Shown piece by piece: positions 1 to 64,000 of a stretch of 64,000 nt of DNA. This DNA is from Gluconobacter vitians (GTDB lineage Bacteria; Pseudomonadota; Alphaproteobacteria; Acetobacterales; Acetobacteraceae): positions 124,001-188,000 of the forward strand of contig NZ_JABCQG010000005.1 of assembly GCF_015244565.1 (NCBI RefSeq). The letters are read 5' to 3'. A program made the translations under genes and the position numbers. Position 1 is the first letter of the stretch, and each line of letters begins with the position of its first letter. The notes under the pieces are model-generated. The model saw only the letters and a program-made list of their open reading frames with translations. It did not search any database and had not been told where the DNA came from.

Positions 1-137
1 TAGCCATACAGGCCACCGCAGATCGCAGCGACAACTGCCGCCAGAATCAGCATCAGCTTTGCGTTGGGAGAAACTTCGATGGACGCGGGATCAATATGCT
101 CCCGTCCGGTTTGGACTGTTTTCGTATCGTTTTCCAT
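1..137 (-). CDS. Unknown membrane protein, N-terminal part only
   Basis: The reverse strand reads from an ATG at 137 to the window edge, so only about 45 residues are visible. They are a polar N-terminus rich in Asp, Glu and Thr followed by one hydrophobic stretch beginning KLMLILAAVVAAICGG, which looks like a transmembrane helix with the N-terminus in the cytoplasm. I do not recognise the family. It is divergent from the small protein at 258-386, so the A/T-rich gap between them probably holds both promoters. No function can be given without the rest of the gene. Confidence 0.5.
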   Translation of the reverse strand, partial: MENDTKTVQTGREHIDPASIEVSPNAKLMLILAAVVAAICGGLYG

Positions 138-257
138 AGAAACATAACATATCACAAAATGAATGGTTTTTTCAGGCCGGGCAGAAAACCAACAGAAATT
201 CTGTGTGAAATACCATCAGGATTGACTATTCTGTCACAAGCCCGTCAGGATACGATC

Positions 258-386
258 ATGCAAACACCCGATACCACCAAAGATGTCCCGGTCATTGGCA
301 CAAAAGCGCTGATCATCATGCATGTAATGCTCATCGCATTCATCCTGCTGATTCACTTCAAGGTGTCTGGTCTCAACGACTTCTGA
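258..386 (+). CDS. Small single-pass membrane protein, 42 residues
   Basis: A 42-codon frame starts at ATG 258 behind an AGGA ribosome binding site about 7 bases upstream. Residues 1-15 are polar, and residues 16-35 (ALIIMHVMLIAFILLIHF) form one clear membrane helix with a short polar tail ending NDF. The frame stays open upstream to 96, but that part has no good start or binding site and is less protein-like. Its 3' end overlaps the end of the znuB-like gene tail to tail by 14 bases. No family is recognised; it may be a small membrane regulator or stress protein. The ribosome binding site is the main support. Confidence 0.45.
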   Translation: MQTPDTTKDVPVIGTKALIIMHVMLIAFILLIHFKVSGLNDF

Positions 387-1179
387 GCCGCTGCCACAGA
401 TCGGCCAGCGCGTAGGACAGGGCGGCTCCAAGCCCGATCCAGAAGGGAACAGGCGCGTCCGTCACCCAGGACAGCATCAGCCCGCCCCATGACAGCCCCA
501 GTGCCAGCCCGACCGAGAGCGCAATCCCGGCCAGGGGCCCAAGCCCGAGCTTCAGAGCCGTCGCAGCCGGCCCGATCATCAGACTGAACGCCAGAAGCGC
601 GCCGGCCACTTCCGCACACGCTGCGCAGGCCAGTGCCGCCACGGCCATGAACACGACCGAGACCAGCCGCGCCGGCACACCCCGCGCCCGTGCCACTTCC
701 GGCGCCAGACTGGCAAACAGCAGCCGACGCCCCAGAAATGCCAGCAGCCCCAGACACAGCACGGCCACACCGCACAGCGCCTCCAGTGTCGGCACGTCGA
801 TCCCCAGCACATCGCCGAACAGCAGCGTGGTCGCCAGACTGGAGCCCCGGTTGCTCATATGCAGGAACCAGGCGCCAAGCCCGAGACTGGCCGCCAGAAC
901 AAGCCCGATCGTGCTGTCGCGCTGGGCTGGAATGCCGCGCTCCCCCTCGCGCTCGGCCCCGATGACAAATCCGGCCAGCAGGCTGAACACCACCATCCCC
1001 GACAGTGGCGGAAAACCAAGCCAGACCGCCCCGGCCGCACCGCTGAACCCGATATGCGAGAGCGCATGGGCCGCAAATGCCTGACGCCGCAGCATCAGGA
1101 ACCAGCCAACCGTCCCCGCCAGAACCGAGACGACCGCCGCACCCACAAAGGCATGGCGCATGAAATCAAACTCGAACAT
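373..1179 (-). CDS. znuB: Zinc/manganese ABC importer permease (ZnuB family)
   Basis: This 268-residue protein is an ABC-3 family permease with about eight hydrophobic segments. It begins MFEFDFMRHAFVGAAVVSVL and has the typical early AHALSHIGFSGAAGAVWLG stretch, where the conserved H-x-x-S/G motif of metal-importer permeases lies. It would form the inner-membrane channel for Zn2+ (or Mn2+). The ATG at 1179 is preferred over a TTG at 1197; a GGGGGG run precedes it. It overlaps the end of the ATPase gene by 14 bases, so the three importer genes are one transcript in the order binding protein, ATPase, permease. The exact metal cannot be told from the permease alone. Confidence 0.88.
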   Translation of the reverse strand: MFEFDFMRHAFVGAAVVSVLAGTVGWFLMLRRQAFAAHALSHIGFSGAAGAVWLGFPPLSGMVVFSLLAGFVIGAEREGERGIPAQRDSTIGLVLAASLGLGAWFLHMSNRGSSLATTLLFGDVLGIDVPTLEALCGVAVLCLGLLAFLGRRLLFASLAPEVARARGVPARLVSVVFMAVAALACAACAEVAGALLAFSLMIGPAATALKLGLGPLAGIALSVGLALGLSWGGLMLSWVTDAPVPFWIGLGAALSYALADLWQRLRSR

Positions 1180-1855
1180 GCAGCCCCCCGTCCACAAGCT
1201 GCACGACCCGCGTCACGACCCCCGCCAGCGCCTCGGTTTCATGGGACGTCAGGACAATCCCGATCCCCAGACGCGCCGTCAGATCCTCCAGCAGACGCAC
1301 TGTCTGCTCCTGTCCCGCATGATCAAGCGCCGCCAGAGGCTCATCCAGCAGCAGCAGATCCGGATTCCCCGCCAGAGCCTGCGCCAGACCCACCCGCTGA
1401 CGCTCGCCGCCAGACAACAGCCCCAGCGGACGATGCGCAAACGCCGAAGCCCCGGTCAGCGCAAGAAGCCGGTCCGCCTCTTCCCGCCGCGGTCGCAGAC
1501 GCAGCGGCACACCCCAGCACAATCCATCTACCGCCGCACGGACATGACTGACCGCCGGAAGCAGCAGGGCCGCATCCGTCACACTCTGCGGCATGTAACC
1601 GATATGCTGCCGCGCCTGCGCCGGTGGCAGACCATGGGTCAGGATCTCGCCTTCCTGAAGCGGCACCAGCCCCAGCATCGCCCGCAGGAGCGTGGACTTC
1701 CCGGCCCCGTTCCGCCCGGACAGAAGCGTCATCCCCGAAAGCGGCACCGTCAGGGACGCATCCCGCAACACGCAGGTCGAACCCGCCGTCAGCGTCACAT
1801 CCCGCAGGACAAGTCCCCGCTCTGGCTGACAGCAGACCCTTTCAGTGTCCACCAT
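1166..1855 (-). CDS. znuC: Zinc/manganese ABC importer ATPase (ZnuC family)
   Basis: This 229-residue ABC ATPase powers the metal importer. Visible motifs in order are the Walker A GRNGAGKST, the signature LSGGERQRVGLAQAL, the Walker B LLLLDEPLAALD and the H-loop LTSHETEAL. The chosen ATG at 1855 follows a GTG codon and gives MVDTERV; the frame is open to 1963, but that part lies inside znuA and is Arg-rich shadow sequence. The gene overlaps the 3' end of znuA by 14 bases, consistent with translational coupling. No His-rich C-terminal tail as in enterobacterial ZnuC is seen. Confidence 0.9.
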   Translation of the reverse strand: MVDTERVCCQPERGLVLRDVTLTAGSTCVLRDASLTVPLSGMTLLSGRNGAGKSTLLRAMLGLVPLQEGEILTHGLPPAQARQHIGYMPQSVTDAALLLPAVSHVRAAVDGLCWGVPLRLRPRREEADRLLALTGASAFAHRPLGLLSGGERQRVGLAQALAGNPDLLLLDEPLAALDHAGQEQTVRLLEDLTARLGIGIVLTSHETEALAGVVTRVVQLVDGGLHVRV

Positions 1856-2729
1856 CACCCAGCGCCTGTCCGACCGTCTGAAGAATCCCGTAAACCCAGC
1901 CCTGCCAGGACTGGCCGGGAGGCAGCGTCTCACCAATCGCCACAATCGGCAGGCCAGCCGCATGCGCCCGATCCACCAGCCTATCGATCTGCGGAGAATG
2001 AATGGCCGGATTGGTAATCAGCATCCGCACCTTTCGTCCGTCGATCATGGTATCGACCTGCGCCACATCCCGTGGCGACGGTTCCGCATGGTTCATGATC
2101 GCCAGCGCAAAGTTTTCGTCCACGACATCCAGCCCTGCATCCCGAAGCAGCGTCTCGCCCACCGGTTCCACCGCCGCCACGGGCACGGCTTCATGCTGCG
2201 CCTTCATCGCGGCCAGACGGGCCTTCACACCATCAAGTTCCTTCAGGAACGCCTCCAGCCGCCCAGCCACGGCGGAGGCCGAAATCCCCGGCTGATGCGA
2301 CAGCATGTCGGCAAAGACATGCGCGACCTTTCCAACCGCCTCAGGATCGAGAAAGAGATGCGGATTATCGCCGGGCTGCCATCCGGCAACACCCGCCACC
2401 ACGATTTTTCCGGGCGCGGATGCTGCAAATGGCAGCGCCCAGTCATCATAGGTCGCCCCGTTCACCACTGCGATGGTCGCCCCCGCCATGGCCCGCGCCA
2501 TCGAAGGCGAGGGCGTCAGATCATGCGGATCAATGCCGGGTGTGGCGAGAAGCGCCTGCGTCTGCACATCCGCCCCGCCGATCTGCGCCGCCACATTACA
2601 CCAGGCTGCTTCCGCACAGACCACGCGCACCGGTGTTTGGGAAGGCTCGGCCTGAGCAACATCAGAAATGCCCAGAATACTGCCCAGACTCAGGCCAGCC
2701 AGCAGAAAAGCCGGGAAAGAACGCATCAT
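1842..2729 (-). CDS. znuA: Periplasmic zinc-binding protein (ZnuA family)
   Basis: This 295-residue protein is a cluster A-I metal solute-binding protein. Residues 1-27 are a signal peptide ending AQA. Likely metal-ligand regions are DPHDLTPSPS, NPHLFLDPEAV and MNHAEPSPRDV, each offering a histidine as in ZnuA. The long His/Asp-rich loop found in many zinc-specific ZnuA proteins is absent, so manganese is possible, but the upstream operator favours zinc. It is the first gene of the three-gene importer operon. Start is ATG 2729 or the adjacent ATG 2726. Family is sure; metal is inferred. Confidence 0.88.
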   Translation of the reverse strand: MMRSFPAFLLAGLSLGSILGISDVAQAEPSQTPVRVVCAEAAWCNVAAQIGGADVQTQALLATPGIDPHDLTPSPSMARAMAGATIAVVNGATYDDWALPFAASAPGKIVVAGVAGWQPGDNPHLFLDPEAVGKVAHVFADMLSHQPGISASAVAGRLEAFLKELDGVKARLAAMKAQHEAVPVAAVEPVGETLLRDAGLDVVDENFALAIMNHAEPSPRDVAQVDTMIDGRKVRMLITNPAIHSPQIDRLVDRAHAAGLPIVAIGETLPPGQSWQGWVYGILQTVGQALGDGGH

Positions 2730-2760
2730 TTTCCTCGGGGAAGGGATCTAAGGCTCAGGC

Positions 2761-2773
2761 GTTATAAAGTAAC
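2761..2773 (-). promoter_or_regulatory. Putative Zur operator upstream of znuABC
   Basis: GTTATAAAGTAAC lies 32 bases upstream of the znuA start. It is an imperfect palindrome (GTTA...TAAC) close to the GTTATAATATAAC type of Zur box known in alphaproteobacteria. The position fits repression of the importer when zinc is sufficient. It rests on motif match and context only. Confidence 0.55.
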
Positions 2774-2801
2774 ACATAGCACCTGACCACCCTGCCGGGC
2801 T

Positions 2802-3209
2802 TCATCCCCGACGCAGATAGAGCGCAGCGGCCGCCGCCACGACCTTGCGCTGGTAATCCAGATTGAGCGGCAAGGTCCGGGAATGATAATCCCCGATCGC
2901 CTTCATGAGATTTCCCCGTTCGTCATCCAGCGCCCTGCGCAGGATCATGGCCGCCGCCGCTACGTTGAAACACGGATCAAGCGCCAGTCGCGCCGCAACC
3001 TGCGACGCCGGCTGATGGATCATGGAGGCAATCGGCAGGATCCAGCGCGAATTGATCTGCATGAGCCCGATATCAACCGACCCGTCCGTATTCGTGCTGA
3101 CATGACCCATCACACCGCCTTCGACCCGCTGGATCGCAGGCAGAATGCGCGGCGGCAGCCGGTAATGCAGGGCCGAAGCCAGCATGCAGGCCAGCACACT
3201 AGCGGCCAT
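2802..3209 (-). CDS. Small lytic transglycosylase (SLT/VirB1-like)
   Basis: This 135-residue protein has the SLT fold signatures: a catalytic-type glutamate in AIQRVEGG (about residue 30), then the DIGLMQINSRW motif (about 45-56), which in lytic transglycosylases lines the glycan-binding groove. The N-terminus (LACMLASALHYRLP) may be a short signal peptide. It would cut peptidoglycan between MurNAc and GlcNAc, producing 1,6-anhydro ends. It resembles VirB1/TrbN enzymes of conjugation systems and small IagB-like enzymes of secretion systems, but no such system lies nearby. It is transcribed towards znuA but stops 72 bases before it, and it is divergent from ybaK. Confidence 0.75.
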   Translation of the reverse strand: MAASVLACMLASALHYRLPPRILPAIQRVEGGVMGHVSTNTDGSVDIGLMQINSRWILPIASMIHQPASQVAARLALDPCFNVAAAAMILRRALDDERGNLMKAIGDYHSRTLPLNLDYQRKVVAAAAALYLRRG

Positions 3210-3310
3210 GGTTACGGATGGAGCGCTGTTGAATCATGAGTCCGACCCTAGCATCAGCCGCCCTCGCCTGCCATCCTGAACACCTCGTGATGATGGCAAA
3301 GGACATGAGG

Positions 3311-3793
3311 ATGAGTGTTCCGGATACTTCCGCAACCCTGACGCTGGATGCCCTCGGCATCTCCTATGAGCGCCATGTCTATGACTACGATCCCTCGGCC
3401 GGAAAACTCGGCGTGGCGGCTGCTGCCGCGCTGGGCCTGTCGCCGGATCATGTTCTCAAGACCCTGATGGTGCAGATTGATGGCCGCCCCGCCTGCGTGG
3501 TGCTGCCCGCGGACCGTGAACTCGATTTTGCTCTCGTGGCGCAGGCCTTCGGAGGCCGGAAGGCCAAGATGCTCTCCCGTCCCGATGCCGAACAGCGCAC
3601 AGGCTACCGTATCGGCGGCGTCAGCCCCTTCGGCCAGCGCAGCACAGTCCCCACTGCCTTCGAGCAGTGCGGTATGGACGGCCCCCCCGTCGTCATCAAT
3701 GGCGGAAGTCAGGGCCTCCTGATCGAACTTTCGCCCCAGGATGCCCTGACCGCCACGAACGGGATCGTGGCCGATCTGGTCAAGCCGCTTTAG
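3311..3793 (+). CDS. ybaK: Cys-tRNA(Pro) deacylase, YbaK/EbsC family
   Basis: The 160-residue protein is a YbaK-type editing domain that hydrolyses Cys-tRNA(Pro) formed by mistake by prolyl-tRNA synthetase. Family marks are LKTLMVQIDGRPACVVLPADREL (central strand and the conserved lysine KTL), the PFGQR segment with catalytic glycines, and the closing GLLIELSPQDAL. ATG 3311 is chosen because AAAGGA lies 7 bases upstream; frames from 3236 or 3305 are possible but would add a tail foreign to the family. The gene ends 4 bases into the end of galE, tail to tail. Confidence 0.88.
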   Translation: MSVPDTSATLTLDALGISYERHVYDYDPSAGKLGVAAAAALGLSPDHVLKTLMVQIDGRPACVVLPADRELDFALVAQAFGGRKAKMLSRPDAEQRTGYRIGGVSPFGQRSTVPTAFEQCGMDGPPVVINGGSQGLLIELSPQDALTATNGIVADLVKPL

Positions 3794-4779
3794 GCCGCGC
3801 CATATCCGTTCGGATGGTCCACGCGCCAGCGCAGGGCCGTCTCGACGATATCATCCAGCTGGCTGAAACGCGGGTCCCACCCCGTTTCCCGGCGGATCTC
3901 CGTGGAATCCGCCACCAGAACAGCCGGATCGCCCCCACGCCGCGGCGCCCACTCCCAGGGCACTTTCCGGCCACTGACGCGCTCGACGCTCTGGACCACT
4001 TCCAGATTGGTAAAGCCCAGACCGTTGCCCAGATTATAGGTGACCGACCGCTCATCAAGCTGGCTCATGGCGCGGATATGCGCATCCGCCAGATCACTCA
4101 CATGAATATAATCGCGCACACAGGTGCCATCACGGGTCGGATAATCATTCCCGAACAGCTTCAGCCCGGCCCGGCGCCCCAGGGCCGCATCGATCGTCAG
4201 CGGAATCAGATGCGTCTCAGGCCGGTGATCCTCGCCCAGACGTCCCTTTGCATCCGCCCCCGCCGCATTGAAATAACGCAGACATGCACTCTTCATACCG
4301 CAGATCCGGTCCGCCCAGACCAGTGCACGCTCGATCAGATATTTGCTTTCGCCGTAGGGTGATCCCGGATCAACAGGCGCATCCGCCGCAATCAGCGGTG
4401 GCCGGTCATCCCCGCCAAACAGCGCCGCCGTCGAGGAAAAGACAAAGCGCTTCACGCCATGTCGTGTGCAGGCTTCAATCAGATTCAGCGCCGTGATGTA
4501 ATTGCGCCGCAGATAGAGAAATGGCTGGCTCATGCTCTCGCCGACAAGCGACAGTGCGGCAAAGTGCAGAACCGCATCCCACTGCCCCGACGCCACCGCC
4601 CGGTCCGTCGCGTCCGCATCTGCCAGATCGACCTGCAGGAACTGCGCACCCTGCGGCACAGCTGCCCGATGGCCCGTGCTCAGATTATCCAGAACGACAA
4701 CATCATGCCCGGCATCAACCAGAGCCTGTGCCAGATGACTGCCGACAAATCCGGCCCCCCCCGTAACGAGATACTTCAC
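3790..4779 (-). CDS. galE: UDP-glucose 4-epimerase
   Basis: The 329-residue enzyme interconverts UDP-glucose and UDP-galactose for cell-surface polysaccharide. It is an extended short-chain dehydrogenase: the NAD-binding TGGAGFVG at residues 6-13, the SSTAALFG segment with the active-site serine, and the YGESK Tyr-Lys pair. PTRDGTCVRDYIHVSDLADAH is the substrate-binding region characteristic of GalE. The start is GTG 4779, which has AAAAAAGGA about 11 bases upstream and puts the Rossmann strand at the very N-terminus; an ATG at 4851 would add 24 unlikely residues. No other sugar gene adjoins it. Confidence 0.93.
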   Translation of the reverse strand: MKYLVTGGAGFVGSHLAQALVDAGHDVVVLDNLSTGHRAAVPQGAQFLQVDLADADATDRAVASGQWDAVLHFAALSLVGESMSQPFLYLRRNYITALNLIEACTRHGVKRFVFSSTAALFGGDDRPPLIAADAPVDPGSPYGESKYLIERALVWADRICGMKSACLRYFNAAGADAKGRLGEDHRPETHLIPLTIDAALGRRAGLKLFGNDYPTRDGTCVRDYIHVSDLADAHIRAMSQLDERSVTYNLGNGLGFTNLEVVQSVERVSGRKVPWEWAPRRGGDPAVLVADSTEIRRETGWDPRFSQLDDIVETALRWRVDHPNGYGAA

Positions 4780-4858
4780 TGATCCAATAGTCCTTTTTTC
4801 AAAAGGGGCTCCAGCCCGCCACGGCCGAACCGCGACAGGCCGGACAATCACCCTGAAA

Positions 4859-5296
4859 TCAAAGCAGATTCTGCGCGCGGTTGAGGATCATGCTGCAGAC
4901 CTTCTGCTTCATCTGCCCCTTGAGGCTCGACAGCGAAAGCGGATTGGTGCCTCCCGTCAGAAGCTGGCCCTGCTGGCCGGCCTTGTAATCGCTGGAAGAC
5001 GTTACGTCCTGCTTGCCCGTCAGGCTGCTCAGGGCCGATGTCGCACTGCTGCCGCTCAGATAGTTGTTCTGCACACAATAGCTCAGAACACCCGCAACAT
5101 TGCCCGTGCTTGCAGAAGACACATTCGGCAGCATGCTGCCCATCATGCCGGTGCCACCGGTCATATTACTCATGCCCGACATGTCGCTCATGGCATTGCC
5201 CGCACCACCAACGCCAGGGATGGACTGGGCATGAGCCGAGGAAACAACGAGGCCAGCTGCTGCAAGAACTGCAAATACGCCGTGTGAATAACGCAC
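4859..5296 (-). CDS. DUF2501 exported protein (YjjA-like)
   Basis: The 145-residue protein has a signal peptide (residues 1-23, ending AHA), a Met/Gly/Ser-rich middle, and a C-terminal half with two cysteines in LSYCVQNNYLSG and QKVCSMILNRAQ that could form a disulfide. This pattern matches the DUF2501 family, of which E. coli YjjA is a member; its function is not known. The gene follows the tRNA-Ala on the same strand with about 200 bases between and precedes galE by 79 bases. Confidence 0.75.
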   Translation of the reverse strand: MRYSHGVFAVLAAAGLVVSSAHAQSIPGVGGAGNAMSDMSGMSNMTGGTGMMGSMLPNVSSASTGNVAGVLSYCVQNNYLSGSSATSALSSLTGKQDVTSSSDYKAGQQGQLLTGGTNPLSLSSLKGQMKQKVCSMILNRAQNLL

Positions 5297-5497
5297 TGTA
5301 TTTCTCCTTCAGAGAACGTTCAGGACAGCATTTGTCAGAAGTTGGAAACCGTCGCTGCCAAAGTCACGCTAACATAGCTGGCCCGAAGGTCCACCCTCGT
5401 CCGGCCACGGAACAGCACGCAGACATGGCAAAGCACCAACGCTGCTGCGAGGCAGAGCCTGAACGAAACATCTCGATTTTTCGGAGAAGGAGGAAAC

Positions 5498-5573
5498 TGG
5501 TGGAGCCAATCGGGATCGAACCGACGACCTCCTGAATGCCATTCAGGCGCTCTCCCAACTGAGCTATGGCCCC
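5498..5573 (-). tRNA. tRNA-Ala (anticodon GGC)
   Basis: The reverse strand folds as a 76-base tRNA: acceptor GGGGCCA pairing with TGGCTCC, D arm with AGCTCAGTTGGGAGAGC, anticodon stem CCTGA/TCAGG around the loop ATGGCAT (anticodon GGC, alanine), T stem GTCGG/CCGAT around TTCGATC, discriminator A and an encoded CCA end. Confidence 0.97.
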
Positions 5574-5663
5574 ACATGTTTCAGGCGGCCCCTTTGGGAC
5601 GGGACCGGATGAGGGCGGTATATCGTCATGATTTCGCCCTGACAAGCCTGAAAAGCAGATTTT

Positions 5664-6275
5664 TTAGGCCGCAAGAACCTTCAGCTCCCGCAGTTCCTCC
5701 AGCAGCGGCAACAGCGGCAGTCCCATCACGGCATCCTGCGCCCCCTCGACAGCCGAAAAAAGCTGTATCCCCGGGCCTTCAAGCCGATACGCTCCCACAC
5801 AGGACAGGATCGCCGACCCTTCCCGCTCCAGATAGGCCTTCAGGAAATCGTCAGAGAAATCCCGCATCGTCAGACGCGGCGACGCCAGATACTCCCAGAC
5901 TTTCTCGCCCCCCTTATAGAGAACGACCGCCGTGCGCAGGATATGCGTCCGCCCCCGCAGTCGGCGCAGATGCTCCGCCGCCTCAGCCACAGACCCCGGC
6001 TTGGCAAACGCCACCCCGTCCAGATCGAGGATCTGGTCCGCCGCAACCGTCAGTTCATCAAACCCCACATCCCGCGTCGCAAGATTGGCTTTCGCATCCG
6101 CCAGCGCGATGGCTGTTTGGGACAGCGTGTGCCCCTGCTCTTCACAGGATCGCCGTAACGCCTCCTCGTCGAGATCGACGGGGCGGGCCTGCACCGTAAG
6201 CCCCGCATTTTCGAGAAGCATCCGCCGGGCCGAAGAGCCGCTGGCAAGAATGAGGGAAGTACTGAAAGACATCAT
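5664..6275 (-). CDS. maf: Maf-family nucleotide pyrophosphatase (first copy)
   Basis: The 203-residue protein begins with the Maf motif LILASGSSARRMLL and continues with AADQILDLDG, the region carrying the conserved acidic and Gln residues, then YLEREGSAILSCVGAYRLEGPGIQL and the closing VMGLPLLPLLEEL. Maf proteins hydrolyse non-canonical or ordinary nucleoside triphosphates to monophosphates as house-cleaning enzymes. A second, more typical Maf lies at 42701-43357. This one stands divergent from hemE across the GTAC-rich region, an arrangement close to the origin neighbourhood of other alphaproteobacteria. Start is ATG 6275 or 6272. Confidence 0.88.
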   Translation of the reverse strand: MMSFSTSLILASGSSARRMLLENAGLTVQARPVDLDEEALRRSCEEQGHTLSQTAIALADAKANLATRDVGFDELTVAADQILDLDGVAFAKPGSVAEAAEHLRRLRGRTHILRTAVVLYKGGEKVWEYLASPRLTMRDFSDDFLKAYLEREGSAILSCVGAYRLEGPGIQLFSAVEGAQDAVMGLPLLPLLEELRELKVLAA

Positions 6276-6628
6276 GAAGTACGACTCCGTACTATCGACT
6301 GTTGGAACAGGGACGAGTACTGCGGATCACCCGGTGAAGAGATTGCGTCAGTACTGGGGTACATGGGGATAGTACCTGCCCTTGCGAAAGGAGTACCGAG
6401 TACCGTGGATTGTACGGTACACCAGCCGGAACTGGGGGTTGTACACAGGCTCTCTGTGGGCAATTCGGGATTGAATCAACGACTCCCTTGCAAAGTGCGG
6501 CTTCCGGAGTTGTACACAGTGTGAGTAAGACGGGGTACATTTTCAGAAAGCCGGGTACCCCGGTATCCACAGGGATCATCTTAACCTCCAGCATTTCTTT
6601 CTTTTTTCTTTTATGATTAGTGGGCGGC
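6276..6628. other. GTAC-rich intergenic region, candidate replication origin
   Basis: This 353-base gap between divergent maf and hemE contains 14 GTAC tetramers between 6279 and 6558 (about one expected by chance). It also holds three DnaA-box-like nonamers on the + strand, TTGTACACA at 6439 and 6510 and GTATCCACA at 6563, plus a weaker reverse one, TGTGGGCAA at 6455. A TTAACC (half of a CtrA-type site) is at 6581, and a T-rich pyrimidine tract at 6592-6612 could be an unwinding element. In Caulobacter and several other alphaproteobacteria the origin lies beside hemE. The sequence codes for nothing convincing. The GC skew does not change sign here, which argues against it. Confidence 0.5.
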
Positions 6629-7690
6629 ATGATTTCGGAAAACGCACCTTCCTCACCCTCGTCGAAACCGCTTCTGCGGGCCCTCCGTGGTGAAGCCGTC
6701 TGGCCGCCTCCGGTCTGGCTCATGCGTCAGGCAGGCCGATATCTCCCCGAATTCCGCGCCATGCGCGACAGGGCCGACTTCCTGACCCGGTGCATGACCC
6801 CGGACATGGCCACCGAGCTGACGATCCAGCCGATCCGCCGCTACGGCATGGACGGCGCCATCCTGTTTTCCGACATCCTGATCCTGCCCTGGGCCATGGG
6901 TCAGTCCCTTGAATTCATTGACGGACGCGGTCCCGTGCTCGGTGCCATCCGCTCTGAAGCCGACCTCGCCAGACTGGACCCGAAGCGCGTACAGGACGCC
7001 GTCGCACCCGTGCGCGAGACGTTGTCCCGCCTCACAAAAGAGCTTCCGGACGTCACGACACTTCTGGGCTTCGCAGGCAGCCCGTTTACGGTGTCCTGCT
7101 ACATGGTCGAGGGCGGTGGATCGCGGGATTTCGCCGAAACCCGCCGCATGATGCAGACCAACCCGGCCCTGTTCGATCGCCTGATCGACACCCTGACCTC
7201 GAGTACCGCCGAGATGCTCTGTGGCCAGATCGAAGCCGGTGCGGAAGCCGTGATGCTGTTCGATTCCTGGGCCGGAATCCTGCCCCCTTCCGCGTTCCGT
7301 CGCTACGTGATCGAGCCGACGCGCCAGATCGTCGAGTACATCCGCGCCCGTCACCCCAAAACCCCGATCATCGGTTTCCCGCGCCTTGGCGGCATCATGG
7401 TCCGCGAATATGCGCAGAAAACCGGCGTCAACACGCTCGCCCTCGACACCGTCGCCGACCCGGCCCAGATCTCCGAACTGGTCTCCGAAGTCCGCCCCGG
7501 CCTGACGCTTCAGGGCAACATGGATCCGATGATCCTGTTCTCCGGCGGCGAAACAATGGTGCGTGAAGCCCAGGCCATCCGGGACGCGATGCGCGGAAAA
7601 CCGCATGTTTTCAATCTCGGACACGGCGTCATGCAGCACACGCCACCTGAAAACGTGGCGGCCCTCGTCGAGGCGGTACGCTCGGTATGA
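6629..7690 (+). CDS. hemE: Uroporphyrinogen decarboxylase
   Basis: The 353-residue enzyme decarboxylates the four acetate side chains of uroporphyrinogen III to give coproporphyrinogen III in haem synthesis. It carries the family's RQAGRYLPEFR motif (arginine contacts to substrate carboxylates), the catalytic-type aspartate in GAILFSDIL, GSPFTVSCYMVEGG, and the C-terminal NLGHGVMQHTPPENV. ATG 6629 is preferred over GTG 6620; neither has a strong ribosome binding site. The stop overlaps the next gene by 4 bases (ATGA), so hemE, the HAD gene and hemJ form one operon. Confidence 0.96.
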   Translation: MISENAPSSPSSKPLLRALRGEAVWPPPVWLMRQAGRYLPEFRAMRDRADFLTRCMTPDMATELTIQPIRRYGMDGAILFSDILILPWAMGQSLEFIDGRGPVLGAIRSEADLARLDPKRVQDAVAPVRETLSRLTKELPDVTTLLGFAGSPFTVSCYMVEGGGSRDFAETRRMMQTNPALFDRLIDTLTSSTAEMLCGQIEAGAEAVMLFDSWAGILPPSAFRRYVIEPTRQIVEYIRARHPKTPIIGFPRLGGIMVREYAQKTGVNTLALDTVADPAQISELVSEVRPGLTLQGNMDPMILFSGGETMVREAQAIRDAMRGKPHVFNLGHGVMQHTPPENVAALVEAVRSV

Positions 7691-8403
7691 CGGGCGGTAT
7701 GACAACCGCCCTCGACCCGGCAGGCCAGCTGAAACTGGTCATTTTCGACTGCGACGGCGTTCTCGTGGACAGCGAAGGCCCGTCCTGCCGGGCTACGGCG
7801 GAATTCGCCCGCTCCAAGGGGCTGTCCATTTCCGATGACGAGGCGCATAAGCGTTTTGCAGGCAAGGCCCTGCCGCAGATCGTGAGAGAACTCGAGCAGG
7901 AACTCGGGCATTCCCTGCCGGAAGAAACGGCATTCAAACTGCGCGAAAATCTCGTACAGATGATGCGAAAAAGCGCAGAACCCGTAAGCGGAGCGCTCGA
8001 AATGCTGGCAGGCGTGCGGGCTTTGGGAATGCCGGTTCGCGTCGGCTCCAATTCTTCCGTCCGGGAGATGGAAGCCAAGTTCGATCGCACCGGAATGTCG
8101 CAGTATTTCCCCGAAAACCGCATCCATTCCGCCAATGACATGGGCTGTCCCAAACCCGCTCCGGACGTCTATCTGTACGCCGCAAAGGCCGAGGGTGTAC
8201 TGCCAGAAAACTGTGTCGTCATCGAAGACAGTAATACCGGTGCGGAAGCGGCCTGGAAGGCCGGCATGGCCTGTGTGCTTCTTCGGCCCGATGATGTGCC
8301 CCTGCCCCCGTTCTGGCCCGTCAAAGGCTCCGTCCGCATCACGCATCTGGACGAGCTGGTACCCCTGCTCCGCCGGACGCTGGAAAGCCAGAAACACGCA
8401 TGA
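7687..8403 (+). CDS. HAD-superfamily phosphatase
   Basis: The 238-residue protein is a phosphoglycolate-phosphatase-like HAD hydrolase. Motif I is FDCDGVLVDSE (nucleophile Asp near residue 20), motif II is the serine in RVGSNSS, motif III the lysine in GCPKPAPD, and motif IV the acidic VVIEDSNTG. Residues 25-90 are the helical cap. The substrate is probably a small sugar phosphate or phosphoglycolate, but cannot be named. It sits between hemE and hemJ with 4-base overlaps at both ends, so it is co-translated with haem genes; a direct role in haem synthesis is not implied. Confidence 0.88.
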   Translation: MTGGMTTALDPAGQLKLVIFDCDGVLVDSEGPSCRATAEFARSKGLSISDDEAHKRFAGKALPQIVRELEQELGHSLPEETAFKLRENLVQMMRKSAEPVSGALEMLAGVRALGMPVRVGSNSSVREMEAKFDRTGMSQYFPENRIHSANDMGCPKPAPDVYLYAAKAEGVLPENCVVIEDSNTGAEAAWKAGMACVLLRPDDVPLPPFWPVKGSVRITHLDELVPLLRRTLESQKHA

Positions 8404-8846
8404 CCGACTTTCTCGCGACCTATCAGAGCTGGATCCTGTCCTTGCACATCATGGCGTTCATCGCCTGGATGGCCGGGACGTTCTATCTGCCGCGCCTGTA
8501 TGTCTATCACTGTCAGGTGGTACCGGGTTCGGCCGAGAGCGAGCGGTTCAAGGTCATGGAGCGCAAGCTCCTGCGCCAGATCATGACTCCGGCCATGATC
8601 GTAACCTTCCTCGCCGGCGGCGCGCTGGCTTCCATTCCCGGTCTGATCGACTGGAACGCCGGCTGGTGGTGGACGAAGCTGATCTGCGTTCTGGGGCTCG
8701 CCGGGTTTCACGGCGCCTGCGGGGCCTGGCGTCGCGCCTTCGCCGAAGACCGCAACCAGCACCCCGAAAAGTTCTATCGGATCGCCAACGAGGTCCCCAC
8801 GATCCTGATGATGATCATCGTCATCATGATCATCGTCCGCCCCTGA
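8400..8846 (+). CDS. hemJ: Protoporphyrinogen IX oxidase HemJ
   Basis: This 148-residue protein has four membrane helices and the HemJ signature: a histidine in SLHIMAFIAWMAGTFYLPRLYVYH and the FKVMERKLLRQIMTPAM segment with the conserved lysine, then WWTKLICVLGLAGFHG. HemJ oxidises protoporphyrinogen IX to protoporphyrin IX in the inner membrane and replaces HemG or HemY in most alphaproteobacteria. It overlaps the HAD gene by 4 bases. The operon ends in the large inverted repeat just downstream, which may help terminate it. Confidence 0.92.
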   Translation: MTDFLATYQSWILSLHIMAFIAWMAGTFYLPRLYVYHCQVVPGSAESERFKVMERKLLRQIMTPAMIVTFLAGGALASIPGLIDWNAGWWWTKLICVLGLAGFHGACGAWRRAFAEDRNQHPEKFYRIANEVPTILMMIIVIMIIVRP

Positions 8847-8855
8847 GAAAGGTCC

Positions 8856-8961
8856 CGAATAAAAGTTTTTGGTGAAGCTTTTTCCAAAAAGCTTCAAAGC
8901 CAGAAAGCGTCAAAGAACGTCACCTTTTTGAAAAAAGGCGACACCCAAAAACTTTTATTCG
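8856..8961. repeat. Large A/T-armed inverted repeat between convergent genes
   Basis: CGAATAAAAGTTTTTGGTG at 8856-8874 is matched by the reverse complement at 8942-8961 with one base inserted. Inside are further hairpins: AAGCTTTTT with AAAAAGCTT (8875-8894) and CACCTTTTTG with AAAAAAGGCG (about 8921-8940). The element fills the space between hemJ and the SDR gene and could act as a two-way terminator. It looks like a dispersed intergenic repeat family rather than a single terminator. Confidence 0.8.
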
Positions 8962-8963
8962 TC

Positions 8964-9935
8964 TCAGAGCAGTCCGTATTTCACGCCCGTCATCTGTTCG
9001 GAGACGGTCCACAGACGCTCCGCCAGTTCGGGTACATGCGCCAGAGCGGGCAGTCCGGCGATCCCCGGCACGCCCCGGCGCTCTCCCGGACCCTGCGGCC
9101 CGTAATAGCCGCCATCCCGAGCTTCCGGACTGGCCAGCGCATAGAGCAGCGGCCAGGCGCCTTCTTCGACCGTCTGGCCCATGGCATGAAACACCGGCCC
9201 GGCCACACGCCGCGCCAGCCCCCGCATGAACCGCGCCGCCTTGTTGGCGGACTGATCGAGACTGCCGTTATTGGCGACGATATCGCTCGCCGCCCAGCCC
9301 GGATGCGCGGCCCGCGAATGGATGGGCCAGGGCGCCTTGAGCGCCCGGCGGTTCAGCTCCAGCGCAAACAGCAGATTGCACAGCTTGCTCTGCCGGTAAC
9401 GGACCATCGGATTATACGAATGCCGCGCGTTCAGATCGCCGAACGGGATTTCCCCCTTCAGCGCCGCCAGGGACGCCACTGTCATGACTGTGGCATTCCC
9501 CGCCGCCAGCAGAGGAAGCAGCCGTCCGGTCAGCGCAAAATGCCCGAGATAATTGGTCCCGAACTGAAGCTCGAACCCGTCCTTTGTCGTCAGCCGCGTC
9601 GCGGGCCCCATGACCCCGGCATTGTTCGCCAGAAGATGGATCGGCTCGCCCCGGCTGCGCATGGCAGACGCAAACGCCTCGATCCCGGCCAGTGACGCCA
9701 GATCCAGCAGCTCGAACCGTGCTTTTACGAACGGCACCCGCTCATGCAGCCGCGCCAGAGCCGCCTGCCCCTTGTCATGATTGCGCCCGCTCAGAAGGAT
9801 CGCAGCACCCTGCTTTGCCAGCCCGCAGGCGACCTCGAAGCCCAGACCCCCCGTTGATCCGGTAATGAGCGCCGTCTTCCCGTCCAGACGTTCAAGAGAA
9901 TCCGTGGACCAGGCGGGTGCGGCGGTCTGTGTCAT
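8964..9935 (-). CDS. Short-chain dehydrogenase/reductase
   Basis: The 323-residue protein is a classical SDR of the retinol-dehydrogenase/WW-oxidoreductase-like group. The NAD(P)-binding TGSTGGLG is near residue 26, NNAGVMGP near 108, a serine in TVASLAAL and the catalytic pair in YRQSK near 178. The Arg in SGRNH after strand 2 suggests NADP(H). The C-terminal third, after SRAAHPGWAAS, carries the variable substrate part and resembles plant protochlorophyllide-reductase-like SDRs. Substrate is unknown. It is transcribed alone on the reverse strand, with DedA 23 bases upstream on the same strand. Confidence 0.88.
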   Translation of the reverse strand: MTQTAAPAWSTDSLERLDGKTALITGSTGGLGFEVACGLAKQGAAILLSGRNHDKGQAALARLHERVPFVKARFELLDLASLAGIEAFASAMRSRGEPIHLLANNAGVMGPATRLTTKDGFELQFGTNYLGHFALTGRLLPLLAAGNATVMTVASLAALKGEIPFGDLNARHSYNPMVRYRQSKLCNLLFALELNRRALKAPWPIHSRAAHPGWAASDIVANNGSLDQSANKAARFMRGLARRVAGPVFHAMGQTVEEGAWPLLYALASPEARDGGYYGPQGPGERRGVPGIAGLPALAHVPELAERLWTVSEQMTGVKYGLL

Positions 9936-9958
9936 CGGGTCTGTCCTTCCAGTGTGGG

Positions 9959-10648
9959 TCAGCTCGGTTTCGTCTCTGCGCGGGCCTCGTCGCGTTTTTC
10001 ATCCGCTTCGGCTTCCTTGAGGGCCTCATCCGTCAGGCGCTTCTCGTTCTTCTTGAGAAAGATGAGCCCCCCGATCAGACAGCTCACCCCCAGAATGGCC
10101 ATGACCACACCCACGGGCCCCGAGATCTTCTCGATCTGCTTGCCCAGTTCATAGGTCACGAAGGCATAGCCTCCCGCCCAGCAGATGCCGCCCATCGCAT
10201 TGAAGAACAGAAACGAATGCCAGGGCATCCGGTTCGCTCCGGCCAGCAGCGCCACGAACACACGCAGCACCGCGATGAAGCGGCCGAGGAACACGACGAT
10301 CCCGCCATGCTTGCGGAACAGATAGCGCCCCAGCATCAGCCGCTCTTCCGTCATGCCGACCTTGTGGCCGTGCTTTTTCAGAATGCCGTAACCGAAGTGA
10401 TGACCGATCAGATACCCGATATTGTCGCCCATGATGGCGCCGAGCACGGCGGCCAGGGCAATCCAGCGGATTTCCAGATGATGGGTACTGCCCGCATAGA
10501 GCGAGGCTGCGATGATGACGCTTTCCGCCGGAAGGGGAAGGCCCATGCTCTCGAACATGACGATGACGCCCACGACGCCGTAGCCGTAATGCACCAGCAG
10601 GTGGTCGAGAAAATGACTGAGGTGAAACAGTGTCCTGGTCCCGTTCAA
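9959..10648 (-). CDS. DedA-family membrane protein
   Basis: This protein, about 229 residues, belongs to the DedA/VTT family: the VMFESMGLPLPAES motif, then GAIMGDNIGYLIGHHFGYG, GRFIAVLRVFVALLAGANRM with the conserved arginines, and several membrane helices. DedA proteins are thought to move undecaprenyl phosphate or other lipids between membrane leaflets. The C-terminal 25 residues are charged and cytoplasmic. The start is unsure: no ATG or GTG stands before the first helix except a GTG within it, so the TTG at 10648 is taken; no good ribosome binding site is seen. It is divergent from the S9 peptidase. Confidence 0.82.
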   Translation of the reverse strand: MNGTRTLFHLSHFLDHLLVHYGYGVVGVIVMFESMGLPLPAESVIIAASLYAGSTHHLEIRWIALAAVLGAIMGDNIGYLIGHHFGYGILKKHGHKVGMTEERLMLGRYLFRKHGGIVVFLGRFIAVLRVFVALLAGANRMPWHSFLFFNAMGGICWAGGYAFVTYELGKQIEKISGPVGVVMAILGVSCLIGGLIFLKKNEKRLTDEALKEAEADEKRDEARAETKPS

Positions 10649-10708
10649 GCTGTGGCGGAAAGGAAGGCCGCCGGTTACGATACTACGGCATCGGAGACAG
10701 GATGAAAA

Positions 10709-12631
10709 ATGACGACATCGCCTATACCCACAGTTTCCCCCCGCGCTCCCGCATTTACTTCCGGAAACTGGCCGTCCTGGGTCACGCCCGAACTCGTGGC
10801 CGGCCGCACCCTGTCCTTCTCCGAACTGCGCATGGCTGGAAACTGGATCATCTGGCTCGAAAGCCGCCCGGATGAACAGGGCCGCTCCGTCATCACCGCC
10901 CGCGACCCCGAAGGTCACATCCGCGATCTGATCCCGGCCGGATATTCGGTCGGCACCCGCGTGCACGAATATGGCGGCGGCGCATGGGATGTCCGCCTGA
11001 AGAACGGCACCCCGCAGGTCGTCTTCAGCGACCGCAAACTCGGCGGCCTCTGGTTCAACGACGGCACCACCGCCACACAATGGGCACAGGCAGGCGAAAA
11101 TCCCGAACACCGCTACGCCGACCTGACCTTCGACCCTGTCTCCGATGCCGTGTTCTGCGTGCGCGAAAGCCACGGCGAAGGCGTGCCCGTCGCAGCCCTC
11201 GTTCACGTTCAGCCCGACGGGCGCGAAACCGTGCTGGCCAAAGGCGCGGATTTCTACGCTGCCCCCCGCCCCTCACCCGACGGACGTTTCCTCGCCTGGT
11301 TCAGCTGGAACGACCCCGCCATGCCCTGGACCGTCACCAATCTCTCCGTCGCTCCCTTCGATCGCACAACCGGCACACTCGGCCCCGTCACCGACCTGAC
11401 CGGCCCGGAACAGTGCAGTATCATCGAGCCTTGCTGGTCCTCTGACGGCACGCTCTACGCCACGTCCGACGCCTCGGGCCGCTGGACCCCCATCCGCTTT
11501 TCCCATGACGACACTGGCTGGCACCCACACAGCCTCGATGGCGCCAACGCCGAAATCGGCCTGCCCCACTGGGTCTTCGGTCAACGCACCATGGCCCCGC
11601 TGTCTGGAAGCAGACTGCTGGCCCTCGGCATCCGCCAAGGTCTCAATCATGTCCTGCTGGAAGACAACGGACACTGGACGGACGTCTCCCTCGGCACCCC
11701 CGTCAATGTCCCGCAACCGCTCGAAGACGGACGCTTCGCATGGATCGACGCCCTGACCGACGCGCCAGCCGCCATCGCCGTCGGCCGTCCCGGTGAGCCG
11801 TATGACCGCTTCCGCACCAGCGTCACGCTCCCGCCCGGCGTGACAAAAGCCGATATCGCAACGCCCACCCCCCTGACTTTCCCGACCGCCAACGGTGCCG
11901 AAGCCCACGCGCTTTTCTACGCCCCCGCCAGCAGCTCCAGCGCGCTTCAGCCCGGCGAAAAACCCCCGCTCGTCGTCATGGCTCATGGCGGCCCGACCGG
12001 CCGTGCCAATCCATCCTTCGCCTTCAAGGTGCAGTGGTGGACCTCGCGCGGCTTCGCTGTCCTCGACGTGAATTATCGCGGCTCAACCGGCTTCGGCCGT
12101 GTCTATCGCGAAGCTCTGGACGGACAGTGGGGCGTCGCGGATATCGAAGACTGCCTCGCAGGCGTGCAGGCCGTGCTCGACCGTGGCCTCGCCGATCCGG
12201 CCCGCTGCGTCATCCGCGGCAGCAGCGCCGGCGGCCTGACCGTCCTCGGCGCTCTCGCCCAGTCGGACCTCTTCGCCGCAGGAACCTCCCTCTACGGTGT
12301 CACGGACCTGCGTGCCCTCGCCGAAGAAACGCACAAATTCGAGGCCCGCTATCTGGACGGCCTGATCGGTCCCTATCCGGAAGACGAGGCCGTGTATCTG
12401 AAACGTTCTCCCATCACGCAGGTTGAGGGCATTACCGTTCCCGTCCTGTTCCTGCATGGCGGCGCAGACAGGGTCGTCCCCCTCTCACAGGCGGAGTCCA
12501 TGCGCACAAAACTGGAACATTCCGCCCTGCACGTCTATCCCGAGGAAGCCCACGGCTTCCGCGCCCGCGAAACCATAGAAGACGCCCTGCAAAGGGAACT
12601 CGCCTTCTACCAGCAGGTTTTCAGTCACTGA
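10709..12631 (+). CDS. S9-family acyl-peptidase (prolyl oligopeptidase type)
   Basis: The 640-residue protein has an N-terminal beta-propeller (about 1-370) and a C-terminal alpha/beta hydrolase. The triad can be read as Ser506 in RGSSAGG, Asp587 in GGADRVVP and His615 in EEAHGFR. The oxyanion region VVMAHGGPTGR precedes a typical LDVNYRGSTGFGR stretch. No signal peptide is seen, so it is a cytoplasmic dipeptidyl- or acylaminoacyl-peptidase that trims short peptides. ATG 10709 has ACAGGA 7 bases upstream. It stands alone, with an AGE isomerase facing it from the other side. Confidence 0.93.
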   Translation: MTTSPIPTVSPRAPAFTSGNWPSWVTPELVAGRTLSFSELRMAGNWIIWLESRPDEQGRSVITARDPEGHIRDLIPAGYSVGTRVHEYGGGAWDVRLKNGTPQVVFSDRKLGGLWFNDGTTATQWAQAGENPEHRYADLTFDPVSDAVFCVRESHGEGVPVAALVHVQPDGRETVLAKGADFYAAPRPSPDGRFLAWFSWNDPAMPWTVTNLSVAPFDRTTGTLGPVTDLTGPEQCSIIEPCWSSDGTLYATSDASGRWTPIRFSHDDTGWHPHSLDGANAEIGLPHWVFGQRTMAPLSGSRLLALGIRQGLNHVLLEDNGHWTDVSLGTPVNVPQPLEDGRFAWIDALTDAPAAIAVGRPGEPYDRFRTSVTLPPGVTKADIATPTPLTFPTANGAEAHALFYAPASSSSALQPGEKPPLVVMAHGGPTGRANPSFAFKVQWWTSRGFAVLDVNYRGSTGFGRVYREALDGQWGVADIEDCLAGVQAVLDRGLADPARCVIRGSSAGGLTVLGALAQSDLFAAGTSLYGVTDLRALAEETHKFEARYLDGLIGPYPEDEAVYLKRSPITQVEGITVPVLFLHGGADRVVPLSQAESMRTKLEHSALHVYPEEAHGFRARETIEDALQRELAFYQQVFSH

Positions 12632-12648
12632 CTTCGACAGGCCGGGAA

Positions 12649-13812
12649 TTACAGGATGAATTCCCGGCCTGCATTGTAGATGTGATAAAGCGAACTGGCC
12701 GGCATGTAATCGACCAGAGGCGCGCCACTGGCATTCAGACGGTCAACCCAGCCACCCTTCAGACGGTCCGGCGCATATCCGGACAGGAAACGCTCCCCGA
12801 GCTGCGCCGCCTCATCCAGCGTTCCACCCTGATGTTTCGCCCGCTGGCAAAGCAGACGAATGAGTTCGGTCTGCGGCCAGATTCTGGTTGAATGTTCAAA
12901 GACATCCCCATCCTCGGTCATCGCGTCGAACACCAGACCTGTAGCCCGGTCGCGCCCCTTCTTTGCTCCGACCTGATACAGATGTTCTGCCGCGTCCCTG
13001 AAATGCCGGGTCTTGGCGGCGTCAGGAGACGCAAGCCGGAGATACTCACCCAGAAGCCAGGACCATTCAAAAAGATGTCCGGGCTCGACGCGATTGCTGC
13101 CGGCTTTCTCGGCCGGTTTCCAGTCCGCATCGAAAAACTCAAGCAGCAGCCCCGAACGCGGTTCGATCAGATGCCTGAGCGCCAACTCCGCCATTTCCCG
13201 GGCTTCTGCAAGATAGAACTCGTCCTGCGTCGCCTCGAAAAGAGCCAGGTAGGCTTCCAGAAGATGCATATGCGGATTCTGGCGACGCAGACTGTCCACG
13301 GGGGGCACGGCATCCAGAAAGCCATCATTATGCGCTGCAAAAATGGTCCGGACCTCATCGGCCGTTTCCCGCGCGAGCCGGACAGGCCCTCCTGCACGGA
13401 TGGACCACGCACAGGCATAGAGCACAAAGGCATGCGCATAGAGGTCGCGCCTGCAATCTGCGGGCCTGTCATCAGGACCGATCGAAAAGACCCATCCGGG
13501 CGCGCCGTCCCTGCGATGATAAAGCCGCTCCATCGTTTCCAAACAGGCCTCTGCCTTGGACGTCGCGTCATAAAGCCCGTCAAGCGATGCACGGTAACAG
13601 GTCGCGACCTGACGCGCCTGCACCATGAGGCGGAGCGCGTCCATGCGGATCGGCGTGCCATCCCATGACAGACGCTCATGAAACAGGTTCCGTCGCGGAT
13701 CGAAGCCGCTGGTCGTCCATAAGGGAAGCGCCTTCGACGCCAGCCAGTCCCGCCAGGCAAGCGACGAAGCGGCAGACGAAGCGGCAATAGTCATGGGAAT
13801 GTCTTTCTGCAT
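12649..13812 (-). CDS. AGE-family sugar isomerase/epimerase
   Basis: The 387-residue protein is an (alpha/alpha)6-barrel enzyme of the N-acylglucosamine 2-epimerase family. Seen are LRLMVQARQVATCYR, RRDLYAHAFVLYA (a catalytic His region), RQNPHMHLLEAYLALFE, VEPGHLFEWSWLLGEY and IWPQTELIRL, which include the conserved His, Glu and Arg residues. Likely reactions are isomerisation of mannose and fructose or their 6-phosphates, as in annotated mannose-6-phosphate isomerases of acetic acid bacteria. It starts 15 bases after the end of hldE on the same strand, so the two are probably co-transcribed. Substrate is an inference. Confidence 0.85.
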   Translation of the reverse strand: MQKDIPMTIAASSAASSLAWRDWLASKALPLWTTSGFDPRRNLFHERLSWDGTPIRMDALRLMVQARQVATCYRASLDGLYDATSKAEACLETMERLYHRRDGAPGWVFSIGPDDRPADCRRDLYAHAFVLYACAWSIRAGGPVRLARETADEVRTIFAAHNDGFLDAVPPVDSLRRQNPHMHLLEAYLALFEATQDEFYLAEAREMAELALRHLIEPRSGLLLEFFDADWKPAEKAGSNRVEPGHLFEWSWLLGEYLRLASPDAAKTRHFRDAAEHLYQVGAKKGRDRATGLVFDAMTEDGDVFEHSTRIWPQTELIRLLCQRAKHQGGTLDEAAQLGERFLSGYAPDRLKGGWVDRLNASGAPLVDYMPASSLYHIYNAGREFIL

Positions 13813-13827
13813 GATGGTCTGTAAATT

Positions 13828-15288
13828 TCAGGATTCTGTGGGTGCCGGACCCGTGGCCGCTGGGAGCATCTTCCGCACGATCGACGTGGTGGAGCGACCG
13901 GAGACGAGGTCCACAAGAACCACCGCCCCGCCATAGGATTTGACGAATTCACCGCCCACGACCTCGTCCTCCTGATAATCCGCGCCCTTTACGATCACAT
14001 CCGGCCGCAGGGCCCTGATCGTCTCAAGAGGCGTATCCTCGTTAAAGATCACGACAAGATCGACATAACGCAGTGCGCCGATCACCGTAGCGCGCGCCTG
14101 TTCATCCTGAAGCGGCCGTGTCGGCCCTTTGAGACGCGAAACCGAGGCGTCGCTGTTAATGGCGACCACAAGTCTGTCACCCTGCTGGGCCGCCGAGCGA
14201 AGCAGCGAGATATGTCCCGGATGGATCAGGTCAAAGCAGCCATTGGTGAATACGATCCGCGCCCCGTGATGATGCCATTCCTCAACGATAAGCGCAGCAC
14301 GCTCAACGTCCACGAGAGCACCGTTTTCACGCATGTTCGCCAGCAGGACCGCACTGAGTTCCGAGCGTGACACTGTCGCCGTCCCCAGCTTGGAGACGAC
14401 GATGGATGCGGCATTCGTGGCAATGACGATGGCGGTTTCGAGATCCTGCCCGGCGGAAATCACGCTGGCGATCGTCGCAACCACGGTATCGCCCGCCCCG
14501 GACACATCATAGACTTCCGACTTGCGGGCCTGTGAATGAACGGTTTCGCCATTCGTCCGAAACAGCGTCATGCCTTCTTCCGAACGGGTGACGAGCACAT
14601 CGCCCCCGAACTGCCGGGCAATGCAGTGGGCCGCCTCCGCGATCTCGCTGTCAGTCCGGACCGGAAGGTTTGTCGCGGCCGCAAGTTCACCGCGATTGGG
14701 CGTCACTAAGGTCGCACCCCGGTAAACCGAGAAATCACGACGTTTCGGATCGACGATAATGGGCACATCCCGCGCATTCGCCGTATCAATGGCAAACCGG
14801 ACGACCTCGTCGCCAAGCACGCCTTTCGCATAATCGGAACACACCACCACATCCGCCGAGGCCGTTGCTTCGGCAATCTTTTCCATAAGGCGTCTGCGGG
14901 TTTCTACCGAAAGCGCCCTGACATGCTCTTCATCGATCCGGACAATCTGCTGCCGGCCGCTCAGCACACGGGTCTTCGTGATCGTCGTCCAGTCAGCGTC
15001 TTCAACCAGACCCGAAACATCAATATTCGGCTGTAACCGCAGGGCCTCTTTCAGCATTTCGCCGGAAGCATCTGTCCCGATCAGCCCGATCAGAACCACA
15101 TCGCATCCCAGTGCTGCGGCATTCATGGCAACATTCGCAGCGCCCCCCGGAACGGCTGTATGTTTCGCCCGGAGCAATACGGGAACCGGTGCTTCCGGCG
15201 AGATACGATCAACAGAACCATGCACGTAACAGTCAAGAACAACGTCTCCAATGATGACGACGCGACCGAAATCAAAGTCCTGGATCAT
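13828..15288 (-). CDS. hldE: Bifunctional heptose-7-P kinase / heptose-1-P adenylyltransferase
   Basis: The 486-residue fusion makes ADP-heptose for lipopolysaccharide core. The N-terminal PfkB-type kinase (about 1-320) shows DVVLDCYVHG, the PGGAANVAMN motif and the catalytic DVSGAGDTVVA. The C-terminal nucleotidyltransferase (about 345-486) shows FTNGCFDLIHPGHISLLRSA and a late GRSTTSIVRKM. Length and order match full HldE. It leads a two-gene unit with the AGE-type isomerase, whose sugar phosphate product could feed heptose formation, though that link is only suggested by position. Confidence 0.95.
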   Translation of the reverse strand: MIQDFDFGRVVIIGDVVLDCYVHGSVDRISPEAPVPVLLRAKHTAVPGGAANVAMNAAALGCDVVLIGLIGTDASGEMLKEALRLQPNIDVSGLVEDADWTTITKTRVLSGRQQIVRIDEEHVRALSVETRRRLMEKIAEATASADVVVCSDYAKGVLGDEVVRFAIDTANARDVPIIVDPKRRDFSVYRGATLVTPNRGELAAATNLPVRTDSEIAEAAHCIARQFGGDVLVTRSEEGMTLFRTNGETVHSQARKSEVYDVSGAGDTVVATIASVISAGQDLETAIVIATNAASIVVSKLGTATVSRSELSAVLLANMRENGALVDVERAALIVEEWHHHGARIVFTNGCFDLIHPGHISLLRSAAQQGDRLVVAINSDASVSRLKGPTRPLQDEQARATVIGALRYVDLVVIFNEDTPLETIRALRPDVIVKGADYQEDEVVGGEFVKSYGGAVVLVDLVSGRSTTSIVRKMLPAATGPAPTES

Positions 15289-15629
15289 GACTGTCTTCCA
15301 TGGGGCAGGGACACAAGAAGCGGAGAGGAAAAGGAACGGTTTTCTGCCGTAAATATCCTGTCATCAGGACAGTATGGATTTTCAGTATCCACGGTGCAGA
15401 TTCTGTCCCGATCAGAAAACAGGTTCAACCAGCAAAAATCCTGATCCCGGGAAAGAGGAACCGGTTTTCTTTCCTTTGAAAACAAATCAACGCTCACTCA
15501 ATGTCATTAGTCTTTTTCTTGTAAGAAAACGTTCCAAACTCTTCCAAAAGACAATCCTGTATTCTGCCCTGATGATGCGTCCTTCCGGTTTTAAAGTCCA
15601 GAACTGCCATCAGAGCGTTCCGGATGCCG
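15289..15629. other. Intergenic stretch between hldE and the MATE gene
   Basis: These 341 bases are A/T-richer than their surroundings and hold no convincing gene; a 70-codon reverse frame at 15285-15497 has no family look and no ribosome binding site. A small hairpin TCCTG-TCAT-CAGGA is at 15357-15370. An imperfect direct repeat of the form GGAAC(C)GGTTTTCT occurs near 15333 and 15455. The hldE promoter must lie here. Confidence 0.5.
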
Positions 15630-17015
15630 TCACGGCTTTACGATATCCGGCTCCAGCTTTTGGATCACCCGGAACGCCGTCACGACGGCCAGACTGCCAA
15701 ACAGCACCACGCCCAGCGACTGCCCGACCAGAATCCCGACCGGCCCGTAAGCCGACCCGAACCACACGAACGGAATGGTCCCCAGCGTCGCCCGGCCCCA
15801 GTTGAACCCCGTGGAGTAGAACGGGTGCCCCAGATTGTTGAACGCCGTATTGGCCACAAACAGCAGTCCGACAAACATGTAACTCAGCACCAGCCAGCAG
15901 CAGAACAGCCGCACGATATCCACGCCGACACCCTGAAGCTCGAAAAGCTGGATGATGTAACTGTGCGTCGCCGCCAGAATCAGCCAGGTCACCCCCACAC
16001 ACAGCGCCGTCAGCTTGAGCGCTGCCAGAAGCGCCTCCTGCACGCGATGGATCTGCCGCGCCCCCAGGTTCTGCGCCATGATCGGCCCCACTGATCCCGT
16101 CAGCGCAAAAACCAGCGAAAACGCCACCGGCACGATCCGGTCAATCGTCGCCTGCCCCGAAACCGCATTGAGCCCGAACTGCGCCATGGCATGCGTGACG
16201 AACAGCGCTCCCGTCGGCGTCGCCAGATTGGTCGCAATCGCCGGAACCGCAATCCCGCCAATCAGTCGCGTGGATGGCCCGAACGCCGATCGCTCCGGCC
16301 ATTCCAGCATGGCATGACCCCGCAGGTTCAGGAATCCGCTCGCCGCAATGGCCAGCCGCGCCAGAACCGTGCTGATCGCCGCGCCCTCAAGCCCCAGATG
16401 CAGTCCGAAAATCATGACCGGATCCAGACAGGCCGAAACCACTGCCCCGGTCAGTGTCACCCGCATCGAGCGCTTGGCATCCCCGACCGCCCGCAGAAGC
16501 GACGACAGCGCCATCCCCAGACAGACCAGCGGCAGCGCTGGCGAGACGATATGCAGGAACGTCGCCGCATGCTGCTGCGCCTCGCCATGCGCGCCCAGCA
16601 GCCCGAGCAGAGGCATCGCGAACGTCGCCGTCACCAGCCCCAGCACAGCGGCAATCGCCACCATGACCACCAGAAACGCCGAGGCCAGACGCCGGGCTTC
16701 ATCATGCTGCCGCGCCCCGATCAGCCGCCCTGTGCAGGCTCCAAGTCCGATCGTCATGCCAATGGAAACAGAGACCTGCACGTAACTGACCGCCGTCGCA
16801 AACGCGATCGCCGCCGTCAGCGTCTTGTCATGCAGATGGGAAATATAGCCGTAATTGAGCAGATCGACGGCAAACACCGCCATCAGCCCGATCGCCCCTG
16901 TCCCGGCCATGGTCACGACATGACGCATGATGCTGCCATGAACGAATCTGGCGGGTCTGACCGGAGAATCGTCAGGAATACTGGGCTTTTTCGGGTCGTC
17001 GTCTGGCTGGGGCAT
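15630..17015 (-). CDS. MATE-family multidrug/toxin efflux pump
   Basis: The 461-residue protein has about twelve membrane helices in two repeated halves, as in NorM/DinF-type pumps. Characteristic stretches are GLGACTGRLIGARQHDEARRL in the first half and GSVGPIMAQNLGARQIHRV in the equivalent place in the second. MATE pumps exchange organic cations for Na+ or H+. A 30-residue Pro/Asp-rich cytoplasmic N-terminus precedes helix 1. ATG 17015 is chosen, since an upstream ATG at 17096 would put unrelated sequence in front. It is divergent from flgE. Confidence 0.9.
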   Translation of the reverse strand: MPQPDDDPKKPSIPDDSPVRPARFVHGSIMRHVVTMAGTGAIGLMAVFAVDLLNYGYISHLHDKTLTAAIAFATAVSYVQVSVSIGMTIGLGACTGRLIGARQHDEARRLASAFLVVMVAIAAVLGLVTATFAMPLLGLLGAHGEAQQHAATFLHIVSPALPLVCLGMALSSLLRAVGDAKRSMRVTLTGAVVSACLDPVMIFGLHLGLEGAAISTVLARLAIAASGFLNLRGHAMLEWPERSAFGPSTRLIGGIAVPAIATNLATPTGALFVTHAMAQFGLNAVSGQATIDRIVPVAFSLVFALTGSVGPIMAQNLGARQIHRVQEALLAALKLTALCVGVTWLILAATHSYIIQLFELQGVGVDIVRLFCCWLVLSYMFVGLLFVANTAFNNLGHPFYSTGFNWGRATLGTIPFVWFGSAYGPVGILVGQSLGVVLFGSLAVVTAFRVIQKLEPDIVKP

Positions 17016-17232
17016 GCTCACACATATTGCCCGTTCCAAACCCGGAGAACCAGAGGCTGAAAGCGTTTTTCCCACCCAGGTTCCAAGGAATTCCAAAGCC
17101 GAATCCGGCCTTCATGCAGGCTGGACGGCTCTTTTTTGCCTCGTAAGGACTTCCTTAACATCCACCGTGGAATCCTTGGCCGTGATGCTCGGGCATACGA
17201 CCCGCAGCCTGTTCCATGTCCGGGAGTATGCC

Positions 17233-18468
17233 ATGTCCTCGATCATCAACGCGGTCCACACCGCCGTCAGTGGCCTGAATTCGCAGTCCCATGCCTTCAG
17301 TGACCTGTCCAACAACATCGCCAACAGCCAGACCACCGGCTACAAGGCGAGCACGACCAGTTTCGAGGACTACGTTACCAACAACGAACTCGCCAATGAC
17401 GGTGAAGCCCTGAGCGACAGCGTCGTCGCCACCACCCGTCAGCACAACGACAACCAGGGCATGGTCACGAGTTCAACCAACAGTTCGGCCCTCGCCATTT
17501 CCGGCAACGGTTTCTTCAACGTCGTGCAGGCCACCGGCCAGAGCAACGACAGCACTCCCGTTCTGGGTTCGCAGCAGTATTACACGCGAAACGGTGACTT
17601 CTCGCAGGACAAGAACGGCTATCTGGTCAACACGTCCGGCTATTACCTGGAGGGATACAACGTTAATTCCGCCACAGGCAGCCTGAGCACTTCTCTCGAT
17701 CCCATTCAGGTTCCCTCCACCATCGCATTCCGGCCAACCGAAAGCACGAAGCTGACCATGACCGGTCAGCTCGACGGCAAGTCCACTTCGGCCACGGCCT
17801 ATGACAGCAAGGGCAATGCCCAGACGGTTGCGCTGAACTGGACGCAGGTTGACGCCACGACCTGGACGGTCACCAATGCCAATAATGCCAATAATACCGC
17901 GACCGTGAAATTCGATGCCTCCACCGGCGCCATTGCATCCGTCAACGGACAAAGCCAGGCTTCGGGTTCGACTGCCAGCTTCGACTATGAGGGCTCCCCT
18001 CAGGACATGACTGTCAACCTGGGCACGATTGGCAGCACGAATGGCGTTAGTATCGTTACGGATGGTGCCACGCCGTCCGGCGTTACAACGGTTTCCGACA
18101 GCGTCACCAGCGGTAATTTCTCCGGAATTTCCATGCAGACGGACGGTTCTGTCATGGCGACTTTCGATAACGGCTATTCCCAGCTCGTCGCCAAGATCCC
18201 GCTGACGACCTTCGCCGATCCGAACAGCCTGTCCGCCCAGAATGGACAGGCCTATACCGCCACGGCACAGTCCGGCAGCCCGCAGATCAACGCCGTCAAC
18301 ACCAATGGCGCCGGCACTCTGACCACCGGCTCCGTAGAGGAATCCACCACTGACCTGACCGGTGATCTCAGCAAGCTGATCGTGGCGCAGCAGGCTTACG
18401 GCGCGAATACGAAGGTCGTCTCCACGGCAGACCAGCTTCTTCAGACCACCCTGGCAATGATCCAGTAA
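17233..18468 (+). CDS. flgE: Flagellar hook protein FlgE
   Basis: The 411-residue protein has the N-terminal rod/hook motif (AVSGLNSQSHAFSDLSNNIAN then TTGYKAS) and the C-terminal heptad region (KLIVAQQAYGANTKVVSTADQ) that pack together in the hook tube. Between them is a Ser/Thr/Asn-rich domain, with FNVV...YYTRNGDFSQDKNGYLVN typical of FlgE/FlgG. GGGAG lies 6 bases before ATG 17233; the frame continues upstream to 17014 without a better start. It is exported by the flagellar type III system. It heads flgE-flgK-flgL. Confidence 0.93.
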   Translation: MSSIINAVHTAVSGLNSQSHAFSDLSNNIANSQTTGYKASTTSFEDYVTNNELANDGEALSDSVVATTRQHNDNQGMVTSSTNSSALAISGNGFFNVVQATGQSNDSTPVLGSQQYYTRNGDFSQDKNGYLVNTSGYYLEGYNVNSATGSLSTSLDPIQVPSTIAFRPTESTKLTMTGQLDGKSTSATAYDSKGNAQTVALNWTQVDATTWTVTNANNANNTATVKFDASTGAIASVNGQSQASGSTASFDYEGSPQDMTVNLGTIGSTNGVSIVTDGATPSGVTTVSDSVTSGNFSGISMQTDGSVMATFDNGYSQLVAKIPLTTFADPNSLSAQNGQAYTATAQSGSPQINAVNTNGAGTLTTGSVEESTTDLTGDLSKLIVAQQAYGANTKVVSTADQLLQTTLAMIQ

Positions 18469-18493
18469 GCCGGACTGAAGGAACAGCAGCCTC

Positions 18494-20002
18494 ATGGGAC
18501 TGAACAGCGCACTCTCGATTGCAACATCCGGCCTGAATGTCGTTCAGAACGCCATGGCCGTTGCGTCCAACAACGTCTCCAATGCGGGGACAAGCGGCTA
18601 TATCAAGGAAAACGCCAACGTTCAGTCAACCGTGGCTGGCAATACGGGTATTGGCGTCCGCACTGCCGCCACAACACTGGCCACGAACGAACAGGTCCAG
18701 AAGGCGCTCTACGCCCAGAACGCGGATGTCGCAGCCTACACCGCCACGAGCAATTCCCTGTCCAACATCACGGCGCTTCAGGGATCGACGACTGCAACCT
18801 CCGGCAGCAGCGGCACGCTCTCCGACCAGCTGGGCAATCTCCAGTCCGCCCTGACCTCCCTGACCTCCACACCCGACAGCGCCTCGGCCCAGAGCACGGT
18901 CGTCTCCGCCGCTGCCAGCTTCGCCCAGTCCGTCAACACCCTGTCCTCCGCGTATCAGACCCAGCGTCAGACCGCGCAGAACTCCGTGGTCTCCTCGGTT
19001 TCGGACATCAATACCGATCTCACCACGATCGGCACCCTGTCCACCAAGATCATGAACCTCAAGAGCACAGGACAGGACACGGCGGCGCTCGAAAACCAGC
19101 GTTACACGGCCCTGTCGTCCCTGTCCTCGGAGCTCTCCGTCTCCTGGTCGGAATCCGCAAATGGCGACATGACCATCAGCACGGCAGATGGCGTCACGCT
19201 TCCTACGCGCGACACCAGCAGCGCCAGCCCTGCGACCGTGTCCTCTACATGGCCGCTTTCCACGTCCTCGGCCCAGATTTCGGTCAGCATGACCTATCCG
19301 GGCACGTCTTCCAGTAACACCATCCCTGCCATCACCCTGAACGGCAAGGATGTCACCACCCATCTGACCGGGGGAACGCTGGGCGCCAACATCACCCTGC
19401 GGGACACGACCCTCCCCACCATGCAGGCACAGCTGGACTCCCTGACCTCGACGGTTGCCACCCGCTTCAGCGATCAGGGCATGCCTCTTTTCACGTCCGG
19501 GGCAGATGGCAGTGTTCCGGGCTCATCGCAGACGGACCTCACGCCGACCGGCAGCGTTGGCTTCTCGCAGGAAATGAGCGTTTCCAGCGTCTATTCCGAT
19601 GACCCGTCTAAACTGCTCGATAACAGCACATCCGGCACCCAGACCGTTCTCAACGTGCTGAACAACAGTTTTGGAAGCAGCGGCACGGCGGCTCCAAGCA
19701 CGAACCTCGGCATGACCAAAAACCTGTCGACAGGATATACGGGCGATCAGGGGATCATTTCCCTCGCCACCTCCCTGACGGCAAAACAGGCTGCCACCGC
19801 CAGTGATGCAAGCAGCGGCCTCGCCCTGTCCCAGACGACACAAACCAGCCTGACGTCCAACCTTTCCGGAACATCCACGGTCTCCGTGGACACGGAAATG
19901 GCCAATATCGTCACCCTGCAGAACGCCTATGCGGCCAATGCCAAAGTCGTTTCGACCGTCCAGACAATGTTCAGCGCCCTGCTGAGTGCAATCGGATCCT
20001 GA
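18494..20002 (+). CDS. flgK: Flagellar hook-associated protein 1 (FlgK)
   Basis: The 502-residue protein starts MGLNSALSIATSGLNVVQNA with the same SNNVSNAGTSGY motif as hook proteins, followed by an Ala/Ser/Thr-rich helical part and a C-terminal LQNAYAANAKVVSTVQTMFSALL helix. This order of N-terminal rod motif and hook-like C-terminus fits HAP1, which joins hook to filament. It begins 25 bases after flgE behind AAGGAAC and ends 2 bases before flgL. Very high Ser and Thr content and absence of cysteine are usual for exported flagellar parts. Confidence 0.92.
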   Translation: MGLNSALSIATSGLNVVQNAMAVASNNVSNAGTSGYIKENANVQSTVAGNTGIGVRTAATTLATNEQVQKALYAQNADVAAYTATSNSLSNITALQGSTTATSGSSGTLSDQLGNLQSALTSLTSTPDSASAQSTVVSAAASFAQSVNTLSSAYQTQRQTAQNSVVSSVSDINTDLTTIGTLSTKIMNLKSTGQDTAALENQRYTALSSLSSELSVSWSESANGDMTISTADGVTLPTRDTSSASPATVSSTWPLSTSSAQISVSMTYPGTSSSNTIPAITLNGKDVTTHLTGGTLGANITLRDTTLPTMQAQLDSLTSTVATRFSDQGMPLFTSGADGSVPGSSQTDLTPTGSVGFSQEMSVSSVYSDDPSKLLDNSTSGTQTVLNVLNNSFGSSGTAAPSTNLGMTKNLSTGYTGDQGIISLATSLTAKQAATASDASSGLALSQTTQTSLTSNLSGTSTVSVDTEMANIVTLQNAYAANAKVVSTVQTMFSALLSAIGS

Positions 20003-20004
20003 TC

Positions 20005-21066
20005 ATGACCGGAACCATTTCCAGCTTCGGATTTGGAGGAATCTCCAGCCAGCTTCTCCTCGGTGTCCAGAATCTTTCACAGAACCAGAGCGCCCTTCAG
20101 CTCCAGGCTTCGACTGGCGTGCTGTCCGACAGCTATGCCGGTCTCGGCGCCTCCCGGACACAGGCTCTCGCGCTTCAGCCCGCGATCACGCAGGTCTCGG
20201 CCTGGACGGGCAACGTCACGAACGCCCAGAATACCCTGACCACGACGCAGACTGCCCTGTCGCAGATTTCGAGCATTGCCAGCGACCTGACGAACTCTCT
20301 GTCCACGCTCGGAAGCACGCTGTCCTATTCAACCGTCACGACAGCTGCCACCGCCGCACAGACGGCCCTGACTTCTCTTGGCAATCTGCTGAACACCAAA
20401 CAGGGCGACAGCTACGTCTTCGCCGGGCAACAGAGCACCACGGCACCCGTCAGCACGGATCTGGGCACATCCAGCCTGGCCAAGGAAATCGGACAGGCCG
20501 TCAGCCAGCTCGGTTCAACCAGTGCAGCCGATACTCTCAGCACGACACAGGATCTCGCCAACAATACTACGGCCGGCCAACCCTTTTCTGCATCGGTGTC
20601 CACTTCGCCAGATCAGGCCTATCAGCAGAAAACGCAGGTTGTCGTCGGACAGTCCGAAACAGTGTCGGTCGGCATGGTCGCCACGCAGGGTGCGACGTCC
20701 ACCTCCACAAGCTCGCCCATTCGCGACCTGATGCGAAACCTCATGGTCGTCGCCTCTCTGGGTTCATCTTCGACCGGCACTACCGACTATTCCAATCTGA
20801 TCTCCGGGCTTCAGAGTTCCATGGACAAGGTCACGAGCGGTCTGGGAGACATGAGCGGCCTTCTCGGTGTCCAGCAGAACAGCCTGACGGGTCAGAGCGC
20901 CATGCTGAGCCAGATGTCCTCTGCCCTGACCACCCAGCTCGGACAGGTAAAGGATGCCGATCTGGCAAAGGTTTCCACGCAGGTCACGGACACAAATAAC
21001 CAGCTTCAGGCGTCTTATTCGCTTATCGCTGACATGAAGAGCATGACTCTGGCTTCATACCTCTGA
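20005..21066 (+). CDS. flgL: Flagellar hook-associated protein 3 (FlgL)
   Basis: The 353-residue protein is flagellin-like: an N-terminal coiled part (LSQNQSALQLQASTGVLSDSYAGLG), a middle domain containing GDSYVFAGQQSTTAPV as in FlgL, and a C-terminal helix (ASYSLIADMKSMTLASYL). HAP3 lies between FlgK and the filament. It follows flgK by 2 bases and ends the operon, 66 bases before htpG. The weak similarity usual for alphaproteobacterial FlgL is offset by its position. Confidence 0.88.
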   Translation: MTGTISSFGFGGISSQLLLGVQNLSQNQSALQLQASTGVLSDSYAGLGASRTQALALQPAITQVSAWTGNVTNAQNTLTTTQTALSQISSIASDLTNSLSTLGSTLSYSTVTTAATAAQTALTSLGNLLNTKQGDSYVFAGQQSTTAPVSTDLGTSSLAKEIGQAVSQLGSTSAADTLSTTQDLANNTTAGQPFSASVSTSPDQAYQQKTQVVVGQSETVSVGMVATQGATSTSTSSPIRDLMRNLMVVASLGSSSTGTTDYSNLISGLQSSMDKVTSGLGDMSGLLGVQQNSLTGQSAMLSQMSSALTTQLGQVKDADLAKVSTQVTDTNNQLQASYSLIADMKSMTLASYL

Positions 21067-21132
21067 TCACAGTTGAAAAACTGTTTGTGACATCGCATAT
21101 CCAGATCACTTTCCTTGAGGGAGATTGATGAT

Positions 21133-23004
21133 ATGAGCGAAACAAACACCCAGAAGGCCGCCGAAAAGCATGAGTTCAGTGCTGAAGTCGGACGTCTTCT
21201 GGATCTTGTGGTCCATGCCCTTTATTCAGATCGCGAAATCTTTCTGCGTGAACTCGTTGCCAACGCCGCTGACGCCACGGACAAGCGCCGTTTCGAGGCT
21301 CTGACAGACAGCGCGCTGGCTCTTCCGGAAAATGCGTCTATCCGCATCAATCCGGACAAGAGCCAGAAAGAGCTGACCATCTCCGATGACGGCGTGGGCA
21401 TGACCCATGACGAACTGGCCCAGAACCTCGGCACGATTGCCCGTTCCGGCACCCGCGCCTTTGGTGAGAAGCTGAATGCCGCCAAGCCGGAAGACCGTCC
21501 GAGCCTGATCGGCCAGTTCGGCGTCGGCTTCTATGCCGCCTTTATGGTTGCAGACCGCGTGGACGTTACGTCCCGAAAGGCTGGTTCCGATGAAGCCTGG
21601 ACCTGGTCGTCCGACGGCAAAGGCGCTTTCACGCTCACTCCTGCGTCCCGCTCTACACCAGGTACCGACATTGTCCTGCACATGAAGGACGATGCCGACG
21701 ACTTCCTCGACAGCTGGCGTCTGCGCTCCATCATCCGCAAATGGGCAGATCATATTTCCTGGCCCATTACACTGCGTGAAACCAAGGAAGACGGCACCAC
21801 GGAAGATCAGGCCGCCAATGAAGGCACGGCCCTGTGGAGCAAACCAAAATCCGAGATCACGCCGGAACAGTATGCCGAGTTCTACCGGCACATCTCGCAT
21901 GCTTTTGACGAACCCTATGCAACGCTGCACTGGCGCGCGGAAGGTGTAACCGAATTCACCGCCCTGCTGTTCCTGCCCAGCGCCCGTCCGTTCGATTTCA
22001 TGGAGCAGTCCCGCGAAAGCCGGATCCATCTCCATGTCCGCCGGATGTTCATCACCGACGAAGCCGAACTGGTCCCGAACTGGATGCGCTTCGTGCAGGG
22101 CGTGGTCGATACCGAAGACCTGCCGCTCAACGTCTCGCGTGAAATGCTCCAGGCCACCCCGGTCCTGGCCCGTATCCGGAAGGCCGTCACCAAGCGTGTC
22201 CTCACCGAAATCCGCAACCGTGCCAAGGAAGCCGATAGCGGTTTCAACACGTTCTGGGAAAACTTCGGCGCCGTTATCAAGGAAGGCCTGTGGGAAGACG
22301 CCGAACACCGTACGGAGATCGCCGGTTTCGCCCGCTTCCACTCCACCTACAGTGACGACCTGATCACGCTGGATGATTACATTTCCCGCATGAAGGATGG
22401 TCAGGACGCCATCTATTATCTGACTGGTGACAGCCTCGATGCCCTGAAGTCCTCGGCCCAGCTTGAAGGCTTCCGCGCACGTGGCGTTGAAGTTCTGCTA
22501 CTGTCCGACGCGGTGGATGGCTTCTGGCCGGAGCGTCTGTCCTCCTATCAGGACAAGCCTCTGCGCTCTGTCACCCACTCCCATGGCGATCTGGAGAAGT
22601 TCGAGTCTGTGGAAGCAGACACGACCGAGGCCGCTGATGTCGAAAAGCTGGTTCCGGCCCTCAAGAATGCTCTGGGCGATCAGGTCAAGGACGTTCGCAG
22701 CACCGTGCGTCTGACGGGTAGTGCCGTGGTTATTACGTCCGATGGCGGCCCGGACCTGACAATGCAGCGTCTGATGCGTCGCTCAGGCCAGGCCATGCCA
22801 GCCATGCCGCCGATCCTTGAGATCAACCCGAAGCATCCGCTCATCAAGGCCCTGGCCGAGCGTGTGACGAAGGGCGAAGGCATCAAGGACTATGCCAGCG
22901 TTCTGCTGGATCTGGCGCGGGTGCAGGAAGGCGAGCCCCTCCCTGATCCGACAGGCTTCGGCCGTTCGCTCGCAACGCTGCTGGCTGGTCCGGCCGCAGA
23001 GTAA
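21133..23004 (+). CDS. htpG: Chaperone HtpG (Hsp90)
   Basis: The 623-residue cytoplasmic Hsp90 binds and refolds client proteins with ATP. The GHKL ATPase domain shows [19 protein letters not shown] (Asn for Mg-ATP), [11 protein letters not shown], and [13 protein letters not shown]. Further motifs are the middle-domain [12 protein letters not shown] and the C-terminal dimer domain ending near residue 620. GAGGGAGA about 9 bases before ATG 21133 sets the start; a TTG at 21115 would add six residues. A strong terminator follows. It is on the same strand as the flagellar genes but probably has its own promoter in the 66-base gap. Confidence 0.97.
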
Positions 23005-23028
23005 GCGACCCCGGTCAGATTACAGAAA

Positions 23029-23056
23029 GGCGAGGGAAACATCCCTCGCCTTTTTT
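23029..23056 (+). terminator. Rho-independent terminator after htpG
   Basis: GGCGAGGG, a six-base loop AAACAT, and CCCTCGCC form a perfect 8-bp stem followed by TTTTTT. It ends the htpG transcript 25 bases after the stop codon and lies just before the end of the convergent AraC gene. Confidence 0.93.
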
Positions 23057-23080
23057 AGTGGTTCTCAAAGCAGGGAAAAA

Positions 23081-23956
23081 TTAGCCCCGACCTGCGCTAC
23101 CCAGCCGGACAGTTCCTCGTGAGGAACGCTGTCGGACCTCACGCGGAGACGCACCGAATTTCTGCCGGAACCGCCGGGAGAAATGCGCGGCGTTGCGGAA
23201 GCCGTGGTTCAGCGCAATCTGTGCAATCGGCAGCGCATCATGGGCCGGGTTCGTCAGATCCGCATGGATCCGCTCCAGACGACGGTTAAGCATCCAGCCT
23301 GCAACGGCACCTTCCTCTCCATCGAAAAGCTGATAAAGCGCCCGCGTCGAAATCCCTGACGCTTCCGCAATGCTCTGCGGGGTCAGATCATGTTCGTGCA
23401 ACGGCGTCTCGATATAGTGCCGGATATGCTTCTGCCGATGCCGCCGGCGCCCCGCCACGCTGACTTCCAGATCCAGGCAATCCAGGATCGTTGTGATCAG
23501 CAAGTCCGTCACATGCTGCAGAAGGCGCTGGCGTGTCTGGGGGATAGCATCTTCCAGAAAGCCGGCCTCCAGCATGGCGGAAACGGATAAAAGGAAGGCG
23601 CCGGGCCCTTTTTCCAGGTCGAAGGTCAGCGGCGGCAGCCCTGACAGCATGGGAAGATGCCGCAGCAGCGCAGGGCGCGTCACACTGAGCAGAAAGACAT
23701 CTGCCGTGGGTTCGACCGCCGGGGGTGTCGTCAGTGCCGCGAACTGCCTCTGATCCAGATAAAGCGTGCCGCGCGATTGCCGGGGTAGCACCAGCACGGC
23801 CCGTCCCTGTTCCAGAATTCCTGCGATTGCCGATGACAGGGTTGTGCTGAGCCGGGCAACAACAGGATCCATACCGCGTGGTGGCACCGCAAGTGTGGCC
23901 AGCGGCACGATGCGCTGTGCATTCAGATCACCATGCGAACTGTCAGTCACGACCAT
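23081..23956 (-). CDS. AraC-family transcriptional regulator
   Basis: The 291-residue protein ends with an AraC DNA-binding domain (about 185-285): the first helix-turn-helix in LTPQSIAEASGISTRALYQLF and the second in IAQIALNHGFRNAAHFSRRFRQKFGASPREVR. The N-terminal 180 residues resemble the AraC-binding-like domain of the FeaR/cupin-like group and would sense a small molecule that cannot be named. No target gene is adjacent on the same unit; the A/T-rich region upstream of its start (23957-24161) is the only nearby place for its own operator. Confidence 0.9.
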   Translation of the reverse strand: MVVTDSSHGDLNAQRIVPLATLAVPPRGMDPVVARLSTTLSSAIAGILEQGRAVLVLPRQSRGTLYLDQRQFAALTTPPAVEPTADVFLLSVTRPALLRHLPMLSGLPPLTFDLEKGPGAFLLSVSAMLEAGFLEDAIPQTRQRLLQHVTDLLITTILDCLDLEVSVAGRRRHRQKHIRHYIETPLHEHDLTPQSIAEASGISTRALYQLFDGEEGAVAGWMLNRRLERIHADLTNPAHDALPIAQIALNHGFRNAAHFSRRFRQKFGASPREVRQRSSRGTVRLGSAGRG

Positions 23957-24161
23957 GCTCTGTAAGGAGAGGTGGAAATGCTGTTAAACACCATTTTCGG
24001 AAGTGAAACCAAATAAAACAACGATAGATGAATGGCTATAGGGAAAATCCATTTAAAGGGAAATAGCCATATTGTATTTCATACTATGTCGTCACCGGGT
24101 GCCATTTGGCGGCCTAGATCACATTAAAAATCTCAAAAGTAAAAGTTCTTTTAAAATAGGA
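23957..24161. other. A/T-rich intergenic region with an inverted repeat
   Basis: These 205 bases separate the AraC gene start from the end of the YhaN-like gene. They are much A/T-richer than the rest. ATGGCTAT near 24031 and ATAGCCAT near 24063 form an 8-bp inverted repeat around a 24-base A-rich loop. No gene of useful length is seen. It may hold the araC-type promoter and operator. Confidence 0.5.
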
Positions 24162-27100
24162 TTATAGTTCGGTAATACACGCAATCTGTTTTGATTGATT
24201 CAATATATACCCGTGGTGGGTAAAAAATAAAACCTGCGTTTTCTCTGAAATTTCGGCCAGAATCTTCAATCCGGCTGCTGTCCGCTCTTCATCAAACGTC
24301 ACGAATAGATCATCGGCCAGGAAAGGCAGACGGATCCCACGATCCAGTGCCTGCTCCACTGATGCCAGACGCAGCGCCAGATAAAGCTGATCGCGCGTGC
24401 CCTCGCTCATGGCATGCACCGGCACGAGCGCCGTGTTTCCCGGTCGACTCCCCGCCAGCACAAGCCCGTTCGAGCCTTCGTCTTCGGTCGCCAGTCCCGC
24501 ATAGCGCCCCAGTGTCAGGCGCGAAAACAGATCTCCGGCCCGCGATAGCAGCGGCCCATGCGCCTTCTGCCGCCCCTGCTCCACCAGACGTGACAGCATC
24601 AACTGCTGAAGCCTGAGTGAGACATAACGGCTGGCCCGCTCGGCAATTTCCGCCTCTGTCTCTTGGATTTCCTCGGCCGTTTCATGCACGCCCCGTGCAG
24701 TTTCCAGCTCGGCCAGAGCCGCCCGCGCCTTGAACAGGCGCTCGTCCACTTCTGACCTGCGGGCGTTCAGCGCCGCAGTCTCCGCTTCGATGGCCTCGAA
24801 CTCCTGCTCAAGCTGCGCCGGATCCGTCCCGCGCGCTTCTTCGAGCAACGCCTCGAGTGGTCTGCCATTCCCTGCCTGCCGGATCTGCTCCCGCAGTTCG
24901 TCCCGTTTTTCACAAAGCCCGGCCCTGTACCGTGCCTGCGACAGCGCGGTATGGAGATCATCATCCGGCCCAATTCCCAGCATGGACCGTACCGGCATCA
25001 GTTCTGCCTGAAGCGCCGATATCTGCATATCTACCTGTGCAATTTCAGCCTCAAGCGCATTTTTTTGCTGCACAACAGCCTGTCGCTCGCGTTCGCGCTC
25101 GAGTTCCCGCGTCAGGAAAGCCTCAAGCTCCGCCGCATCGCGCTGTCCATAGCGCTGAAGGAAAACCCCAAGCGCATTGCGAAAAGCTGCAATATCGCGC
25201 GCTTCGGAATCCTGTTCCTTCCGCTCGTTTTCAAGCCGCTCCTGGATCGTGCGCGCTTCCCGCACATCCTGCAGATCAACCCGCTCTGCCCGGCCTGGAT
25301 AACGGCACCCATGACATGCAACCGCCCAGTCTTCTTCCCACTGTGCCTGACTGCGTTCCAGTTCGGACAGCATCGCCCGGTCCCGCGTCAGGGCCTTCTC
25401 CAGCCGGACGCGCTCTGCCTGCTGCGACGCATGATGCTGCGCCTCGGCCTCGTCCCGCTCCAGAAGGGATGCGGCCTGCCGGATCTGAACAGCCAGCCGG
25501 TCGGACATGCAGCCCTTTATAAAGACGCCCAGCCGCCGGCTCATCTCATCCCGGCTGGCCTTTGCCGTTTCAAGCTGCATCCGCGCGACCTGCAACGCGT
25601 CCTCGGCCGCCAGTGCCGTCTGCCGCCGCGCGATCCAGACCTGAAGCTGCGCAGGAGGCAACACCGGAGCCCCCAGTGTTTCCAGCAGTGCCGCCCACGC
25701 AATCCTGCGACGATCCAGTTCCGCCTCCGTCTGCACAATCCTGCGCCGGGCCTCGTCAGCCCTGAGCACAAGATCCTCACCCTGACGGACCAGTGTTGCC
25801 AGCTGTGCGGACTGCTCGGCATGGGCATGACGCCGGTCCGCCAGACTGTCCGCATTCTGGATCAGAACGCCGAACGCCTCCCGCATCGCAGAAGCCGGAC
25901 AGGTTCCGGATTGGAATTGCCCTTCCATATCCTGCCACAGCCGGTCGCGTTCCTGACGCGCGGCCAGAAGCTGCTCGCGCGAAACAGCCTGTCCGTCTTC
26001 TTCCAGCCGCCGACGCTGCTGCGCCAGTTGTGCCGCTGCCGTTTGTGCCGCCTGCTCTTCGTCCAGCGCGCCGCGCCGCTGCTCTTCAAGTGCTGTCCAC
26101 AGCCGGATTTCTTGTTCAAGGGCTGCGAGGTCGGGCACTGCAAGAGCCGTCAGCTCACCCCGGCGATCTTCACTCTTCGCCGACCATGGCAACAGCGCCC
26201 CATAAGCCGCGGCTGTCAGATCCTCCTGCCGCGCAACGTCCTGCGCAAGACCGTCGATGCGCTCATCAACCGGTCCAAGACTTCTCGCCTCATCCAGTTC
26301 CAGTCTGAACAGACGCAACCGCTCCGCACAGGAATGCTCTTCCGTCCCCGAACCGATCACGGGGTGAAGGCCCTCAAGAGCCTGCTCCGTCTCCCGAAGC
26401 CGCGCCCGAAGATCCTGCTTCTGCGTCTGCAGCAGAACACGGGCCTGAAGCCGCTGATCCAGATCATCCAACGCGACCAGCGCGGGGAGATCACCCGGTT
26501 CACATCCATGCCGCGCCCAGAACTGTTCCAGCCAGATTCCGTCCCGCGTCATGCGCGCCCGACGTTCTCCAACCGCTGCTTCCAGCCGTTCAATAAGAAC
26601 GCCTTTAGCCAGAAGTGCACGGATATTTTCATGATCCACAAGGATCGGATGTGAATCGCCAAACGATTTAATTTGTTCTGATATCGCACCAATTTTTTGC
26701 CGTGCGATTGATGCGGCATGTTCATCCCGACGCAGCGTCTCGAGGATTTTTTCAATCCGGCCACAGTCCTGAATGCTCAATTCCCACGCAGAAAACTGAG
26801 CAATTTCCGTTTCGATATCAGTAAGTTTCTGAAACGGAACGGAAGTCATTTTCCGTCGTGAATTATTTCTGCGGCGCACACCGAGGTCCTGAATTGCGCG
26901 CTCACAAAGAGTTTTTTCAGTTTCTGATTGGGAAAGTTCCTTATCCGAAATGGATAATTGCTTGGCTGTTGTTGTATCGTTGCGGAGGGTCTTCTGCAGC
27001 TCCGTAAGTTTTGTGCGCGCCTGCTGCAGAGCCGATTTGGAGGAGCGATATTTCCATTCCGAATTGACATCATCCTGAAGGGAAGATGCCAGCTTTCCGA

Positions 27101-27572
27101 CCCCTTCAAGTCCCAGCCCGGCCGCAAGGATCTGAAGCCCCGCATCGTCTTTCAGACGGCGCATTTCCTCGCCGCCTTCGCGCAACCGCGCATGATCCAG
27201 TGCCCAGGCCGCTTCGAAGCCCTTCGCATCCAGCCCGCCCAGCCAGGTCCGCAGCAGTAAATCGTCCAGAGCGGTCTTATCGTCTGCCGCATAGAGCGTC
27301 TGGTTTCGCCCACGCCGGCGAATACCCTCGAAAATCGCCCCGTCCTGTTCCAGACACGCCCCAACCCGCAATAATGAGGCGGCCGTCATCCAGTCTCCGG
27401 AAATATGATGCGGAAATCCGAACAGAAAATCCCGGATGGCGCTGAGCGTCGTCGATTTTCCGGCTTCATTGGGACCGTAAATGACATGCAGATCCCGTGC
27501 GCCTTTGGGAAAGGTCAGCGTGGCATCCTGAAAGCCGCCATAGCGGAAAAGATCGAGACGATCGAAACGCAT
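24162..27572 (-). CDS. YhaN-like SMC/SbcC-type ATPase
   Basis: The 1136-residue protein has the AAA domain of YhaN (Walker A GPNEAGKST, residues 33-41), long coiled-coil arms rich in Glu, Arg, Ala and Gln (about 190-950), and at the C-terminus an ABC-like signature SEGTRDQLYLAL and a Walker B region LPFLADDLFVTFDE. It resembles SbcC/Rad50: with the nuclease encoded before it, it should tether and process DNA ends. Its start codon shares one base with the stop of the nuclease gene. The coding stretch around 26600-27060 and the last 100 bases are notably A/T-rich compared with the rest of the gene. Confidence 0.85.
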   Translation of the reverse strand: MRFDRLDLFRYGGFQDATLTFPKGARDLHVIYGPNEAGKSTTLSAIRDFLFGFPHHISGDWMTAASLLRVGACLEQDGAIFEGIRRRGRNQTLYAADDKTALDDLLLRTWLGGLDAKGFEAAWALDHARLREGGEEMRRLKDDAGLQILAAGLGLEGVGKLASSLQDDVNSEWKYRSSKSALQQARTKLTELQKTLRNDTTTAKQLSISDKELSQSETEKTLCERAIQDLGVRRRNNSRRKMTSVPFQKLTDIETEIAQFSAWELSIQDCGRIEKILETLRRDEHAASIARQKIGAISEQIKSFGDSHPILVDHENIRALLAKGVLIERLEAAVGERRARMTRDGIWLEQFWARHGCEPGDLPALVALDDLDQRLQARVLLQTQKQDLRARLRETEQALEGLHPVIGSGTEEHSCAERLRLFRLELDEARSLGPVDERIDGLAQDVARQEDLTAAAYGALLPWSAKSEDRRGELTALAVPDLAALEQEIRLWTALEEQRRGALDEEQAAQTAAAQLAQQRRRLEEDGQAVSREQLLAARQERDRLWQDMEGQFQSGTCPASAMREAFGVLIQNADSLADRRHAHAEQSAQLATLVRQGEDLVLRADEARRRIVQTEAELDRRRIAWAALLETLGAPVLPPAQLQVWIARRQTALAAEDALQVARMQLETAKASRDEMSRRLGVFIKGCMSDRLAVQIRQAASLLERDEAEAQHHASQQAERVRLEKALTRDRAMLSELERSQAQWEEDWAVACHGCRYPGRAERVDLQDVREARTIQERLENERKEQDSEARDIAAFRNALGVFLQRYGQRDAAELEAFLTRELERERERQAVVQQKNALEAEIAQVDMQISALQAELMPVRSMLGIGPDDDLHTALSQARYRAGLCEKRDELREQIRQAGNGRPLEALLEEARGTDPAQLEQEFEAIEAETAALNARRSEVDERLFKARAALAELETARGVHETAEEIQETEAEIAERASRYVSLRLQQLMLSRLVEQGRQKAHGPLLSRAGDLFSRLTLGRYAGLATEDEGSNGLVLAGSRPGNTALVPVHAMSEGTRDQLYLALRLASVEQALDRGIRLPFLADDLFVTFDEERTAAGLKILAEISEKTQVLFFTHHGYILNQSKQIACITEL

Positions 27573-28810
27573 TATTCCGTCTCCCCCACCAGTCGCGCCC
27601 GCAAGGCTGCCCGCGCCTGTTCAAGCGGAAACTGACCTCCCGCCATGAGACTGTCCCGCTCCACACAGGACGGCAACGCAGAGAAAAACCCTTCAAATGC
27701 CTCTGGCAGGGACGCCAGAAACTCCTCGTTCTGCATCAATCCCTCAAGCGCCAGATCCAGTTCCCGCGTCTCCGCCACGCCAGCCCGATGTACCGGTGCG
27801 GCCGTCTCATTCCGAATTTTTTCAAGTGCAATCTGTGCGGTCCCATGCGCCAGTGAAACCGCGATACTCCGCAGATCCTCTTTCCAGGCATGGGAGGCAC
27901 ATAACCGGTCATGCAATGCGCTCTGCCCGGTCAGCACAATCCGCGCAATGACCGTCCGCCCCTGCGCTTCGGCAAGAGCCTGTTCCATCTCACGCCGCGC
28001 GGCGGCCAGAACTGCCTCCATCGTCTGCATGTCACTGACATCCAGTTCAAGCTGGCTCCAGCGCACCACATCACAATCGACAAATGTCACAGACCGGACA
28101 GACCCGTCCTCGACATCCACAAGCGCGCAGCCACAGGCCCCGGTCTCCCGCGCATGCCGTCCCTGAAGCACGCCCGGAAACACGATCCAGGGATGTTCAC
28201 AGACAATTTCGCGTGCATGGACATGCCCCAGCGCCCAGTAATCATACCCCTTGGCCGATAATGTCTCGACGGAGCAGGGCGCATAGGTTTCGTGCTCCCC
28301 GTATCCCGAGAGCGACGTATGCAGCACGCCGATATTGAAACACCCCGCCACTGGCGCGGGATAGGATCGCGTCATGTCCTGCGTGACATGCCGGTCCCGG
28401 AAACTCTGCCCATGCAGCGCCACGCCCAGCTCCGGCCAGTGCAGGGTCTGCGGTGCGTCATAAGAGAAATGATGGATTCCGTCCGGCAGCGGCAATTCGC
28501 GCGCAATGACCGACTGGGCATCATGATTGCCCGAAAGCGTCACCACCCGAATGCCTGCCTGAACAAGCCGGCTCAGCGCCCGGACCATGTAAAGCCCGGT
28601 CCCGACATCCTGCCAGGTTCCATCATACAGATCCCCAGCCAGCACGACGAAATCGACCTTTTCCGTCAGTGCCGTTTCGACAAGCCGGTCCAGTGCGCGC
28701 CGCGTGGCCCCGCGGATTTCCGCTTCGGGAAGCCCCTCGTAACGGCTCAGCCCCCTCAGGGGGCTGTCGAGGTGAATGTCAGCAGCGTGGAGGAAGCGGA
28801 ATGAAGACAT
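27572..28810 (-). CDS. YhaO-like DNA repair exonuclease
   Basis: The 412-residue protein is a metallophosphoesterase nuclease of the SbcD/Mre11 type. All five motifs are visible: HAADIHLDSPL, VVLAGDLYDG, LSGNHDAQS, GVLHTSLSGYG and YWALGHVHARE, supplying the two-metal site. The C-terminal 150 residues form the part that binds the partner ATPase. It is translationally coupled to the YhaN-like gene (TAATG junction), and DUF892 lies 48 bases upstream on the same strand. In Bacillus the pair is named yhaO-yhaN; its repair role there is inferred from the family. Confidence 0.9.
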   Translation of the reverse strand: MSSFRFLHAADIHLDSPLRGLSRYEGLPEAEIRGATRRALDRLVETALTEKVDFVVLAGDLYDGTWQDVGTGLYMVRALSRLVQAGIRVVTLSGNHDAQSVIARELPLPDGIHHFSYDAPQTLHWPELGVALHGQSFRDRHVTQDMTRSYPAPVAGCFNIGVLHTSLSGYGEHETYAPCSVETLSAKGYDYWALGHVHAREIVCEHPWIVFPGVLQGRHARETGACGCALVDVEDGSVRSVTFVDCDVVRWSQLELDVSDMQTMEAVLAAARREMEQALAEAQGRTVIARIVLTGQSALHDRLCASHAWKEDLRSIAVSLAHGTAQIALEKIRNETAAPVHRAGVAETRELDLALEGLMQNEEFLASLPEAFEGFFSALPSCVERDSLMAGGQFPLEQARAALRARLVGETE

Positions 28811-28858
28811 GCGGGAAGTTTACGCCCTCCCGGATGTCTTGCAAACGGTGCGCCGGTC

Positions 28859-29362
28859 TCAGGCCGCAGCCATGTATTGCGACACGATTTCCGGCATCAG
28901 CCCTTCAAGCGCCTCCGCCGAAGCGGTTTCCTCGTCTTTCAGGCATTCCAGAGCCGCCGCATCCTGCGCAAAGCCAAGCTGCCGCGCCAGCACGACCAGA
29001 ACCTGAAGCGATGTGATCTGATGCGCGCGATACCCGCTCGCCGCCAGCACGTTCTTCAGAACGTCATGCTCCTCACCGCCATGCAGCAGCCCCGAGACGG
29101 TGCTGAGAATGGACGAGACCGTCTCATGCGGAACCGGGGCAGGGTGCCCGTGCCGGGACAGAAGGATCGTGATCTCCCGCGCATGGCTCCGGCTCATCGC
29201 CAGATCCTGCTCCATGCGCTGGCACAGCCCCGGATACTGTTCACACACGGGCAGTTCGGAAAGTGCTGTCTCAATGGCCTTGGATTCAATGGACAGGTGA
29301 TCCCGCAGGGCGCTCAGATAAATGTCCAGAGCTGACCTGCCCGTCGTTTTTGTTCTGCCCAC
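28859..29362 (-). CDS. DUF892 ferritin-like protein (YciF family)
   Basis: The 167-residue protein is predicted all-helical and fits DUF892: a repeated acidic/His pattern as in SIESKAIETALSELP and MSRSHAREITILLSRHG, then EEHDVLKNVLAASGYRAHQI and a last helix pair. The family has a four-helix ferritin-like fold that can bind two metal ions and is often stress-induced. It precedes the nuclease/ATPase pair by 48 bases, so oxidative protection and DNA-end repair may be co-expressed; this is inference. There is no signal peptide. Confidence 0.8.
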   Translation of the reverse strand: MGRTKTTGRSALDIYLSALRDHLSIESKAIETALSELPVCEQYPGLCQRMEQDLAMSRSHAREITILLSRHGHPAPVPHETVSSILSTVSGLLHGGEEHDVLKNVLAASGYRAHQITSLQVLVVLARQLGFAQDAAALECLKDEETASAEALEGLMPEIVSQYMAAA

Positions 29363-29460
29363 CGTGGATCCTTCTCATCTTTGGCGTGGTCATAAATGGC
29401 CATATTGCCGGATGGAGTGCAAGAGCGCAGCGCCGCCCGCGCAGGGAGAGACCAGTCATG

Positions 29461-29490
29461 AAAAACCCCATGCCGGAGATCGGCATGGGG
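29461..29490 (-). terminator. Terminator of the TonB-dependent receptor gene
   Basis: Read on the reverse strand, CCCCATGCCG, a loop of ATCTC-type bases and CGGCATGGGG form a 10-bp perfect stem followed by TTTTT. It stands 28 bases beyond the receptor's stop codon and upstream of the DUF892 gene. Confidence 0.93.
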
Positions 29491-29517
29491 CATTCAGGTT
29501 CAGCGGGTTCTGTGGGA

Positions 29518-32052
29518 TCAGAAACCGGCGCTGACAGACCCGATGGCAGCAAACGGTGCTGCAATCATGTAAGTCGGGGCCGTACCCTTGATCGTATTGC
29601 CGAAGATGCCGCGCTGGGCCGTGGCATTGGTCGTCGGCGAGGTCGGGAAGCCGAGGTAATGGTTGTTGGTGATGTTGGTCAGGTTCAGCTTGATGTTCGG
29701 TGCCTGCAGGAAGCCGAGCGTCTTGAAGCGGTAGCCAACCGTGATGTCCATCTTGACGTAACCAGGGATGTGCTGGTCGTTCATGAAGGTGGAATACTGC
29801 TTGGCGACGTATTTCAGCTTGTAGGCGCCGAAAACATTGCCGTCATCATAGTCGAGATTGAAGCCGACCTGATATTTGGGAGTATCCGGAGCAAACTTGC
29901 CGCTCGTCTTCAGGTAATCGACCGTATTGGAGCTGCTGGCACGCAGGTTGCTCGTGGTGCGGGCATCGACATATTCAAACGAGGCATAGGGGCGGATGTG
30001 ATAGAAGATCGGGCGTGTGCCGACTTCCGCATCCACACCATTTGTGCTCTGGCCACCGGCATTGACGTTGGTGGTGGCGTAGTTGAGGCAGGAACTGTCA
30101 AGACATTCGGTTTGCGAGAACAGACGGTTCGTGAAGTTGTAGTGGAAATACGTGACCGAGGCCATGACCGTCGGGCCGGTGTAACGCCAGCCGGCTTCTT
30201 CGGAAATGGAGATTTCCGGCTGCTGGTTCTGGTTGGCCTGCGTTCCGTAGTAGTTTCCGGAAGCATTCTTGGACGGCAGGTAGTACGTTCCGGCATCATA
30301 CAGGGAGTAGTTCGTCGGGATACGGAAGTTCGTGGAGCCCGAGACGAAGACCTGCATTTCCGGGTTGATCTGATAACGGATCGAAGCCGTCGGCAGCGGC
30401 TGGTAATACGTCTTGTCGATATACGGACCCGTGGACGTGTTCGGCAGGAAGTTGTGAGCGTCACGTGTGACGATCGCATATTTCAGGCCGGCGTCGATGG
30501 TCAGCTTGTTATGGAACAGCGACAGGCTGTCACCGATGAACATGGTATGCGTGCGCGTCTGGGTCAGGGCCTGACGGTACTGATAGGTCGTGCCGTCGTT
30601 GAACACATAGTTCGGTCCGCCACCCCACAGGTTCCAGGGCGTACCATCTGCCCCAATGCCGGTGCCTGGTGCGGTCTGGGACTGCTTGGCATATTCGAAC
30701 CAATAACCAACCATCAGACGGTTCACACCCGTGGTCAGCGTCAGCTTCGTGACGGCACCCGGACGATACGTCGTCGTGATGGACGGCTCATAGATCAGGC
30801 TGCCCTTTGCAGGCGTCTTGCCATCCAGCGTACCACCCATGACGGTCTGGCCCCAGTTCGTGGGAACGGAATAGGCCGCACCACCACTGCCGCTGCCGTA
30901 CCAGAAATACGGCGTTTCCGTCAGGACGAGGTGATCCGTCAGCTTGAAGGTGGACGGAGCACTGGCATAGATGTTGGTGAACGGATTCTGATGCAGCTTG
31001 TAGTAGTTGCAGTTATTCTGCTGGTAAACGCCATTATAGACAGTATTGTTAATCGTGGCGCCGGTTTTATTGACAAACGTTGTGCCGTTTGCCCGGGTAC
31101 AGGTGCTGCCGTTGTAACAGCTTGCGATGTTCTGGTCCTTTACACCGAAACCATACGTGTCCCAGGAGGCCTGGTTTACGCTCGGCGTCAGGTAATTGTA
31201 GAGACGGTTGCCAACAATCGCGAGCGAAACGCGGTTGCCGTCGCCCCAGTCATTCACGAACTTCGCTTCGGCATGAAGCTTGCGGTTCGTTGCCTCGGAA
31301 TGAATGGCGTCTTCGGTGGCATAGGAGCCGGAGAAATAGGCGCGCAGGTTGGTCTGGCCGATCTTGCCGGTATCCAGACGCAGGAAGCCGCGCGTGTAAT
31401 CGTATGAACCGTAGGAGACGTCGAACGCGCCGCCCTTCTTCATCTTCGGGTCGATCATGTACATGTCGACCACGCCACCAGTGGCACTCAGATGCGGGCT
31501 GTCGAGGTCAGCGGAGCCCTGTGCGAGACTGACCTTGCGCAGGTTTTCGGAGTCCACAATTTCCTGGGAATAGACCGAGAAGGAACCGATATCGTTGATC
31601 GGGAAGCCTTCAAGCGTGAAACCCATCTGCGACTGGTCGAGGCCACGGGCGCTCATGTGGCTTCCCGTCAGGCCTGCCGGATCGGAAGACGTAACGTTCG
31701 CACCTGGAAGCAGCGCGATCAGCTGCATTGGGTCCTGGCCCGGTGCCTGCTTTTGGATGTAGTCGCGGGAAATGGCCGAAACGGACTTCGCAGAGTCTTG
31801 TTTCTGCATCAGACCACCACCGACATCGCGACGTGTTACGCCATCGAAATAGGTGTGATGTCCGCTGACGGAGACATGTTCTTCATGTTCGTCTGTTGGA
31901 GCCGTATTGCCCATCATGGACGGGGCGGCAGCAGCGACTTTCGCGGGACCCTTCTTGGCGGAAGGGGCCGTGCTGTCTGCGGGTGCGGCGAATGCCGACA
32001 CCGTTCCAAACGCAAACAGGGCCGAAGTCGAAAGCAGGCGAGCAAGGCGCAT
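29518..32052 (-). CDS. TonB-dependent outer-membrane receptor
   Basis: The 844-residue protein has a signal peptide (1-22, ending AFA), a plug domain beginning near residue 85 (SAKSVSAISRDYIQKQAPGQDPMQLIALLPGANV, with SARGLDQSQMGFTLEGFPIND) and a 22-strand barrel ending in Phe, the outer-membrane sorting signal. A likely TonB box is HVSVSG near residue 60. The ligand, perhaps a siderophore or a plant compound, cannot be told. It lies alone with its own terminator; the 224 bases before it hold two inverted repeats. Nothing upstream looks like a good Fur box. Confidence 0.9.
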   Translation of the reverse strand: MRLARLLSTSALFAFGTVSAFAAPADSTAPSAKKGPAKVAAAAPSMMGNTAPTDEHEEHVSVSGHHTYFDGVTRRDVGGGLMQKQDSAKSVSAISRDYIQKQAPGQDPMQLIALLPGANVTSSDPAGLTGSHMSARGLDQSQMGFTLEGFPINDIGSFSVYSQEIVDSENLRKVSLAQGSADLDSPHLSATGGVVDMYMIDPKMKKGGAFDVSYGSYDYTRGFLRLDTGKIGQTNLRAYFSGSYATEDAIHSEATNRKLHAEAKFVNDWGDGNRVSLAIVGNRLYNYLTPSVNQASWDTYGFGVKDQNIASCYNGSTCTRANGTTFVNKTGATINNTVYNGVYQQNNCNYYKLHQNPFTNIYASAPSTFKLTDHLVLTETPYFWYGSGSGGAAYSVPTNWGQTVMGGTLDGKTPAKGSLIYEPSITTTYRPGAVTKLTLTTGVNRLMVGYWFEYAKQSQTAPGTGIGADGTPWNLWGGGPNYVFNDGTTYQYRQALTQTRTHTMFIGDSLSLFHNKLTIDAGLKYAIVTRDAHNFLPNTSTGPYIDKTYYQPLPTASIRYQINPEMQVFVSGSTNFRIPTNYSLYDAGTYYLPSKNASGNYYGTQANQNQQPEISISEEAGWRYTGPTVMASVTYFHYNFTNRLFSQTECLDSSCLNYATTNVNAGGQSTNGVDAEVGTRPIFYHIRPYASFEYVDARTTSNLRASSSNTVDYLKTSGKFAPDTPKYQVGFNLDYDDGNVFGAYKLKYVAKQYSTFMNDQHIPGYVKMDITVGYRFKTLGFLQAPNIKLNLTNITNNHYLGFPTSPTTNATAQRGIFGNTIKGTAPTYMIAAPFAAIGSVSAGF

Positions 32053-32064
32053 TGTGTTTTCGGT

Positions 32065-32229
32065 CTTTCTCGGTCAGGGGAACTTTCAGCCGAGAAAAAG
32101 CATGAGTGACGGCCCTATTTCAATCAGATGGTGACTGATACATTATGACATGGAGGGGGTATGGCAATTTAGTCACATTTCTTTGGCGTAACGGCCCTGA
32201 ATAGCAGGAAATCCCCCAGCTAATGTGAC
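32065..32229. repeat. Two inverted repeats in the leader region of the receptor gene
   Basis: CTTTCTCGG (32065-32073) pairs with CCGAGAAA (32090-32097), a hairpin ending 13 bases before the receptor start codon. Farther upstream GTCACATT (32172-32179) faces AATGTGAC (32222-32229). The first could influence translation; the second could be an operator or the edge of one. The remainder of 32053-32276 shows nothing else I can name. Confidence 0.45.
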
Positions 32230-32276
32230 ATTTGCAAGACAAACCCCGTTTTTCTGGAGCAGATCGTTTCAGAATC

Positions 32277-33044
32277 TCAGCCTGCAGGACGCAGCGCCTC
32301 ATCCGCGCTGTAGAGTTGTCGAATCCTTTTTTCCTGCGCAGCCGTAGGAGTGAAATCATGGCTGTTGCCATTCAGATGGGGAATGGTCTTCCCCCGCAGG
32401 GCCGGCACCAGTTCGGGCAGCGACGAAATCCTGTCCATTGAAACAAGCTGATCGACGGCAAGCCGGCCGTTACGGTCACAGACATAAAGTGTCTGCGGGC
32501 AGAACACGTGGTCCATGTCGTAAACCGACTTACAGGATTCCACGTGGTCGATCGCATGGTCCAGCGTGTGGAACGTGCGGTAGAGCGCGTTGACCGAAGG
32601 ATGAATCCGGACCCGCGATGTCCCGCCGCGACGGGCAAAGGCCCATGCGGACACGAAACGCTTCACCGGATCGCGCCAGATCGCAAAGCTGGGCAGGGTC
32701 CGTGACAGGTCGGGGGCGACATGATGATAGTAGCGCCAGGTCTCATGCATCATGATCCCGCCATATAGCAGGTCACAGATCGACGTTCCCCCGTTCTTGG
32801 GAACATGGACGAACAGGGCACCGGCTTCGCGGATCCGCTCGATCCGCTGCAGGCGTTTGCGGCTCAGCGGCAGACGCAGGTGCAGATCGGCCGCCCGGGC
32901 ATGGACATCGTTATACTGCCGGACCCGGAAGGCTTTGCAGAGCAGGCGCTGCGGAAGACCGGACGCTGCGGCCTTTCCGCCATCATGTTTTGCAGGCAGG
33001 GCGCCATCCTGATGAACCGTAGGGGCAGCAGAAGGGGGCGTCAT
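32277..33044 (-). CDS. Sulfotransferase-family protein
   Basis: The 255-residue protein carries the 5'-phosphosulfate loop FVHVPKNGGTSI (about residues 76-87) and a 3'-phosphate site AIWRDPVKRFVSAWAFAR, both hallmarks of membrane/Golgi-type (sulfotransfer_2) enzymes that use PAPS. Its N-terminal 60 residues are polar and poorly conserved. ATG 33044 is chosen, with AGGA 8 bases upstream; a frame open to 33167 has no good binding site. No PAPS synthesis, polysaccharide or glycan gene adjoins it, so the acceptor is unknown. It is divergent from the cobalamin riboswitch unit. Confidence 0.78.
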   Translation of the reverse strand: MTPPSAAPTVHQDGALPAKHDGGKAAASGLPQRLLCKAFRVRQYNDVHARAADLHLRLPLSRKRLQRIERIREAGALFVHVPKNGGTSICDLLYGGIMMHETWRYYHHVAPDLSRTLPSFAIWRDPVKRFVSAWAFARRGGTSRVRIHPSVNALYRTFHTLDHAIDHVESCKSVYDMDHVFCPQTLYVCDRNGRLAVDQLVSMDRISSLPELVPALRGKTIPHLNGNSHDFTPTAAQEKRIRQLYSADEALRPAG

Positions 33045-33214
33045 GGTCGTGTCCTGATCCTGTCTCTGATGGAAGGAACACTGACGGCACGGAAAAACCG
33101 AGGCAAAGGGCTTATTGTAACGGAATGAAAGCCATGTTGCAGAGTTGTGCTGTGTCAAATCGGCCACGACGTTGTGTTTGTATTTGACTTGTTCCGCCGG
33201 GGGCGCTTCATGAC

Positions 33215-33400
33215 ACCTGACGGTGCCCGATCTGCCGGGTGAAAAGGGAACGCAGTGAAAGACTGCGGCTGCCCCCGCAACTGTAAGTGCTGGCTGTCAC
33301 CCTCGAACGGGTGGACGGACGGTTCCAGGAGATGAGCCCACTGGCCTGCGCCGGGAAGGGACCTGGACCGGAGCACGAGCCAGGAGACCTGCCGTCAGCA
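33215..33400 (+). promoter_or_regulatory. Cobalamin (adenosylcobalamin) riboswitch
   Basis: Upstream of btuB the RNA shows the conserved parts of a B12 riboswitch in order: GGTGCCCG (33222), GAAAAGGGAA (33241-33250), GCCCCCGCAACTGTAA (33271-33286) and the 3' GAGCCAGGAGACCTGCCG (33377-33394). When cobalamin is plentiful it should shut off the btuB-btuF-btuC-btuD operon. About 120 bases separate it from the btuB start; the space between the sulfotransferase and the switch (33045-33214) holds the promoters. Confidence 0.95.
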
Positions 33401-33517
33401 TGAGTTGTCCGAAGGACGGTCCGGGCGGGGTGCATCGGAACGCCGGGTCAGACCCTGCATCTGCGGGTCTGCCTCCTTCTTGAGGGCGACGCAGAACGAC
33501 GAGACATTACCATCGCC

Positions 33518-35515
33518 ATGCCCCGTATTTCCTGCCTTTTTTTCGCGACGAGCATGCTCGTCGCCGTTCCTGCGCTGGCGTCCGTCCCGGCTCAGGAACC
33601 GGCACCGCCGCAGAAGCCCAAGACCCCCTCCGCCGCGCCTTCGAAGACAGCCACCAGTGCCCCGCAGGGCACTCCTGAATCTGTCATATCCACCGTCCCC
33701 GAAACCGTCACGGTGACGGCGAACCGCATCCCACAGGACCTCAGCAAGGTCGGCTCGCAGGTTACGGTTGTGACCCAGCGTGACATTGAACTTCTGCAGC
33801 GGCGCGACCTTGCGGACCTTCTGGCGCGTGAACCGGGCCTGAACATGGTGCGTTCGGGCGGCCCCGGCGCTACGGGTTCGATCTTCATGCGCGGCGTCAA
33901 TTCCAATGAAGTGAAGGTGCGGCTGGACGGGATGGACATCAACGATCCGTCCACGCCGGCCGGGGCATTCGATACGTCCCAGTTCCTGACCGACGGTCTG
34001 GCCCGGGTGGAAATCCTGCGAGGCCCGCAGAGTGGCCTGTACGGTGCGGATGCGATGGGCGGCGTCATCGACATGACGACCAAACAGGGGCAGGGACCGC
34101 TGCATGGCTTCGTCCGCCTCGAAGGCGGCAGCTATTCCACCAAGAACCAGACGGCCGGTTTCTCGGGATCGCTGCATCGTTTTCATTACATGGTCGAAGT
34201 CTCGCACAACCATGTTGGCGACTATCAGGCCGTGCCGAAAGCCATCCGCGCGCAGGTTCACGACCATGACGTCGCATCCAACCGCAATGACAACCGCACC
34301 GCCAATGTGCGGCTCGGCTATGACGTGACGGATAATTTCGATCTCGGCTTCACGGCCCATCTGACGCAGGCGGATTACGAATACGTCGCCGACGATTACA
34401 GCTCCTATCCGGCGCTGCCGTCAGCCCAGCAGAACGAGAGCGATCTCAAACAGGCCATCCTGCGCGGCACCGCTCACCTGAAGTCCTTCAAGGGTGTGTT
34501 CGAGCAGACGCTGGGCGTTGGGTACATCACCTATCGCCGCCATGATATCACGGCCGGCGATCCGGAAATCGCTTCAAACCGCGGTGACCGCCTGAAGGTG
34601 GACTGGCAGGGTCTGACCCATCTCGGCCATAACGGCTCTTTCCTCGTGGGTTATGACTATATCCGCGAGCGGATCATGACCCCGGTCTCGGCCCAGACCA
34701 CGACGAACGCCGCCTGGGGGCAGCTCGAAGGCCACTGGCACGATATCCTCTTCGGTTCGGCCAATATCCGCTACGACAACAATTCCCGTTACGGCAATTA
34801 CGTCACCTGGCGCGTCGCCCCGGCGGTGAAGATCCCCGGCACTGGCCTGACGCTGAAGGCCAGCGGAGGCTCGGGCTTCCACGGCCCGTCTCTGAACCAG
34901 CTCTTCGTCAGCTATCCGGCCTATTACTTCCTGGCCAATCCGAACCTGCGGGCCGAGCGCCTTCTGGGCTTCGATGCCGGGTTCGAGGAACGCCTGCTTG
35001 ACGGCAAGCTGACCTTCGGCGCCGATTATTACGGCAACCATGTCCGCAACCTCATCAACACAGCGCTGTCGGGCTACAACTACACCTATGTGAACGTCGC
35101 CCGTGCCCAGACGCATGGTGTGGAAGCCTTCGTTGATTACCGCATCATCAAGAGCGTGGATCTGCGTGGCACCTATACCTGGACGGATGCGTCGGATCGG
35201 AGCACGGGTGCGGCCCTTGTGCGCCGGCCCCGCCACAAGGCCACGGCCAGCGTCATCTGGACGCCAACCAAGCGCCTGAGCATCACGCCGAGCCTGCTCT
35301 ATGTCAGCGGCTGGCACGATCTCGACCGTTACACGTCCATGAACACGATTGGTCATGATTATGTGACGGTGAACATCGCCGCAGAATACAAGCTGGCGAA
35401 GTTCCTCACCCTCTTCGCGCGTGGCGATAATCTGGGGAACCGGTATTATGAAAACCCGGTCGGCTATCTCCAGCCGGGTCGGTCTTTCTACGGCGGTGTG
35501 ACATTTGGCCTTTAA
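33518..35515 (+). CDS. btuB: TonB-dependent vitamin B12 receptor BtuB
   Basis: The 665-residue outer-membrane receptor has a signal peptide (1-22), a Pro/Ala/Lys-rich spacer, the TonB box ETVTVTA at 62-68, a plug with LARVEILRGPQSGLYGADAMGGVIDM, and a barrel ending GVTFGL. It would take up cobalamin across the outer membrane. Assignment to B12 rather than another ligand rests on the riboswitch and on the BtuFCD genes following. The ribosome binding site is poor, as expected if the riboswitch's platform works at initiation. The next gene starts inside its last codons. Confidence 0.9.
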   Translation: MPRISCLFFATSMLVAVPALASVPAQEPAPPQKPKTPSAAPSKTATSAPQGTPESVISTVPETVTVTANRIPQDLSKVGSQVTVVTQRDIELLQRRDLADLLAREPGLNMVRSGGPGATGSIFMRGVNSNEVKVRLDGMDINDPSTPAGAFDTSQFLTDGLARVEILRGPQSGLYGADAMGGVIDMTTKQGQGPLHGFVRLEGGSYSTKNQTAGFSGSLHRFHYMVEVSHNHVGDYQAVPKAIRAQVHDHDVASNRNDNRTANVRLGYDVTDNFDLGFTAHLTQADYEYVADDYSSYPALPSAQQNESDLKQAILRGTAHLKSFKGVFEQTLGVGYITYRRHDITAGDPEIASNRGDRLKVDWQGLTHLGHNGSFLVGYDYIRERIMTPVSAQTTTNAAWGQLEGHWHDILFGSANIRYDNNSRYGNYVTWRVAPAVKIPGTGLTLKASGGSGFHGPSLNQLFVSYPAYYFLANPNLRAERLLGFDAGFEERLLDGKLTFGADYYGNHVRNLINTALSGYNYTYVNVARAQTHGVEAFVDYRIIKSVDLRGTYTWTDASDRSTGAALVRRPRHKATASVIWTPTKRLSITPSLLYVSGWHDLDRYTSMNTIGHDYVTVNIAAEYKLAKFLTLFARGDNLGNRYYENPVGYLQPGRSFYGGVTFGL

Positions 35516-36377
35516 GGCGTTCCTTCACGTCCTTTCAGCCCCGATAGCAGTCCTGCTGCTATCGGGCCTGATGACGGGTGTGACCGCCGGATCGGCCTGT
35601 GCCGGTCCGGTGCGTACCCGTATCGTTTCCCTGAATCTATGCACGGATGAACTGCTGCTCGAACTGGCAGACCCGTCCCATATTCTCGGTCTCAGCCCGC
35701 TGGCCACGGACTGCGCGGAATCCGTCCGCTGTGAGGTGGCAAGGACCTACCCCGTCCAGCGCCCTGACGGCGAAAACCTCGTCGTCACCCATCCGGACGT
35801 CGTGCTGGACGGAACATGGCACCGCCCGACCGTCCCACTCGTGACCAACGCCCTGCACGTCCCGTTCGTCCAGCTTCCCTCCATCGCGTCCCTGGCGGAT
35901 ATTCCCACGCAAATCCGCACCGTCGCCCATGCCATCGGCGAGGACGCACGCGGCGACGATATGATCCGCGCCTTCGCGGCCCGTCTGGAAAGCCTCCATC
36001 CTGCCCATCCGGACCAGATCCTGACCGCCACGGTCATCGGTGCGAACCTCGCGGGAGAAGAGGGCGGCCTGATTTCCGATCTTCTGAAACGCGCCGGCTT
36101 CCGCCTGTCTGCTTCCGAACGCCCGGACGGCACCATCGCGCTCGAAACACTGATCGCCCATCCGCCGGACCTTCTGGTGACGGGCATGATTTCCGAAGGT
36201 GCGTCCCTGGCGGAAGATGTTGTGCATCATCCCGCCCTGCGGGACCGCTTCACGGGCGCTCATCTTCTGGCCCTTCCCGGCCGCCTGACCATGTGCGGCA
36301 CGCCCGACACTCTCGATGCACTGACCGCCCTGATCGTCGCGCATGACCGTCTGACCGGCACGGAGTCTGCACCATGA
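35505..36377 (+). CDS. btuF: Periplasmic cobalamin-binding protein (BtuF)
   Basis: The 290-residue class-III binding protein begins with a signal peptide (hydrophobic 8-26, cleavage near ACA at 33), followed by RIVSLNLCTDELLLELADP and a helical backbone in the middle, as in BtuF/FhuD. It delivers B12 to BtuCD. A cysteine pair (CAESVRCEVAR) may form a disulfide. The start is taken as the TTG at 35505, which overlaps the btuB end by 11 bases, because no ATG or GTG precedes the signal sequence; the alternative ATG near 35570 would cut the hydrophobic core. It overlaps btuC by 4 bases. Confidence 0.85.
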   Translation: MAFKAFLHVLSAPIAVLLLSGLMTGVTAGSACAGPVRTRIVSLNLCTDELLLELADPSHILGLSPLATDCAESVRCEVARTYPVQRPDGENLVVTHPDVVLDGTWHRPTVPLVTNALHVPFVQLPSIASLADIPTQIRTVAHAIGEDARGDDMIRAFAARLESLHPAHPDQILTATVIGANLAGEEGGLISDLLKRAGFRLSASERPDGTIALETLIAHPPDLLVTGMISEGASLAEDVVHHPALRDRFTGAHLLALPGRLTMCGTPDTLDALTALIVAHDRLTGTESAP

Positions 36378-37360
36378 GTCGCTACACCCTGACCGTCGCC
36401 ATATTGAGCGCCGTGGTTCTGGCTCTTGCCATCCTGTCACTGGCCGCAGGCCCGGCGGGGATTGGCGTCGTGCAAGGCCTGTCCGACATGCTGCACGGCC
36501 GTGAGACGATCGCCGCGACCATCATTGGCCAGATCCGCCTGCCGCGCATGATCCTCGCTTTGCTGATCGGGGGAACGCTCGGCTTGTCCGGCGCAGCACT
36601 TCAGGGACTGGTCCGCAATCCGCTCGCCGATCCGGGTGTGCTAGGCATTTCGGGCTGTGGAGCGCTCGGCGCCGTGCTGGTTTTCTATACCGGCGTCTCA
36701 GCAGTCTGGGCGCCCGCACTCCCGCTGGCGGCCCTGTCCGGCGCCGGGCTTGCAACGCTGCTGCTTCTGGCCCTGACACGCGGCGGCACGCTCGTTCTGG
36801 TGCTCGCTGGTGCGGCGCTGGGCTCCATGAGTGCCGCGCTTCTGGCCCTGACGCTCAACCTCGTGCCAAGCCCCTATGCGTCCTACGAAATCATGCACTG
36901 GCTCATGGGCTCCCTGTCCCGCGCCAGCCTGCATGACGTGGTGATCGCCACCCCCGGCCTTCTGATCGGCTCAGCCCTGCTGTTCAGCACCGGACGCTCC
37001 CTCGACGCCCTGACCCTTGGCGAAGACGTCGCCCAGACGATGGGCTTCCCTCTGCGTGCGGTGCAGTGGCGTGTCGTGCTCGGAACGGCGCTTGCGGTCG
37101 GCAGCGGCGTTGCCGTGGCAGGCGGTATCGGGTTCGTCGGCCTCGTCATGCCGCATCTGCTGCGCCCGCTCGCCGGAGCCCGCCCGTCGCGCCTCCTGCT
37201 GCCATCCGCACTCGGGGGCGCGGCGCTCCTGCTGGCTGCCGATCTGTTTGTACGCCTGCCCGTCAGCGGCGCCGAACTGCAACTTGGCGTCGTCACCTCC
37301 CTCATAGGAACGCCAGTCTTTTTCTGGCAGGTCTGGCGCCTGCGCGGCCGGCCGGTATGA
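36374..37360 (+). CDS. btuC: Cobalamin ABC importer permease (BtuC)
   Basis: The 328-residue FecCD-type permease has about ten membrane helices and the family stretches RLPRMILALLIGGTLGLSGAALQGLVRNPLADPGVLG near residue 56 and GGIGFVGLVMPHLLR near 252, where the ATPase coupling helix sits. It carries B12 through the inner membrane. It starts 4 bases before the btuF stop (ATGA) and ends 10 bases before btuD. The family also serves iron siderophores and haem; riboswitch control points to cobalamin. Confidence 0.92.
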   Translation: MSRYTLTVAILSAVVLALAILSLAAGPAGIGVVQGLSDMLHGRETIAATIIGQIRLPRMILALLIGGTLGLSGAALQGLVRNPLADPGVLGISGCGALGAVLVFYTGVSAVWAPALPLAALSGAGLATLLLLALTRGGTLVLVLAGAALGSMSAALLALTLNLVPSPYASYEIMHWLMGSLSRASLHDVVIATPGLLIGSALLFSTGRSLDALTLGEDVAQTMGFPLRAVQWRVVLGTALAVGSGVAVAGGIGFVGLVMPHLLRPLAGARPSRLLLPSALGGAALLLAADLFVRLPVSGAELQLGVVTSLIGTPVFFWQVWRLRGRPV

Positions 37361-37370
37361 GGAGCGCGCC

Positions 37371-38141
37371 ATGATCCTCCAGACAGACACGATCAGCCTG
37401 ACCCTTCAGGGCAACAGACTTCTCAACGATATCGCACTGGATGTCCGTCCCGGCGAAGTCCTCGGCCTAATCGGGCCCAATGGTGCGGGCAAAAGCACGC
37501 TCCTGCGCATCATGGCCGGGCTGCTCCGCCCCGAGACCGGCCGCGTCCTGCTGGACGGACAGGATCTGTTCACCATGCCACCCGAAGAGCGCGGCCGCCA
37601 TCTGGCCTATCTTCCGCAGGAAGCGCCTGCTGCCATCGGCATGAGCGTGCAGGATGTCGCAATGCTCGGGCGCCTGCCCCATCGCCGCACGGCCTCGGCG
37701 GAACAGAATGAAACAGCCGTGCAGCAGGCTCTCGATGTGGTCGGGATGAGCGCATTCGCTGACCGCTCTTCCGCCCGTCTCTCAGGCGGCGAACGCGCCC
37801 GCGTCCTGCTCGCCCGCGCGCTGGCAGTTCAGGCCCCCATCCTGCTGGCGGACGAACCCGTCGCGGCACTCGATCCGGCGCAGGCCCTGACGGTTATGGA
37901 CCTTTTCGGCCAGTGCGCTGTTCAGGGTCAGGCCGTCGCTGTCGTCCTGCACGATCTGGCGCTCGCGGCCCGTTTCTGCACGCGCATTGCAGTCCTGTCG
38001 CAGGGCCGTCTCGTCAGTATCGGCACGCCTGCCGAAGTGCTGACGGACGCCCTGTTCGCCGAAGTTTACGGCGTGGCGGTGCGCCGCTGCGGCGAGGTCG
38101 CTGTGCCCTGGTCGCTGGTGTCGAGCGCGCGACGCCCATAA
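37371..38141 (+). CDS. btuD: Cobalamin ABC importer ATPase (BtuD)
   Basis: The 256-residue ATPase shows Walker A GPNGAGKST (about 38-46), Q-loop YLPQEA, signature LSGGERARVLLARAL, Walker B ILLADEPVAALD and the H-loop switch VLHDLALAARFC, all as in FepC/BtuD/HmuV proteins. It closes the B12 operon. Its last 76 bases overlap the 3' end of the SBF-like transporter gene on the other strand, and there is no terminator between them. Confidence 0.93.
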   Translation: MILQTDTISLTLQGNRLLNDIALDVRPGEVLGLIGPNGAGKSTLLRIMAGLLRPETGRVLLDGQDLFTMPPEERGRHLAYLPQEAPAAIGMSVQDVAMLGRLPHRRTASAEQNETAVQQALDVVGMSAFADRSSARLSGGERARVLLARALAVQAPILLADEPVAALDPAQALTVMDLFGQCAVQGQAVAVVLHDLALAARFCTRIAVLSQGRLVSIGTPAEVLTDALFAEVYGVAVRRCGEVAVPWSLVSSARRP

Positions 38142-39088
38142 CGCCGCGCCAGCAGCGTACAGGTGAAGAGCTGGATCTGGTGATAGATCATCAGCGGTAG
38201 GACAATGATGCCAACCGATGCCGCCGGGAAAATCACGCTCGCCATCGGCACGCCTGACGCCAGCGACTTCTTCGAGCCGCAGAACTGGAGCGCGATCTTG
38301 TTTTCTGCCGTCTGCCCCAGCCCGTCGCCCATCAGATGCGACAGCACCAGAACCAGCGCCAGCATGAAACTGTCGAGCAGAGCCACTTCCAGCAGATGCG
38401 CGCCCGAAACCCGGTGCCAGATCCCTTCCACAACGGCCGAACTGAACGCCGTATAGACCACCACGATGATGGACCCGCGATCGGTGAAGGAGATCAGGAT
38501 CTTGTGCTTGCGCACGATCGGCCCGACCCATTTCTGAAGGATCTGCCCGAGCGCGAATGGCAGCAGCAACTCCTTGCCCACATCCAGAACGGATTCCAGT
38601 GGCGAATGGCCCGCCCCTACATGCCCGAGCACCACGCCCGTCAGCAGTGGCGTAAGCGCAATGCCCGCGATGTTGGAAACCGTCGCCGCACAGATCGCCG
38701 CCGGAACATTGCCCTTCGCGATGGAGGTCAGCGCAATGGAAGACTGCACGGTGGACGGCAGGCAGCACAGGAACAGGATGCCCGACCACAGCTCCTCACC
38801 GAACAGTGCATCCGGAAAGACGCTCCGGAACAGCAGATGCAGCCCGATCCCCAGCAGCGGAAACAGTGCGAACGTGCAGAGCAGAACGCTCCCCTGAAGC
38901 TTCCAGTCCTTCACGCTGTCCACAATGGCGTGACGTTCGAGCTTCGCGCCCTGGAAGAAGAACATGAACGTGATGAGGATCGTCACGACATGCTGGAGAA
39001 TGTGCTCCATCTGCCCCCGACAGGGCAGGAAAGACGCCAGAAGGATTGCGCCGATAAGGGACATGAGAAAGGGGTCGAGACGCTTCAT
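38066..39088 (-). CDS. Bile acid:sodium symporter-like transporter (SBF-like, YfeH family)
   Basis: The 340-residue protein has about nine or ten membrane helices and the SBF-like pattern: the LCCLPSTVQSSIALTSIAKGNVPAAI crossover motif near residue 105, and a second KSLASGVPMASVIFPAASVG motif near 275, both of which line the transport site. E. coli YfeH (about 332 residues) is the closest well-known relative; substrates are organic anions or unknown. The C-terminal tail is Arg/Thr-rich and reads through the end of btuD by 76 bases. It starts 198 bases after the DUF1269 gene. Confidence 0.87.
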   Translation of the reverse strand: MKRLDPFLMSLIGAILLASFLPCRGQMEHILQHVVTILITFMFFFQGAKLERHAIVDSVKDWKLQGSVLLCTFALFPLLGIGLHLLFRSVFPDALFGEELWSGILFLCCLPSTVQSSIALTSIAKGNVPAAICAATVSNIAGIALTPLLTGVVLGHVGAGHSPLESVLDVGKELLLPFALGQILQKWVGPIVRKHKILISFTDRGSIIVVVYTAFSSAVVEGIWHRVSGAHLLEVALLDSFMLALVLVLSHLMGDGLGQTAENKIALQFCGSKKSLASGVPMASVIFPAASVGIIVLPLMIYHQIQLFTCTLLARRYGRRALDTSDQGTATSPQRRTATP

Positions 39089-39200
39089 GCCGCACTATGT
39101 CCGCAACGGGCCCGGACATGCAACGTCATGTCAGGTCAACCTTTTGAAAACGGACGCCTCAGGCGTTCTGGTCCGTCATGACGGAGCAGAACGGTCATGT

Positions 39201-39260
39201 TGATCTGCGTGCATCATGATCCCGGCAGCTTCAGTTTTGCCACATCATGCACGCAGATCT
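39201..39260. repeat. 13-bp perfect inverted repeat upstream of the SBF-like gene
   Basis: GATCTGCGTGCAT at about 39202-39214 is the exact reverse complement of ATGCACGCAGATC at about 39248-39260, with imperfect matches carrying on inward and 33 bases between. A second, smaller palindrome CGTCATGACG lies at about 39174-39183. They sit in the 198-base gap between the DUF1269 stop and the SBF-like start. No T-run follows, so an operator or structured RNA is as likely as a terminator. Confidence 0.65.
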
Positions 39261-39286
39261 GTTCGTCAGGCTGGATGGTTTTCCGG

Positions 39287-39916
39287 TCAGCCGCCCGTGA
39301 TCTTGTTTTTCAGATTGTGAAGACTGGTCGAAACCTGCTTCTGCCACTCGCTCATGCGCTCGTGCCATTCATTGGAATGCTGCTGCACGAGGACACGCTC
39401 TGCGCCTTCTGCCGCGGCGGCCTGTGCCTTCTGCTGCGCCAGAACCTCGCGCTCCACGGCCTCGATCGGCCGACGCAGAACCAGCGATGCGCCAAGAGAC
39501 GCTGCCAGCTCGTCCACGACCTGCGGCACATATTCCTGAACCGTCGCGATCACGGCTGTCGTTCCCACGGGAATGACGGAAGAAATCTGCGCCAGAAGAC
39601 TGCTGCGGATCGCTGAATCTTCAACCGACAGGCTCGATCCCACGAGTGCGCCCATGGACGCCCCGAGCAGCACACCCAGCGGTCCCAGAAGAAGCCCGAC
39701 CAGCGATCCCAGAAGTGTTCCGTTCAGAACCTGCTCGCCGGAAGACCCATCAGCCCAGTTATCATGAATGGTGATGTTGCCAGCCGTACCACGCTCAACG
39801 ACAGCCTCGTTGATGACAACCAGCTTCTGATCCGCGGCCCGTTCACGCAGTTCGGAAAAAGCCTGGAATGCCTTGCTCTGCTCGGTGAAGGAGAGAACAA
39901 GAATATTGGTATCCAT
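39287..39916 (-). CDS. DUF1269 protein with Gly-rich membrane segment
   Basis: The 209-residue protein starts with a small alpha/beta domain (TNILVLSFTEQSKAFQAFSELRERA) that handles a stress or signal ligand, then a glycine/leucine-rich segment (GTLLGSLVGLLLGPLGVLLGASMGALVG, about 85-112) that looks like one or two glycine-zipper helices, and a coiled C-terminus rich in Ala, Gln and Glu. This is the DUF1269 arrangement. Function is unknown; the family turns up in stress-protective and envelope contexts. It is transcribed alone. Confidence 0.78.
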   Translation of the reverse strand: MDTNILVLSFTEQSKAFQAFSELRERAADQKLVVINEAVVERGTAGNITIHDNWADGSSGEQVLNGTLLGSLVGLLLGPLGVLLGASMGALVGSSLSVEDSAIRSSLLAQISSVIPVGTTAVIATVQEYVPQVVDELAASLGASLVLRRPIEAVEREVLAQQKAQAAAAEGAERVLVQQHSNEWHERMSEWQKQVSTSLHNLKNKITGG

Positions 39917-40031
39917 GATCTGTCATGCTCCGCACCCCCGCAGAAAACCGACGGAAGAGGCAGGGCATGCGGGGGAATATCCTGCCTGGACTCGCAGCTC
40001 CTGAAAGGAGCCACGACCGGAGGACATCAGA
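39917..40031. repeat. Structured intergenic region with nested inverted repeats
   Basis: CCCCCGCA (about 39934) pairs with TGCGGGGG (about 39968), and within and beyond it AGGCAGG pairs with CCTGCCT. A separate GCTCC-TGAAA-GGAGC hairpin lies at about 39999-40013, just past the end of the gene at 40032 and may end its transcript. No coding sequence is visible. Confidence 0.5.
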
Positions 40032-40496
40032 TTAGTTGCCCAGCGTAAAGGTCAGGCCCTGTGCACCGGCAGCCAGACGTGCACCTTGCGTCGAACTGTC
40101 GATCTTGATACGCACACCATTGCTGTTGGACAGGACAGCGCCTCCCAGACCCTTGTTCAGGGTGGCCTCACCTGCGAGGGAGCCGTAGCTGCCATCGAAA
40201 TCATGCAGGTTTTTCAGGTTGTAAACGGTTCCTTCGGCCTTGAGAGCCGAGTAACCGACAGCGGCAATGTTCCCGCCAGTCACCTTGAAATGGTAGGTGC
40301 GATGGCCATAGGTCAGGGTGCCGTCACCCCAGGTGTAACCGACGCCCACATCGGCAGAACGTGCGGACAGCGTAACGTGTCCGACCGGAGTGCCAAGCGT
40401 ATCTTCAGCACGGACGGCAGGGGCTGCGACAAGACCCGTTCCGAAAAGGACGGCTGCAAGGGCGACGCCATGGCGGCTGATATTGGAAGACATCAT
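40032..40496 (-). CDS. Small exported protein of unknown function
   Basis: The 154-residue protein has a signal peptide (1-30, ending VRA) and a mature part with glycine-rich beta-strand character: SADVGVGYTWGDGTLTYGHRTYHFKVTG, YNLKNLHDFDGSYGS and GVRIKIDSSTQGARL. Alternating polar/hydrophobic residues suggest a small beta-barrel or sandwich in the periplasm. The pattern looks conserved rather than random, but I cannot name the family with confidence. The next gene on this strand is the broken TonB-like gene, 124 bases upstream. Confidence 0.65.
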   Translation of the reverse strand: MMSSNISRHGVALAAVLFGTGLVAAPAVRAEDTLGTPVGHVTLSARSADVGVGYTWGDGTLTYGHRTYHFKVTGGNIAAVGYSALKAEGTVYNLKNLHDFDGSYGSLAGEATLNKGLGGAVLSNSNGVRIKIDSSTQGARLAAGAQGLTFTLGN

Positions 40497-40619
40497 GGAA
40501 CCTTCTGTCTGTTTTCATAGTCAGGCCCTGCGGGTGGAAACCCATGTGGCACTGACGATTGAAGAGACAACGTCCTCGCCCCCGGTTCGGATGCATTCAA
40601 AGGGACATTCATGTTCCTG

Positions 40620-41172
40620 CTATCGGTTACGGACCTTGGGGATGAGGAAGTTGAAGTGCATCCTGTAGTGTGAGCTGACAGGATGACCGTTCCTCATTGC
40701 AGGGAAATAGGACGCCTGAACCATATAGCCGCGTGCGGCCTGATTCAGTTCTGCATAATGCCCTTCCTGGACCAGACAGTCATGGGAATGGCCCTGCGCA
40801 TCAATCGTACAGGCCACCGTGACGTGATCTTCGATATGCCGGTCGATCATGGCCTGAGGATAACGGGGCATTCCTGAAACGGCGCGGTTGAGTCGGGCGG
40901 CACGGGTATTGTCCTGCTGGTCCGATATGGTGACAAACCTGCCCGGGCCGATGTTCAGATGGGCGATCTGCGGCACCAGAACAGCAACCTGAAACAGACA
41001 GATGCAGAGCAGGGGCAGCAAAAACCAGACTGGCGGCTGGCGACGTTGCCCGTCGGCATCCGTCTCGGGACAGGGCTGGAGTTCAGGCTGGGGGGTCTGT
41101 TCCGATTCCGTCCGGGGTGGAACGTCAGGGTCCTGATGCCTGAACCTGATGCCTGAAAAAGGGATCGTCCAT
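40620..41172 (-). pseudogene. TonB-like protein gene, frameshifted by a 13-bp duplication
   Basis: The reverse strand from ATG 41172 reads MDDPFFRHQ and then, because CCTGATGCCTGAA occurs twice in tandem at 41132-41157, shifts frame and stops after about 15 codons. If one copy is removed the frame runs to the stop at 40620 as a 179-residue protein: a Pro/Gln/Glu-rich cytoplasmic start, one membrane helix (WFLLPLLCICLFQVAVL), and a TonB C-terminal-type domain (RYPQAMIDRHIEDHVTVACTID, then YFPAMRNGHPVSSHYRMHFNF). As written only a TTG-initiated 133-residue piece with the helix and domain could be made. It may be a mutation, a phase-variable switch or a sequence error. Confidence 0.75.
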
Positions 41173-41348
41173 TTTCCGGTTCCCGATGTTTCCGGGCACG
41201 AGAGATGCGGCGTGTTTCAGGCAGCAATGACCTGCCCGGCGTCATCATGGAAGATCCGGCCATCAGAACGCCAGAAGGAATCGCGCCATCACAGGGCAGC
41301 CATTCGCGTAAAGCGCTGAACCAGAAAATAATTTTTTCAGGGGGAAAA

Positions 41349-41424
41349 TGGTGCCCAAGGGCGGAATCGAACCACCGACACTGCGATTTTCAGTCGCATG
41401 CTCTACCAACTGAGCTACTTGGGC
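41349..41424 (-). tRNA. tRNA-Phe (anticodon GAA)
   Basis: The reverse strand gives a 76-base tRNA: acceptor GCCCAAG with CTTGGGC, D arm AGCTCAGTTGGTAGAGC, anticodon stem TGCGA/TCGCA around CTGAAAA (anticodon GAA, phenylalanine), T stem GGTGG/CCGCC around TTCGATT, discriminator A and encoded CCA. It follows yacG as in many alphaproteobacteria. Confidence 0.97.
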
Positions 41425-41484
41425 ACCGAGCTTCAGGGCGGACCCTGTTGCGGAGATGGGGTTTAGCTGATGATTGAGGCGGGA

Positions 41485-41664
41485 TCAACCCTCCCTGTCG
41501 CGATATTCGCCCTGTTCTTCATCATTGTCCTGACGGAAGGACGGAACGCGGTAGGTCCCGCTGAACCAGCGGCCCAGATCGACATCCGCGCAGTGACGGG
41601 AGCAGAAAGGCCGGAACTGCGGATCGGTAGGGCGATGGCAGATCGGGCAGGTGGCGTTGCTCAT
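41485..41664 (-). CDS. yacG: DNA gyrase inhibitor YacG (zinc-binding)
   Basis: The 59-residue protein reads MSNATCPICHRPTDPQFRPF and then CSRHCADVDLGRW, supplying four zinc ligands (Cys6, Cys9, Cys21, Cys25) followed by the LGRWFSGTYRVP segment that marks YacG. In E. coli YacG binds GyrB and blocks DNA binding. Its acidic C-terminus is typical. The ATG at 41664 overlaps the rng stop by 4 bases. It belongs to the alphaproteobacterial infA-maf-rng-yacG-tRNA-Phe block and is too short to be noticed by most gene filters. Confidence 0.93.
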   Translation of the reverse strand: MSNATCPICHRPTDPQFRPFCSRHCADVDLGRWFSGTYRVPSFRQDNDEEQGEYRDREG

Positions 41665-42704
41665 GACAGGCTCCAGCTTGCAGGTGGGGCATTGGGATCA
41701 AGGACAAGATCGAGCGGCCGGGCGCGGCGGGATGTGAAATCCGCCAGGGCGTCGGGGTCGTTTTCCAGCGCCGTGATGAGTCCGATTGAGGCGGTCAGCG
41801 TCTGGCCGGGGCGGTTTTCGCGCAGGATCGTCCTGAGGATGGACAGTGCCTGCCCATGTGGGGAGGACAGGAGTTCATGCAAAGGGGGACGGCGGCGCGG
41901 GCGCGTCAGTTCCAGCAGGCCAGACGGTGTGGCGCCGAGGACATCCGGTTTCAGGGGATCGCCAGCCAAAGCCTCACGCAGGAAGGGAACCAGAGCCGGG
42001 CGTTTGCGTGTTTTTACGCCTGCCGGATCTACCAGAATCGTGCCCGAGAGGTTCCGCAGGCGGATCTGGCGCGCCAACTCGGGGAAAGCTGCGACATTGC
42101 CCTTGAAATCCGGAGTGCCAGCGCTGTCGAGATCGATGGCGACAAGGGCAGGGGTCGGGAAAATGCTGGCGGTCACGAGGCCCAGATCGGCCTCGGGGCT
42201 GCCGAGACTGTCGAAATCTGCTTCCAGCGCGCCATCGAACGCCTGCTGACAGCGCTGAAGGCGCTGGCGCAGGCGGACAGGCAGTTTTGCCGCAATGCCT
42301 GGATCGTCCACGAAAATCGGAGCATCCGGATACCGGTCCGCCAGTTCATCGAGCGGGGTCGGACCGCGTTCCAGCAGTTTCGGTGCGGATGGCGGCTCAG
42401 TGGGCATGTCAGCCCGGCGCAGGCGCAGGCCCTTGCCGTTCTGGGCGGCGCGGCTGACGCGGGCTGCGGTCAGGGCGCCTTCGATCAGGGCTTCACGGGT
42501 CGAGAGAAAGCCGCTCTGGCCGTCTTCGAGCAGGACGAACGCTCCCCCCAGAGCAGGAGCGGTTTTCTGGACGCGGACGACATGCCAGTCTTCCAGACCA
42601 TCCGGGCAGCCGGGACGCCAGATGGCGGCATCCAGCAATGTGTCATGGTCTGTGACGGCAATCCGCACTTCGCCCGGGGAACAGGCTGCGCGGATTTCGG
42701 TCAT
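41661..42704 (-). CDS. rng: Ribonuclease E/G-family protein
   Basis: The 347-residue protein is the short alphaproteobacterial form of the RNase E/G catalytic region. It shows AFVLLEDGQSGFLSTREAL near residue 55 (S1-like/sensor part), then ALVAIDLDSAG with the catalytic-type aspartate near residue 190, and GTILVDPAGVKTRKR near 225 with a second Asp. Long forms use two such Asp residues to bind Mg2+. There is no long C-terminal degradosome scaffold. It overlaps maf upstream and yacG downstream by 4 bases, so the operon is translated as a chain. The family's role is processing of rRNA and mRNA 5' ends; its exact targets here are not known. Confidence 0.82.
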   Translation of the reverse strand: MTEIRAACSPGEVRIAVTDHDTLLDAAIWRPGCPDGLEDWHVVRVQKTAPALGGAFVLLEDGQSGFLSTREALIEGALTAARVSRAAQNGKGLRLRRADMPTEPPSAPKLLERGPTPLDELADRYPDAPIFVDDPGIAAKLPVRLRQRLQRCQQAFDGALEADFDSLGSPEADLGLVTASIFPTPALVAIDLDSAGTPDFKGNVAAFPELARQIRLRNLSGTILVDPAGVKTRKRPALVPFLREALAGDPLKPDVLGATPSGLLELTRPRRRPPLHELLSSPHGQALSILRTILRENRPGQTLTASIGLITALENDPDALADFTSRRARPLDLVLDPNAPPASWSLS

Positions 42705-43357
42705 GCGATCCAGCCACCTGAGGGTTTGCCGACCGGCTGTCCGCGCAGGAGCTGGGCCGTTTCAAATAGGGGCAGTCCCACGACCGCGGAATAGCTGCCG
42801 CCGATCTGGCGGATATGGGCGGCGGCGGCGCCCTGGATAGCATAGCCGCCCGCCTTGCCCTGCCAGTCCCCCTGAGCGATCAGGGCGTCGATCTGCGCGT
42901 CCGTCAGGCGATGGAAAATGACGGAGGTTTCCACCAGTCGCTCGCAGGGCGTGCCTTGTGGCCAGCCCGCGCTTGGGCGCAGGACCACGGCCGTCAGGAC
43001 CTTGTGGCGGCGGCCGGAGAGCAGCTTCAGGCAGGCGCGGGCCGTCTTTTCGTCTTCGGCTTTCGGCAGGACGCGCCGGCCGACGGAGACCACCGTATCG
43101 GCCCCAAGGACGAGGGCTGCATCCGTGCGCTGCGCGGCTATGTGCTCCGCCTTCTGGCGGGCGAGGCGCTGCGCGAGCGGGCGCGGCAGTTCGCCGGGGC
43201 GCGGTTCTTCGTCGATATCGGCGCTGACGACGGCGTCGGGCACGATGCCGATCTGTTCCAGCAGACTCAGGCGGCGCGGGGAGGCGGAGGCCAGAACGAG
43301 CTTCGGACGGTCCGGAAGGCCGGATGACCCTTCTGCGGAAGACGGGGAGGAGGTCAT
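42701..43357 (-). CDS. maf: Maf-family nucleotide pyrophosphatase (second copy)
   Basis: The 218-residue protein has the canonical Maf motifs: LVLASASPRRLSLLEQIG near residue 20, LGADTVVSVGRRVLPKAED with the conserved Asp and Lys, and GDWQGKAGGYAIQGAAA near 170. It hydrolyses the pyrophosphate bond of nucleoside triphosphates, removing modified or mispaired types such as dTTP/UTP analogues. It stands between infA (13 bases) and rng (4-base overlap). It is nearer to the E. coli YhdE type than the first copy at 5664-6275, which lacks the exact ADTVV pattern. Confidence 0.92.
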   Translation of the reverse strand: MTSSPSSAEGSSGLPDRPKLVLASASPRRLSLLEQIGIVPDAVVSADIDEEPRPGELPRPLAQRLARQKAEHIAAQRTDAALVLGADTVVSVGRRVLPKAEDEKTARACLKLLSGRRHKVLTAVVLRPSAGWPQGTPCERLVETSVIFHRLTDAQIDALIAQGDWQGKAGGYAIQGAAAAHIRQIGGSYSAVVGLPLFETAQLLRGQPVGKPSGGWIA

Positions 43358-43370
43358 GCGGCGGACTGTC

Positions 43371-43589
43371 TTACTTGAAGCGGAACGTGATCCGGCCCTT
43401 GGACAGGTCGTACGGCGTCATTTCGACGTTCACGCGGTCACCGGCCAGAACGCGGATGCGGTTCTTGCGCATCTTGCCGCTCGTATGGGCCAGGATGGTG
43501 TGCTCGTTGTCGAGCGTGACGCGGAACATGGCGTTGGGAAGCAGTTCCATGACGGTGCCGGTAAACTCGATGAGGTCTTCTTTTGACAT
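43371..43589 (-). CDS. infA: Translation initiation factor IF-1
   Basis: The 72-residue protein is an OB-fold S1-like factor that sits in the ribosomal A site during initiation. It starts [20 protein letters not shown] and has [41 protein letters not shown], ending GRITFRFK; this is the standard length and sequence of alphaproteobacterial IF-1. It heads the infA-maf-rng-yacG run. The 195 bases before it hold its promoter and, closer to the helicase gene, an 8-bp inverted repeat. Confidence 0.98.
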
Positions 43590-43746
43590 GTGAATCCTTG
43601 CTTCAGGGACAGGGTAATGATCTGCGCGCGGCAGTGGCTCCGGTGCGGAGCCAGAAAATCCAGCCCGCTATGTGCGGACTGTCAGCCCAAAGGTCAAGCA
43701 TGACCGGTCCCTGTCCGGGGATTCTTGCGGTTTTTTGGCACTCTGA

Positions 43747-43776
43747 CGTCGTGCGGCCCTCTCTGGCAGCACGACG
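43747..43776 (-). repeat. Hairpin just after the DEAD-box helicase gene
   Basis: CGTCGTGC (43747-43754) and GCACGACG (43769-43776) form a perfect 8-bp stem with a 14-base loop. It follows the helicase stop by a few bases on the reverse strand, so it may be its terminator, but no T-run follows. Confidence 0.5.
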
Positions 43777-43784
43777 GGGTCTGT

Positions 43785-45083
43785 TCAGGACGCTTTGGCA
43801 GCCGCCGCTGCCCGGGCGGCCATCTTTTCCTCTTCGGTCCAGACGCGGCGCTCGCGCACCTTCTGCGGCTTGACCTGCTTGACCGGACCGCCGCCGAGCA
43901 CGGGCGGGCGCATGGTGGAGTTCCGGGCCTCTTCCGAATGCCATTCATGGCTGTCATGAACGTCCAGCGTCCGGCCGATCTCACGCTCTACGGCATGCAG
44001 CCAGGCGCGCTGCTCGGCATCGCACAGCGTGATGGCGAAACCGCTGCGACCCGCACGGCCCGTGCGGCCGATCCGGTGCACATAGCTTTCCGGCAGGCTC
44101 GGCAGATCGTGGTTGATGACATGCGTGACGGTATCGACGTCGATGCCGCGGGCTGCGATATCGGTCGCCACCAGAACCTGAACGTCACCTTCGCGGAACG
44201 CATTCAGGGCACGTTCGCGCTGGCCCTGCGAGCGGTTGCCGTGCAGGGCCTCGGCCGTGATGCCGGATTCCGTCAGGAAGGTGCAGACGTCGTTGGCGAT
44301 GTTCTTCTGCAGCGTGAAGACGACGGCCTGACCGATGCCCGGCGTCCGGAGCTGCGCGAGAAGGGCTGCTTTCTTGTCGGATGCGTTGAGGAACATGACC
44401 GACTGCGCGATCCGGTCCACGGTGCTCGACGGCGGTGCGATCTCGACCTTGGCCGGGTCGCGCAGGAGGCTCTCGACGAGGGCTGCGATGGATTTCGGCA
44501 TCGTTGCGGAAAACAGCACCGTGTGCCGGTCTTCGGGGAGCGTTGCGACAATGCGCTCGATCGGCTTGGCAAAGCCCATGTCCAGCATCTGGTCGGCTTC
44601 ATCCAGCACCAGCGTCTCAAGCTGCGACAGGTCGCACAGGCCCTGTTCGATCAGATCCAGCAGGCGGCCCGGTGCGGCGACGATGATGTCCACGCCCTCT
44701 TCGAGCGCCTTGACCTGATGCACCTGACTGACGCCGCCGAAAATCGTCGTCACGCGTACCGGCTGGTGGCGGCTGAAGCTCTCGAACCCGTCCGCAATCT
44801 GGGAGACCAGCTCGCGTGTGGGAGCCAGAACCAGAACGCGCGCGCCGTTCTTGGGCGCGGGACGGGGCGTTGCTGCGAGCCGGTGCAGCAGCGGGAGTGC
44901 GAAGGAGGCCGTCTTGCCGGTGCCGGTCTGGGCCAGACCGAGCAGGTCACGGCCTTCCAGCAGCAGCGGGATGGATTGGGCCTGAATGGGCGTAGGCTTG
45001 ACGTAACCCGCTTCATCCAGCGCGCGGAGAAGCGTGGGCGCCAGGGCGAGATCGGCAAAAGCCTGGGCAGAAGTCGTGGACAT
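43785..45083 (-). CDS. DEAD-box RNA helicase (RhlE type)
   Basis: The 432-residue ATP-dependent RNA helicase shows all core motifs: Q-motif region PTPIQAQSIPLLL, Walker A AQTGTGKT, PTRELV, DEAD as VLDEADQML, SAT as LFSATMPK, ATDIAARGIDV and HRIGRTGRAG. After the second RecA domain comes a short basic, Ala-rich tail. Family members remodel ribosomal or mRNA structures, often in the cold. It is monocistronic, divergent from nothing close, and lies between infA and an unknown conserved gene 127 bases upstream on the same strand. Confidence 0.94.
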   Translation of the reverse strand: MSTTSAQAFADLALAPTLLRALDEAGYVKPTPIQAQSIPLLLEGRDLLGLAQTGTGKTASFALPLLHRLAATPRPAPKNGARVLVLAPTRELVSQIADGFESFSRHQPVRVTTIFGGVSQVHQVKALEEGVDIIVAAPGRLLDLIEQGLCDLSQLETLVLDEADQMLDMGFAKPIERIVATLPEDRHTVLFSATMPKSIAALVESLLRDPAKVEIAPPSSTVDRIAQSVMFLNASDKKAALLAQLRTPGIGQAVVFTLQKNIANDVCTFLTESGITAEALHGNRSQGQRERALNAFREGDVQVLVATDIAARGIDVDTVTHVINHDLPSLPESYVHRIGRTGRAGRSGFAITLCDAEQRAWLHAVEREIGRTLDVHDSHEWHSEEARNSTMRPPVLGGGPVKQVKPQKVRERRVWTEEEKMAARAAAAAKAS

Positions 45084-45210
45084 GATGAAGCGGCGCCTCC
45101 GGCGCTGAGTAAAGCTGCGCCTGATGGGGCTTCGCGGATTCAGAAAACGGGCTTGTACGAATGATGCCTGTCGTCGTCAACGCAACGAAAGAGCGTGCCG
45201 ACCCGCTCTG

Positions 45211-45651
45211 TCAGGACAGTTTGGAAATATCGCGCATGGCCACGACCAGAGACATGTGTGACGCCAGAAGCCGCTGCGGCAGCGTGGGAAGATAGATCCG
45301 GATGGCCTCAAGCCGTTTGGACTCCGGAAGTGCCGCGAAGGGTGGCCGCGATCCTGGCCCGTCACTGCCCGCATCATAGCTTTTGGCGATTGCGTTCAGG
45401 AGAGACGCGGGAACCGAAGCCAGAAGCGCTCTCTGCGCGGGATTCAGAAGCCGGTCCCGCAGGGGGCCGGAGAGGGTAGGCTCTTCCGCTATTTTCGGTG
45501 GCTCGTAAGGCTTAAGCTGGTTCAGCGGGAATTCGACCTCCACGCCATTGGCCTGCTCCACATAGCCGGTGGCGCCGTCGATATCGACCAACCTGCCGTC
45601 ATGCGTGCCCTTCAGGTCCGAAACATGATCACCGATCGACAACTGGGCCAT
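45211..45651 (-). CDS. Unknown protein with small N-terminal beta domain
   Basis: The 146-residue protein begins MAQLSIGDHVSDLKGTHDG, with a Gly-rich beta stretch (GRLVDIDGATGYVEQANGVEVEFPLNQL) resembling a KOW or SH3-like domain for RNA or protein contacts. The second half is helical and Leu/Ala/Pro-rich (LLNPAQRALLASVPASLL, YLPTLPQRLLASHM). No signal peptide. I do not recognise the family. ATG 45651 has AAGGAGAAA about 8 bases upstream, which makes the start firm. Its neighbourhood near translation and RNA genes hints at an RNA role but proves nothing. Confidence 0.6.
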   Translation of the reverse strand: MAQLSIGDHVSDLKGTHDGRLVDIDGATGYVEQANGVEVEFPLNQLKPYEPPKIAEEPTLSGPLRDRLLNPAQRALLASVPASLLNAIAKSYDAGSDGPGSRPPFAALPESKRLEAIRIYLPTLPQRLLASHMSLVVAMRDISKLS

Positions 45652-46041
45652 GACTGATTTCTCCTTCTCCGCACGGAGCCTAGAGCAGTTCCGGATCGTG
45701 GGTGAAAAATTTCTGCTTCCCGTGCCCGATTTCAAATCCGAAATGCACATGCGACCGTCGTGCGGACTGCATCAAATCCTGCCTTCATGGAAAAAGGGAG
45801 CGAAAAACCACAGGTTGAGGTTCATAAAACTGTCATATCCCCCTCTTTGCTGAATCCGTTATCAGCCCTTGTCGCGGACACCGCGATTACTCCTGTGCCG
45901 GAACTGATCGGGAGGACTAGCTCAGAATTGGCAATAAGGAAGCACCCGCATTTCAGTATGGTACGACCTTTGGTTATGACGGGTTCAGGAAACGATGCAC
46001 GTGCGGGGTGGAGAACGGACGCGTTTCCTGTGAGGGGCATG
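45652..46041. other. Intergenic promoter region of the peroxidase/phosphoesterase unit
   Basis: These 390 bases separate divergent genes and must hold both promoters. The only feature I can name is the Pho-box-like sequence at 45819-45836. A short inverted pair CGCGG-ACAC-CGCG lies near 45876. The + strand frame open here is a continuation of the peroxidase gene without a good start and is not taken as coding. Confidence 0.5.
45819..45836 (+). promoter_or_regulatory. Putative PhoB box
   Basis: GGTTCAT-AAAA-CTGTCAT has the 7-4-7 spacing of a Pho box; the second heptamer is a perfect CTGTCAT, the first matches in its last four bases. It lies about 200 bases upstream of the peroxidase gene and the phosphoesterase behind it, which would fit phosphate-starvation control. 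The weak first half and the distance keep this a suggestion. Confidence 0.4.
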
Positions 46042-47451
46042 ATGCGGACAATGCGGTGTGTCAGTGCAGTCCTTGGCATGACGGTGCTCGGCGCAGGTTG
46101 TGAGGCGCAATCCTCGCCTGTATCGCCTTTGGTGTCTCAGGATGTCTGTGATCCCGCGCCGGATGGCCGGAACCTCTGTCCCCAGACTTTTCATCGCCCC
46201 AGACAGGAGCCCCTGTCGCAGATGGCGCAGATCGGGCGCATGCTGTTTTATGACAGAGCGTTGTCCGGTTCGGGGAAACTGTCCTGCGCCTCCTGTCATG
46301 ATCCGGCGAACCATTACGGGCCGACGGGCGATGCGTCTGTTTTCGACGGCGGGGCGGATCTGCACCGGCAGGGACGACGTGCAATTCCCACACTGACCTA
46401 TCTGGAACGTATGCCACCGTTCAGTATCGGTCCGGATCTGGGAAATGATGATGTGGCTCCGCGCGTCATCGCTGTGCCGAATACGGGCAACCAGCGTGGC
46501 AGCAAAAGTGCGGCGGATACGGCGTCATCTGCTGCGCATATCGTTCCACAGGGCGGGTTGTTCTGGGATGGTCGGGCCGATACGTTTCAGCAGCAGGCGG
46601 GCGGGCCGCTTTTTGATCCCGATGAAATGGCTTCCACGCCGGAGCGTGTTACTGCACGGCTGAACACGGCACCTTACCGTTCGGCTCTTCTTGCGTTGGC
46701 CGGAGCGCGTGGAGAAAAGGATCCTGCCTTCCTGCGTGAAGAGGCGCTGTTTGCGATTGGGCGTTACGAGCTGGAAGACCGTCATTTCCACGAATATTCC
46801 AGCAGGTTTGATGCCTGGCTGGAAGGGAAAGCCCGGTTCACGCCACTCGAACGCGAAGGCTATCTCCTGTTCAACGATCCGCAGAAAGGCAACTGTGCGG
46901 CCTGCCATCTCGACCACGTTACGCGCGATGGCCTGCCGCCGCTTTTCACTGATCATCAGTATGAAGCGCTTGGTGCGCCACGCAACATGGCGATCAGCCG
47001 CAATGCCGTCGCCAGCTATGATGATCTCGGGGTATGCGACAGTCAGCCTGACGGTCGGAAGGCCTTTGCGGCCTATTGCGGGATGTTCGTGACGCCGACC
47101 CTGCGTAACGTCGCAACGCGCCATGTCTTTTTCCATAACGGTGTTTTTCACACGCTCGAAGCTGTTCTGGATTTTTATGCTGTGCGGGACCTTGAGCTAG
47201 AAAAATTCTATCCCCGCAGAGCGGATGGAAAAATCGATGTCTATAACGATATTCCGGAACAATATCGTTCCAATATTGACACGATAGATGCGCCCTTTGA
47301 TCGCAAGTCCGGAGAGACGCCGGCGTTAACCGAAAACGAGCGCCGGGCGGTCATCGCGTTTCTCGGCACGCTGACAGATACGGATGCTCCGGCTGTGGCT
47401 CCTGCGGTGGACACCGTCACGGGACAGGCAGGGAAACGACAGGATGGATGA
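46042..47451 (+). CDS. Di-haem cytochrome c peroxidase family protein
   Basis: The 469-residue exported protein has two c-type haem sites, SCASCHDP (about residue 80) and NCAACHLDH (about 285), as in MauG/CcpA-type peroxidases. Other family marks are a tryptophan-rich WDGRADTFQQQAGGPLFDPDEM and a C-terminal VTPTLRNVATRHVFFHNGVFHTLEAVLDFY. The N-terminus (MRTMRCVSAVLGMTVLGAGC) is a signal peptide, perhaps lipid-anchored at the cysteine though the box is not canonical. It would reduce hydrogen peroxide in the periplasm with electrons from cytochrome c. GAGGGG lies just upstream of ATG 46039/46042. The phosphoesterase gene follows by about 100 bases. Confidence 0.88.
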   Translation: MRTMRCVSAVLGMTVLGAGCEAQSSPVSPLVSQDVCDPAPDGRNLCPQTFHRPRQEPLSQMAQIGRMLFYDRALSGSGKLSCASCHDPANHYGPTGDASVFDGGADLHRQGRRAIPTLTYLERMPPFSIGPDLGNDDVAPRVIAVPNTGNQRGSKSAADTASSAAHIVPQGGLFWDGRADTFQQQAGGPLFDPDEMASTPERVTARLNTAPYRSALLALAGARGEKDPAFLREEALFAIGRYELEDRHFHEYSSRFDAWLEGKARFTPLEREGYLLFNDPQKGNCAACHLDHVTRDGLPPLFTDHQYEALGAPRNMAISRNAVASYDDLGVCDSQPDGRKAFAAYCGMFVTPTLRNVATRHVFFHNGVFHTLEAVLDFYAVRDLELEKFYPRRADGKIDVYNDIPEQYRSNIDTIDAPFDRKSGETPALTENERRAVIAFLGTLTDTDAPAVAPAVDTVTGQAGKRQDG

Positions 47452-47554
47452 CATGCTCCACAAACCAGAAGCATTCGGACGAACGATGGACGTGGGGTTC
47501 AGAATGTTTGTCAAACCGTTCAATCGTAGTGAGGAAAGGTTCCGTAAAGTGTTC

Positions 47555-49186
47555 ATGAAGCGCGTACAACGAGCAAAATCCGGCCTGGCCGTCCTTCTGT
47601 CCGGCTCCATTCTTTTTCCATCCGTGGGGCTGGCGGCGTCTTCCTCTGTGGCTGAGACCTATCAGACTGCGACGCCTATCAAGCATGTCGTGGTGATATT
47701 TCAGGAAAACCGTTCCTTCGACCATTATTTCGCGACATATCCCAAGGCGGCGAATGTGAGCGGTGAACCGGCTTTTACGGCGTTGGCGGATACGCCTTCT
47801 GTCAATAATCTCACGAGCGCAAATCTCCTTACGAATAATCCGAATTCCAGTCTGGCGAACGGGGCGGGAGCAGCGCTTCCGTTCCGCATTGACCGGACGC
47901 AGGCGAATACGGCGGACCAGAATCACAGCTACACGCCGGAGCAGCAGGCTTACGACACCGGGAAGATGGATCTGTTTCCAAAATATACCGGATCAGCAAC
48001 ATCCGGGAGTTCCGGTGCTTTCGGGACAAAGGGGCAGGTCCTGGGGTATTTTGATGGCAACACGGTCACGGCGCTCTGGAATTACGCCCAGCATTACGCG
48101 ATGAGCGACAATAACTGGAGCGATACATACGGCCCGTCCACGCCGGGTGCGCTTGAGGTTGTGGCTGGCCAGACTAATGGTCTTCAGCCTATTGCGGGCA
48201 ACATGCTCGGCAAGGCCTACATTCATGACGGACAGGGCGGATACACCCTGATCAACGATGAGGATCCGGCTTACGATCGCTGCTCGACCCCGTCACAGGT
48301 GCTGATCAATGCCAAAAATATTGGCGATCTGCTGAACGAGAAGGGAATTTCCTGGGGCGGTTTCATGGGCGGCTTTGATCTGACGCTCACGAACGCGAAC
48401 AGCACCACGGGGTGCAGTCGCAGTACCTATTCCGAGACGGTGGGAACCCGTACGGACTATGTTCCGCATCATGCCTGGTTCCAGTATTTCGCGAGTACGG
48501 CCAATCCGACGCATGCCCGACCGAACTCCGTAGCTTCAATCGGCTTCAGTTCGATCCCCGGCACTGCAACGCGGGAACCGGCCAACCATCAGTATGATAT
48601 CAAGGATTTCTATACGGCCGTAAAAGCGGGGAATTTCCCCGCGGTCTCCTATATCAAGATGCCGGCCTATCAGGACGGTCATCCTGGCAATTCGGACCCG
48701 CTGGAGGAACAGAACGGTATCGTAACGCTCGTGAATTTTATCCAGAGCCAGCCGGAATGGGCCAGCACGGCGATCATTATCGACTATGATGACTCCGACG
48801 GCTGGTACGATCATGCGTTCCACAAACCGCTCTGGGGCTCGTTCGACAGTGCTGCGGATCAGCTCAACGGCCCCGGAATCTGCGGAACCGCAGGATCAGC
48901 TCCGAAGGGTGTGGCGGGCAAGCCGGTCAATGGCCGTTGCGGGCCGGGAACGCGCATCCCGCTTATCGTGATCTCGCCCTATGCCCGCCGCAATTTTGTC
49001 AGTCATGATCTGACGAGTCAGGCCTCCGTGGTGCGCTTCATCGAAGACAACTGGCTGGGCGGAAAGCGCCTTGGTGGCGGCTCGTTTGATGCGGCCGCGG
49101 GCCAGATCAATACGATGTTCGACTTCACGCAGCCGCCGAACACCACGCCTCTGGTTCTGGACCCGGATACGGGCTCGCTCCGGTAA
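47555..49186 (+). CDS. Exported phosphoesterase (phospholipase C / acid phosphatase AcpA family)
   Basis: The 543-residue protein begins with a signal peptide (MKRVQRAKSGLAVLLSGSILFPSVGLAA) and the PF04185 start IKHVVVIFQENRSFDHYFATYP, where Glu-Asn and Asp/His bind metals. Further motifs are DNNWSDTYGPSTPG, NATGCS-type middle parts, YIKMPAYQDGHPGNSDPLEEQ and IIIDYDDSDGWYDHAFH near residue 405, ending in a RIPLIVISPYARRNFV region. Such enzymes cleave phosphomonoesters or phospholipids in the periplasm or outside. ATG 47555 gives a normal signal peptide but weak binding site; ATGs at 47444 and 47504 are possible. It is likely co-transcribed with the peroxidase. Confidence 0.85.
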   Translation: MKRVQRAKSGLAVLLSGSILFPSVGLAASSSVAETYQTATPIKHVVVIFQENRSFDHYFATYPKAANVSGEPAFTALADTPSVNNLTSANLLTNNPNSSLANGAGAALPFRIDRTQANTADQNHSYTPEQQAYDTGKMDLFPKYTGSATSGSSGAFGTKGQVLGYFDGNTVTALWNYAQHYAMSDNNWSDTYGPSTPGALEVVAGQTNGLQPIAGNMLGKAYIHDGQGGYTLINDEDPAYDRCSTPSQVLINAKNIGDLLNEKGISWGGFMGGFDLTLTNANSTTGCSRSTYSETVGTRTDYVPHHAWFQYFASTANPTHARPNSVASIGFSSIPGTATREPANHQYDIKDFYTAVKAGNFPAVSYIKMPAYQDGHPGNSDPLEEQNGIVTLVNFIQSQPEWASTAIIIDYDDSDGWYDHAFHKPLWGSFDSAADQLNGPGICGTAGSAPKGVAGKPVNGRCGPGTRIPLIVISPYARRNFVSHDLTSQASVVRFIEDNWLGGKRLGGGSFDAAAGQINTMFDFTQPPNTTPLVLDPDTGSLR

Positions 49187-49197
49187 AGCGGGATGTT

Positions 49198-49221
49198 CCG
49201 GGAGGTGTCAGAGCCTCCCGG
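49198..49221. terminator. Hairpin between convergent phosphoesterase and hisD genes
   Basis: CCGGGAGG (49198-49205) and CCTCCCGG (49214-49221) form a perfect 8-bp stem with an 8-base loop, 12 bases after the phosphoesterase stop and 13 before the hisD stop. It could end both transcripts, though no T-run is present on either side. Confidence 0.6.
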
Positions 49222-49233
49222 GTGGAGGCTGGA

Positions 49234-50526
49234 TCAGTTCTTTTCCAGCCGGACCGACAGGCTCAGCGCATGGGCGTCCAGCCCTTCGGCCTTGGCCAGC
49301 GCCACACCGGCCGGGCCGATCCGGCGCAGGCCTGCTTCGTCGGCTTCGATGGTGGTGGTGCGCTTGATAAAGTCGAAGACCGACAGGCCGGAGGCGAAAC
49401 GCGCCGTGCGGCTGGTCGGCAGGACGTGGTTCGGGCCGCCGACATAATCGCCCACGGCTTCGGGGCAGAAGCGGCCCATGAAAATCGCGCCTGCATGGCG
49501 GATCATGGCCGAGAACTCGCGCGGGGCGTCGAGCATGACTTCCAGATGCTCGGGGGCGAGTGCGTTGACGATTTCGGCGGCTTCCTCAAGTGAGCGCACC
49601 ACGATGATCGCGCCATGATCGTCCCAGCTTTTTGAGGCGATGGCCGTGCGAGGGAGCGTTTCCAGCTCCGTGCGGACGGCTTCGGCAGCACGCTCGGCAA
49701 AGGCGGCATCCGTCGTGATGAGGATGGCCTGGGCCTGTTCGTCATGTTCGGCCTGCGCGAGCAGATCGAGCGCAACAAGACGCGGATCGTTCTGGCCATC
49801 GGCGACGACCACGACCTCGGACGGACCGGCGATGCTGTCGATGCCGACATGCCCGAAGACCTGCCGCTTGGCTTCTGCAACATACGCATTGCCGGGACCG
49901 ACGATGCGGTCCACGGGCGCGATAAGATCCGTACCAAACGCCATAGCGCCCACGGCCTGCGCGCCACCGATGCGATAGATTTCCTCGACGCCACAGAGCT
50001 GTGCGGCCGCGAGAACCAGCGGGTTCAGCACGCCGTCCGGAGACGGCACGCACATGGCCAGCCGCTTCACACCCGCCACACGCGCGGGCAGGGCGTTCAT
50101 CAGGACGGAAGACGGATAGGCCGCTTTGCCGCCGGGAACATACAGCCCGACCGCATCCAGCGGGGTCCAGCGCATACCGAGCCGGATTCCGTCTTCGTCC
50201 GTGAAGTCCAGATCCTTCGGCATCTGGGCAGCGTGGAACGTCTCGATCCGGCGGGCGGCGGTGCGCAGGGCGTCCATCAGGTCAGCAGGGACGCGCGCGG
50301 CTTCGGACGCGATTTCTTCTGCGCTGATCCGCAGCTTTTCGGCTGGCAGGGTCAGGCGATCAAAGCGGGCGGTGTAATCGCACAGGGCTTCATCGCCCCG
50401 GCTGCGGACGTCAGTGAGGATGGCGCGGACCGGCTCGGCCACGCTGCGTTCGTCGCTGCCGCGCGCGGCAAGTAGTGTTGCGAAGTCTTCGGAAAAACCG
50501 GCAGCGGACGTATCGAGGCGTTTCAT
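49234..50526 (-). CDS. hisD: Histidinol dehydrogenase
   Basis: The 430-residue zinc enzyme oxidises L-histidinol twice to histidine, the last step of histidine synthesis. Typical stretches are GLYVPGGKAAYPSSVLMNALPARVAGV, VDRIVGPGNAYVAEAKRQVFG, DSIAGPSEVVVVADG, AEHDEQAQAILIT and the catalytic-histidine region NHVLPTSRTARFASGLSVFDF. Its ATG shares a base with the hisG stop (TGATG), so translation is coupled. No other his gene is nearby. Confidence 0.97.
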   Translation of the reverse strand: MKRLDTSAAGFSEDFATLLAARGSDERSVAEPVRAILTDVRSRGDEALCDYTARFDRLTLPAEKLRISAEEIASEAARVPADLMDALRTAARRIETFHAAQMPKDLDFTDEDGIRLGMRWTPLDAVGLYVPGGKAAYPSSVLMNALPARVAGVKRLAMCVPSPDGVLNPLVLAAAQLCGVEEIYRIGGAQAVGAMAFGTDLIAPVDRIVGPGNAYVAEAKRQVFGHVGIDSIAGPSEVVVVADGQNDPRLVALDLLAQAEHDEQAQAILITTDAAFAERAAEAVRTELETLPRTAIASKSWDDHGAIIVVRSLEEAAEIVNALAPEHLEVMLDAPREFSAMIRHAGAIFMGRFCPEAVGDYVGGPNHVLPTSRTARFASGLSVFDFIKRTTTIEADEAGLRRIGPAGVALAKAEGLDAHALSLSVRLEKN

Positions 50527-51251
50527 CAGGCGGCTTCCTCCGTGTTCAGGGCGGCGCGGAAGCGTTCGATCAGGGCGCTGATTTCTTCAGGGCGGGTCTT
50601 GAGTGCGACGCGGTTGACAATCAGGCGGCTCGTGACATGCGCGATGGTCTCGGTTTCCATCAGGCCATTGGCGCGCAGTGTGGAGCCGGTATCGACCAGA
50701 TCGACGATCACGCTCGCCAGATCCAGCGTCGGTGCCAGTTCCATCGCACCATTCAGATGCACGATCTCGGCGTTGATGGCGCGGGACGCGAAATGGCGGC
50801 GGGCGATGGTCGGGTATTTCGTGGCAACGCGCAGGCGGGACTGACCGGTTGCAGGATCCTCGACCATGGTCTTGGGGCGTGCGACGGAAATGCGGCAGCC
50901 GCCAATGCCCAGATCGAGCGGCGCATAGATGTCCGGATAATCGAACTCCATCAGCACATCCGCACCGCAGACGCCGATATCGGCGCCCCCATAGGCCACG
51001 AAGGTCGCGACATCGAAGGAGCGGACCCGGACCACATCCAGATTCGGATTGGACGTGCCAAAGCGCAGGCGGCGGCTGCTTTCCGTCAGGCAGTCTGGAT
51101 CGGGCTCGATGCCCGTGCGCGTCAGGACGGGGGCCAGCGCCTTGAGGATACGCCCTTTCGGGAGCGCCAGGATCAGGGGTGAGTCACTGCGGACAGCGAG
51201 GTCCGCTCCGGTCTGGAGGCCGTTTCCGGTCCCGTTCTGGGGCGCTGTCAT
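50526..51251 (-). CDS. hisG: ATP phosphoribosyltransferase, short form
   Basis: The 241-residue enzyme begins histidine synthesis by joining ATP and PRPP. It shows LPKGRILKALAPVLTRTGIEPD, DVATFVAYGGADIGVCGADVL and a PRPP-type loop in VDLVDTGSTLRANGL. The length is that of the short HisG form, which lacks the C-terminal regulatory domain and normally needs HisZ for activity; hisZ is not in the window. It is followed by hisD with a one-base overlap. Confidence 0.95.
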   Translation of the reverse strand: MTAPQNGTGNGLQTGADLAVRSDSPLILALPKGRILKALAPVLTRTGIEPDPDCLTESSRRLRFGTSNPNLDVVRVRSFDVATFVAYGGADIGVCGADVLMEFDYPDIYAPLDLGIGGCRISVARPKTMVEDPATGQSRLRVATKYPTIARRHFASRAINAEIVHLNGAMELAPTLDLASVIVDLVDTGSTLRANGLMETETIAHVTSRLIVNRVALKTRPEEISALIERFRAALNTEEAA

Positions 51252-51411
51252 GAAGTGTCTTTCCCTTGCCGTCCGCAGCCACTGAGAGAATGGCAGGCCA
51301 TATCACGAAGCCGCAGTCTTCCCAAGTTCCCCAAAGGAATTTCCAGCCTCGGTGAGGGCCGGATGCGAATTTTCTTGACGTCCGGAAGCGCCGTCGCTCA
51401 ATCTTGTATGC

Positions 51412-51819
51412 ATGTCTGCCAACATAGAAACATTGCTGTTTCCCACGCCCCTGTCGGATACGAGCGGCCTGCCGCTTCGGGTCCAGCTCCGGGAACGTGT
51501 GCTGGCGGCCATCGGCTCGGGTCTCCTTGGTCCAGGGGATCGTCTGCCGACCATGCGTGCCCTGGCGGTCCATCTGCGGGTGGATCTCAACACCGTACAG
51601 CGGGCCTATGCCGAGCTGGAACGACTGGGGGCCATCCAGACCTTCCGGGCGCGTGGCAGCTTCGTCAGCGACATGCCACCGCCACCGGATGAAGAGCGCC
51701 GGGCGGCGGACATCCGGGATCTGGCCGCGTCCACGATCGCCCGGTGCCAGGCGCTGGGTCTGGAGCCCGAAGCGGTTCTTCAGGCCATGCGTGATCTTCT
51801 TTCCCTGCCCAATCCCTGA
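51412..51819 (+). CDS. GntR-family regulator (YtrA type)
   Basis: The 135-residue protein has an N-terminal winged helix (about 20-80): PLRVQLRERVLAAIGSGLLGPGDRLPTMRALAVHLRVDLNTVQRAYAELERLG, ending FRARGSFVSDM, the common end of GntR wings. The remaining 50 residues form a short helical tail as in YtrA-type repressors, which lack a ligand-binding domain. It starts 160 bases from divergent hisG and ends 28 bases before the slipin gene, which is its most likely target and co-transcript. Confidence 0.87.
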   Translation: MSANIETLLFPTPLSDTSGLPLRVQLRERVLAAIGSGLLGPGDRLPTMRALAVHLRVDLNTVQRAYAELERLGAIQTFRARGSFVSDMPPPPDEERRAADIRDLAASTIARCQALGLEPEAVLQAMRDLLSLPNP

Positions 51820-51847
51820 TGCCGAAAGACGGCGTTTCGAAAGGCTG

Positions 51848-52804
51848 ATGTCCATGCCGGAGTTTCCTGTTTTCCCGTCCCTTTCGCCGCTTCGTACCGC
51901 AGGGAACCGGTCGCGCCTGCCCGTCAATACGGTCGCGGCATCCATCGCGGGCGCGATCCTGCTCGCCGCTGCCGGTCTGACGGCCCTGACAGAGGCTCCC
52001 GGATGGGCTGTCGGTGGGGTTATTCTGGCGCTGCTGGTACTGATGTCCCTGCGGATGTGCAATTCCTGGCAGCGCGTTCTGGTCCTGCGGGCGGGAAAAA
52101 TTCAGGGTCTGCGCGGCCCGGGCCTGTTCATGATCGTGCCGTTCCTCGACCAGATTGACGCCGTCGTGGACCAGCGCATTCGCACCGTGCCGGTCCATAC
52201 GCGACAGACCCTGACGCGCGATACGACGCCGGTGGATGTGGATGCGGTCGTGTTCTGGATGGTGCATGACCCGCTGCGGGCGATCACGGAACTCGACAAT
52301 TATGAAGGTTCGGTGTCGATGGTCGCGCTGACGACCCTGCGCGAGGTGGTGAGCAGTTCGGATCTCGCCACGTTGCTGGAAGACCGGCGTCGTATCGACG
52401 GGGAGTTGCGGGACCTTATTGAAATCAAGACGCGCGAATGGGGTGTGACGGTTCAGGCCGTCGAAATCCGTGACGTGCAGCTTCCCGACAGTCTTCAGGA
52501 CGCCATGAGCCGTCAGGCCCAGGCTGAACGTGAGCGCGCTGCCCGCGTCACGCTGGCTTCGGCGGAACGGGAAGTGGCGCATGAACTGGCACTGGCGGCG
52601 AAGACCTACGAGGCTTCACCAATCGCGCTTCAGATCCTGCAGATCAACCGCATCTTCGAAATGAACAAGAACCGCGGCACCACCATCCTGATGCCGACCA
52701 CCATGGCGGATTCGATGACCACTGCCACGGCCTTTGCCGCCGCAATGCAGACGGTCCAGCCGGAAGCGGCGCCTCCGGCGGCCGAGAGCGAGGTCAGCGA
52801 CTGA
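51848..52804 (+). CDS. SPFH/band-7 membrane protein (slipin)
   Basis: The 318-residue protein has two membrane segments (about 35-70), then the SPFH domain: SWQRVLVLRAGKIQGLRGPGLFMIVPFLDQIDAVVDQRIRTV, VDVDAVVFWMVHDP and LREVVSSSDLATLLEDRRRIDGELRDLIEIKTREWGV, which match stomatin/slipin. A coiled segment follows (QAQAERERAARVTLASAEREVAHEL). Slipins form membrane rings or scaffolds and often accompany NfeD proteases; no nfeD gene is present. ATG 51848 has AAGG 4 bases upstream. Its stop overlaps the gmk stop, tail to tail, by 11 bases. Confidence 0.88.
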   Translation: MSMPEFPVFPSLSPLRTAGNRSRLPVNTVAASIAGAILLAAAGLTALTEAPGWAVGGVILALLVLMSLRMCNSWQRVLVLRAGKIQGLRGPGLFMIVPFLDQIDAVVDQRIRTVPVHTRQTLTRDTTPVDVDAVVFWMVHDPLRAITELDNYEGSVSMVALTTLREVVSSSDLATLLEDRRRIDGELRDLIEIKTREWGVTVQAVEIRDVQLPDSLQDAMSRQAQAERERAARVTLASAEREVAHELALAAKTYEASPIALQILQINRIFEMNKNRGTTILMPTTMADSMTTATAFAAAMQTVQPEAAPPAAESEVSD

Positions 52805-53420
52805 AGCTGGCCACCATGTTCAGCAGGTTGCGCTGACGCCGCGTGGCAAGCCGTGCGGCCGTGAGCACGGAACGGGCCTGCGAAATGGCGGTGTCGAGAT
52901 CCGAGTTGATGATCGTGTGATCGAACTCGGCCCAGTGGGAAATTTCATCCAGCGCCGCCTTCATGCGCTTGGCGATTTCTTCCGGATGGTCCGAGGCCCG
53001 CTTGTTCAGCCGGCGTTCCAGCTCTTCCAGAGACGGCGGCAGGACGAACAGGCTCACCACATCGTCCGGCAGCGCCGCGCGCAGCAGACGATGGCCCTGC
53101 CAGTCGATGTCGAACACCATGTCATGCCCGGCATCCAGCGCTTCCTCGACGGGCGCACGCGGCGTGCCATATCCCCGTCCGAAGACCTCCGCCCATTCCA
53201 GAAGCTCGCCATCCGCGGCCATGCGGCGGAACTCCGCGATATCCCGGAAATGATAATGCACCCCCTCGACTTCCCCCGGGCGCGGACCGCGCGTCGTGAC
53301 CGAGACGGAGTGGCGCAGTGTGGGTTCCGAAGCGCGCAGGGCGTTGGCAATGGTGGACTTGCCCGCACCAGACGGGGCCGAGATCACCAGACAGACGCCA
53401 CGGCGGGGCAGTTGGGTCAT
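52794..53420 (-). CDS. gmk: Guanylate kinase
   Basis: The 208-residue kinase phosphorylates GMP to GDP. Its P-loop SAPSGAGKST is at about 14-23; SVSVTTRGPRPGEVEGVHYHF is the GMP-binding region, with DMVFDIDWQGHRLLR for the nucleotide lid base, and the adenine-loop region near 130-150. Length is standard. It is alone on its strand, with a dispersed repeat upstream. Confidence 0.96.
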   Translation of the reverse strand: MTQLPRRGVCLVISAPSGAGKSTIANALRASEPTLRHSVSVTTRGPRPGEVEGVHYHFRDIAEFRRMAADGELLEWAEVFGRGYGTPRAPVEEALDAGHDMVFDIDWQGHRLLRAALPDDVVSLFVLPPSLEELERRLNKRASDHPEEIAKRMKAALDEISHWAEFDHTIINSDLDTAISQARSVLTAARLATRRQRNLLNMVASFSR

Positions 53421-53501
53421 GGGGTCTCCTTGGAATAATGAACCAGACAGGAATGTTCTGCCGAAGCGTCTAGCGTAAAGGGGGCGGCTCTGGCCAGATA
53501 T

Positions 53502-53616
53502 TCAGGGCTCTCCCCTGAAACCCGCCAAAGGCCGGGGGCCTTTGGAAACCGCTTAATTTGGAATCGGGATCAAAGGGGCGAGCCCCTTTGTGGGGTGCGG
53601 GGCAAAGCCCCTGCCC
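53502..53616. repeat. GC-rich dispersed palindromic repeat
   Basis: The 115-base stretch between gmk and the AI-2E-type gene is a chain of hairpins: CCAAAGGCC/GGCCTTTGG (53525-53545), AAAGGGGC/GCCCCTTT (53572-53589) and GGGGC/GCCCC (53599-53611), with outer CAGGGCTC/GGGGC-type matches. This is the shape of dispersed intergenic repeats common in acetic acid bacteria. It ends at the stop codon of the reverse-strand gene. Confidence 0.8.
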
Positions 53617-54876
53617 TCACGGCTCGGACTGAAGCTGCGCGACAATGGCACTGCTGATCGTCCGCCGCGTCGGGCCGCCCAGCACATGGCCGAGCGGTGC
53701 CAGCACTTCAATATGATCACAGACGATCTTGAAGACCGCGAGCATCGGCACGGACAGGAAGGCACCCGAAATACCCCACATCCAGTCCCAGAACAGCAGT
53801 GATCCCATGACGAAGACGGGATTGAGCGTGAAGCGCCGGGCCAGCAGCATGGGCGTGATGGTCTCGCCTTCCAGCACATGGATCAGCAGATAGATCGACG
53901 GCGGCAGGAGCGCGTAGAGCAGGGATGGAAAGCTGAACAGCCCGACCACGAAATAGACCACCACACCCGTCAGAGGCCCAATGATGGGAATGTAGTTCAG
54001 CAGGAAGGCCAGCACGCCCCACAGGAGCGGGTTGGGCATACCGGTGGCCCAGCACTGGATCATGTTCACCAGCCCGACACCCAGATTCATCATCGTGATC
54101 GTCACAAGATAGAGCGAGACGTTCTGCTCGATCTGCGTCGCCATTTCCACGAGGCGGCGTTTTTTGGCGTAGGTCGGCATGATCTCGACGCAGCGGCGCA
54201 GGAGCGTGTCGCCTTCCGTCATGAGAAAGAACAGCATCAGCAGCATCGAGAAGAAGCCGCCGGCTAGTTCGCGTGTTCCAGCCAGGACGGATGAGCCAAG
54301 TCGCGAGAGGGCCGTCTCCCCCCCGATCGTCCCTGTCACGCCACGCGTGGTGCGCGTTGTGCCCGAATGTCCGCTGAACATGGCCGACAGGCGCATGTAG
54401 TCGCGTTGAACCACATCAATTGGCCCGCTGAGCACGGCCAGCTTGCTTTGCAATGCGGGAAGGGTCTGCGGCGCGCGGGTGATCCAGCCGGCGGCCGGGA
54501 CGGAAATCGTCGTGGCAATACCGCCCACGATTCCGAACATCATGACGATCAGCATCAGCCCGGCCAGATGCCGGGGAAGATGCAGACGCTGTGTGAGGAA
54601 TCGCATCGGCGCAATCATCAGCAGGTTCAGGACGAGTGCGAAGACGAAAGGCAGGAGAATGGGCGCTGTGAAATACAGCGAATAGAAGACCGCCAGAACC
54701 GTCAGGATCAGGACGCAGATGTCCCGGATGTTCAGATGTTCGCGCAGCAGGTTGCGATCGAGCGTCGGGTCCAGAAAATCGCCGTCCGGCGCCAGTCTGT
54801 CTCCTGGTCGGTCGGATGGAGAGGCACTGTCGCTACAGGCAGGGTCGGCGGAAGACGCAGTGGGACGGCCGGACAT
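53617..54876 (-). CDS. AI-2E-family transporter (PerM-like)
   Basis: The 419-residue membrane protein has eight or so helices and the AI-2E transport family pattern: an early VFYSLYFTAPILLPFVFALVLNLLMIAPM pair of helices, a large periplasmic-type region near 130-220, GVLAFLLNYIPIIGPLTGVVVYFVVG and GETITPMLLARRFTLNPVFVMGSLLFWDWMWG, which are diagnostic. Substrate is unknown; family members include sodium/proton exchangers as well as autoinducer exporters. The first 70 residues are polar and cytoplasmic. ATG 54876 is favoured over 54987, though the ribosome binding site is weak. Confidence 0.87.
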   Translation of the reverse strand: MSGRPTASSADPACSDSASPSDRPGDRLAPDGDFLDPTLDRNLLREHLNIRDICVLILTVLAVFYSLYFTAPILLPFVFALVLNLLMIAPMRFLTQRLHLPRHLAGLMLIVMMFGIVGGIATTISVPAAGWITRAPQTLPALQSKLAVLSGPIDVVQRDYMRLSAMFSGHSGTTRTTRGVTGTIGGETALSRLGSSVLAGTRELAGGFFSMLLMLFFLMTEGDTLLRRCVEIMPTYAKKRRLVEMATQIEQNVSLYLVTITMMNLGVGLVNMIQCWATGMPNPLLWGVLAFLLNYIPIIGPLTGVVVYFVVGLFSFPSLLYALLPPSIYLLIHVLEGETITPMLLARRFTLNPVFVMGSLLFWDWMWGISGAFLSVPMLAVFKIVCDHIEVLAPLGHVLGGPTRRTISSAIVAQLQSEP

Positions 54877-55006
54877 GTTTTCTGCCTGAAGCGAAAGACG
54901 GAACGCACGGATCGGAACGATCCGCGAAAGGACACAGTTGCGTGTTCTGCCCAAAAACCCCCTTGAACTCCAGTGGCATCCGGTCACTAAATCATGAGGA
55001 GCACCG

Positions 55007-55060
55007 ATGGATGCGTGGTCTGACGCATCTGCCGGTTATCGCAGACAAAGGAGAATCATC
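55007..55060 (+). promoter_or_regulatory. Alternative in-frame start and ribosome binding site before pqqA
   Basis: GAGGAG at 54996-55001 stands 5 bases before ATG 55007. From there 18 codons (MDAWSDASAGYRRQRRII) run in the same frame into the ATG of pqqA at 55061. If used, it would make a 44-residue PqqA with an extended leader. The known 26-residue form starts at 55061 behind AAAGGAG. No codon in the stretch is a stop. Confidence 0.55.
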
Positions 55061-55141
55061 ATGGCCTGGAACACACCGAAAGTTACCGAAATCCCGCTGG
55101 GCGCAGAAATCAACTCGTATGTCTGCGGCGAGAAGAAATAA
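55061..55141 (+). CDS. pqqA: Coenzyme PQQ precursor peptide PqqA
   Basis: The 26-residue peptide is MAWNTPKVTEIPLGAEINSY followed by VCGEKK. Glu16 and Tyr20, spaced E-x3-Y, are the residues that PqqE crosslinks and that become the body of pyrroloquinoline quinone. AAAGGAG lies 6 bases before ATG 55061. The peptide is bound by PqqD and processed by PqqE and later proteases. A strong hairpin follows before pqqB. PQQ is the cofactor of the membrane glucose and polyol dehydrogenases of these bacteria. Confidence 0.97.
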   Translation: MAWNTPKVTEIPLGAEINSYVCGEKK

Positions 55142-55178
55142 GCCTCTTCCCTGAGGTACAGTCCTTGAGGAATATGGC

Positions 55179-55208
55179 ACGGCCGCTCCCCCATGGAGCG
55201 GCCGTTTT
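55179..55208 (+). terminator. Hairpin between pqqA and pqqB (attenuator)
   Basis: ACGGCCGCTCC (55179-55189) and GGAGCGGCCGT (55195-55205) form a perfect 11-bp stem with a 5-base loop and are followed by TTTT. It should stop part of the transcription after pqqA, giving more of the small precursor than of the enzymes, as seen in other pqq operons. Confidence 0.85.
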
Positions 55209-55255
55209 CGTTCATGGGCGTCGCAGGGCGCCCCAGTCAGACGGTTTGTGAAAAA

Positions 55256-56170
55256 ATGATTGATGTCATCGTGCTCGGCGCGGCGGCAGGGGGCGGTTTT
55301 CCGCAGTGGAACTCCGCAGCACCCGGCTGTGTGGCCGCCCGCACGCGACAGGGCGCAAAAGCCCGGACCCAGGCCTCCCTTGCCGTCAGCGCCGACGGAA
55401 AGCGCTGGTTCATTCTCAACGCCTCGCCCGACCTGCGGCAGCAGATCATCAGTACACCGGCCCTGCACCATCAGGGCAGTCTGCGCGGCACCCCCATTCA
55501 GGGCGTCGTCCTGACCTGCGGCGAGATTGATGCCGTAACAGGTCTTCTGACCCTGCGGGAGCGTGAACCTTTTACGCTGATGGGCAGCGACTCGACCCTC
55601 CAGCAGCTTGCGGATAACCCGATTTTCGGCGCGCTCGATCCCGCAATCGTCCCGCGCGTTCCGCTCATTCTCGATGAAGCCACGTCCCTGATGAACAAGG
55701 ACGGGATTCCGTCCGGCCTTCTGCTCACGGCCTTCGCCGTTCCTGGCAAGGCGCCGCTCTACGCGGAAGCCGCCGGTTCACGCCCGGACGAGACGCTGGG
55801 TCTGTCCATTACGGATGGAAAGAAGACGCTGCTCTTCATTCCCGGCTGTGCACAGATCACGCCGGGAATCGTGGAACGGGTGGCCGCAGCCGATCTCGTG
55901 TTCTTTGACGGGACGTTGTGGCGGGATGACGAAATGATCCGCGCCGGATTGAGCCCGAAGAGCGGACAGCGGATGGGGCATGTGTCCGTGAATGATGCCG
56001 GGGGACCGGTCGAATGTTTCACGACATGCGAAAAACCCCGTAAAGTGTTGATTCATATCAACAACTCTAATCCAATTCTGTTCGAAGACAGCCCCGAACG
56101 CAAAGACGTCGAACGCGCCGGATGGACGGTTGCGGAAGACGGCATGACTTTCAGACTGGACACACCATGA
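55256..56170 (+). CDS. pqqB: PQQ biosynthesis protein PqqB
   Basis: The 304-residue protein is a metallo-beta-lactamase-fold enzyme. It starts MIDVIVLGAAAGGGFPQWN and has FILNASPDLRQQI near residue 70, GVVLTCGEIDAVTGLLTLRE near 90 (a dihydroxylated-tyrosine-binding site in family members) and SGQRMGHVSVNDAGG near 240. PqqB is thought to be an iron-dependent hydroxylase acting on the PqqA-derived tyrosine. ATG 55256 lies beyond the attenuator hairpin; binding site is weak. It overlaps pqqC by 4 bases. Confidence 0.95.
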   Translation: MIDVIVLGAAAGGGFPQWNSAAPGCVAARTRQGAKARTQASLAVSADGKRWFILNASPDLRQQIISTPALHHQGSLRGTPIQGVVLTCGEIDAVTGLLTLREREPFTLMGSDSTLQQLADNPIFGALDPAIVPRVPLILDEATSLMNKDGIPSGLLLTAFAVPGKAPLYAEAAGSRPDETLGLSITDGKKTLLFIPGCAQITPGIVERVAAADLVFFDGTLWRDDEMIRAGLSPKSGQRMGHVSVNDAGGPVECFTTCEKPRKVLIHINNSNPILFEDSPERKDVERAGWTVAEDGMTFRLDTP

Positions 56171-56886
56171 CGCTCCTCACACCTGACCAGCTTGAAGCAC
56201 AGCTTCGCCAGATCGGGGCCGAGCGGTACCACAACCGGCACCCGTTCCATCGCAAGCTGCATGACGGCAAGCTCGACAAGGCTCAGGTTCAGGCCTGGGC
56301 GCTGAACCGCTATTATTATCAGGCCCGCATTCCGGCCAAGGATGCGACGCTTCTCGCACGCCTTCCGACGGCCGAACTGCGCCGCGAATGGCGTCGCCGG
56401 ATCGAAGACCATGACGGCACGGAACCCGGAACGGGTGGTGTCGCGCGCTGGCTGATGCTGACGGATGGTCTGGGGCTGGATCGGGATTATGTGGAAAGCC
56501 TCGAGGGCCTGCTTCCCGCCACGCGCTTTTCGGTCGATGCCTATGTGAACTTCGTGCGGGATCAGTCGATTTTGGCGGCCATTGCGTCGTCGCTGACGGA
56601 ACTGTTTTCGCCGACGATCATCAGCGAGCGCGTCTCAGGCATGCTGCGTCACTATGATTTCGTGTCGGAAAAGACGCTGGCCTATTTCACGCCCCGTCTG
56701 ACGCAGGCCCCGCGGGATTCCGATTTCGCGCTGGCCTATGTTCGCGAAAATGCCCGCACGCCAGAGCAGCAGAAAGAAGTCCTCGGTGCGCTTGAGTTCA
56801 AGTGCTCCGTCCTATGGACGATGCTGGATGCTCTCGACTACGCCTATGTGAAAGGTCACATCCCACCGGGTGCCTTCGTTCCATGA
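56167..56886 (+). CDS. pqqC: Pyrroloquinoline quinone synthase PqqC
   Basis: The 239-residue cofactorless oxidase performs the last ring closure and eight-electron oxidation to PQQ. Typical are YHNRHPFHRKLHDGKLDKAQVQAWALNRYYYQARIPAKDA, WRRRIEDHDGTEPGTGGVARWL and YVKGHIPPGAF near the C-terminus, with the conserved His, Tyr and Arg of the active site. It is helical, haem-oxygenase-like. ATG 56167 overlaps the pqqB stop (ATGA), and the end overlaps pqqD in the same way. Confidence 0.97.
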   Translation: MTLLTPDQLEAQLRQIGAERYHNRHPFHRKLHDGKLDKAQVQAWALNRYYYQARIPAKDATLLARLPTAELRREWRRRIEDHDGTEPGTGGVARWLMLTDGLGLDRDYVESLEGLLPATRFSVDAYVNFVRDQSILAAIASSLTELFSPTIISERVSGMLRHYDFVSEKTLAYFTPRLTQAPRDSDFALAYVRENARTPEQQKEVLGALEFKCSVLWTMLDALDYAYVKGHIPPGAFVP

Positions 56887-57173
56887 CGGAGACCCCTCGT
56901 ATCGTAACGGAGGAGACGGTTCTCTCCTTCGCCCGCGGCCACCGGCTCCAGCATGATCGCGTGCGGGATCTGTGGATCGTACAGGCGCCTGAAAAAGCAT
57001 TTGTGATTGAGGGCGCCGCGCCGCATATTCTGCGGCTGCTGGATGGGAAGCGCAGCGTCGGCGACATCATTCAGCAGCTTGCAATCGAGTTTTCCGCCCC
57101 GCGTGAGGTCATTGCGAAGGATGTCCTCGCGCTTCTTTCTGAACTGACAGAAAAGAACGTCCTGCACACATGA
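56883..57173 (+). CDS. pqqD: PqqA-binding chaperone PqqD
   Basis: The 96-residue protein is a RiPP recognition element that holds PqqA and presents it to PqqE. It has RGHRLQHDRVRDLWIVQAPEKAFVI, then LRLLDGKRSVGDIIQQLAIEF and a winged-helix end VLALLSELTEKNVL, as in PqqD. It overlaps both neighbours by 4 bases, so pqqB-pqqC-pqqD-pqqE are coupled. Some relatives fuse PqqD to PqqC; here they are separate. Confidence 0.95.
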   Translation: MTETPRIVTEETVLSFARGHRLQHDRVRDLWIVQAPEKAFVIEGAAPHILRLLDGKRSVGDIIQQLAIEFSAPREVIAKDVLALLSELTEKNVLHT

Positions 57174-58240
57174 CACTCCCTTCGCCGCCGATGAGCCTTC
57201 TGGCTGAACTGACGCATCGTTGCCCGCTTTCCTGCCCTTACTGCTCCAATCCGCTTGAACTCGAACGCAAGGCGGCAGAACTCGACACGGCCACCTGGAC
57301 GTCTGTTCTGGAGCAGGCTGCCGAACTCGGCGTTCTGCAGGTTCATTTCTCCGGCGGCGAACCCATGGTCCGCCCTGATCTGGTCGATCTGGTTTCCGTC
57401 GCGCGGCGTCTCAACCTGTATTCCAACCTGATCACTTCCGGTGTTCTGCTGGACGAAGCAAAGCTGGAAGCTTTGGACAAGGCAGGGCTGGATCACATCC
57501 AGCTGTCCTTTCAGGACGTGACGGAGGCGGGGGCCGAGCGTATCGGCGGCCTCAAGGGCGCGCAGGTCCGCAAGATCGCGGCGGCGCGGCTCATCCGGGC
57601 GTCCGGCATTCCGATGACGCTCAATTTCGTGGTTCACAGGGAAAATGTCGCCCGCATCCCCGAGATGTTCGCTTTAGCACGGGAGCTTGGTGCGGGACGG
57701 GTCGAGATTGCACATACCCAGTATTATGGCTGGGGCCTGAAAAACCGCGATGCGCTTCTCCCCAGCCGGGACCAGCTGGAAGAATCCACACGCGCCGTGG
57801 AAGCGGAGCGCGCAAAAGGTGGTCTGTCCGTTGATTATGTGACGCCGGACTATCATGCAGACCGGCCCAAGCCCTGCATGGGGGGATGGGGCCAGCGTTT
57901 CGTGAATGTGACACCCTCGGGCCGGGTCCTGCCATGCCATGCAGCCGAAATCATCCCGGATGTCGCATTCCCGAATGTGCAAGATGTGACCCTGTCCGAA
58001 ATCTGGAACATCTCGCCGCTGTTCAACATGTTCCGCGGCACGGACTGGATGCCGGAACCCTGCCGCTCCTGCGAGCGCAAGGAGCGTGACTGGGGCGGGT
58101 GCCGCTGTCAGGCGATGGCGCTGACGGGGAATGCGGCGAATACTGACCCCGTGTGCAGTCTCTCCCCCTATCACGACCGGGTGGAACAGGCCGTCACCGA
58201 GGCGTCAGAAAGGCCGGAACTTCTCTACCGGCATTTCTGA
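57170..58240 (+). CDS. pqqE: PqqA peptide cyclase PqqE (radical SAM)
   Basis: The 356-residue radical SAM enzyme links Glu16 and Tyr20 of PqqA. The 4Fe-4S motif is Cys18, Cys22, Cys25 in HRCPLSCPYC, followed by VHFSGGEPMVRPDL. The C-terminal SPASM domain has CMGGWGQRF, RVLPCHAAEI, and the cluster EPCRSCERKERDWGGCRCQA for auxiliary iron-sulfur clusters. It ends the operon; no pqqF or pqqG lies beyond it, so the protease is encoded elsewhere. The ribH gene faces it across a hairpin. Confidence 0.97.
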   Translation: MTLPSPPMSLLAELTHRCPLSCPYCSNPLELERKAAELDTATWTSVLEQAAELGVLQVHFSGGEPMVRPDLVDLVSVARRLNLYSNLITSGVLLDEAKLEALDKAGLDHIQLSFQDVTEAGAERIGGLKGAQVRKIAAARLIRASGIPMTLNFVVHRENVARIPEMFALARELGAGRVEIAHTQYYGWGLKNRDALLPSRDQLEESTRAVEAERAKGGLSVDYVTPDYHADRPKPCMGGWGQRFVNVTPSGRVLPCHAAEIIPDVAFPNVQDVTLSEIWNISPLFNMFRGTDWMPEPCRSCERKERDWGGCRCQAMALTGNAANTDPVCSLSPYHDRVEQAVTEASERPELLYRHF

Positions 58241-58249
58241 CAGCACAGG

Positions 58250-58270
58250 AGCCCGGCCTGCCGCCGGGCT
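58250..58270. terminator. Hairpin between convergent pqqE and ribH
   Basis: AGCCCGGC (58250-58257) and GCCGGGCT (58263-58270) form a perfect 8-bp stem with a 5-base loop, 9 bases after pqqE and 2 before the ribH stop. It may be shared by both transcripts; no T-run is present. Confidence 0.65.
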
Positions 58271-58272
58271 GA

Positions 58273-58752
58273 TCAGGGCTGGCCGGGAACGTTCCGCAGG
58301 AAGGCTACGCTTTCCACACAGGCAGCGGCGGCTTCGCGGCCCTTATTCTCGGCATCCTTGCGGGAGCGGTCCACGGCCTGCTGTTCGGTGTAGGTCGTGA
58401 GGATTCCAAAGGCGATCGGCACTTCGGTGGCAAGCTGGGCCTGCATGATGCCGATGGTCGCGCCCAGCGAGATGAACTCGAAATGCGCGGTGTCACCCTT
58501 GATGACGCAGCCGAGGCAGATCACGCCTTCATACTTGCCGGACTTCGCCAGACGCTGTGCCAGAAGCGGCAGTTCGAAAGCGCCGGGCGCGTCATAAACG
58601 TCCACATCCGTGATGCCGCGTTCTTCCAGCCATTCGAGCGAACCGTTCTTCAGGCCGCCTGTGATGTTCGTGTTGAAGCGGCTGACCACGATGGCCATTT
58701 TCGGCGCGGGCGAGAGACGCAGGTCGGGGGCTACGGGGATGTGCTTGCTCAT
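58273..58752 (-). CDS. ribH: 6,7-dimethyl-8-ribityllumazine synthase
   Basis: The 159-residue enzyme condenses 3,4-dihydroxy-2-butanone 4-phosphate with the pyrimidine amine to give lumazine. It shows VVSRFNTNITGGLKNGSLEWL near residue 18, VYDAPGAFELPLLAQRLA near 52, VCLGCVIKGDTAHFEFI with the catalytic His near 85, and IAFGILTT. It is the last gene of the rib operon and overlaps ribBA by 4 bases. Confidence 0.96.
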   Translation of the reverse strand: MSKHIPVAPDLRLSPAPKMAIVVSRFNTNITGGLKNGSLEWLEERGITDVDVYDAPGAFELPLLAQRLAKSGKYEGVICLGCVIKGDTAHFEFISLGATIGIMQAQLATEVPIAFGILTTYTEQQAVDRSRKDAENKGREAAAACVESVAFLRNVPGQP

Positions 58753-60002
58753 GCCGGCTGTTCCTGAAGGAAATGGCCCATCCGCGTGCGTTTGGTCGCA
58801 AGATAGGCGCGGTTGAAAGGATTGGCCTCGATTTCCAGCCGTTCGCTGGATTTCACGTCAAAGCCGAAGCGGACCAGGTTGGATTCCTTGTCCGGATTGT
58901 TTGTCAGAAGGCGGAGCGAGTTCACGCCCAGATGGCGCAGCAGGTCGGCTGCCGCATCCCATTCACGGGCATCGGCGGGCAGTCCGAGGGCTTCATTGGC
59001 CTCCACCGTGTCCATGCCATGATCCTGAAGTTCGTAGGCGCGGATCTTGTTGGCCAGTCCGATCCCGCGTCCTTCATGGCCCCGCAGATAGACCAGCACG
59101 CCGGATTCCGACGCCGAAATCCGCTCCAGCGCCTCACGGAGCTGCGCGCCGCAGTCACAGCGCAGGGAGCCGAGCGCATCGCCGGTCACGCACTCCGAAT
59201 GCAGCCGCACCAGAGGCACGCCCTTGGACGGATCGCCCTTCACCAGCGCAACATGCTCCACACCATCGACAGCGCGGAAGGCATGGATGCGCAGATCGTG
59301 GCCACCGAAGATGCTTGGCAGGGCGGATTCGGCCACCATTTCGCCAGCGGCCGGGACGGGCGTGCAGATCAGGTCATGGCCTGCGACAGGACCACGGCCA
59401 TGCTCGCGGCACCAGTCCTGAAGGTCTGCGATGCTGACCACGGGCATGTTGTGTTTGGCGGCATATTTCCGAAGTTCCGGCAGGCGCATCATGCTGCCGT
59501 CATCGGCCATGATTTCGCAGATCACGCCTGCGGGTTCCAGCCCGGCCAGCCGCGCAATGTCAATGGAGCCTTCGGTATGGCCATTGCGGCCCAGAACGCC
59601 TTCCGGATGGGCGCGGAGCGGGAAGATATGCCCCGGCGAGACGACATCGTCCGGCGTGGCCGCCGGATTGGCCGCGACGACGATCGTACGGGCGCGGTCG
59701 GCGGCGGAAATGCCGGTCGTCACACCTGTTGCCGCTTCGATCGAAACCGTGAAGGCCGTGCCGCGCGGGTCGCGGTTGCGTGTGACCATGGGCGGCAGGC
59801 CAAGACGGTCCACCTGTTCGGCTTCCAGCGGCAGGCAGACCAGCCCGCGCGCCTCGCGGACCATGAAGTTGATGGCTTCCGGCGTGGCGAACTGCGCCGC
59901 CATGACCAGATCGCCTTCGTTCTCACGGTTCTCGTCATCGACCATGACGACCATGCCGCCGGCGCGGATGGCCTCGATGGCCGCTTTCAGGGACGGCTTC
60001 AT
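58749..60002 (-). CDS. ribBA: Dihydroxybutanone-phosphate synthase / GTP cyclohydrolase II
   Basis: The 417-residue fusion serves both branches of riboflavin synthesis. The N-terminal RibB part has DDENRENEGDLVMAAQ, DRARTIVVAA, GHIFPLRAHPEGVLGRNGHTEGSIDIARLAG and EIMADDGSMMRLPEL. The C-terminal RibA part (about 215-417) has the zinc site region SECVTGDALGSLRCDCGAQL and YLRGHEGRGIGLANKIRAYELQDHGMDTVEAN. The Cys residues of a functional GTP cyclohydrolase II are visible, so this half is probably active. It overlaps ribE and ribH by 4 bases each. Confidence 0.96.
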   Translation of the reverse strand: MKPSLKAAIEAIRAGGMVVMVDDENRENEGDLVMAAQFATPEAINFMVREARGLVCLPLEAEQVDRLGLPPMVTRNRDPRGTAFTVSIEAATGVTTGISAADRARTIVVAANPAATPDDVVSPGHIFPLRAHPEGVLGRNGHTEGSIDIARLAGLEPAGVICEIMADDGSMMRLPELRKYAAKHNMPVVSIADLQDWCREHGRGPVAGHDLICTPVPAAGEMVAESALPSIFGGHDLRIHAFRAVDGVEHVALVKGDPSKGVPLVRLHSECVTGDALGSLRCDCGAQLREALERISASESGVLVYLRGHEGRGIGLANKIRAYELQDHGMDTVEANEALGLPADAREWDAAADLLRHLGVNSLRLLTNNPDKESNLVRFGFDVKSSERLEIEANPFNRAYLATKRTRMGHFLQEQPA

Positions 60003-60637
60003 GATGCGGCCTTTGCAAGACTGGGCGAGAACCGCAGCAGGTTCTCGACATATTTGGAGAGCACATCGACTTCCACATCCATCCGGTCCCCGACCGACAG
60101 CGTGGAGAGGTTGGTGTGTTCCCAGGTGTGCGGAATGATCGTCAGGCCAACTTCGAAACCGGCCTGATTGCCACGGATGATGTCATCATGCAGTTCGTTC
60201 ACCGTCAGACTGATGCCGTCGAAGGTGATGGAACCCTTTTCCACGACATACTGGCGCAGGGCCTGTGGGACGAAGGCGCGCAGGGCATAGGAATCGCCCG
60301 CTTTTTCAACGCTGGCGAGGGTCGCCACGCCATCCACATGGCCCTGCACGATATGGCCCGAAAGCCGCGTGCTGGCGGCGACGGCGCGTTCCAGATTGAC
60401 GCGTGATCCGGGCTTGAGCTGGTCCAGCGGGGTGCGGGACAGGGTTTCGCCACTGAGATGGAACGTCGCCACGCCTGCTGAATCGAAAGTCTCGACTGTT
60501 AGACACACGCCGTTGACCGCCACGCTCTCGCCGAGTTCCAGATCAGGAAAGCCGGTCTCCACGGTCAGATCCATCGCTTTGGCACGGACGGAAGCGGAGC
60601 GGACGGTTCCCAGACGCTCTATGATTCCAGAGAACAT
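59999..60637 (-). CDS. ribE: Riboflavin synthase, alpha subunit
   Basis: The 212-residue enzyme makes riboflavin by dismutation of two lumazines. It is two repeated barrels: MFSGIIERLGTVRSA..., ESVAVNGVCLTVETFD, LERAVAASTRLSGHIVQGHVDGVATL, then the second copy VEKGSITFDGISLTVNELHDD and HTWEHTNLSTLSVGDRMDVEVDVLSKYVE. The N-terminus overlaps ribD by 19 bases, the C-terminus ribBA by 4. Confidence 0.96.
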   Translation of the reverse strand: MFSGIIERLGTVRSASVRAKAMDLTVETGFPDLELGESVAVNGVCLTVETFDSAGVATFHLSGETLSRTPLDQLKPGSRVNLERAVAASTRLSGHIVQGHVDGVATLASVEKAGDSYALRAFVPQALRQYVVEKGSITFDGISLTVNELHDDIIRGNQAGFEVGLTIIPHTWEHTNLSTLSVGDRMDVEVDVLSKYVENLLRFSPSLAKAAS

Positions 60638-61668
60638 GCGTTTTCCCTCAGCAGTCGCAGCGGGCTCTCGTCCCGCGATTTCAGGTCGATGCGGTCAGAG
60701 TCCGCAGTTTTGTGACCCGCAGTTTTGTGAATGGTGAGCCAGTCGTCCCACAGGCCGGCTTCAGCCACGGATGCCAGCAAGGCCGGACCGGCCTCGATCA
60801 TCGCCCAGTTCACGCCCCGCTCCGCCAGCATGGCGGGAACGGAGAGCAGATCGGAGCTGGTGAGAACTTCGAACCCGGCTTCCGTCATTTCGGAAACCCA
60901 GTCTGCCGGAAGGCGCCCGTGGCGGTCGCAGACGACGAGCAGGCGCGGCGAACGGCCTTCATGATCCGCGACATGCCGGACCGTGAAGCGTGGGCGGTCT
61001 GCCAGAACGGTGCCGACACCGGTGATGATCGCATCCGTCGCCCGGCGCAGGCGATGCGCGAGGGTGAGCGAGTCCGGGGATGTGAATGTTTTCTGTCCCG
61101 GCGGCGGCACCATGGAGCCCTGTTCATCCAGCGCCTGTTTGACGCTGATCCAGGGACGGTGCCGCACGACGCGGCTTGCGAAAGGGGCCAGAAGGGCGCG
61201 GCAGTCCCGTGCCAGATCGGCCATGTCCGACCGGTCGGCCAGCATGACCACGCGCTTTCCACCCGGCATTTCGCGCAGTCGCGTCGCACCACCGGCGGCC
61301 TGCGGGTTGGGATCGGCCGCACCGATCCAGATCTCGCGGACCGGGCTGTTGCGCAGGGCCTCGCTGCATGGCGGGGTACGCCCGGTATGATTGCACGGCT
61401 CCAGCGTCACGAGGGCCACGCGCGCCTGATCCAGCACACCTGCCGCCCGGGCCTGCGCCAGAGCCATGGCTTCGGCATGAGGCTGTCCAACGCGCGGATG
61501 AACGCCAACCGTCAGGATACGACCGCCCGCATCCAGCAGTGCACAGCCCACAGACGGGTTGGGTGCCGTAGCGCCGAAAGTGTCGACAGCCTGCGCGATG
61601 GCCGAATGAAAGCCATGGCGGATCGCGGTCAGCGAAACTGTGTCGGAAAGGGTAGTCTGGTCAGCCAA
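60619..61668 (-). CDS. ribD: Bifunctional riboflavin deaminase-reductase RibD
   Basis: The 349-residue enzyme deaminates and reduces the pyrimidine intermediate. The deaminase half has the zinc motif HAEAMALAQARAAG and LVTLEPCNHTGRTPPCSEAL, the reductase half RPWISVKQALDEQGSM, DAIITGVGTVLADRPRFTVR and EAGPALLASVAEAGLWDDWLTIH. It starts at TTG 61668; no ATG or GTG lies in the right place. A TTG start and poor binding site fit translational control by the FMN riboswitch upstream. Its end runs 19 bases into ribE. Confidence 0.94.
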   Translation of the reverse strand: MADQTTLSDTVSLTAIRHGFHSAIAQAVDTFGATAPNPSVGCALLDAGGRILTVGVHPRVGQPHAEAMALAQARAAGVLDQARVALVTLEPCNHTGRTPPCSEALRNSPVREIWIGAADPNPQAAGGATRLREMPGGKRVVMLADRSDMADLARDCRALLAPFASRVVRHRPWISVKQALDEQGSMVPPPGQKTFTSPDSLTLAHRLRRATDAIITGVGTVLADRPRFTVRHVADHEGRSPRLLVVCDRHGRLPADWVSEMTEAGFEVLTSSDLLSVPAMLAERGVNWAMIEAGPALLASVAEAGLWDDWLTIHKTAGHKTADSDRIDLKSRDESPLRLLRENACSLES

Positions 61669-61784
61669 GTTGCGTCTTCTGGTCCCGTTACAGTCGGGAC
61701 GCCCGCAAGGCGCACGCCGCCCTCAGCCGATACGGAATACAGGCCGGGTAACAAGTACCCGAACCTGTCCGTCACCGGACAAGT

Positions 61785-61938
61785 GCTGCGTTCTCTTCCA
61801 TCCGGACTCTAACCGTCGGCTCCGGAGTCTCACCGGATCTGCTTGTCCCTTCCGGACTGAAATCCGGAAAGCGCTCGCGGGCTGAGGCGGAGAAATCCGC
61901 CAATACCGCCGGTGGGGAATTTCACCCCGCCCTGAGAA
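61785..61938 (-). promoter_or_regulatory. FMN riboswitch (RFN element)
   Basis: The reverse strand shows the RFN core: CAGGGCGGGGTGAAATTCCC then CACCGGCGGT, a side hairpin, AGCCCGCGAGCG, GGACAAGCAGATCCGGTGAG, CTCCGGAGCCGACGGTTAGAGTCCGGATGG and AAGAGAA. It lies 117 bases before the ribD start. Bound FMN should lower expression of the rib operon. The spacer has competing hairpins (TTGTCC/GGACAG and CAGG..GGGTA/TACCC..CCTG) without T-runs, so control at translation is more likely than termination. A likely promoter is TTGTCT-17-TCATAG upstream (about 61960-61990). Confidence 0.95.
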
Positions 61939-62062
61939 CGTCTTTGTTCAAAGGAAACTATGAAACTGTCTGTGGACGAAAGACAAGCAAAAATCCGCGT
62001 ACTCCCGTTCACCGGAGTGGGAGGTCTGTCCCTGAAGCACAGGCAGGTGAGGATTTTCACAC

Positions 62063-62093
62063 AAAAAAAGCCGCCGGTCAGGGGACCGGCGGC
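62063..62093 (-). terminator. Terminator after the entericidin-like gene
   Basis: On the reverse strand GCCGCCGGTC, loop CCCT, GACCGGCGGC form a perfect 10-bp stem followed by TTTTTTT. It ends the small lipoprotein transcript 31 bases past its stop, upstream of the rib operon leader. Confidence 0.95.
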
Positions 62094-62123
62094 TCTGAAA
62101 ACCCTGATGGAACTGAGCAGACC

Positions 62124-62315
62124 TCAGTTCGGAGAGGCGTTCGTGTTGCGCTGGATGGCGTCCTGCGAAGCATTGGCGCCACGGGCGACGTCATGTCCGA
62201 CAGAGCTGACATCTTGACCGGCGCCGCGCACGGTGTTGCAGGCCGAGAGCGTGACGCCAGCGCCGGACAGCAGAGCCAGGGACAGGGCGATGCGTGCAAT
62301 GGACTTGGTGGACAT
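62124..62315 (-). CDS. Entericidin A/B-like lipoprotein
   Basis: The 63-residue protein has a lipoprotein signal (SIARIALSLALLSGAGVTLSAC, lipobox LSAC with Cys near 26) followed by NTVRGAGQDVSSVGHDVARGA and a short polar tail. The NT-x-x-G-x-G-x-D motif is that of the entericidin family, small outer-membrane lipoproteins known as a toxin/antitoxin-like pair in E. coli and often involved in envelope stability. Only one copy is present here. It is monocistronic, with a strong terminator. Confidence 0.88.
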   Translation of the reverse strand: MSTKSIARIALSLALLSGAGVTLSACNTVRGAGQDVSSVGHDVARGANASQDAIQRNTNASPN

Positions 62316-62517
62316 AGGTAAAAATCCTCTAGAGAGCGTTTTGCCTTGTAAACGACACCTGACGACAATGGTTCACGGCAGGAAAAGGAAATTTTCTTTC
62401 AGGTAATCGCCCTGTCAGCCCCAAAAAAGACTTAAATATTATCCTGACGGGCGCCAATCTGAACGAACCGCGCTGTTATGCGCTTTGTAACATATCTTTC
62501 CCTTGCCGTGAGGATCC
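62316..62517. other. Intergenic region between entericidin-like gene and phrB
   Basis: These 202 bases separate divergent genes and should hold both promoters. The middle is A/T-rich (around 62385-62450). No repeat or binding site of note was seen. Confidence 0.5.
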
Positions 62518-63957
62518 ATGTCCAGCTCCCACAACCGCCCTGCCATCGTCTGGTTTCGGGACGATCTGCGCATGGCAGACCATCCTGCCCTGCATGAGGC
62601 AGCCGCCTCCGGCCGTCCTCTGATCTGTCTCTATATTGTTGATGACGTCACCCCGGCCCTCCATCCACTCGGGGCAGCTGTCCGCTGGTGGCTTCACGGT
62701 GCGCTGGCAGAGCTGCGGGGACAGCTTGAAAAGCACGGCGGCGCCCTGCTGACGCTTTCGGGATCAGCGGAAAAGCTGGTTCCCCAGCTTGCGAAACAGG
62801 CGGATGCCGCTTCGGTCCACTGGCATCATCGGCTGCATGAACGCGAGCGGGCGCAGGATGGCCAGATCCGGAAGGCGCTGGAGCAGCAGGGCTGTGAGGT
62901 AAAGGCACACTGGGGCACGGTACTGGTCGATCCGGAGGCTGTGCAGACGAAGCAGGGCGGATTCTACAAAATCTGCGGCTCATTCTGGAAAGCGCTCCAG
63001 ACCCAGGCCGTTCCGGAACCGCTCGACGCGCCGCACAGACTATCCTTTCATGCCATTCCAAAATCCATGATGTCGGATGCGCGCCTGAACGAGGAAGACC
63101 TCTGCCCGCATGCGCCGGACTGGGCGGAAGGTTTCCGCAAAACATGGGAGCCGGGCGAGGCCGAGGGGCAGGAGCATCTTCAGGATTTCCTCAAGGATGC
63201 CGTCGCGGACTATCCGAGGGGGCGGGACCGGGTGGCCGAAGAAGGGACGTCGCGCCTGTCGCCTTATCTGGCTTCCGGCGCGGTGTCGCCCCGGCAGGTC
63301 TGGGCGGCGCTTCAGAAGCATGGCGCACATACGGAGGGACCGCGGATTTTTCTATCGGAGCTCGGCTGGCGGGAGTTTGCCCGCTATACGCTGTATCATC
63401 TGCCGAAACTGCCGTTTGAAAATCTCAGCCCCAAGTTTACCGGAATGCACTGGCGCAAAAGTGCTGCCGATCTGAAGGCCTGGCAGCGTGGGCAGACGGG
63501 GGTGCCGATCGTGGATGCCGGGATGCGTCAGCTCTGGCAGACCGGCTGGATGCATAACAGGGCGCGCATGATCGTGGGCTCTTTCCTGACAAAGCATCTG
63601 CTGATCGACTGGAAAGAAGGTGATGCCTGGTTCCGCGACACGCTGGTGGATGCGGATTTCGCCAATAACGCCATGAACTGGCAGTGGGTGGCCGGCACGG
63701 GCATCGAGGCCACGCCGTTCTTCCGGATTTTCAATCCCACGCGACAGGCCGAGAAGTTCGATCCGGACGGCGACTATATCCGTCAGTGGGTGCCGGAACT
63801 GCGGCGTCTATCCGGCAAGGCCCTGTTCGAGCCCTGGGCAGCAAAGGACGAAGAACTGGAAAAAGCGGGTGTCAGGCTCGGGAAGTCCTATCCCCGCCCG
63901 ATCGTTGACCTCAAGGAAGGGCGGGATCGCGCCCTTCAGGCCTTCAGGAGTCTCTGA
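62518..63957 (+). CDS. phrB: Deoxyribodipyrimidine photolyase
   Basis: The 479-residue light-driven repair enzyme splits cyclobutane pyrimidine dimers. The N-terminal antenna domain starts IVWFRDDLRMADHPALHEAA. The FAD domain shows RDRVAEEGTSRLSPYLASGAVSPRQVW, LSELGWREFARYTLYHLP, GQTGVPIVDAGMRQLWQTGWMHNRARMIVGSFLTKHLLIDW and FANNAMNWQWVAGTGIEATPFFRIFNP. These include the FAD- and DNA-contacting Trp, Asn and Arg residues of class I CPD photolyase. GAGGATCC precedes ATG 62518. Confidence 0.96.
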   Translation: MSSSHNRPAIVWFRDDLRMADHPALHEAAASGRPLICLYIVDDVTPALHPLGAAVRWWLHGALAELRGQLEKHGGALLTLSGSAEKLVPQLAKQADAASVHWHHRLHERERAQDGQIRKALEQQGCEVKAHWGTVLVDPEAVQTKQGGFYKICGSFWKALQTQAVPEPLDAPHRLSFHAIPKSMMSDARLNEEDLCPHAPDWAEGFRKTWEPGEAEGQEHLQDFLKDAVADYPRGRDRVAEEGTSRLSPYLASGAVSPRQVWAALQKHGAHTEGPRIFLSELGWREFARYTLYHLPKLPFENLSPKFTGMHWRKSAADLKAWQRGQTGVPIVDAGMRQLWQTGWMHNRARMIVGSFLTKHLLIDWKEGDAWFRDTLVDADFANNAMNWQWVAGTGIEATPFFRIFNPTRQAEKFDPDGDYIRQWVPELRRLSGKALFEPWAAKDEELEKAGVRLGKSYPRPIVDLKEGRDRALQAFRSL

Positions 63958-63969
63958 ACTCCCGAAACT

Positions 63970-63996
63970 CCGGCCCCTTTCTTAAGAAGGGGCCGG
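63970..63996. repeat. Perfect inverted repeat at the window edge
   Basis: CCGGCCCCTT (63970-63979) and AAGGGGCCGG (63987-63996) form a 10-bp stem with a 7-base loop, 12 bases after the phrB stop, followed by AAAA. It may be a terminator of a gene on the other strand beyond the window or the edge of a dispersed repeat. Confidence 0.7.
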
Positions 63997-64000
63997 AAAA

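Follow-up and report, generated by a model that had tools for sequence, protein, structure and literature searches.

Between maf and hemE in Gluconobacter vitians (contig NZ_JABCQG010000005.1) lies a stretch of DNA that is crowded with the tetranucleotide GTAC. Is this stretch the replication origin of the chromosome, and what are the GTAC sites for? The window, i.e. the whole stretch of DNA analysed, has a length of 64,000 nucleotides; its genome (G000) was compared with relatives at genus and family level. The reading we favour, with a probability of about 0.68, is that the maf-hemE element is the chromosomal origin of acetic acid bacteria, that its GTAC sites are functional and that an orphan DNA methyltransferase is the best candidate for their reader.

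The GTAC array and its conservation

The preliminary description had counted 14 GTAC sites in 280 bases of the maf-hemE gap (6279–6558). This count was reproduced, and a 15th site was found barely within the 5' end of maf (Table 1). The DnaA-box-like sequences (TTGTACACA twice, GTATCCACA once), the weaker reverse box (TTGCCCACA), the TTAACC and the T-rich tract near hemE were also present as described. The GC content of this tract was the minimum among all 40-base steps from 6240 to 6699. A search for known RNAs in the gap gave no match at E 0.1; only a tRNA was found upstream.

In positions 6251–6600, 15 GTAC were observed, whereas 2000 dinucleotide-preserving shuffles averaged 2.3 and never exceeded 8, and all 15 TAC trinucleotides of this stretch were part of a GTAC. 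Window-wide, GTAC was the sole tetramer to reach 15 per 300 bp (runner-up: CGCC, 14). Three GTAC with gaps of ≤30 bases occurred at 14 places across the 93 contigs of the draft genome, and 11 of the 14 belonged to the maf-hemE cluster. The same pattern read backwards, which served as a control, occurred 803 times. Based on the shuffles and the genome-wide count, the cluster is real and unique in this genome.

Table 1. Coordinates of the features discussed (positions in the window unless a contig is given)
Feature	Position	Strand	Remarks
Conserved origin-like element: GTAC array and DnaA-box-like sites	6259..6580	+	covers maf 5' end and maf-hemE gap
Fifteen GTAC sites	6259..6558	.	starts 6259, 6279, 6289, 6317, 6351, 6359, 6372, 6393, 6400, 6412, 6417, 6441, 6512, 6535, 6555
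Most conserved right half, profile R1 (150 positions)	6434..6580	+	98.7 bits, E 7e-30, filters off
DnaA-box-like TTGTACACA, GTAC inside	6439..6447	+	GTAC kept in 32/32 aligned sequences
DnaA-box-like TTGTACACA, GTAC inside	6510..6518	+	GTAC kept in 31/32 aligned sequences
DnaA-box-like GTATCCACA	6563..6571	+	one mismatch vs TTATCCACA
Weaker reverse DnaA-box-like TTGCCCACA	6455..6463	-	
AT/T-rich tract adjoining hemE, candidate unwinding element	6580..6619	+	GC 0.28
maf (flank)	5664..6275	-	Pfam PF02545, E 1.8e-39
hemE, uroporphyrinogen decarboxylase (flank)	6620..7690	+	PF01208, E 1e-118 on 6626-7690; ORF start GTG 6620 or ATG 6629
Orphan PF01555 TSPPYN methyltransferase, behind mltA	G000:C1:211254-212063 (L243)		

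The element is non-coding and comprises ~320 bp. Its conservation in relatives, proposed as a check in the preliminary description, is evident: all 26 genomes of the genus, including that of the window, have 10–16 GTAC in the 600 bp upstream of hemE. Among 80 named hemE loci (the best 80 of 589 relatives encoded in the species collection), 38 had at least six GTAC upstream of hemE. These belong to Gluconobacter, Acetobacter, Komagataeibacter, Gluconacetobacter, Novacetimonas, Acidomonas, Commensalibacter, Endobacter and some MAGs. Six loci (Bombella, Parasaccharibacter, Saccharibacter and one MAG) had 0–3, and the remaining 36, more distant loci had 0–5.

As a detector in 299 sampled genomes of the family, the triple-GTAC pattern was unspecific (277 of 299 matched) and was replaced by profile R1, which was built on 24 sequences of the right half of the element. 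With stricter filters, R1 matched in 88 of the 299 genomes and in 35 of 102 genera. The match was strong (E 2.4e-17 or better) in 73 of the 88 and single in 87; one Saccharibacter genome (G126) has a second, weak one. Four GTAC have a near-fixed spacing (71, 23 and 20 bp in the window) and were intact in 32, 31, 32 and 32 of 32 aligned sequences. The element is retained in Commensalibacter despite surrounding DNA of 27–30% GC.

Conservation of the GTAC bases exceeds that of their surroundings, in line with the functional, lineage-specific motif suggested earlier. Between the window genome and each of G004, G005, G009 and G010, all 60 GTAC bases were identical; the values were 0.89–0.91 for other element bases and 0.75–0.79 for 4-fold sites of hemE. 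In the same order, the values were 58/60, 0.93 and 0.72 for G021, 59/60, 0.73 and 0.35 for G025, 54/60, 0.75 and 0.36 for G007, and 45/60, 0.57 and 0.25 for G022. The GTAC sites are thus under selection, and their functional weight is well supported. The flanks contained ≤0.25 bit of information at 34 lineage-specific GTAC columns (A at −1 in 55%) and were slightly more informative at nine core positions. Judging from these alignments, the bare palindromic tetramer is the feature common to the sites.

Strand asymmetry and relocation of the element

The GC skew agrees with an origin at the element in G015, G022, G006, G007, G008, G025, G325, G323, G328 and, for a short stretch, G126. An origin role of the element is well supported in several relatives. 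Within 400 kb around hemE, the distance between the minimum of the cumulative skew and the cluster start was 0.27 kb in G015 and 1.7 kb in G022; both assemblies consist of two contigs. A sign change at the element was found in G006, G007, G008 and G025. In Commensalibacter melissae, sampled in 20 pieces of 20 kb, one skew switch fell between 1.92 Mb and 0 and the other one between 0.9 and 1.0 Mb; hemE and the element are located at 1.997 Mb of 2.013. In six other genera, 5-kb skew samples beside the element rose from left to right in all six cases, clearly only in G051, G095 and G039. At 20 and 40 kb, the skew was too weak for a judgement in G072, G173 and G238 and mixed in G051.

Nearly all parS-like sites (≤2 mismatches) found in seven genomes were on the contig of the element and within about 121 kb of it (39 of 40). 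The counts of AIMS words, which indicate leading-strand polarity, were small and mixed (plus/minus to the right of the element: 6/17 in G000, 2/18 in G005, 10/8 in G014, 4/4 in G007 and 10/0 in G022).

The dnaA gene lies elsewhere. The distance was measured in five of 15 genomes, in which dnaA and the element share one contig, and amounted to 42% of the contig in G022 (dnaA locus L319), 45% in G015 (L321), 49% in G026 (L310), 46% in G072 (L322) and 37% in G051 (L317). In two Acetobacter genome papers, oriC was placed beside dnaA, in one case with balanced replichores from there (PMC3751514) and in the other at the skew maximum, with the predicted oriC and dif 51 kb apart (PMC13209655). The oriC of these papers thus adjoins dnaA, whereas the element is far from dnaA in the five genomes above, which are other ones.

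Element and hemE can be separated. In three Bombella-type genomes (G325, G323 and G328), 21–24 kb separate the element from hemE, and hemE and maf are still near each other. The skew minimum, determined within 119–140 kb, was 0.6, 0.4 and 0.2 kb from the element start, respectively, and not at hemE. The gene next to the relocated element in G325 and G323 has an ortholog in the window genome, ~40 kb to the left of the window.

The intact copy of Saccharibacter sp. 17.LH.SD (G126) is located at 42.2–42.5 kb (L339) and contains 13 GTAC; the skew minimum of the 16 kb around this copy was at 41,988, i.e. 0.2 kb away. A decayed copy is found at hemE (L040:2795-2897), 21 kb from the intact one, with an R1 match of E 2e-6 and one GTAC nearby. 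The skew in its surroundings was mixed, and negative at 60–66 kb. The abandoned copy has lost its GTAC sites and retained a box-like sequence. Relic and intact copy together look like a relocation caught midway.

As the skew minimum follows the element in G325, G323, G328 and G126, the origin signal has moved with the element. The origin beside hemE, as first described, holds for the position of the element in all 26 genus genomes, but adjacency to hemE is inessential, with the skew minimum following the element in the Bombella-type genomes.

DnaA-like sites and an orphan methyltransferase

Relaxed DnaA-like sites (≤2 mismatches) numbered 2–8 in the 450 bp upstream of hemE versus 0.5–2.0 in letter shuffles. 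All 20 loci exceeded the expectation, one of them (L081) barely. Strict boxes (≤1 mismatch to TTATCCACA) were few (0–3 per locus in the same number of loci). The preliminary description had suggested a shifted box consensus. This was not supported: DnaA domain IV is nearly unchanged, and the 34 lineage-specific GTAC have almost no shared flank. A DnaA with altered specificity was considered as the cause of the GTAC sites and rejected, since domain IV is near-identical across 14 Acetobacteraceae genomes and the Azospirillum outgroup.

CtrA sites have the motif TTAA-N7-TTAA. Full sites of this form were found in none of the 20 loci. A single TTAACC half site was present in nine loci, including the window, and an IHF-like site in one. 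Of 13 loci drawn from the 36 beyond the GTAC-rich group, 11 gave a weak R1 match (E 3e-7 to 0.08) directly upstream of hemE with filters off. Because of these matches at distant hemE loci, the element is best regarded as an old hemE-side origin that gained GTAC sites; it is probably homologous to the hemE-side origin of alphaproteobacteria.

Besides the CcrM-like enzyme, the element-bearing genomes encode another member of PF01555, a methyltransferase of ~280 aa that carries the motif TSPPYN. It scored 72.5 bits with the NCBIfam CcrM model versus 627.7 bits for the genome's own CcrM. At five loci (flanks of ~1.4 kb each), its neighbours included MltA in three, among them the window genome, as well as Smr, Tim44, OmpA and cytochrome c peroxidase. 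No endonuclease gene was found within these short flanks. In G238, G269, G148, G233 and G291, the copies of the methyltransferase gene have one internal stop each.

The methyltransferase was found in 130 of the 299 family genomes: in all 73 genomes with a strong element, in 10 of the 15 with a weak R1 match (absent from the other five) and in 47 without an R1 match. Its association with GTAC was also found beyond the GTAC-rich group, in 36 hemE loci (L049 not used) of which many are MAGs that may be incomplete. Here, the 350 bp upstream of hemE contained a mean of 2.0 GTAC in the eight loci with the enzyme versus 0.43 in the 28 without. At least one GTAC was present in 8/8 and 9/28 loci, respectively. 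Outside this stretch, the density per 350 bp was 0.23 with and 0.33 without the enzyme. Among 16 palindromic tetramers tested in the 36 loci, GTAC alone differed by presence of the enzyme (p 1.6e-4; the next value was 0.11). An independent-pairs test of methyltransferase versus GTAC on the hemE tree, with enzyme presence assumed for L049, had too few supported pairs for significance to be within reach.

We put the link of the methyltransferase to GTAC forward as a specific hypothesis, in which the enzyme would methylate GTAC. The origin would be composed of DnaA-box-like sites in both orientations, the AT/T-rich tract by hemE and 10–16 GTAC, and DnaA is predicted to bind there. GTAC would be a functional site. 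A factor specific to the lineage would recognise the bare 4-bp palindrome, and the vertically inherited orphan methyltransferase (PF01555, TSPPYN) is the best candidate for it. In the two TTGTACACA boxes, methylation of GTAC would overlap the DnaA site. By analogy to Dam and GATC at the E. coli oriC, it would distinguish the new from the old origin and thus may time the refiring of DnaA. The GTAC sites appear to serve a control that has yet to be described.

The most elaborate version of this mechanism is tentative, and we rate its chances below even. It would be a methylation clock at the origin of acetic acid bacteria that evolved independently of Dam/SeqA, with a GTAC array overlapping and flanking the DnaA boxes and a dedicated orphan methyltransferase, older than the array, as its writer. 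The array would have been built up round the ancestral hemE origin, would move with the origin and would be lost from an abandoned copy.

Competing readings and known origins

The skew in the window's own group disagrees with the element. In G000, G014, G004 and G005 (partly in G009), it is negative for ~22 kb right of the element, down to −0.20. At 33–39 kb, it is also negative in G000 and G014 and near zero in G004, G005 and G009. Collinear orthologous DNA in G006, G007, G008, G025 and G022 has mostly positive skew. The switch is located about 22–35 kb right of the element in G000, G014, G004 and G005 (12–24 kb in G009), which corresponds to around 28–41 kb in the window (earlier in G009). 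Either the site of initiation has shifted within this group, leaving the element with another job, or the skew misleads. Because of this disagreement, we make the claim with more confidence for the family than for the window genome, for which we infer active initiation at the element. Regarding the origin claim of the preliminary description, the conserved element and the skew minimum in several relatives support it, while the switch well to the right in the own group makes it uncertain there.

Some structural observations were made in the same region. The reversal in this G. oxydans-like group (window ~6600–28000, up to 39000 in G000 and G014) appears as if the direction of replication had flipped. 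In G025, window positions 5494–39090, including the element, are inverted, with breakpoints near a tRNA-Ala (5498) and left of a tRNA-Phe (41349). At 40476–41346, adjoining the tRNA-Phe, G014 has about 11 kb extra, probably an island. A second Maf-family gene is located at 42701–43357 beside an RNase E/G gene.

A shift of the active origin in the window's own clade by about 22–35 kb to the right, with the element kept for DnaA titration, reactivation or control of hemE/maf, would agree with the reversed skew at ~6.6–28 kb in the four genomes (also at 33–39 kb in G000 and G014) and with the relocation of the element in relatives. We nevertheless consider it unlikely. A second element is absent from the window (beyond 6434..6580, the best R1 match has E 2), there are at most two relaxed DnaA boxes per 500 bp at 27–43 kb (39245, 39510), and no plasmid-type replication gene was found among twenty ORFs scanned at 29.5–55 kb, three of them without a Pfam match. 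Moreover, the element is constrained in this clade as well. A cluster of transcription-factor sites for hemE and/or maf without a role in replication is a very improbable reading. It would fit the position beside hemE in 26 of 26 genus genomes and in 38 of the 80 named loci (best 80 of 589), but in the three Bombella-type genomes the element lies away from hemE and maf, by another gene and accompanied by the skew minimum, and the Saccharibacter copy left at hemE has one GTAC.

For chance, low complexity or shared descent without function, no supporting evidence was found; this reading is refuted and has a negligible probability: none of the 2000 shuffles exceeded eight GTAC, the element persists in the AT-rich surroundings (27–30% GC) of Commensalibacter, and the conservation of GTAC exceeds that of 4-fold sites. 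A rather doubtful but more specific alternative accepts the element as the origin and has GTAC bound by a sequence-specific protein, such as a small dimer that represses or activates initiation, instead of being methylated. In its favour, the palindromic GTAC is kept at 60/60 bases in four close pairs while the flanks drift, and flank retention is somewhat higher at the nine core sites than at the lineage-specific ones. The 34 lineage-specific positions, however, have almost no flank information, which is common among methyltransferase sites but unusual among those of binding proteins. A candidate protein did not turn up either (the families sought were PF01555 and the DnaA C-terminal domain).

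If the reading of the element as an origin with methylated GTAC holds, an industrially used bacterial group would have a precise and testable origin, and GTAC would join GATC as the second tetramer with an array that is integral to an origin. Natural gains, moves and losses of the array make its function readable. With the conserved orphan methyltransferase named, its role is directly testable.

In a literature search (subscription papers outside its scope), no title among the matches listed concerned a GTAC array in the origin of acetic acid bacteria. GTAC methylation is described for Helicobacter typhlonius, not at an origin, in PMC4705304. Origins linked to hemE are known from alphaproteobacteria, namely Caulobacter (Cori), Rickettsia and Wolbachia (PMC1914354). 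Like the Caulobacter-type origin, the element adjoins hemE and has an AT-rich tract and DnaA-like sites. The partner gene of the Caulobacter-type origin is COG1806 (DUF299), whereas the other flank of the window's element is maf. Further differences are the 10–16 GTAC, the lack of full CtrA sites (20/20 loci) and the separation from hemE in Bombella-type genomes.

The E. coli oriC contains a GATC array that is served by Dam and SeqA. The element resembles it in the dense array of a palindromic tetramer in and between DnaA-like sites, in the origin length of ~300 bp and in its candidate writer, an apparently solo methyltransferase. The word differs (GATC versus GTAC), and the candidate methyltransferase is of the PF01555 TSPPYN type.

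CcrM targets GANTC, which occurred 0–5 times in the 450 bp upstream of hemE (20 loci). As in CcrM/GANTC systems, a CcrM-like enzyme was the top PF01555 match in 16 of 16 genomes examined. Unlike in these systems, the word at the element is GTAC, and the candidate methyltransferase is a separate protein.
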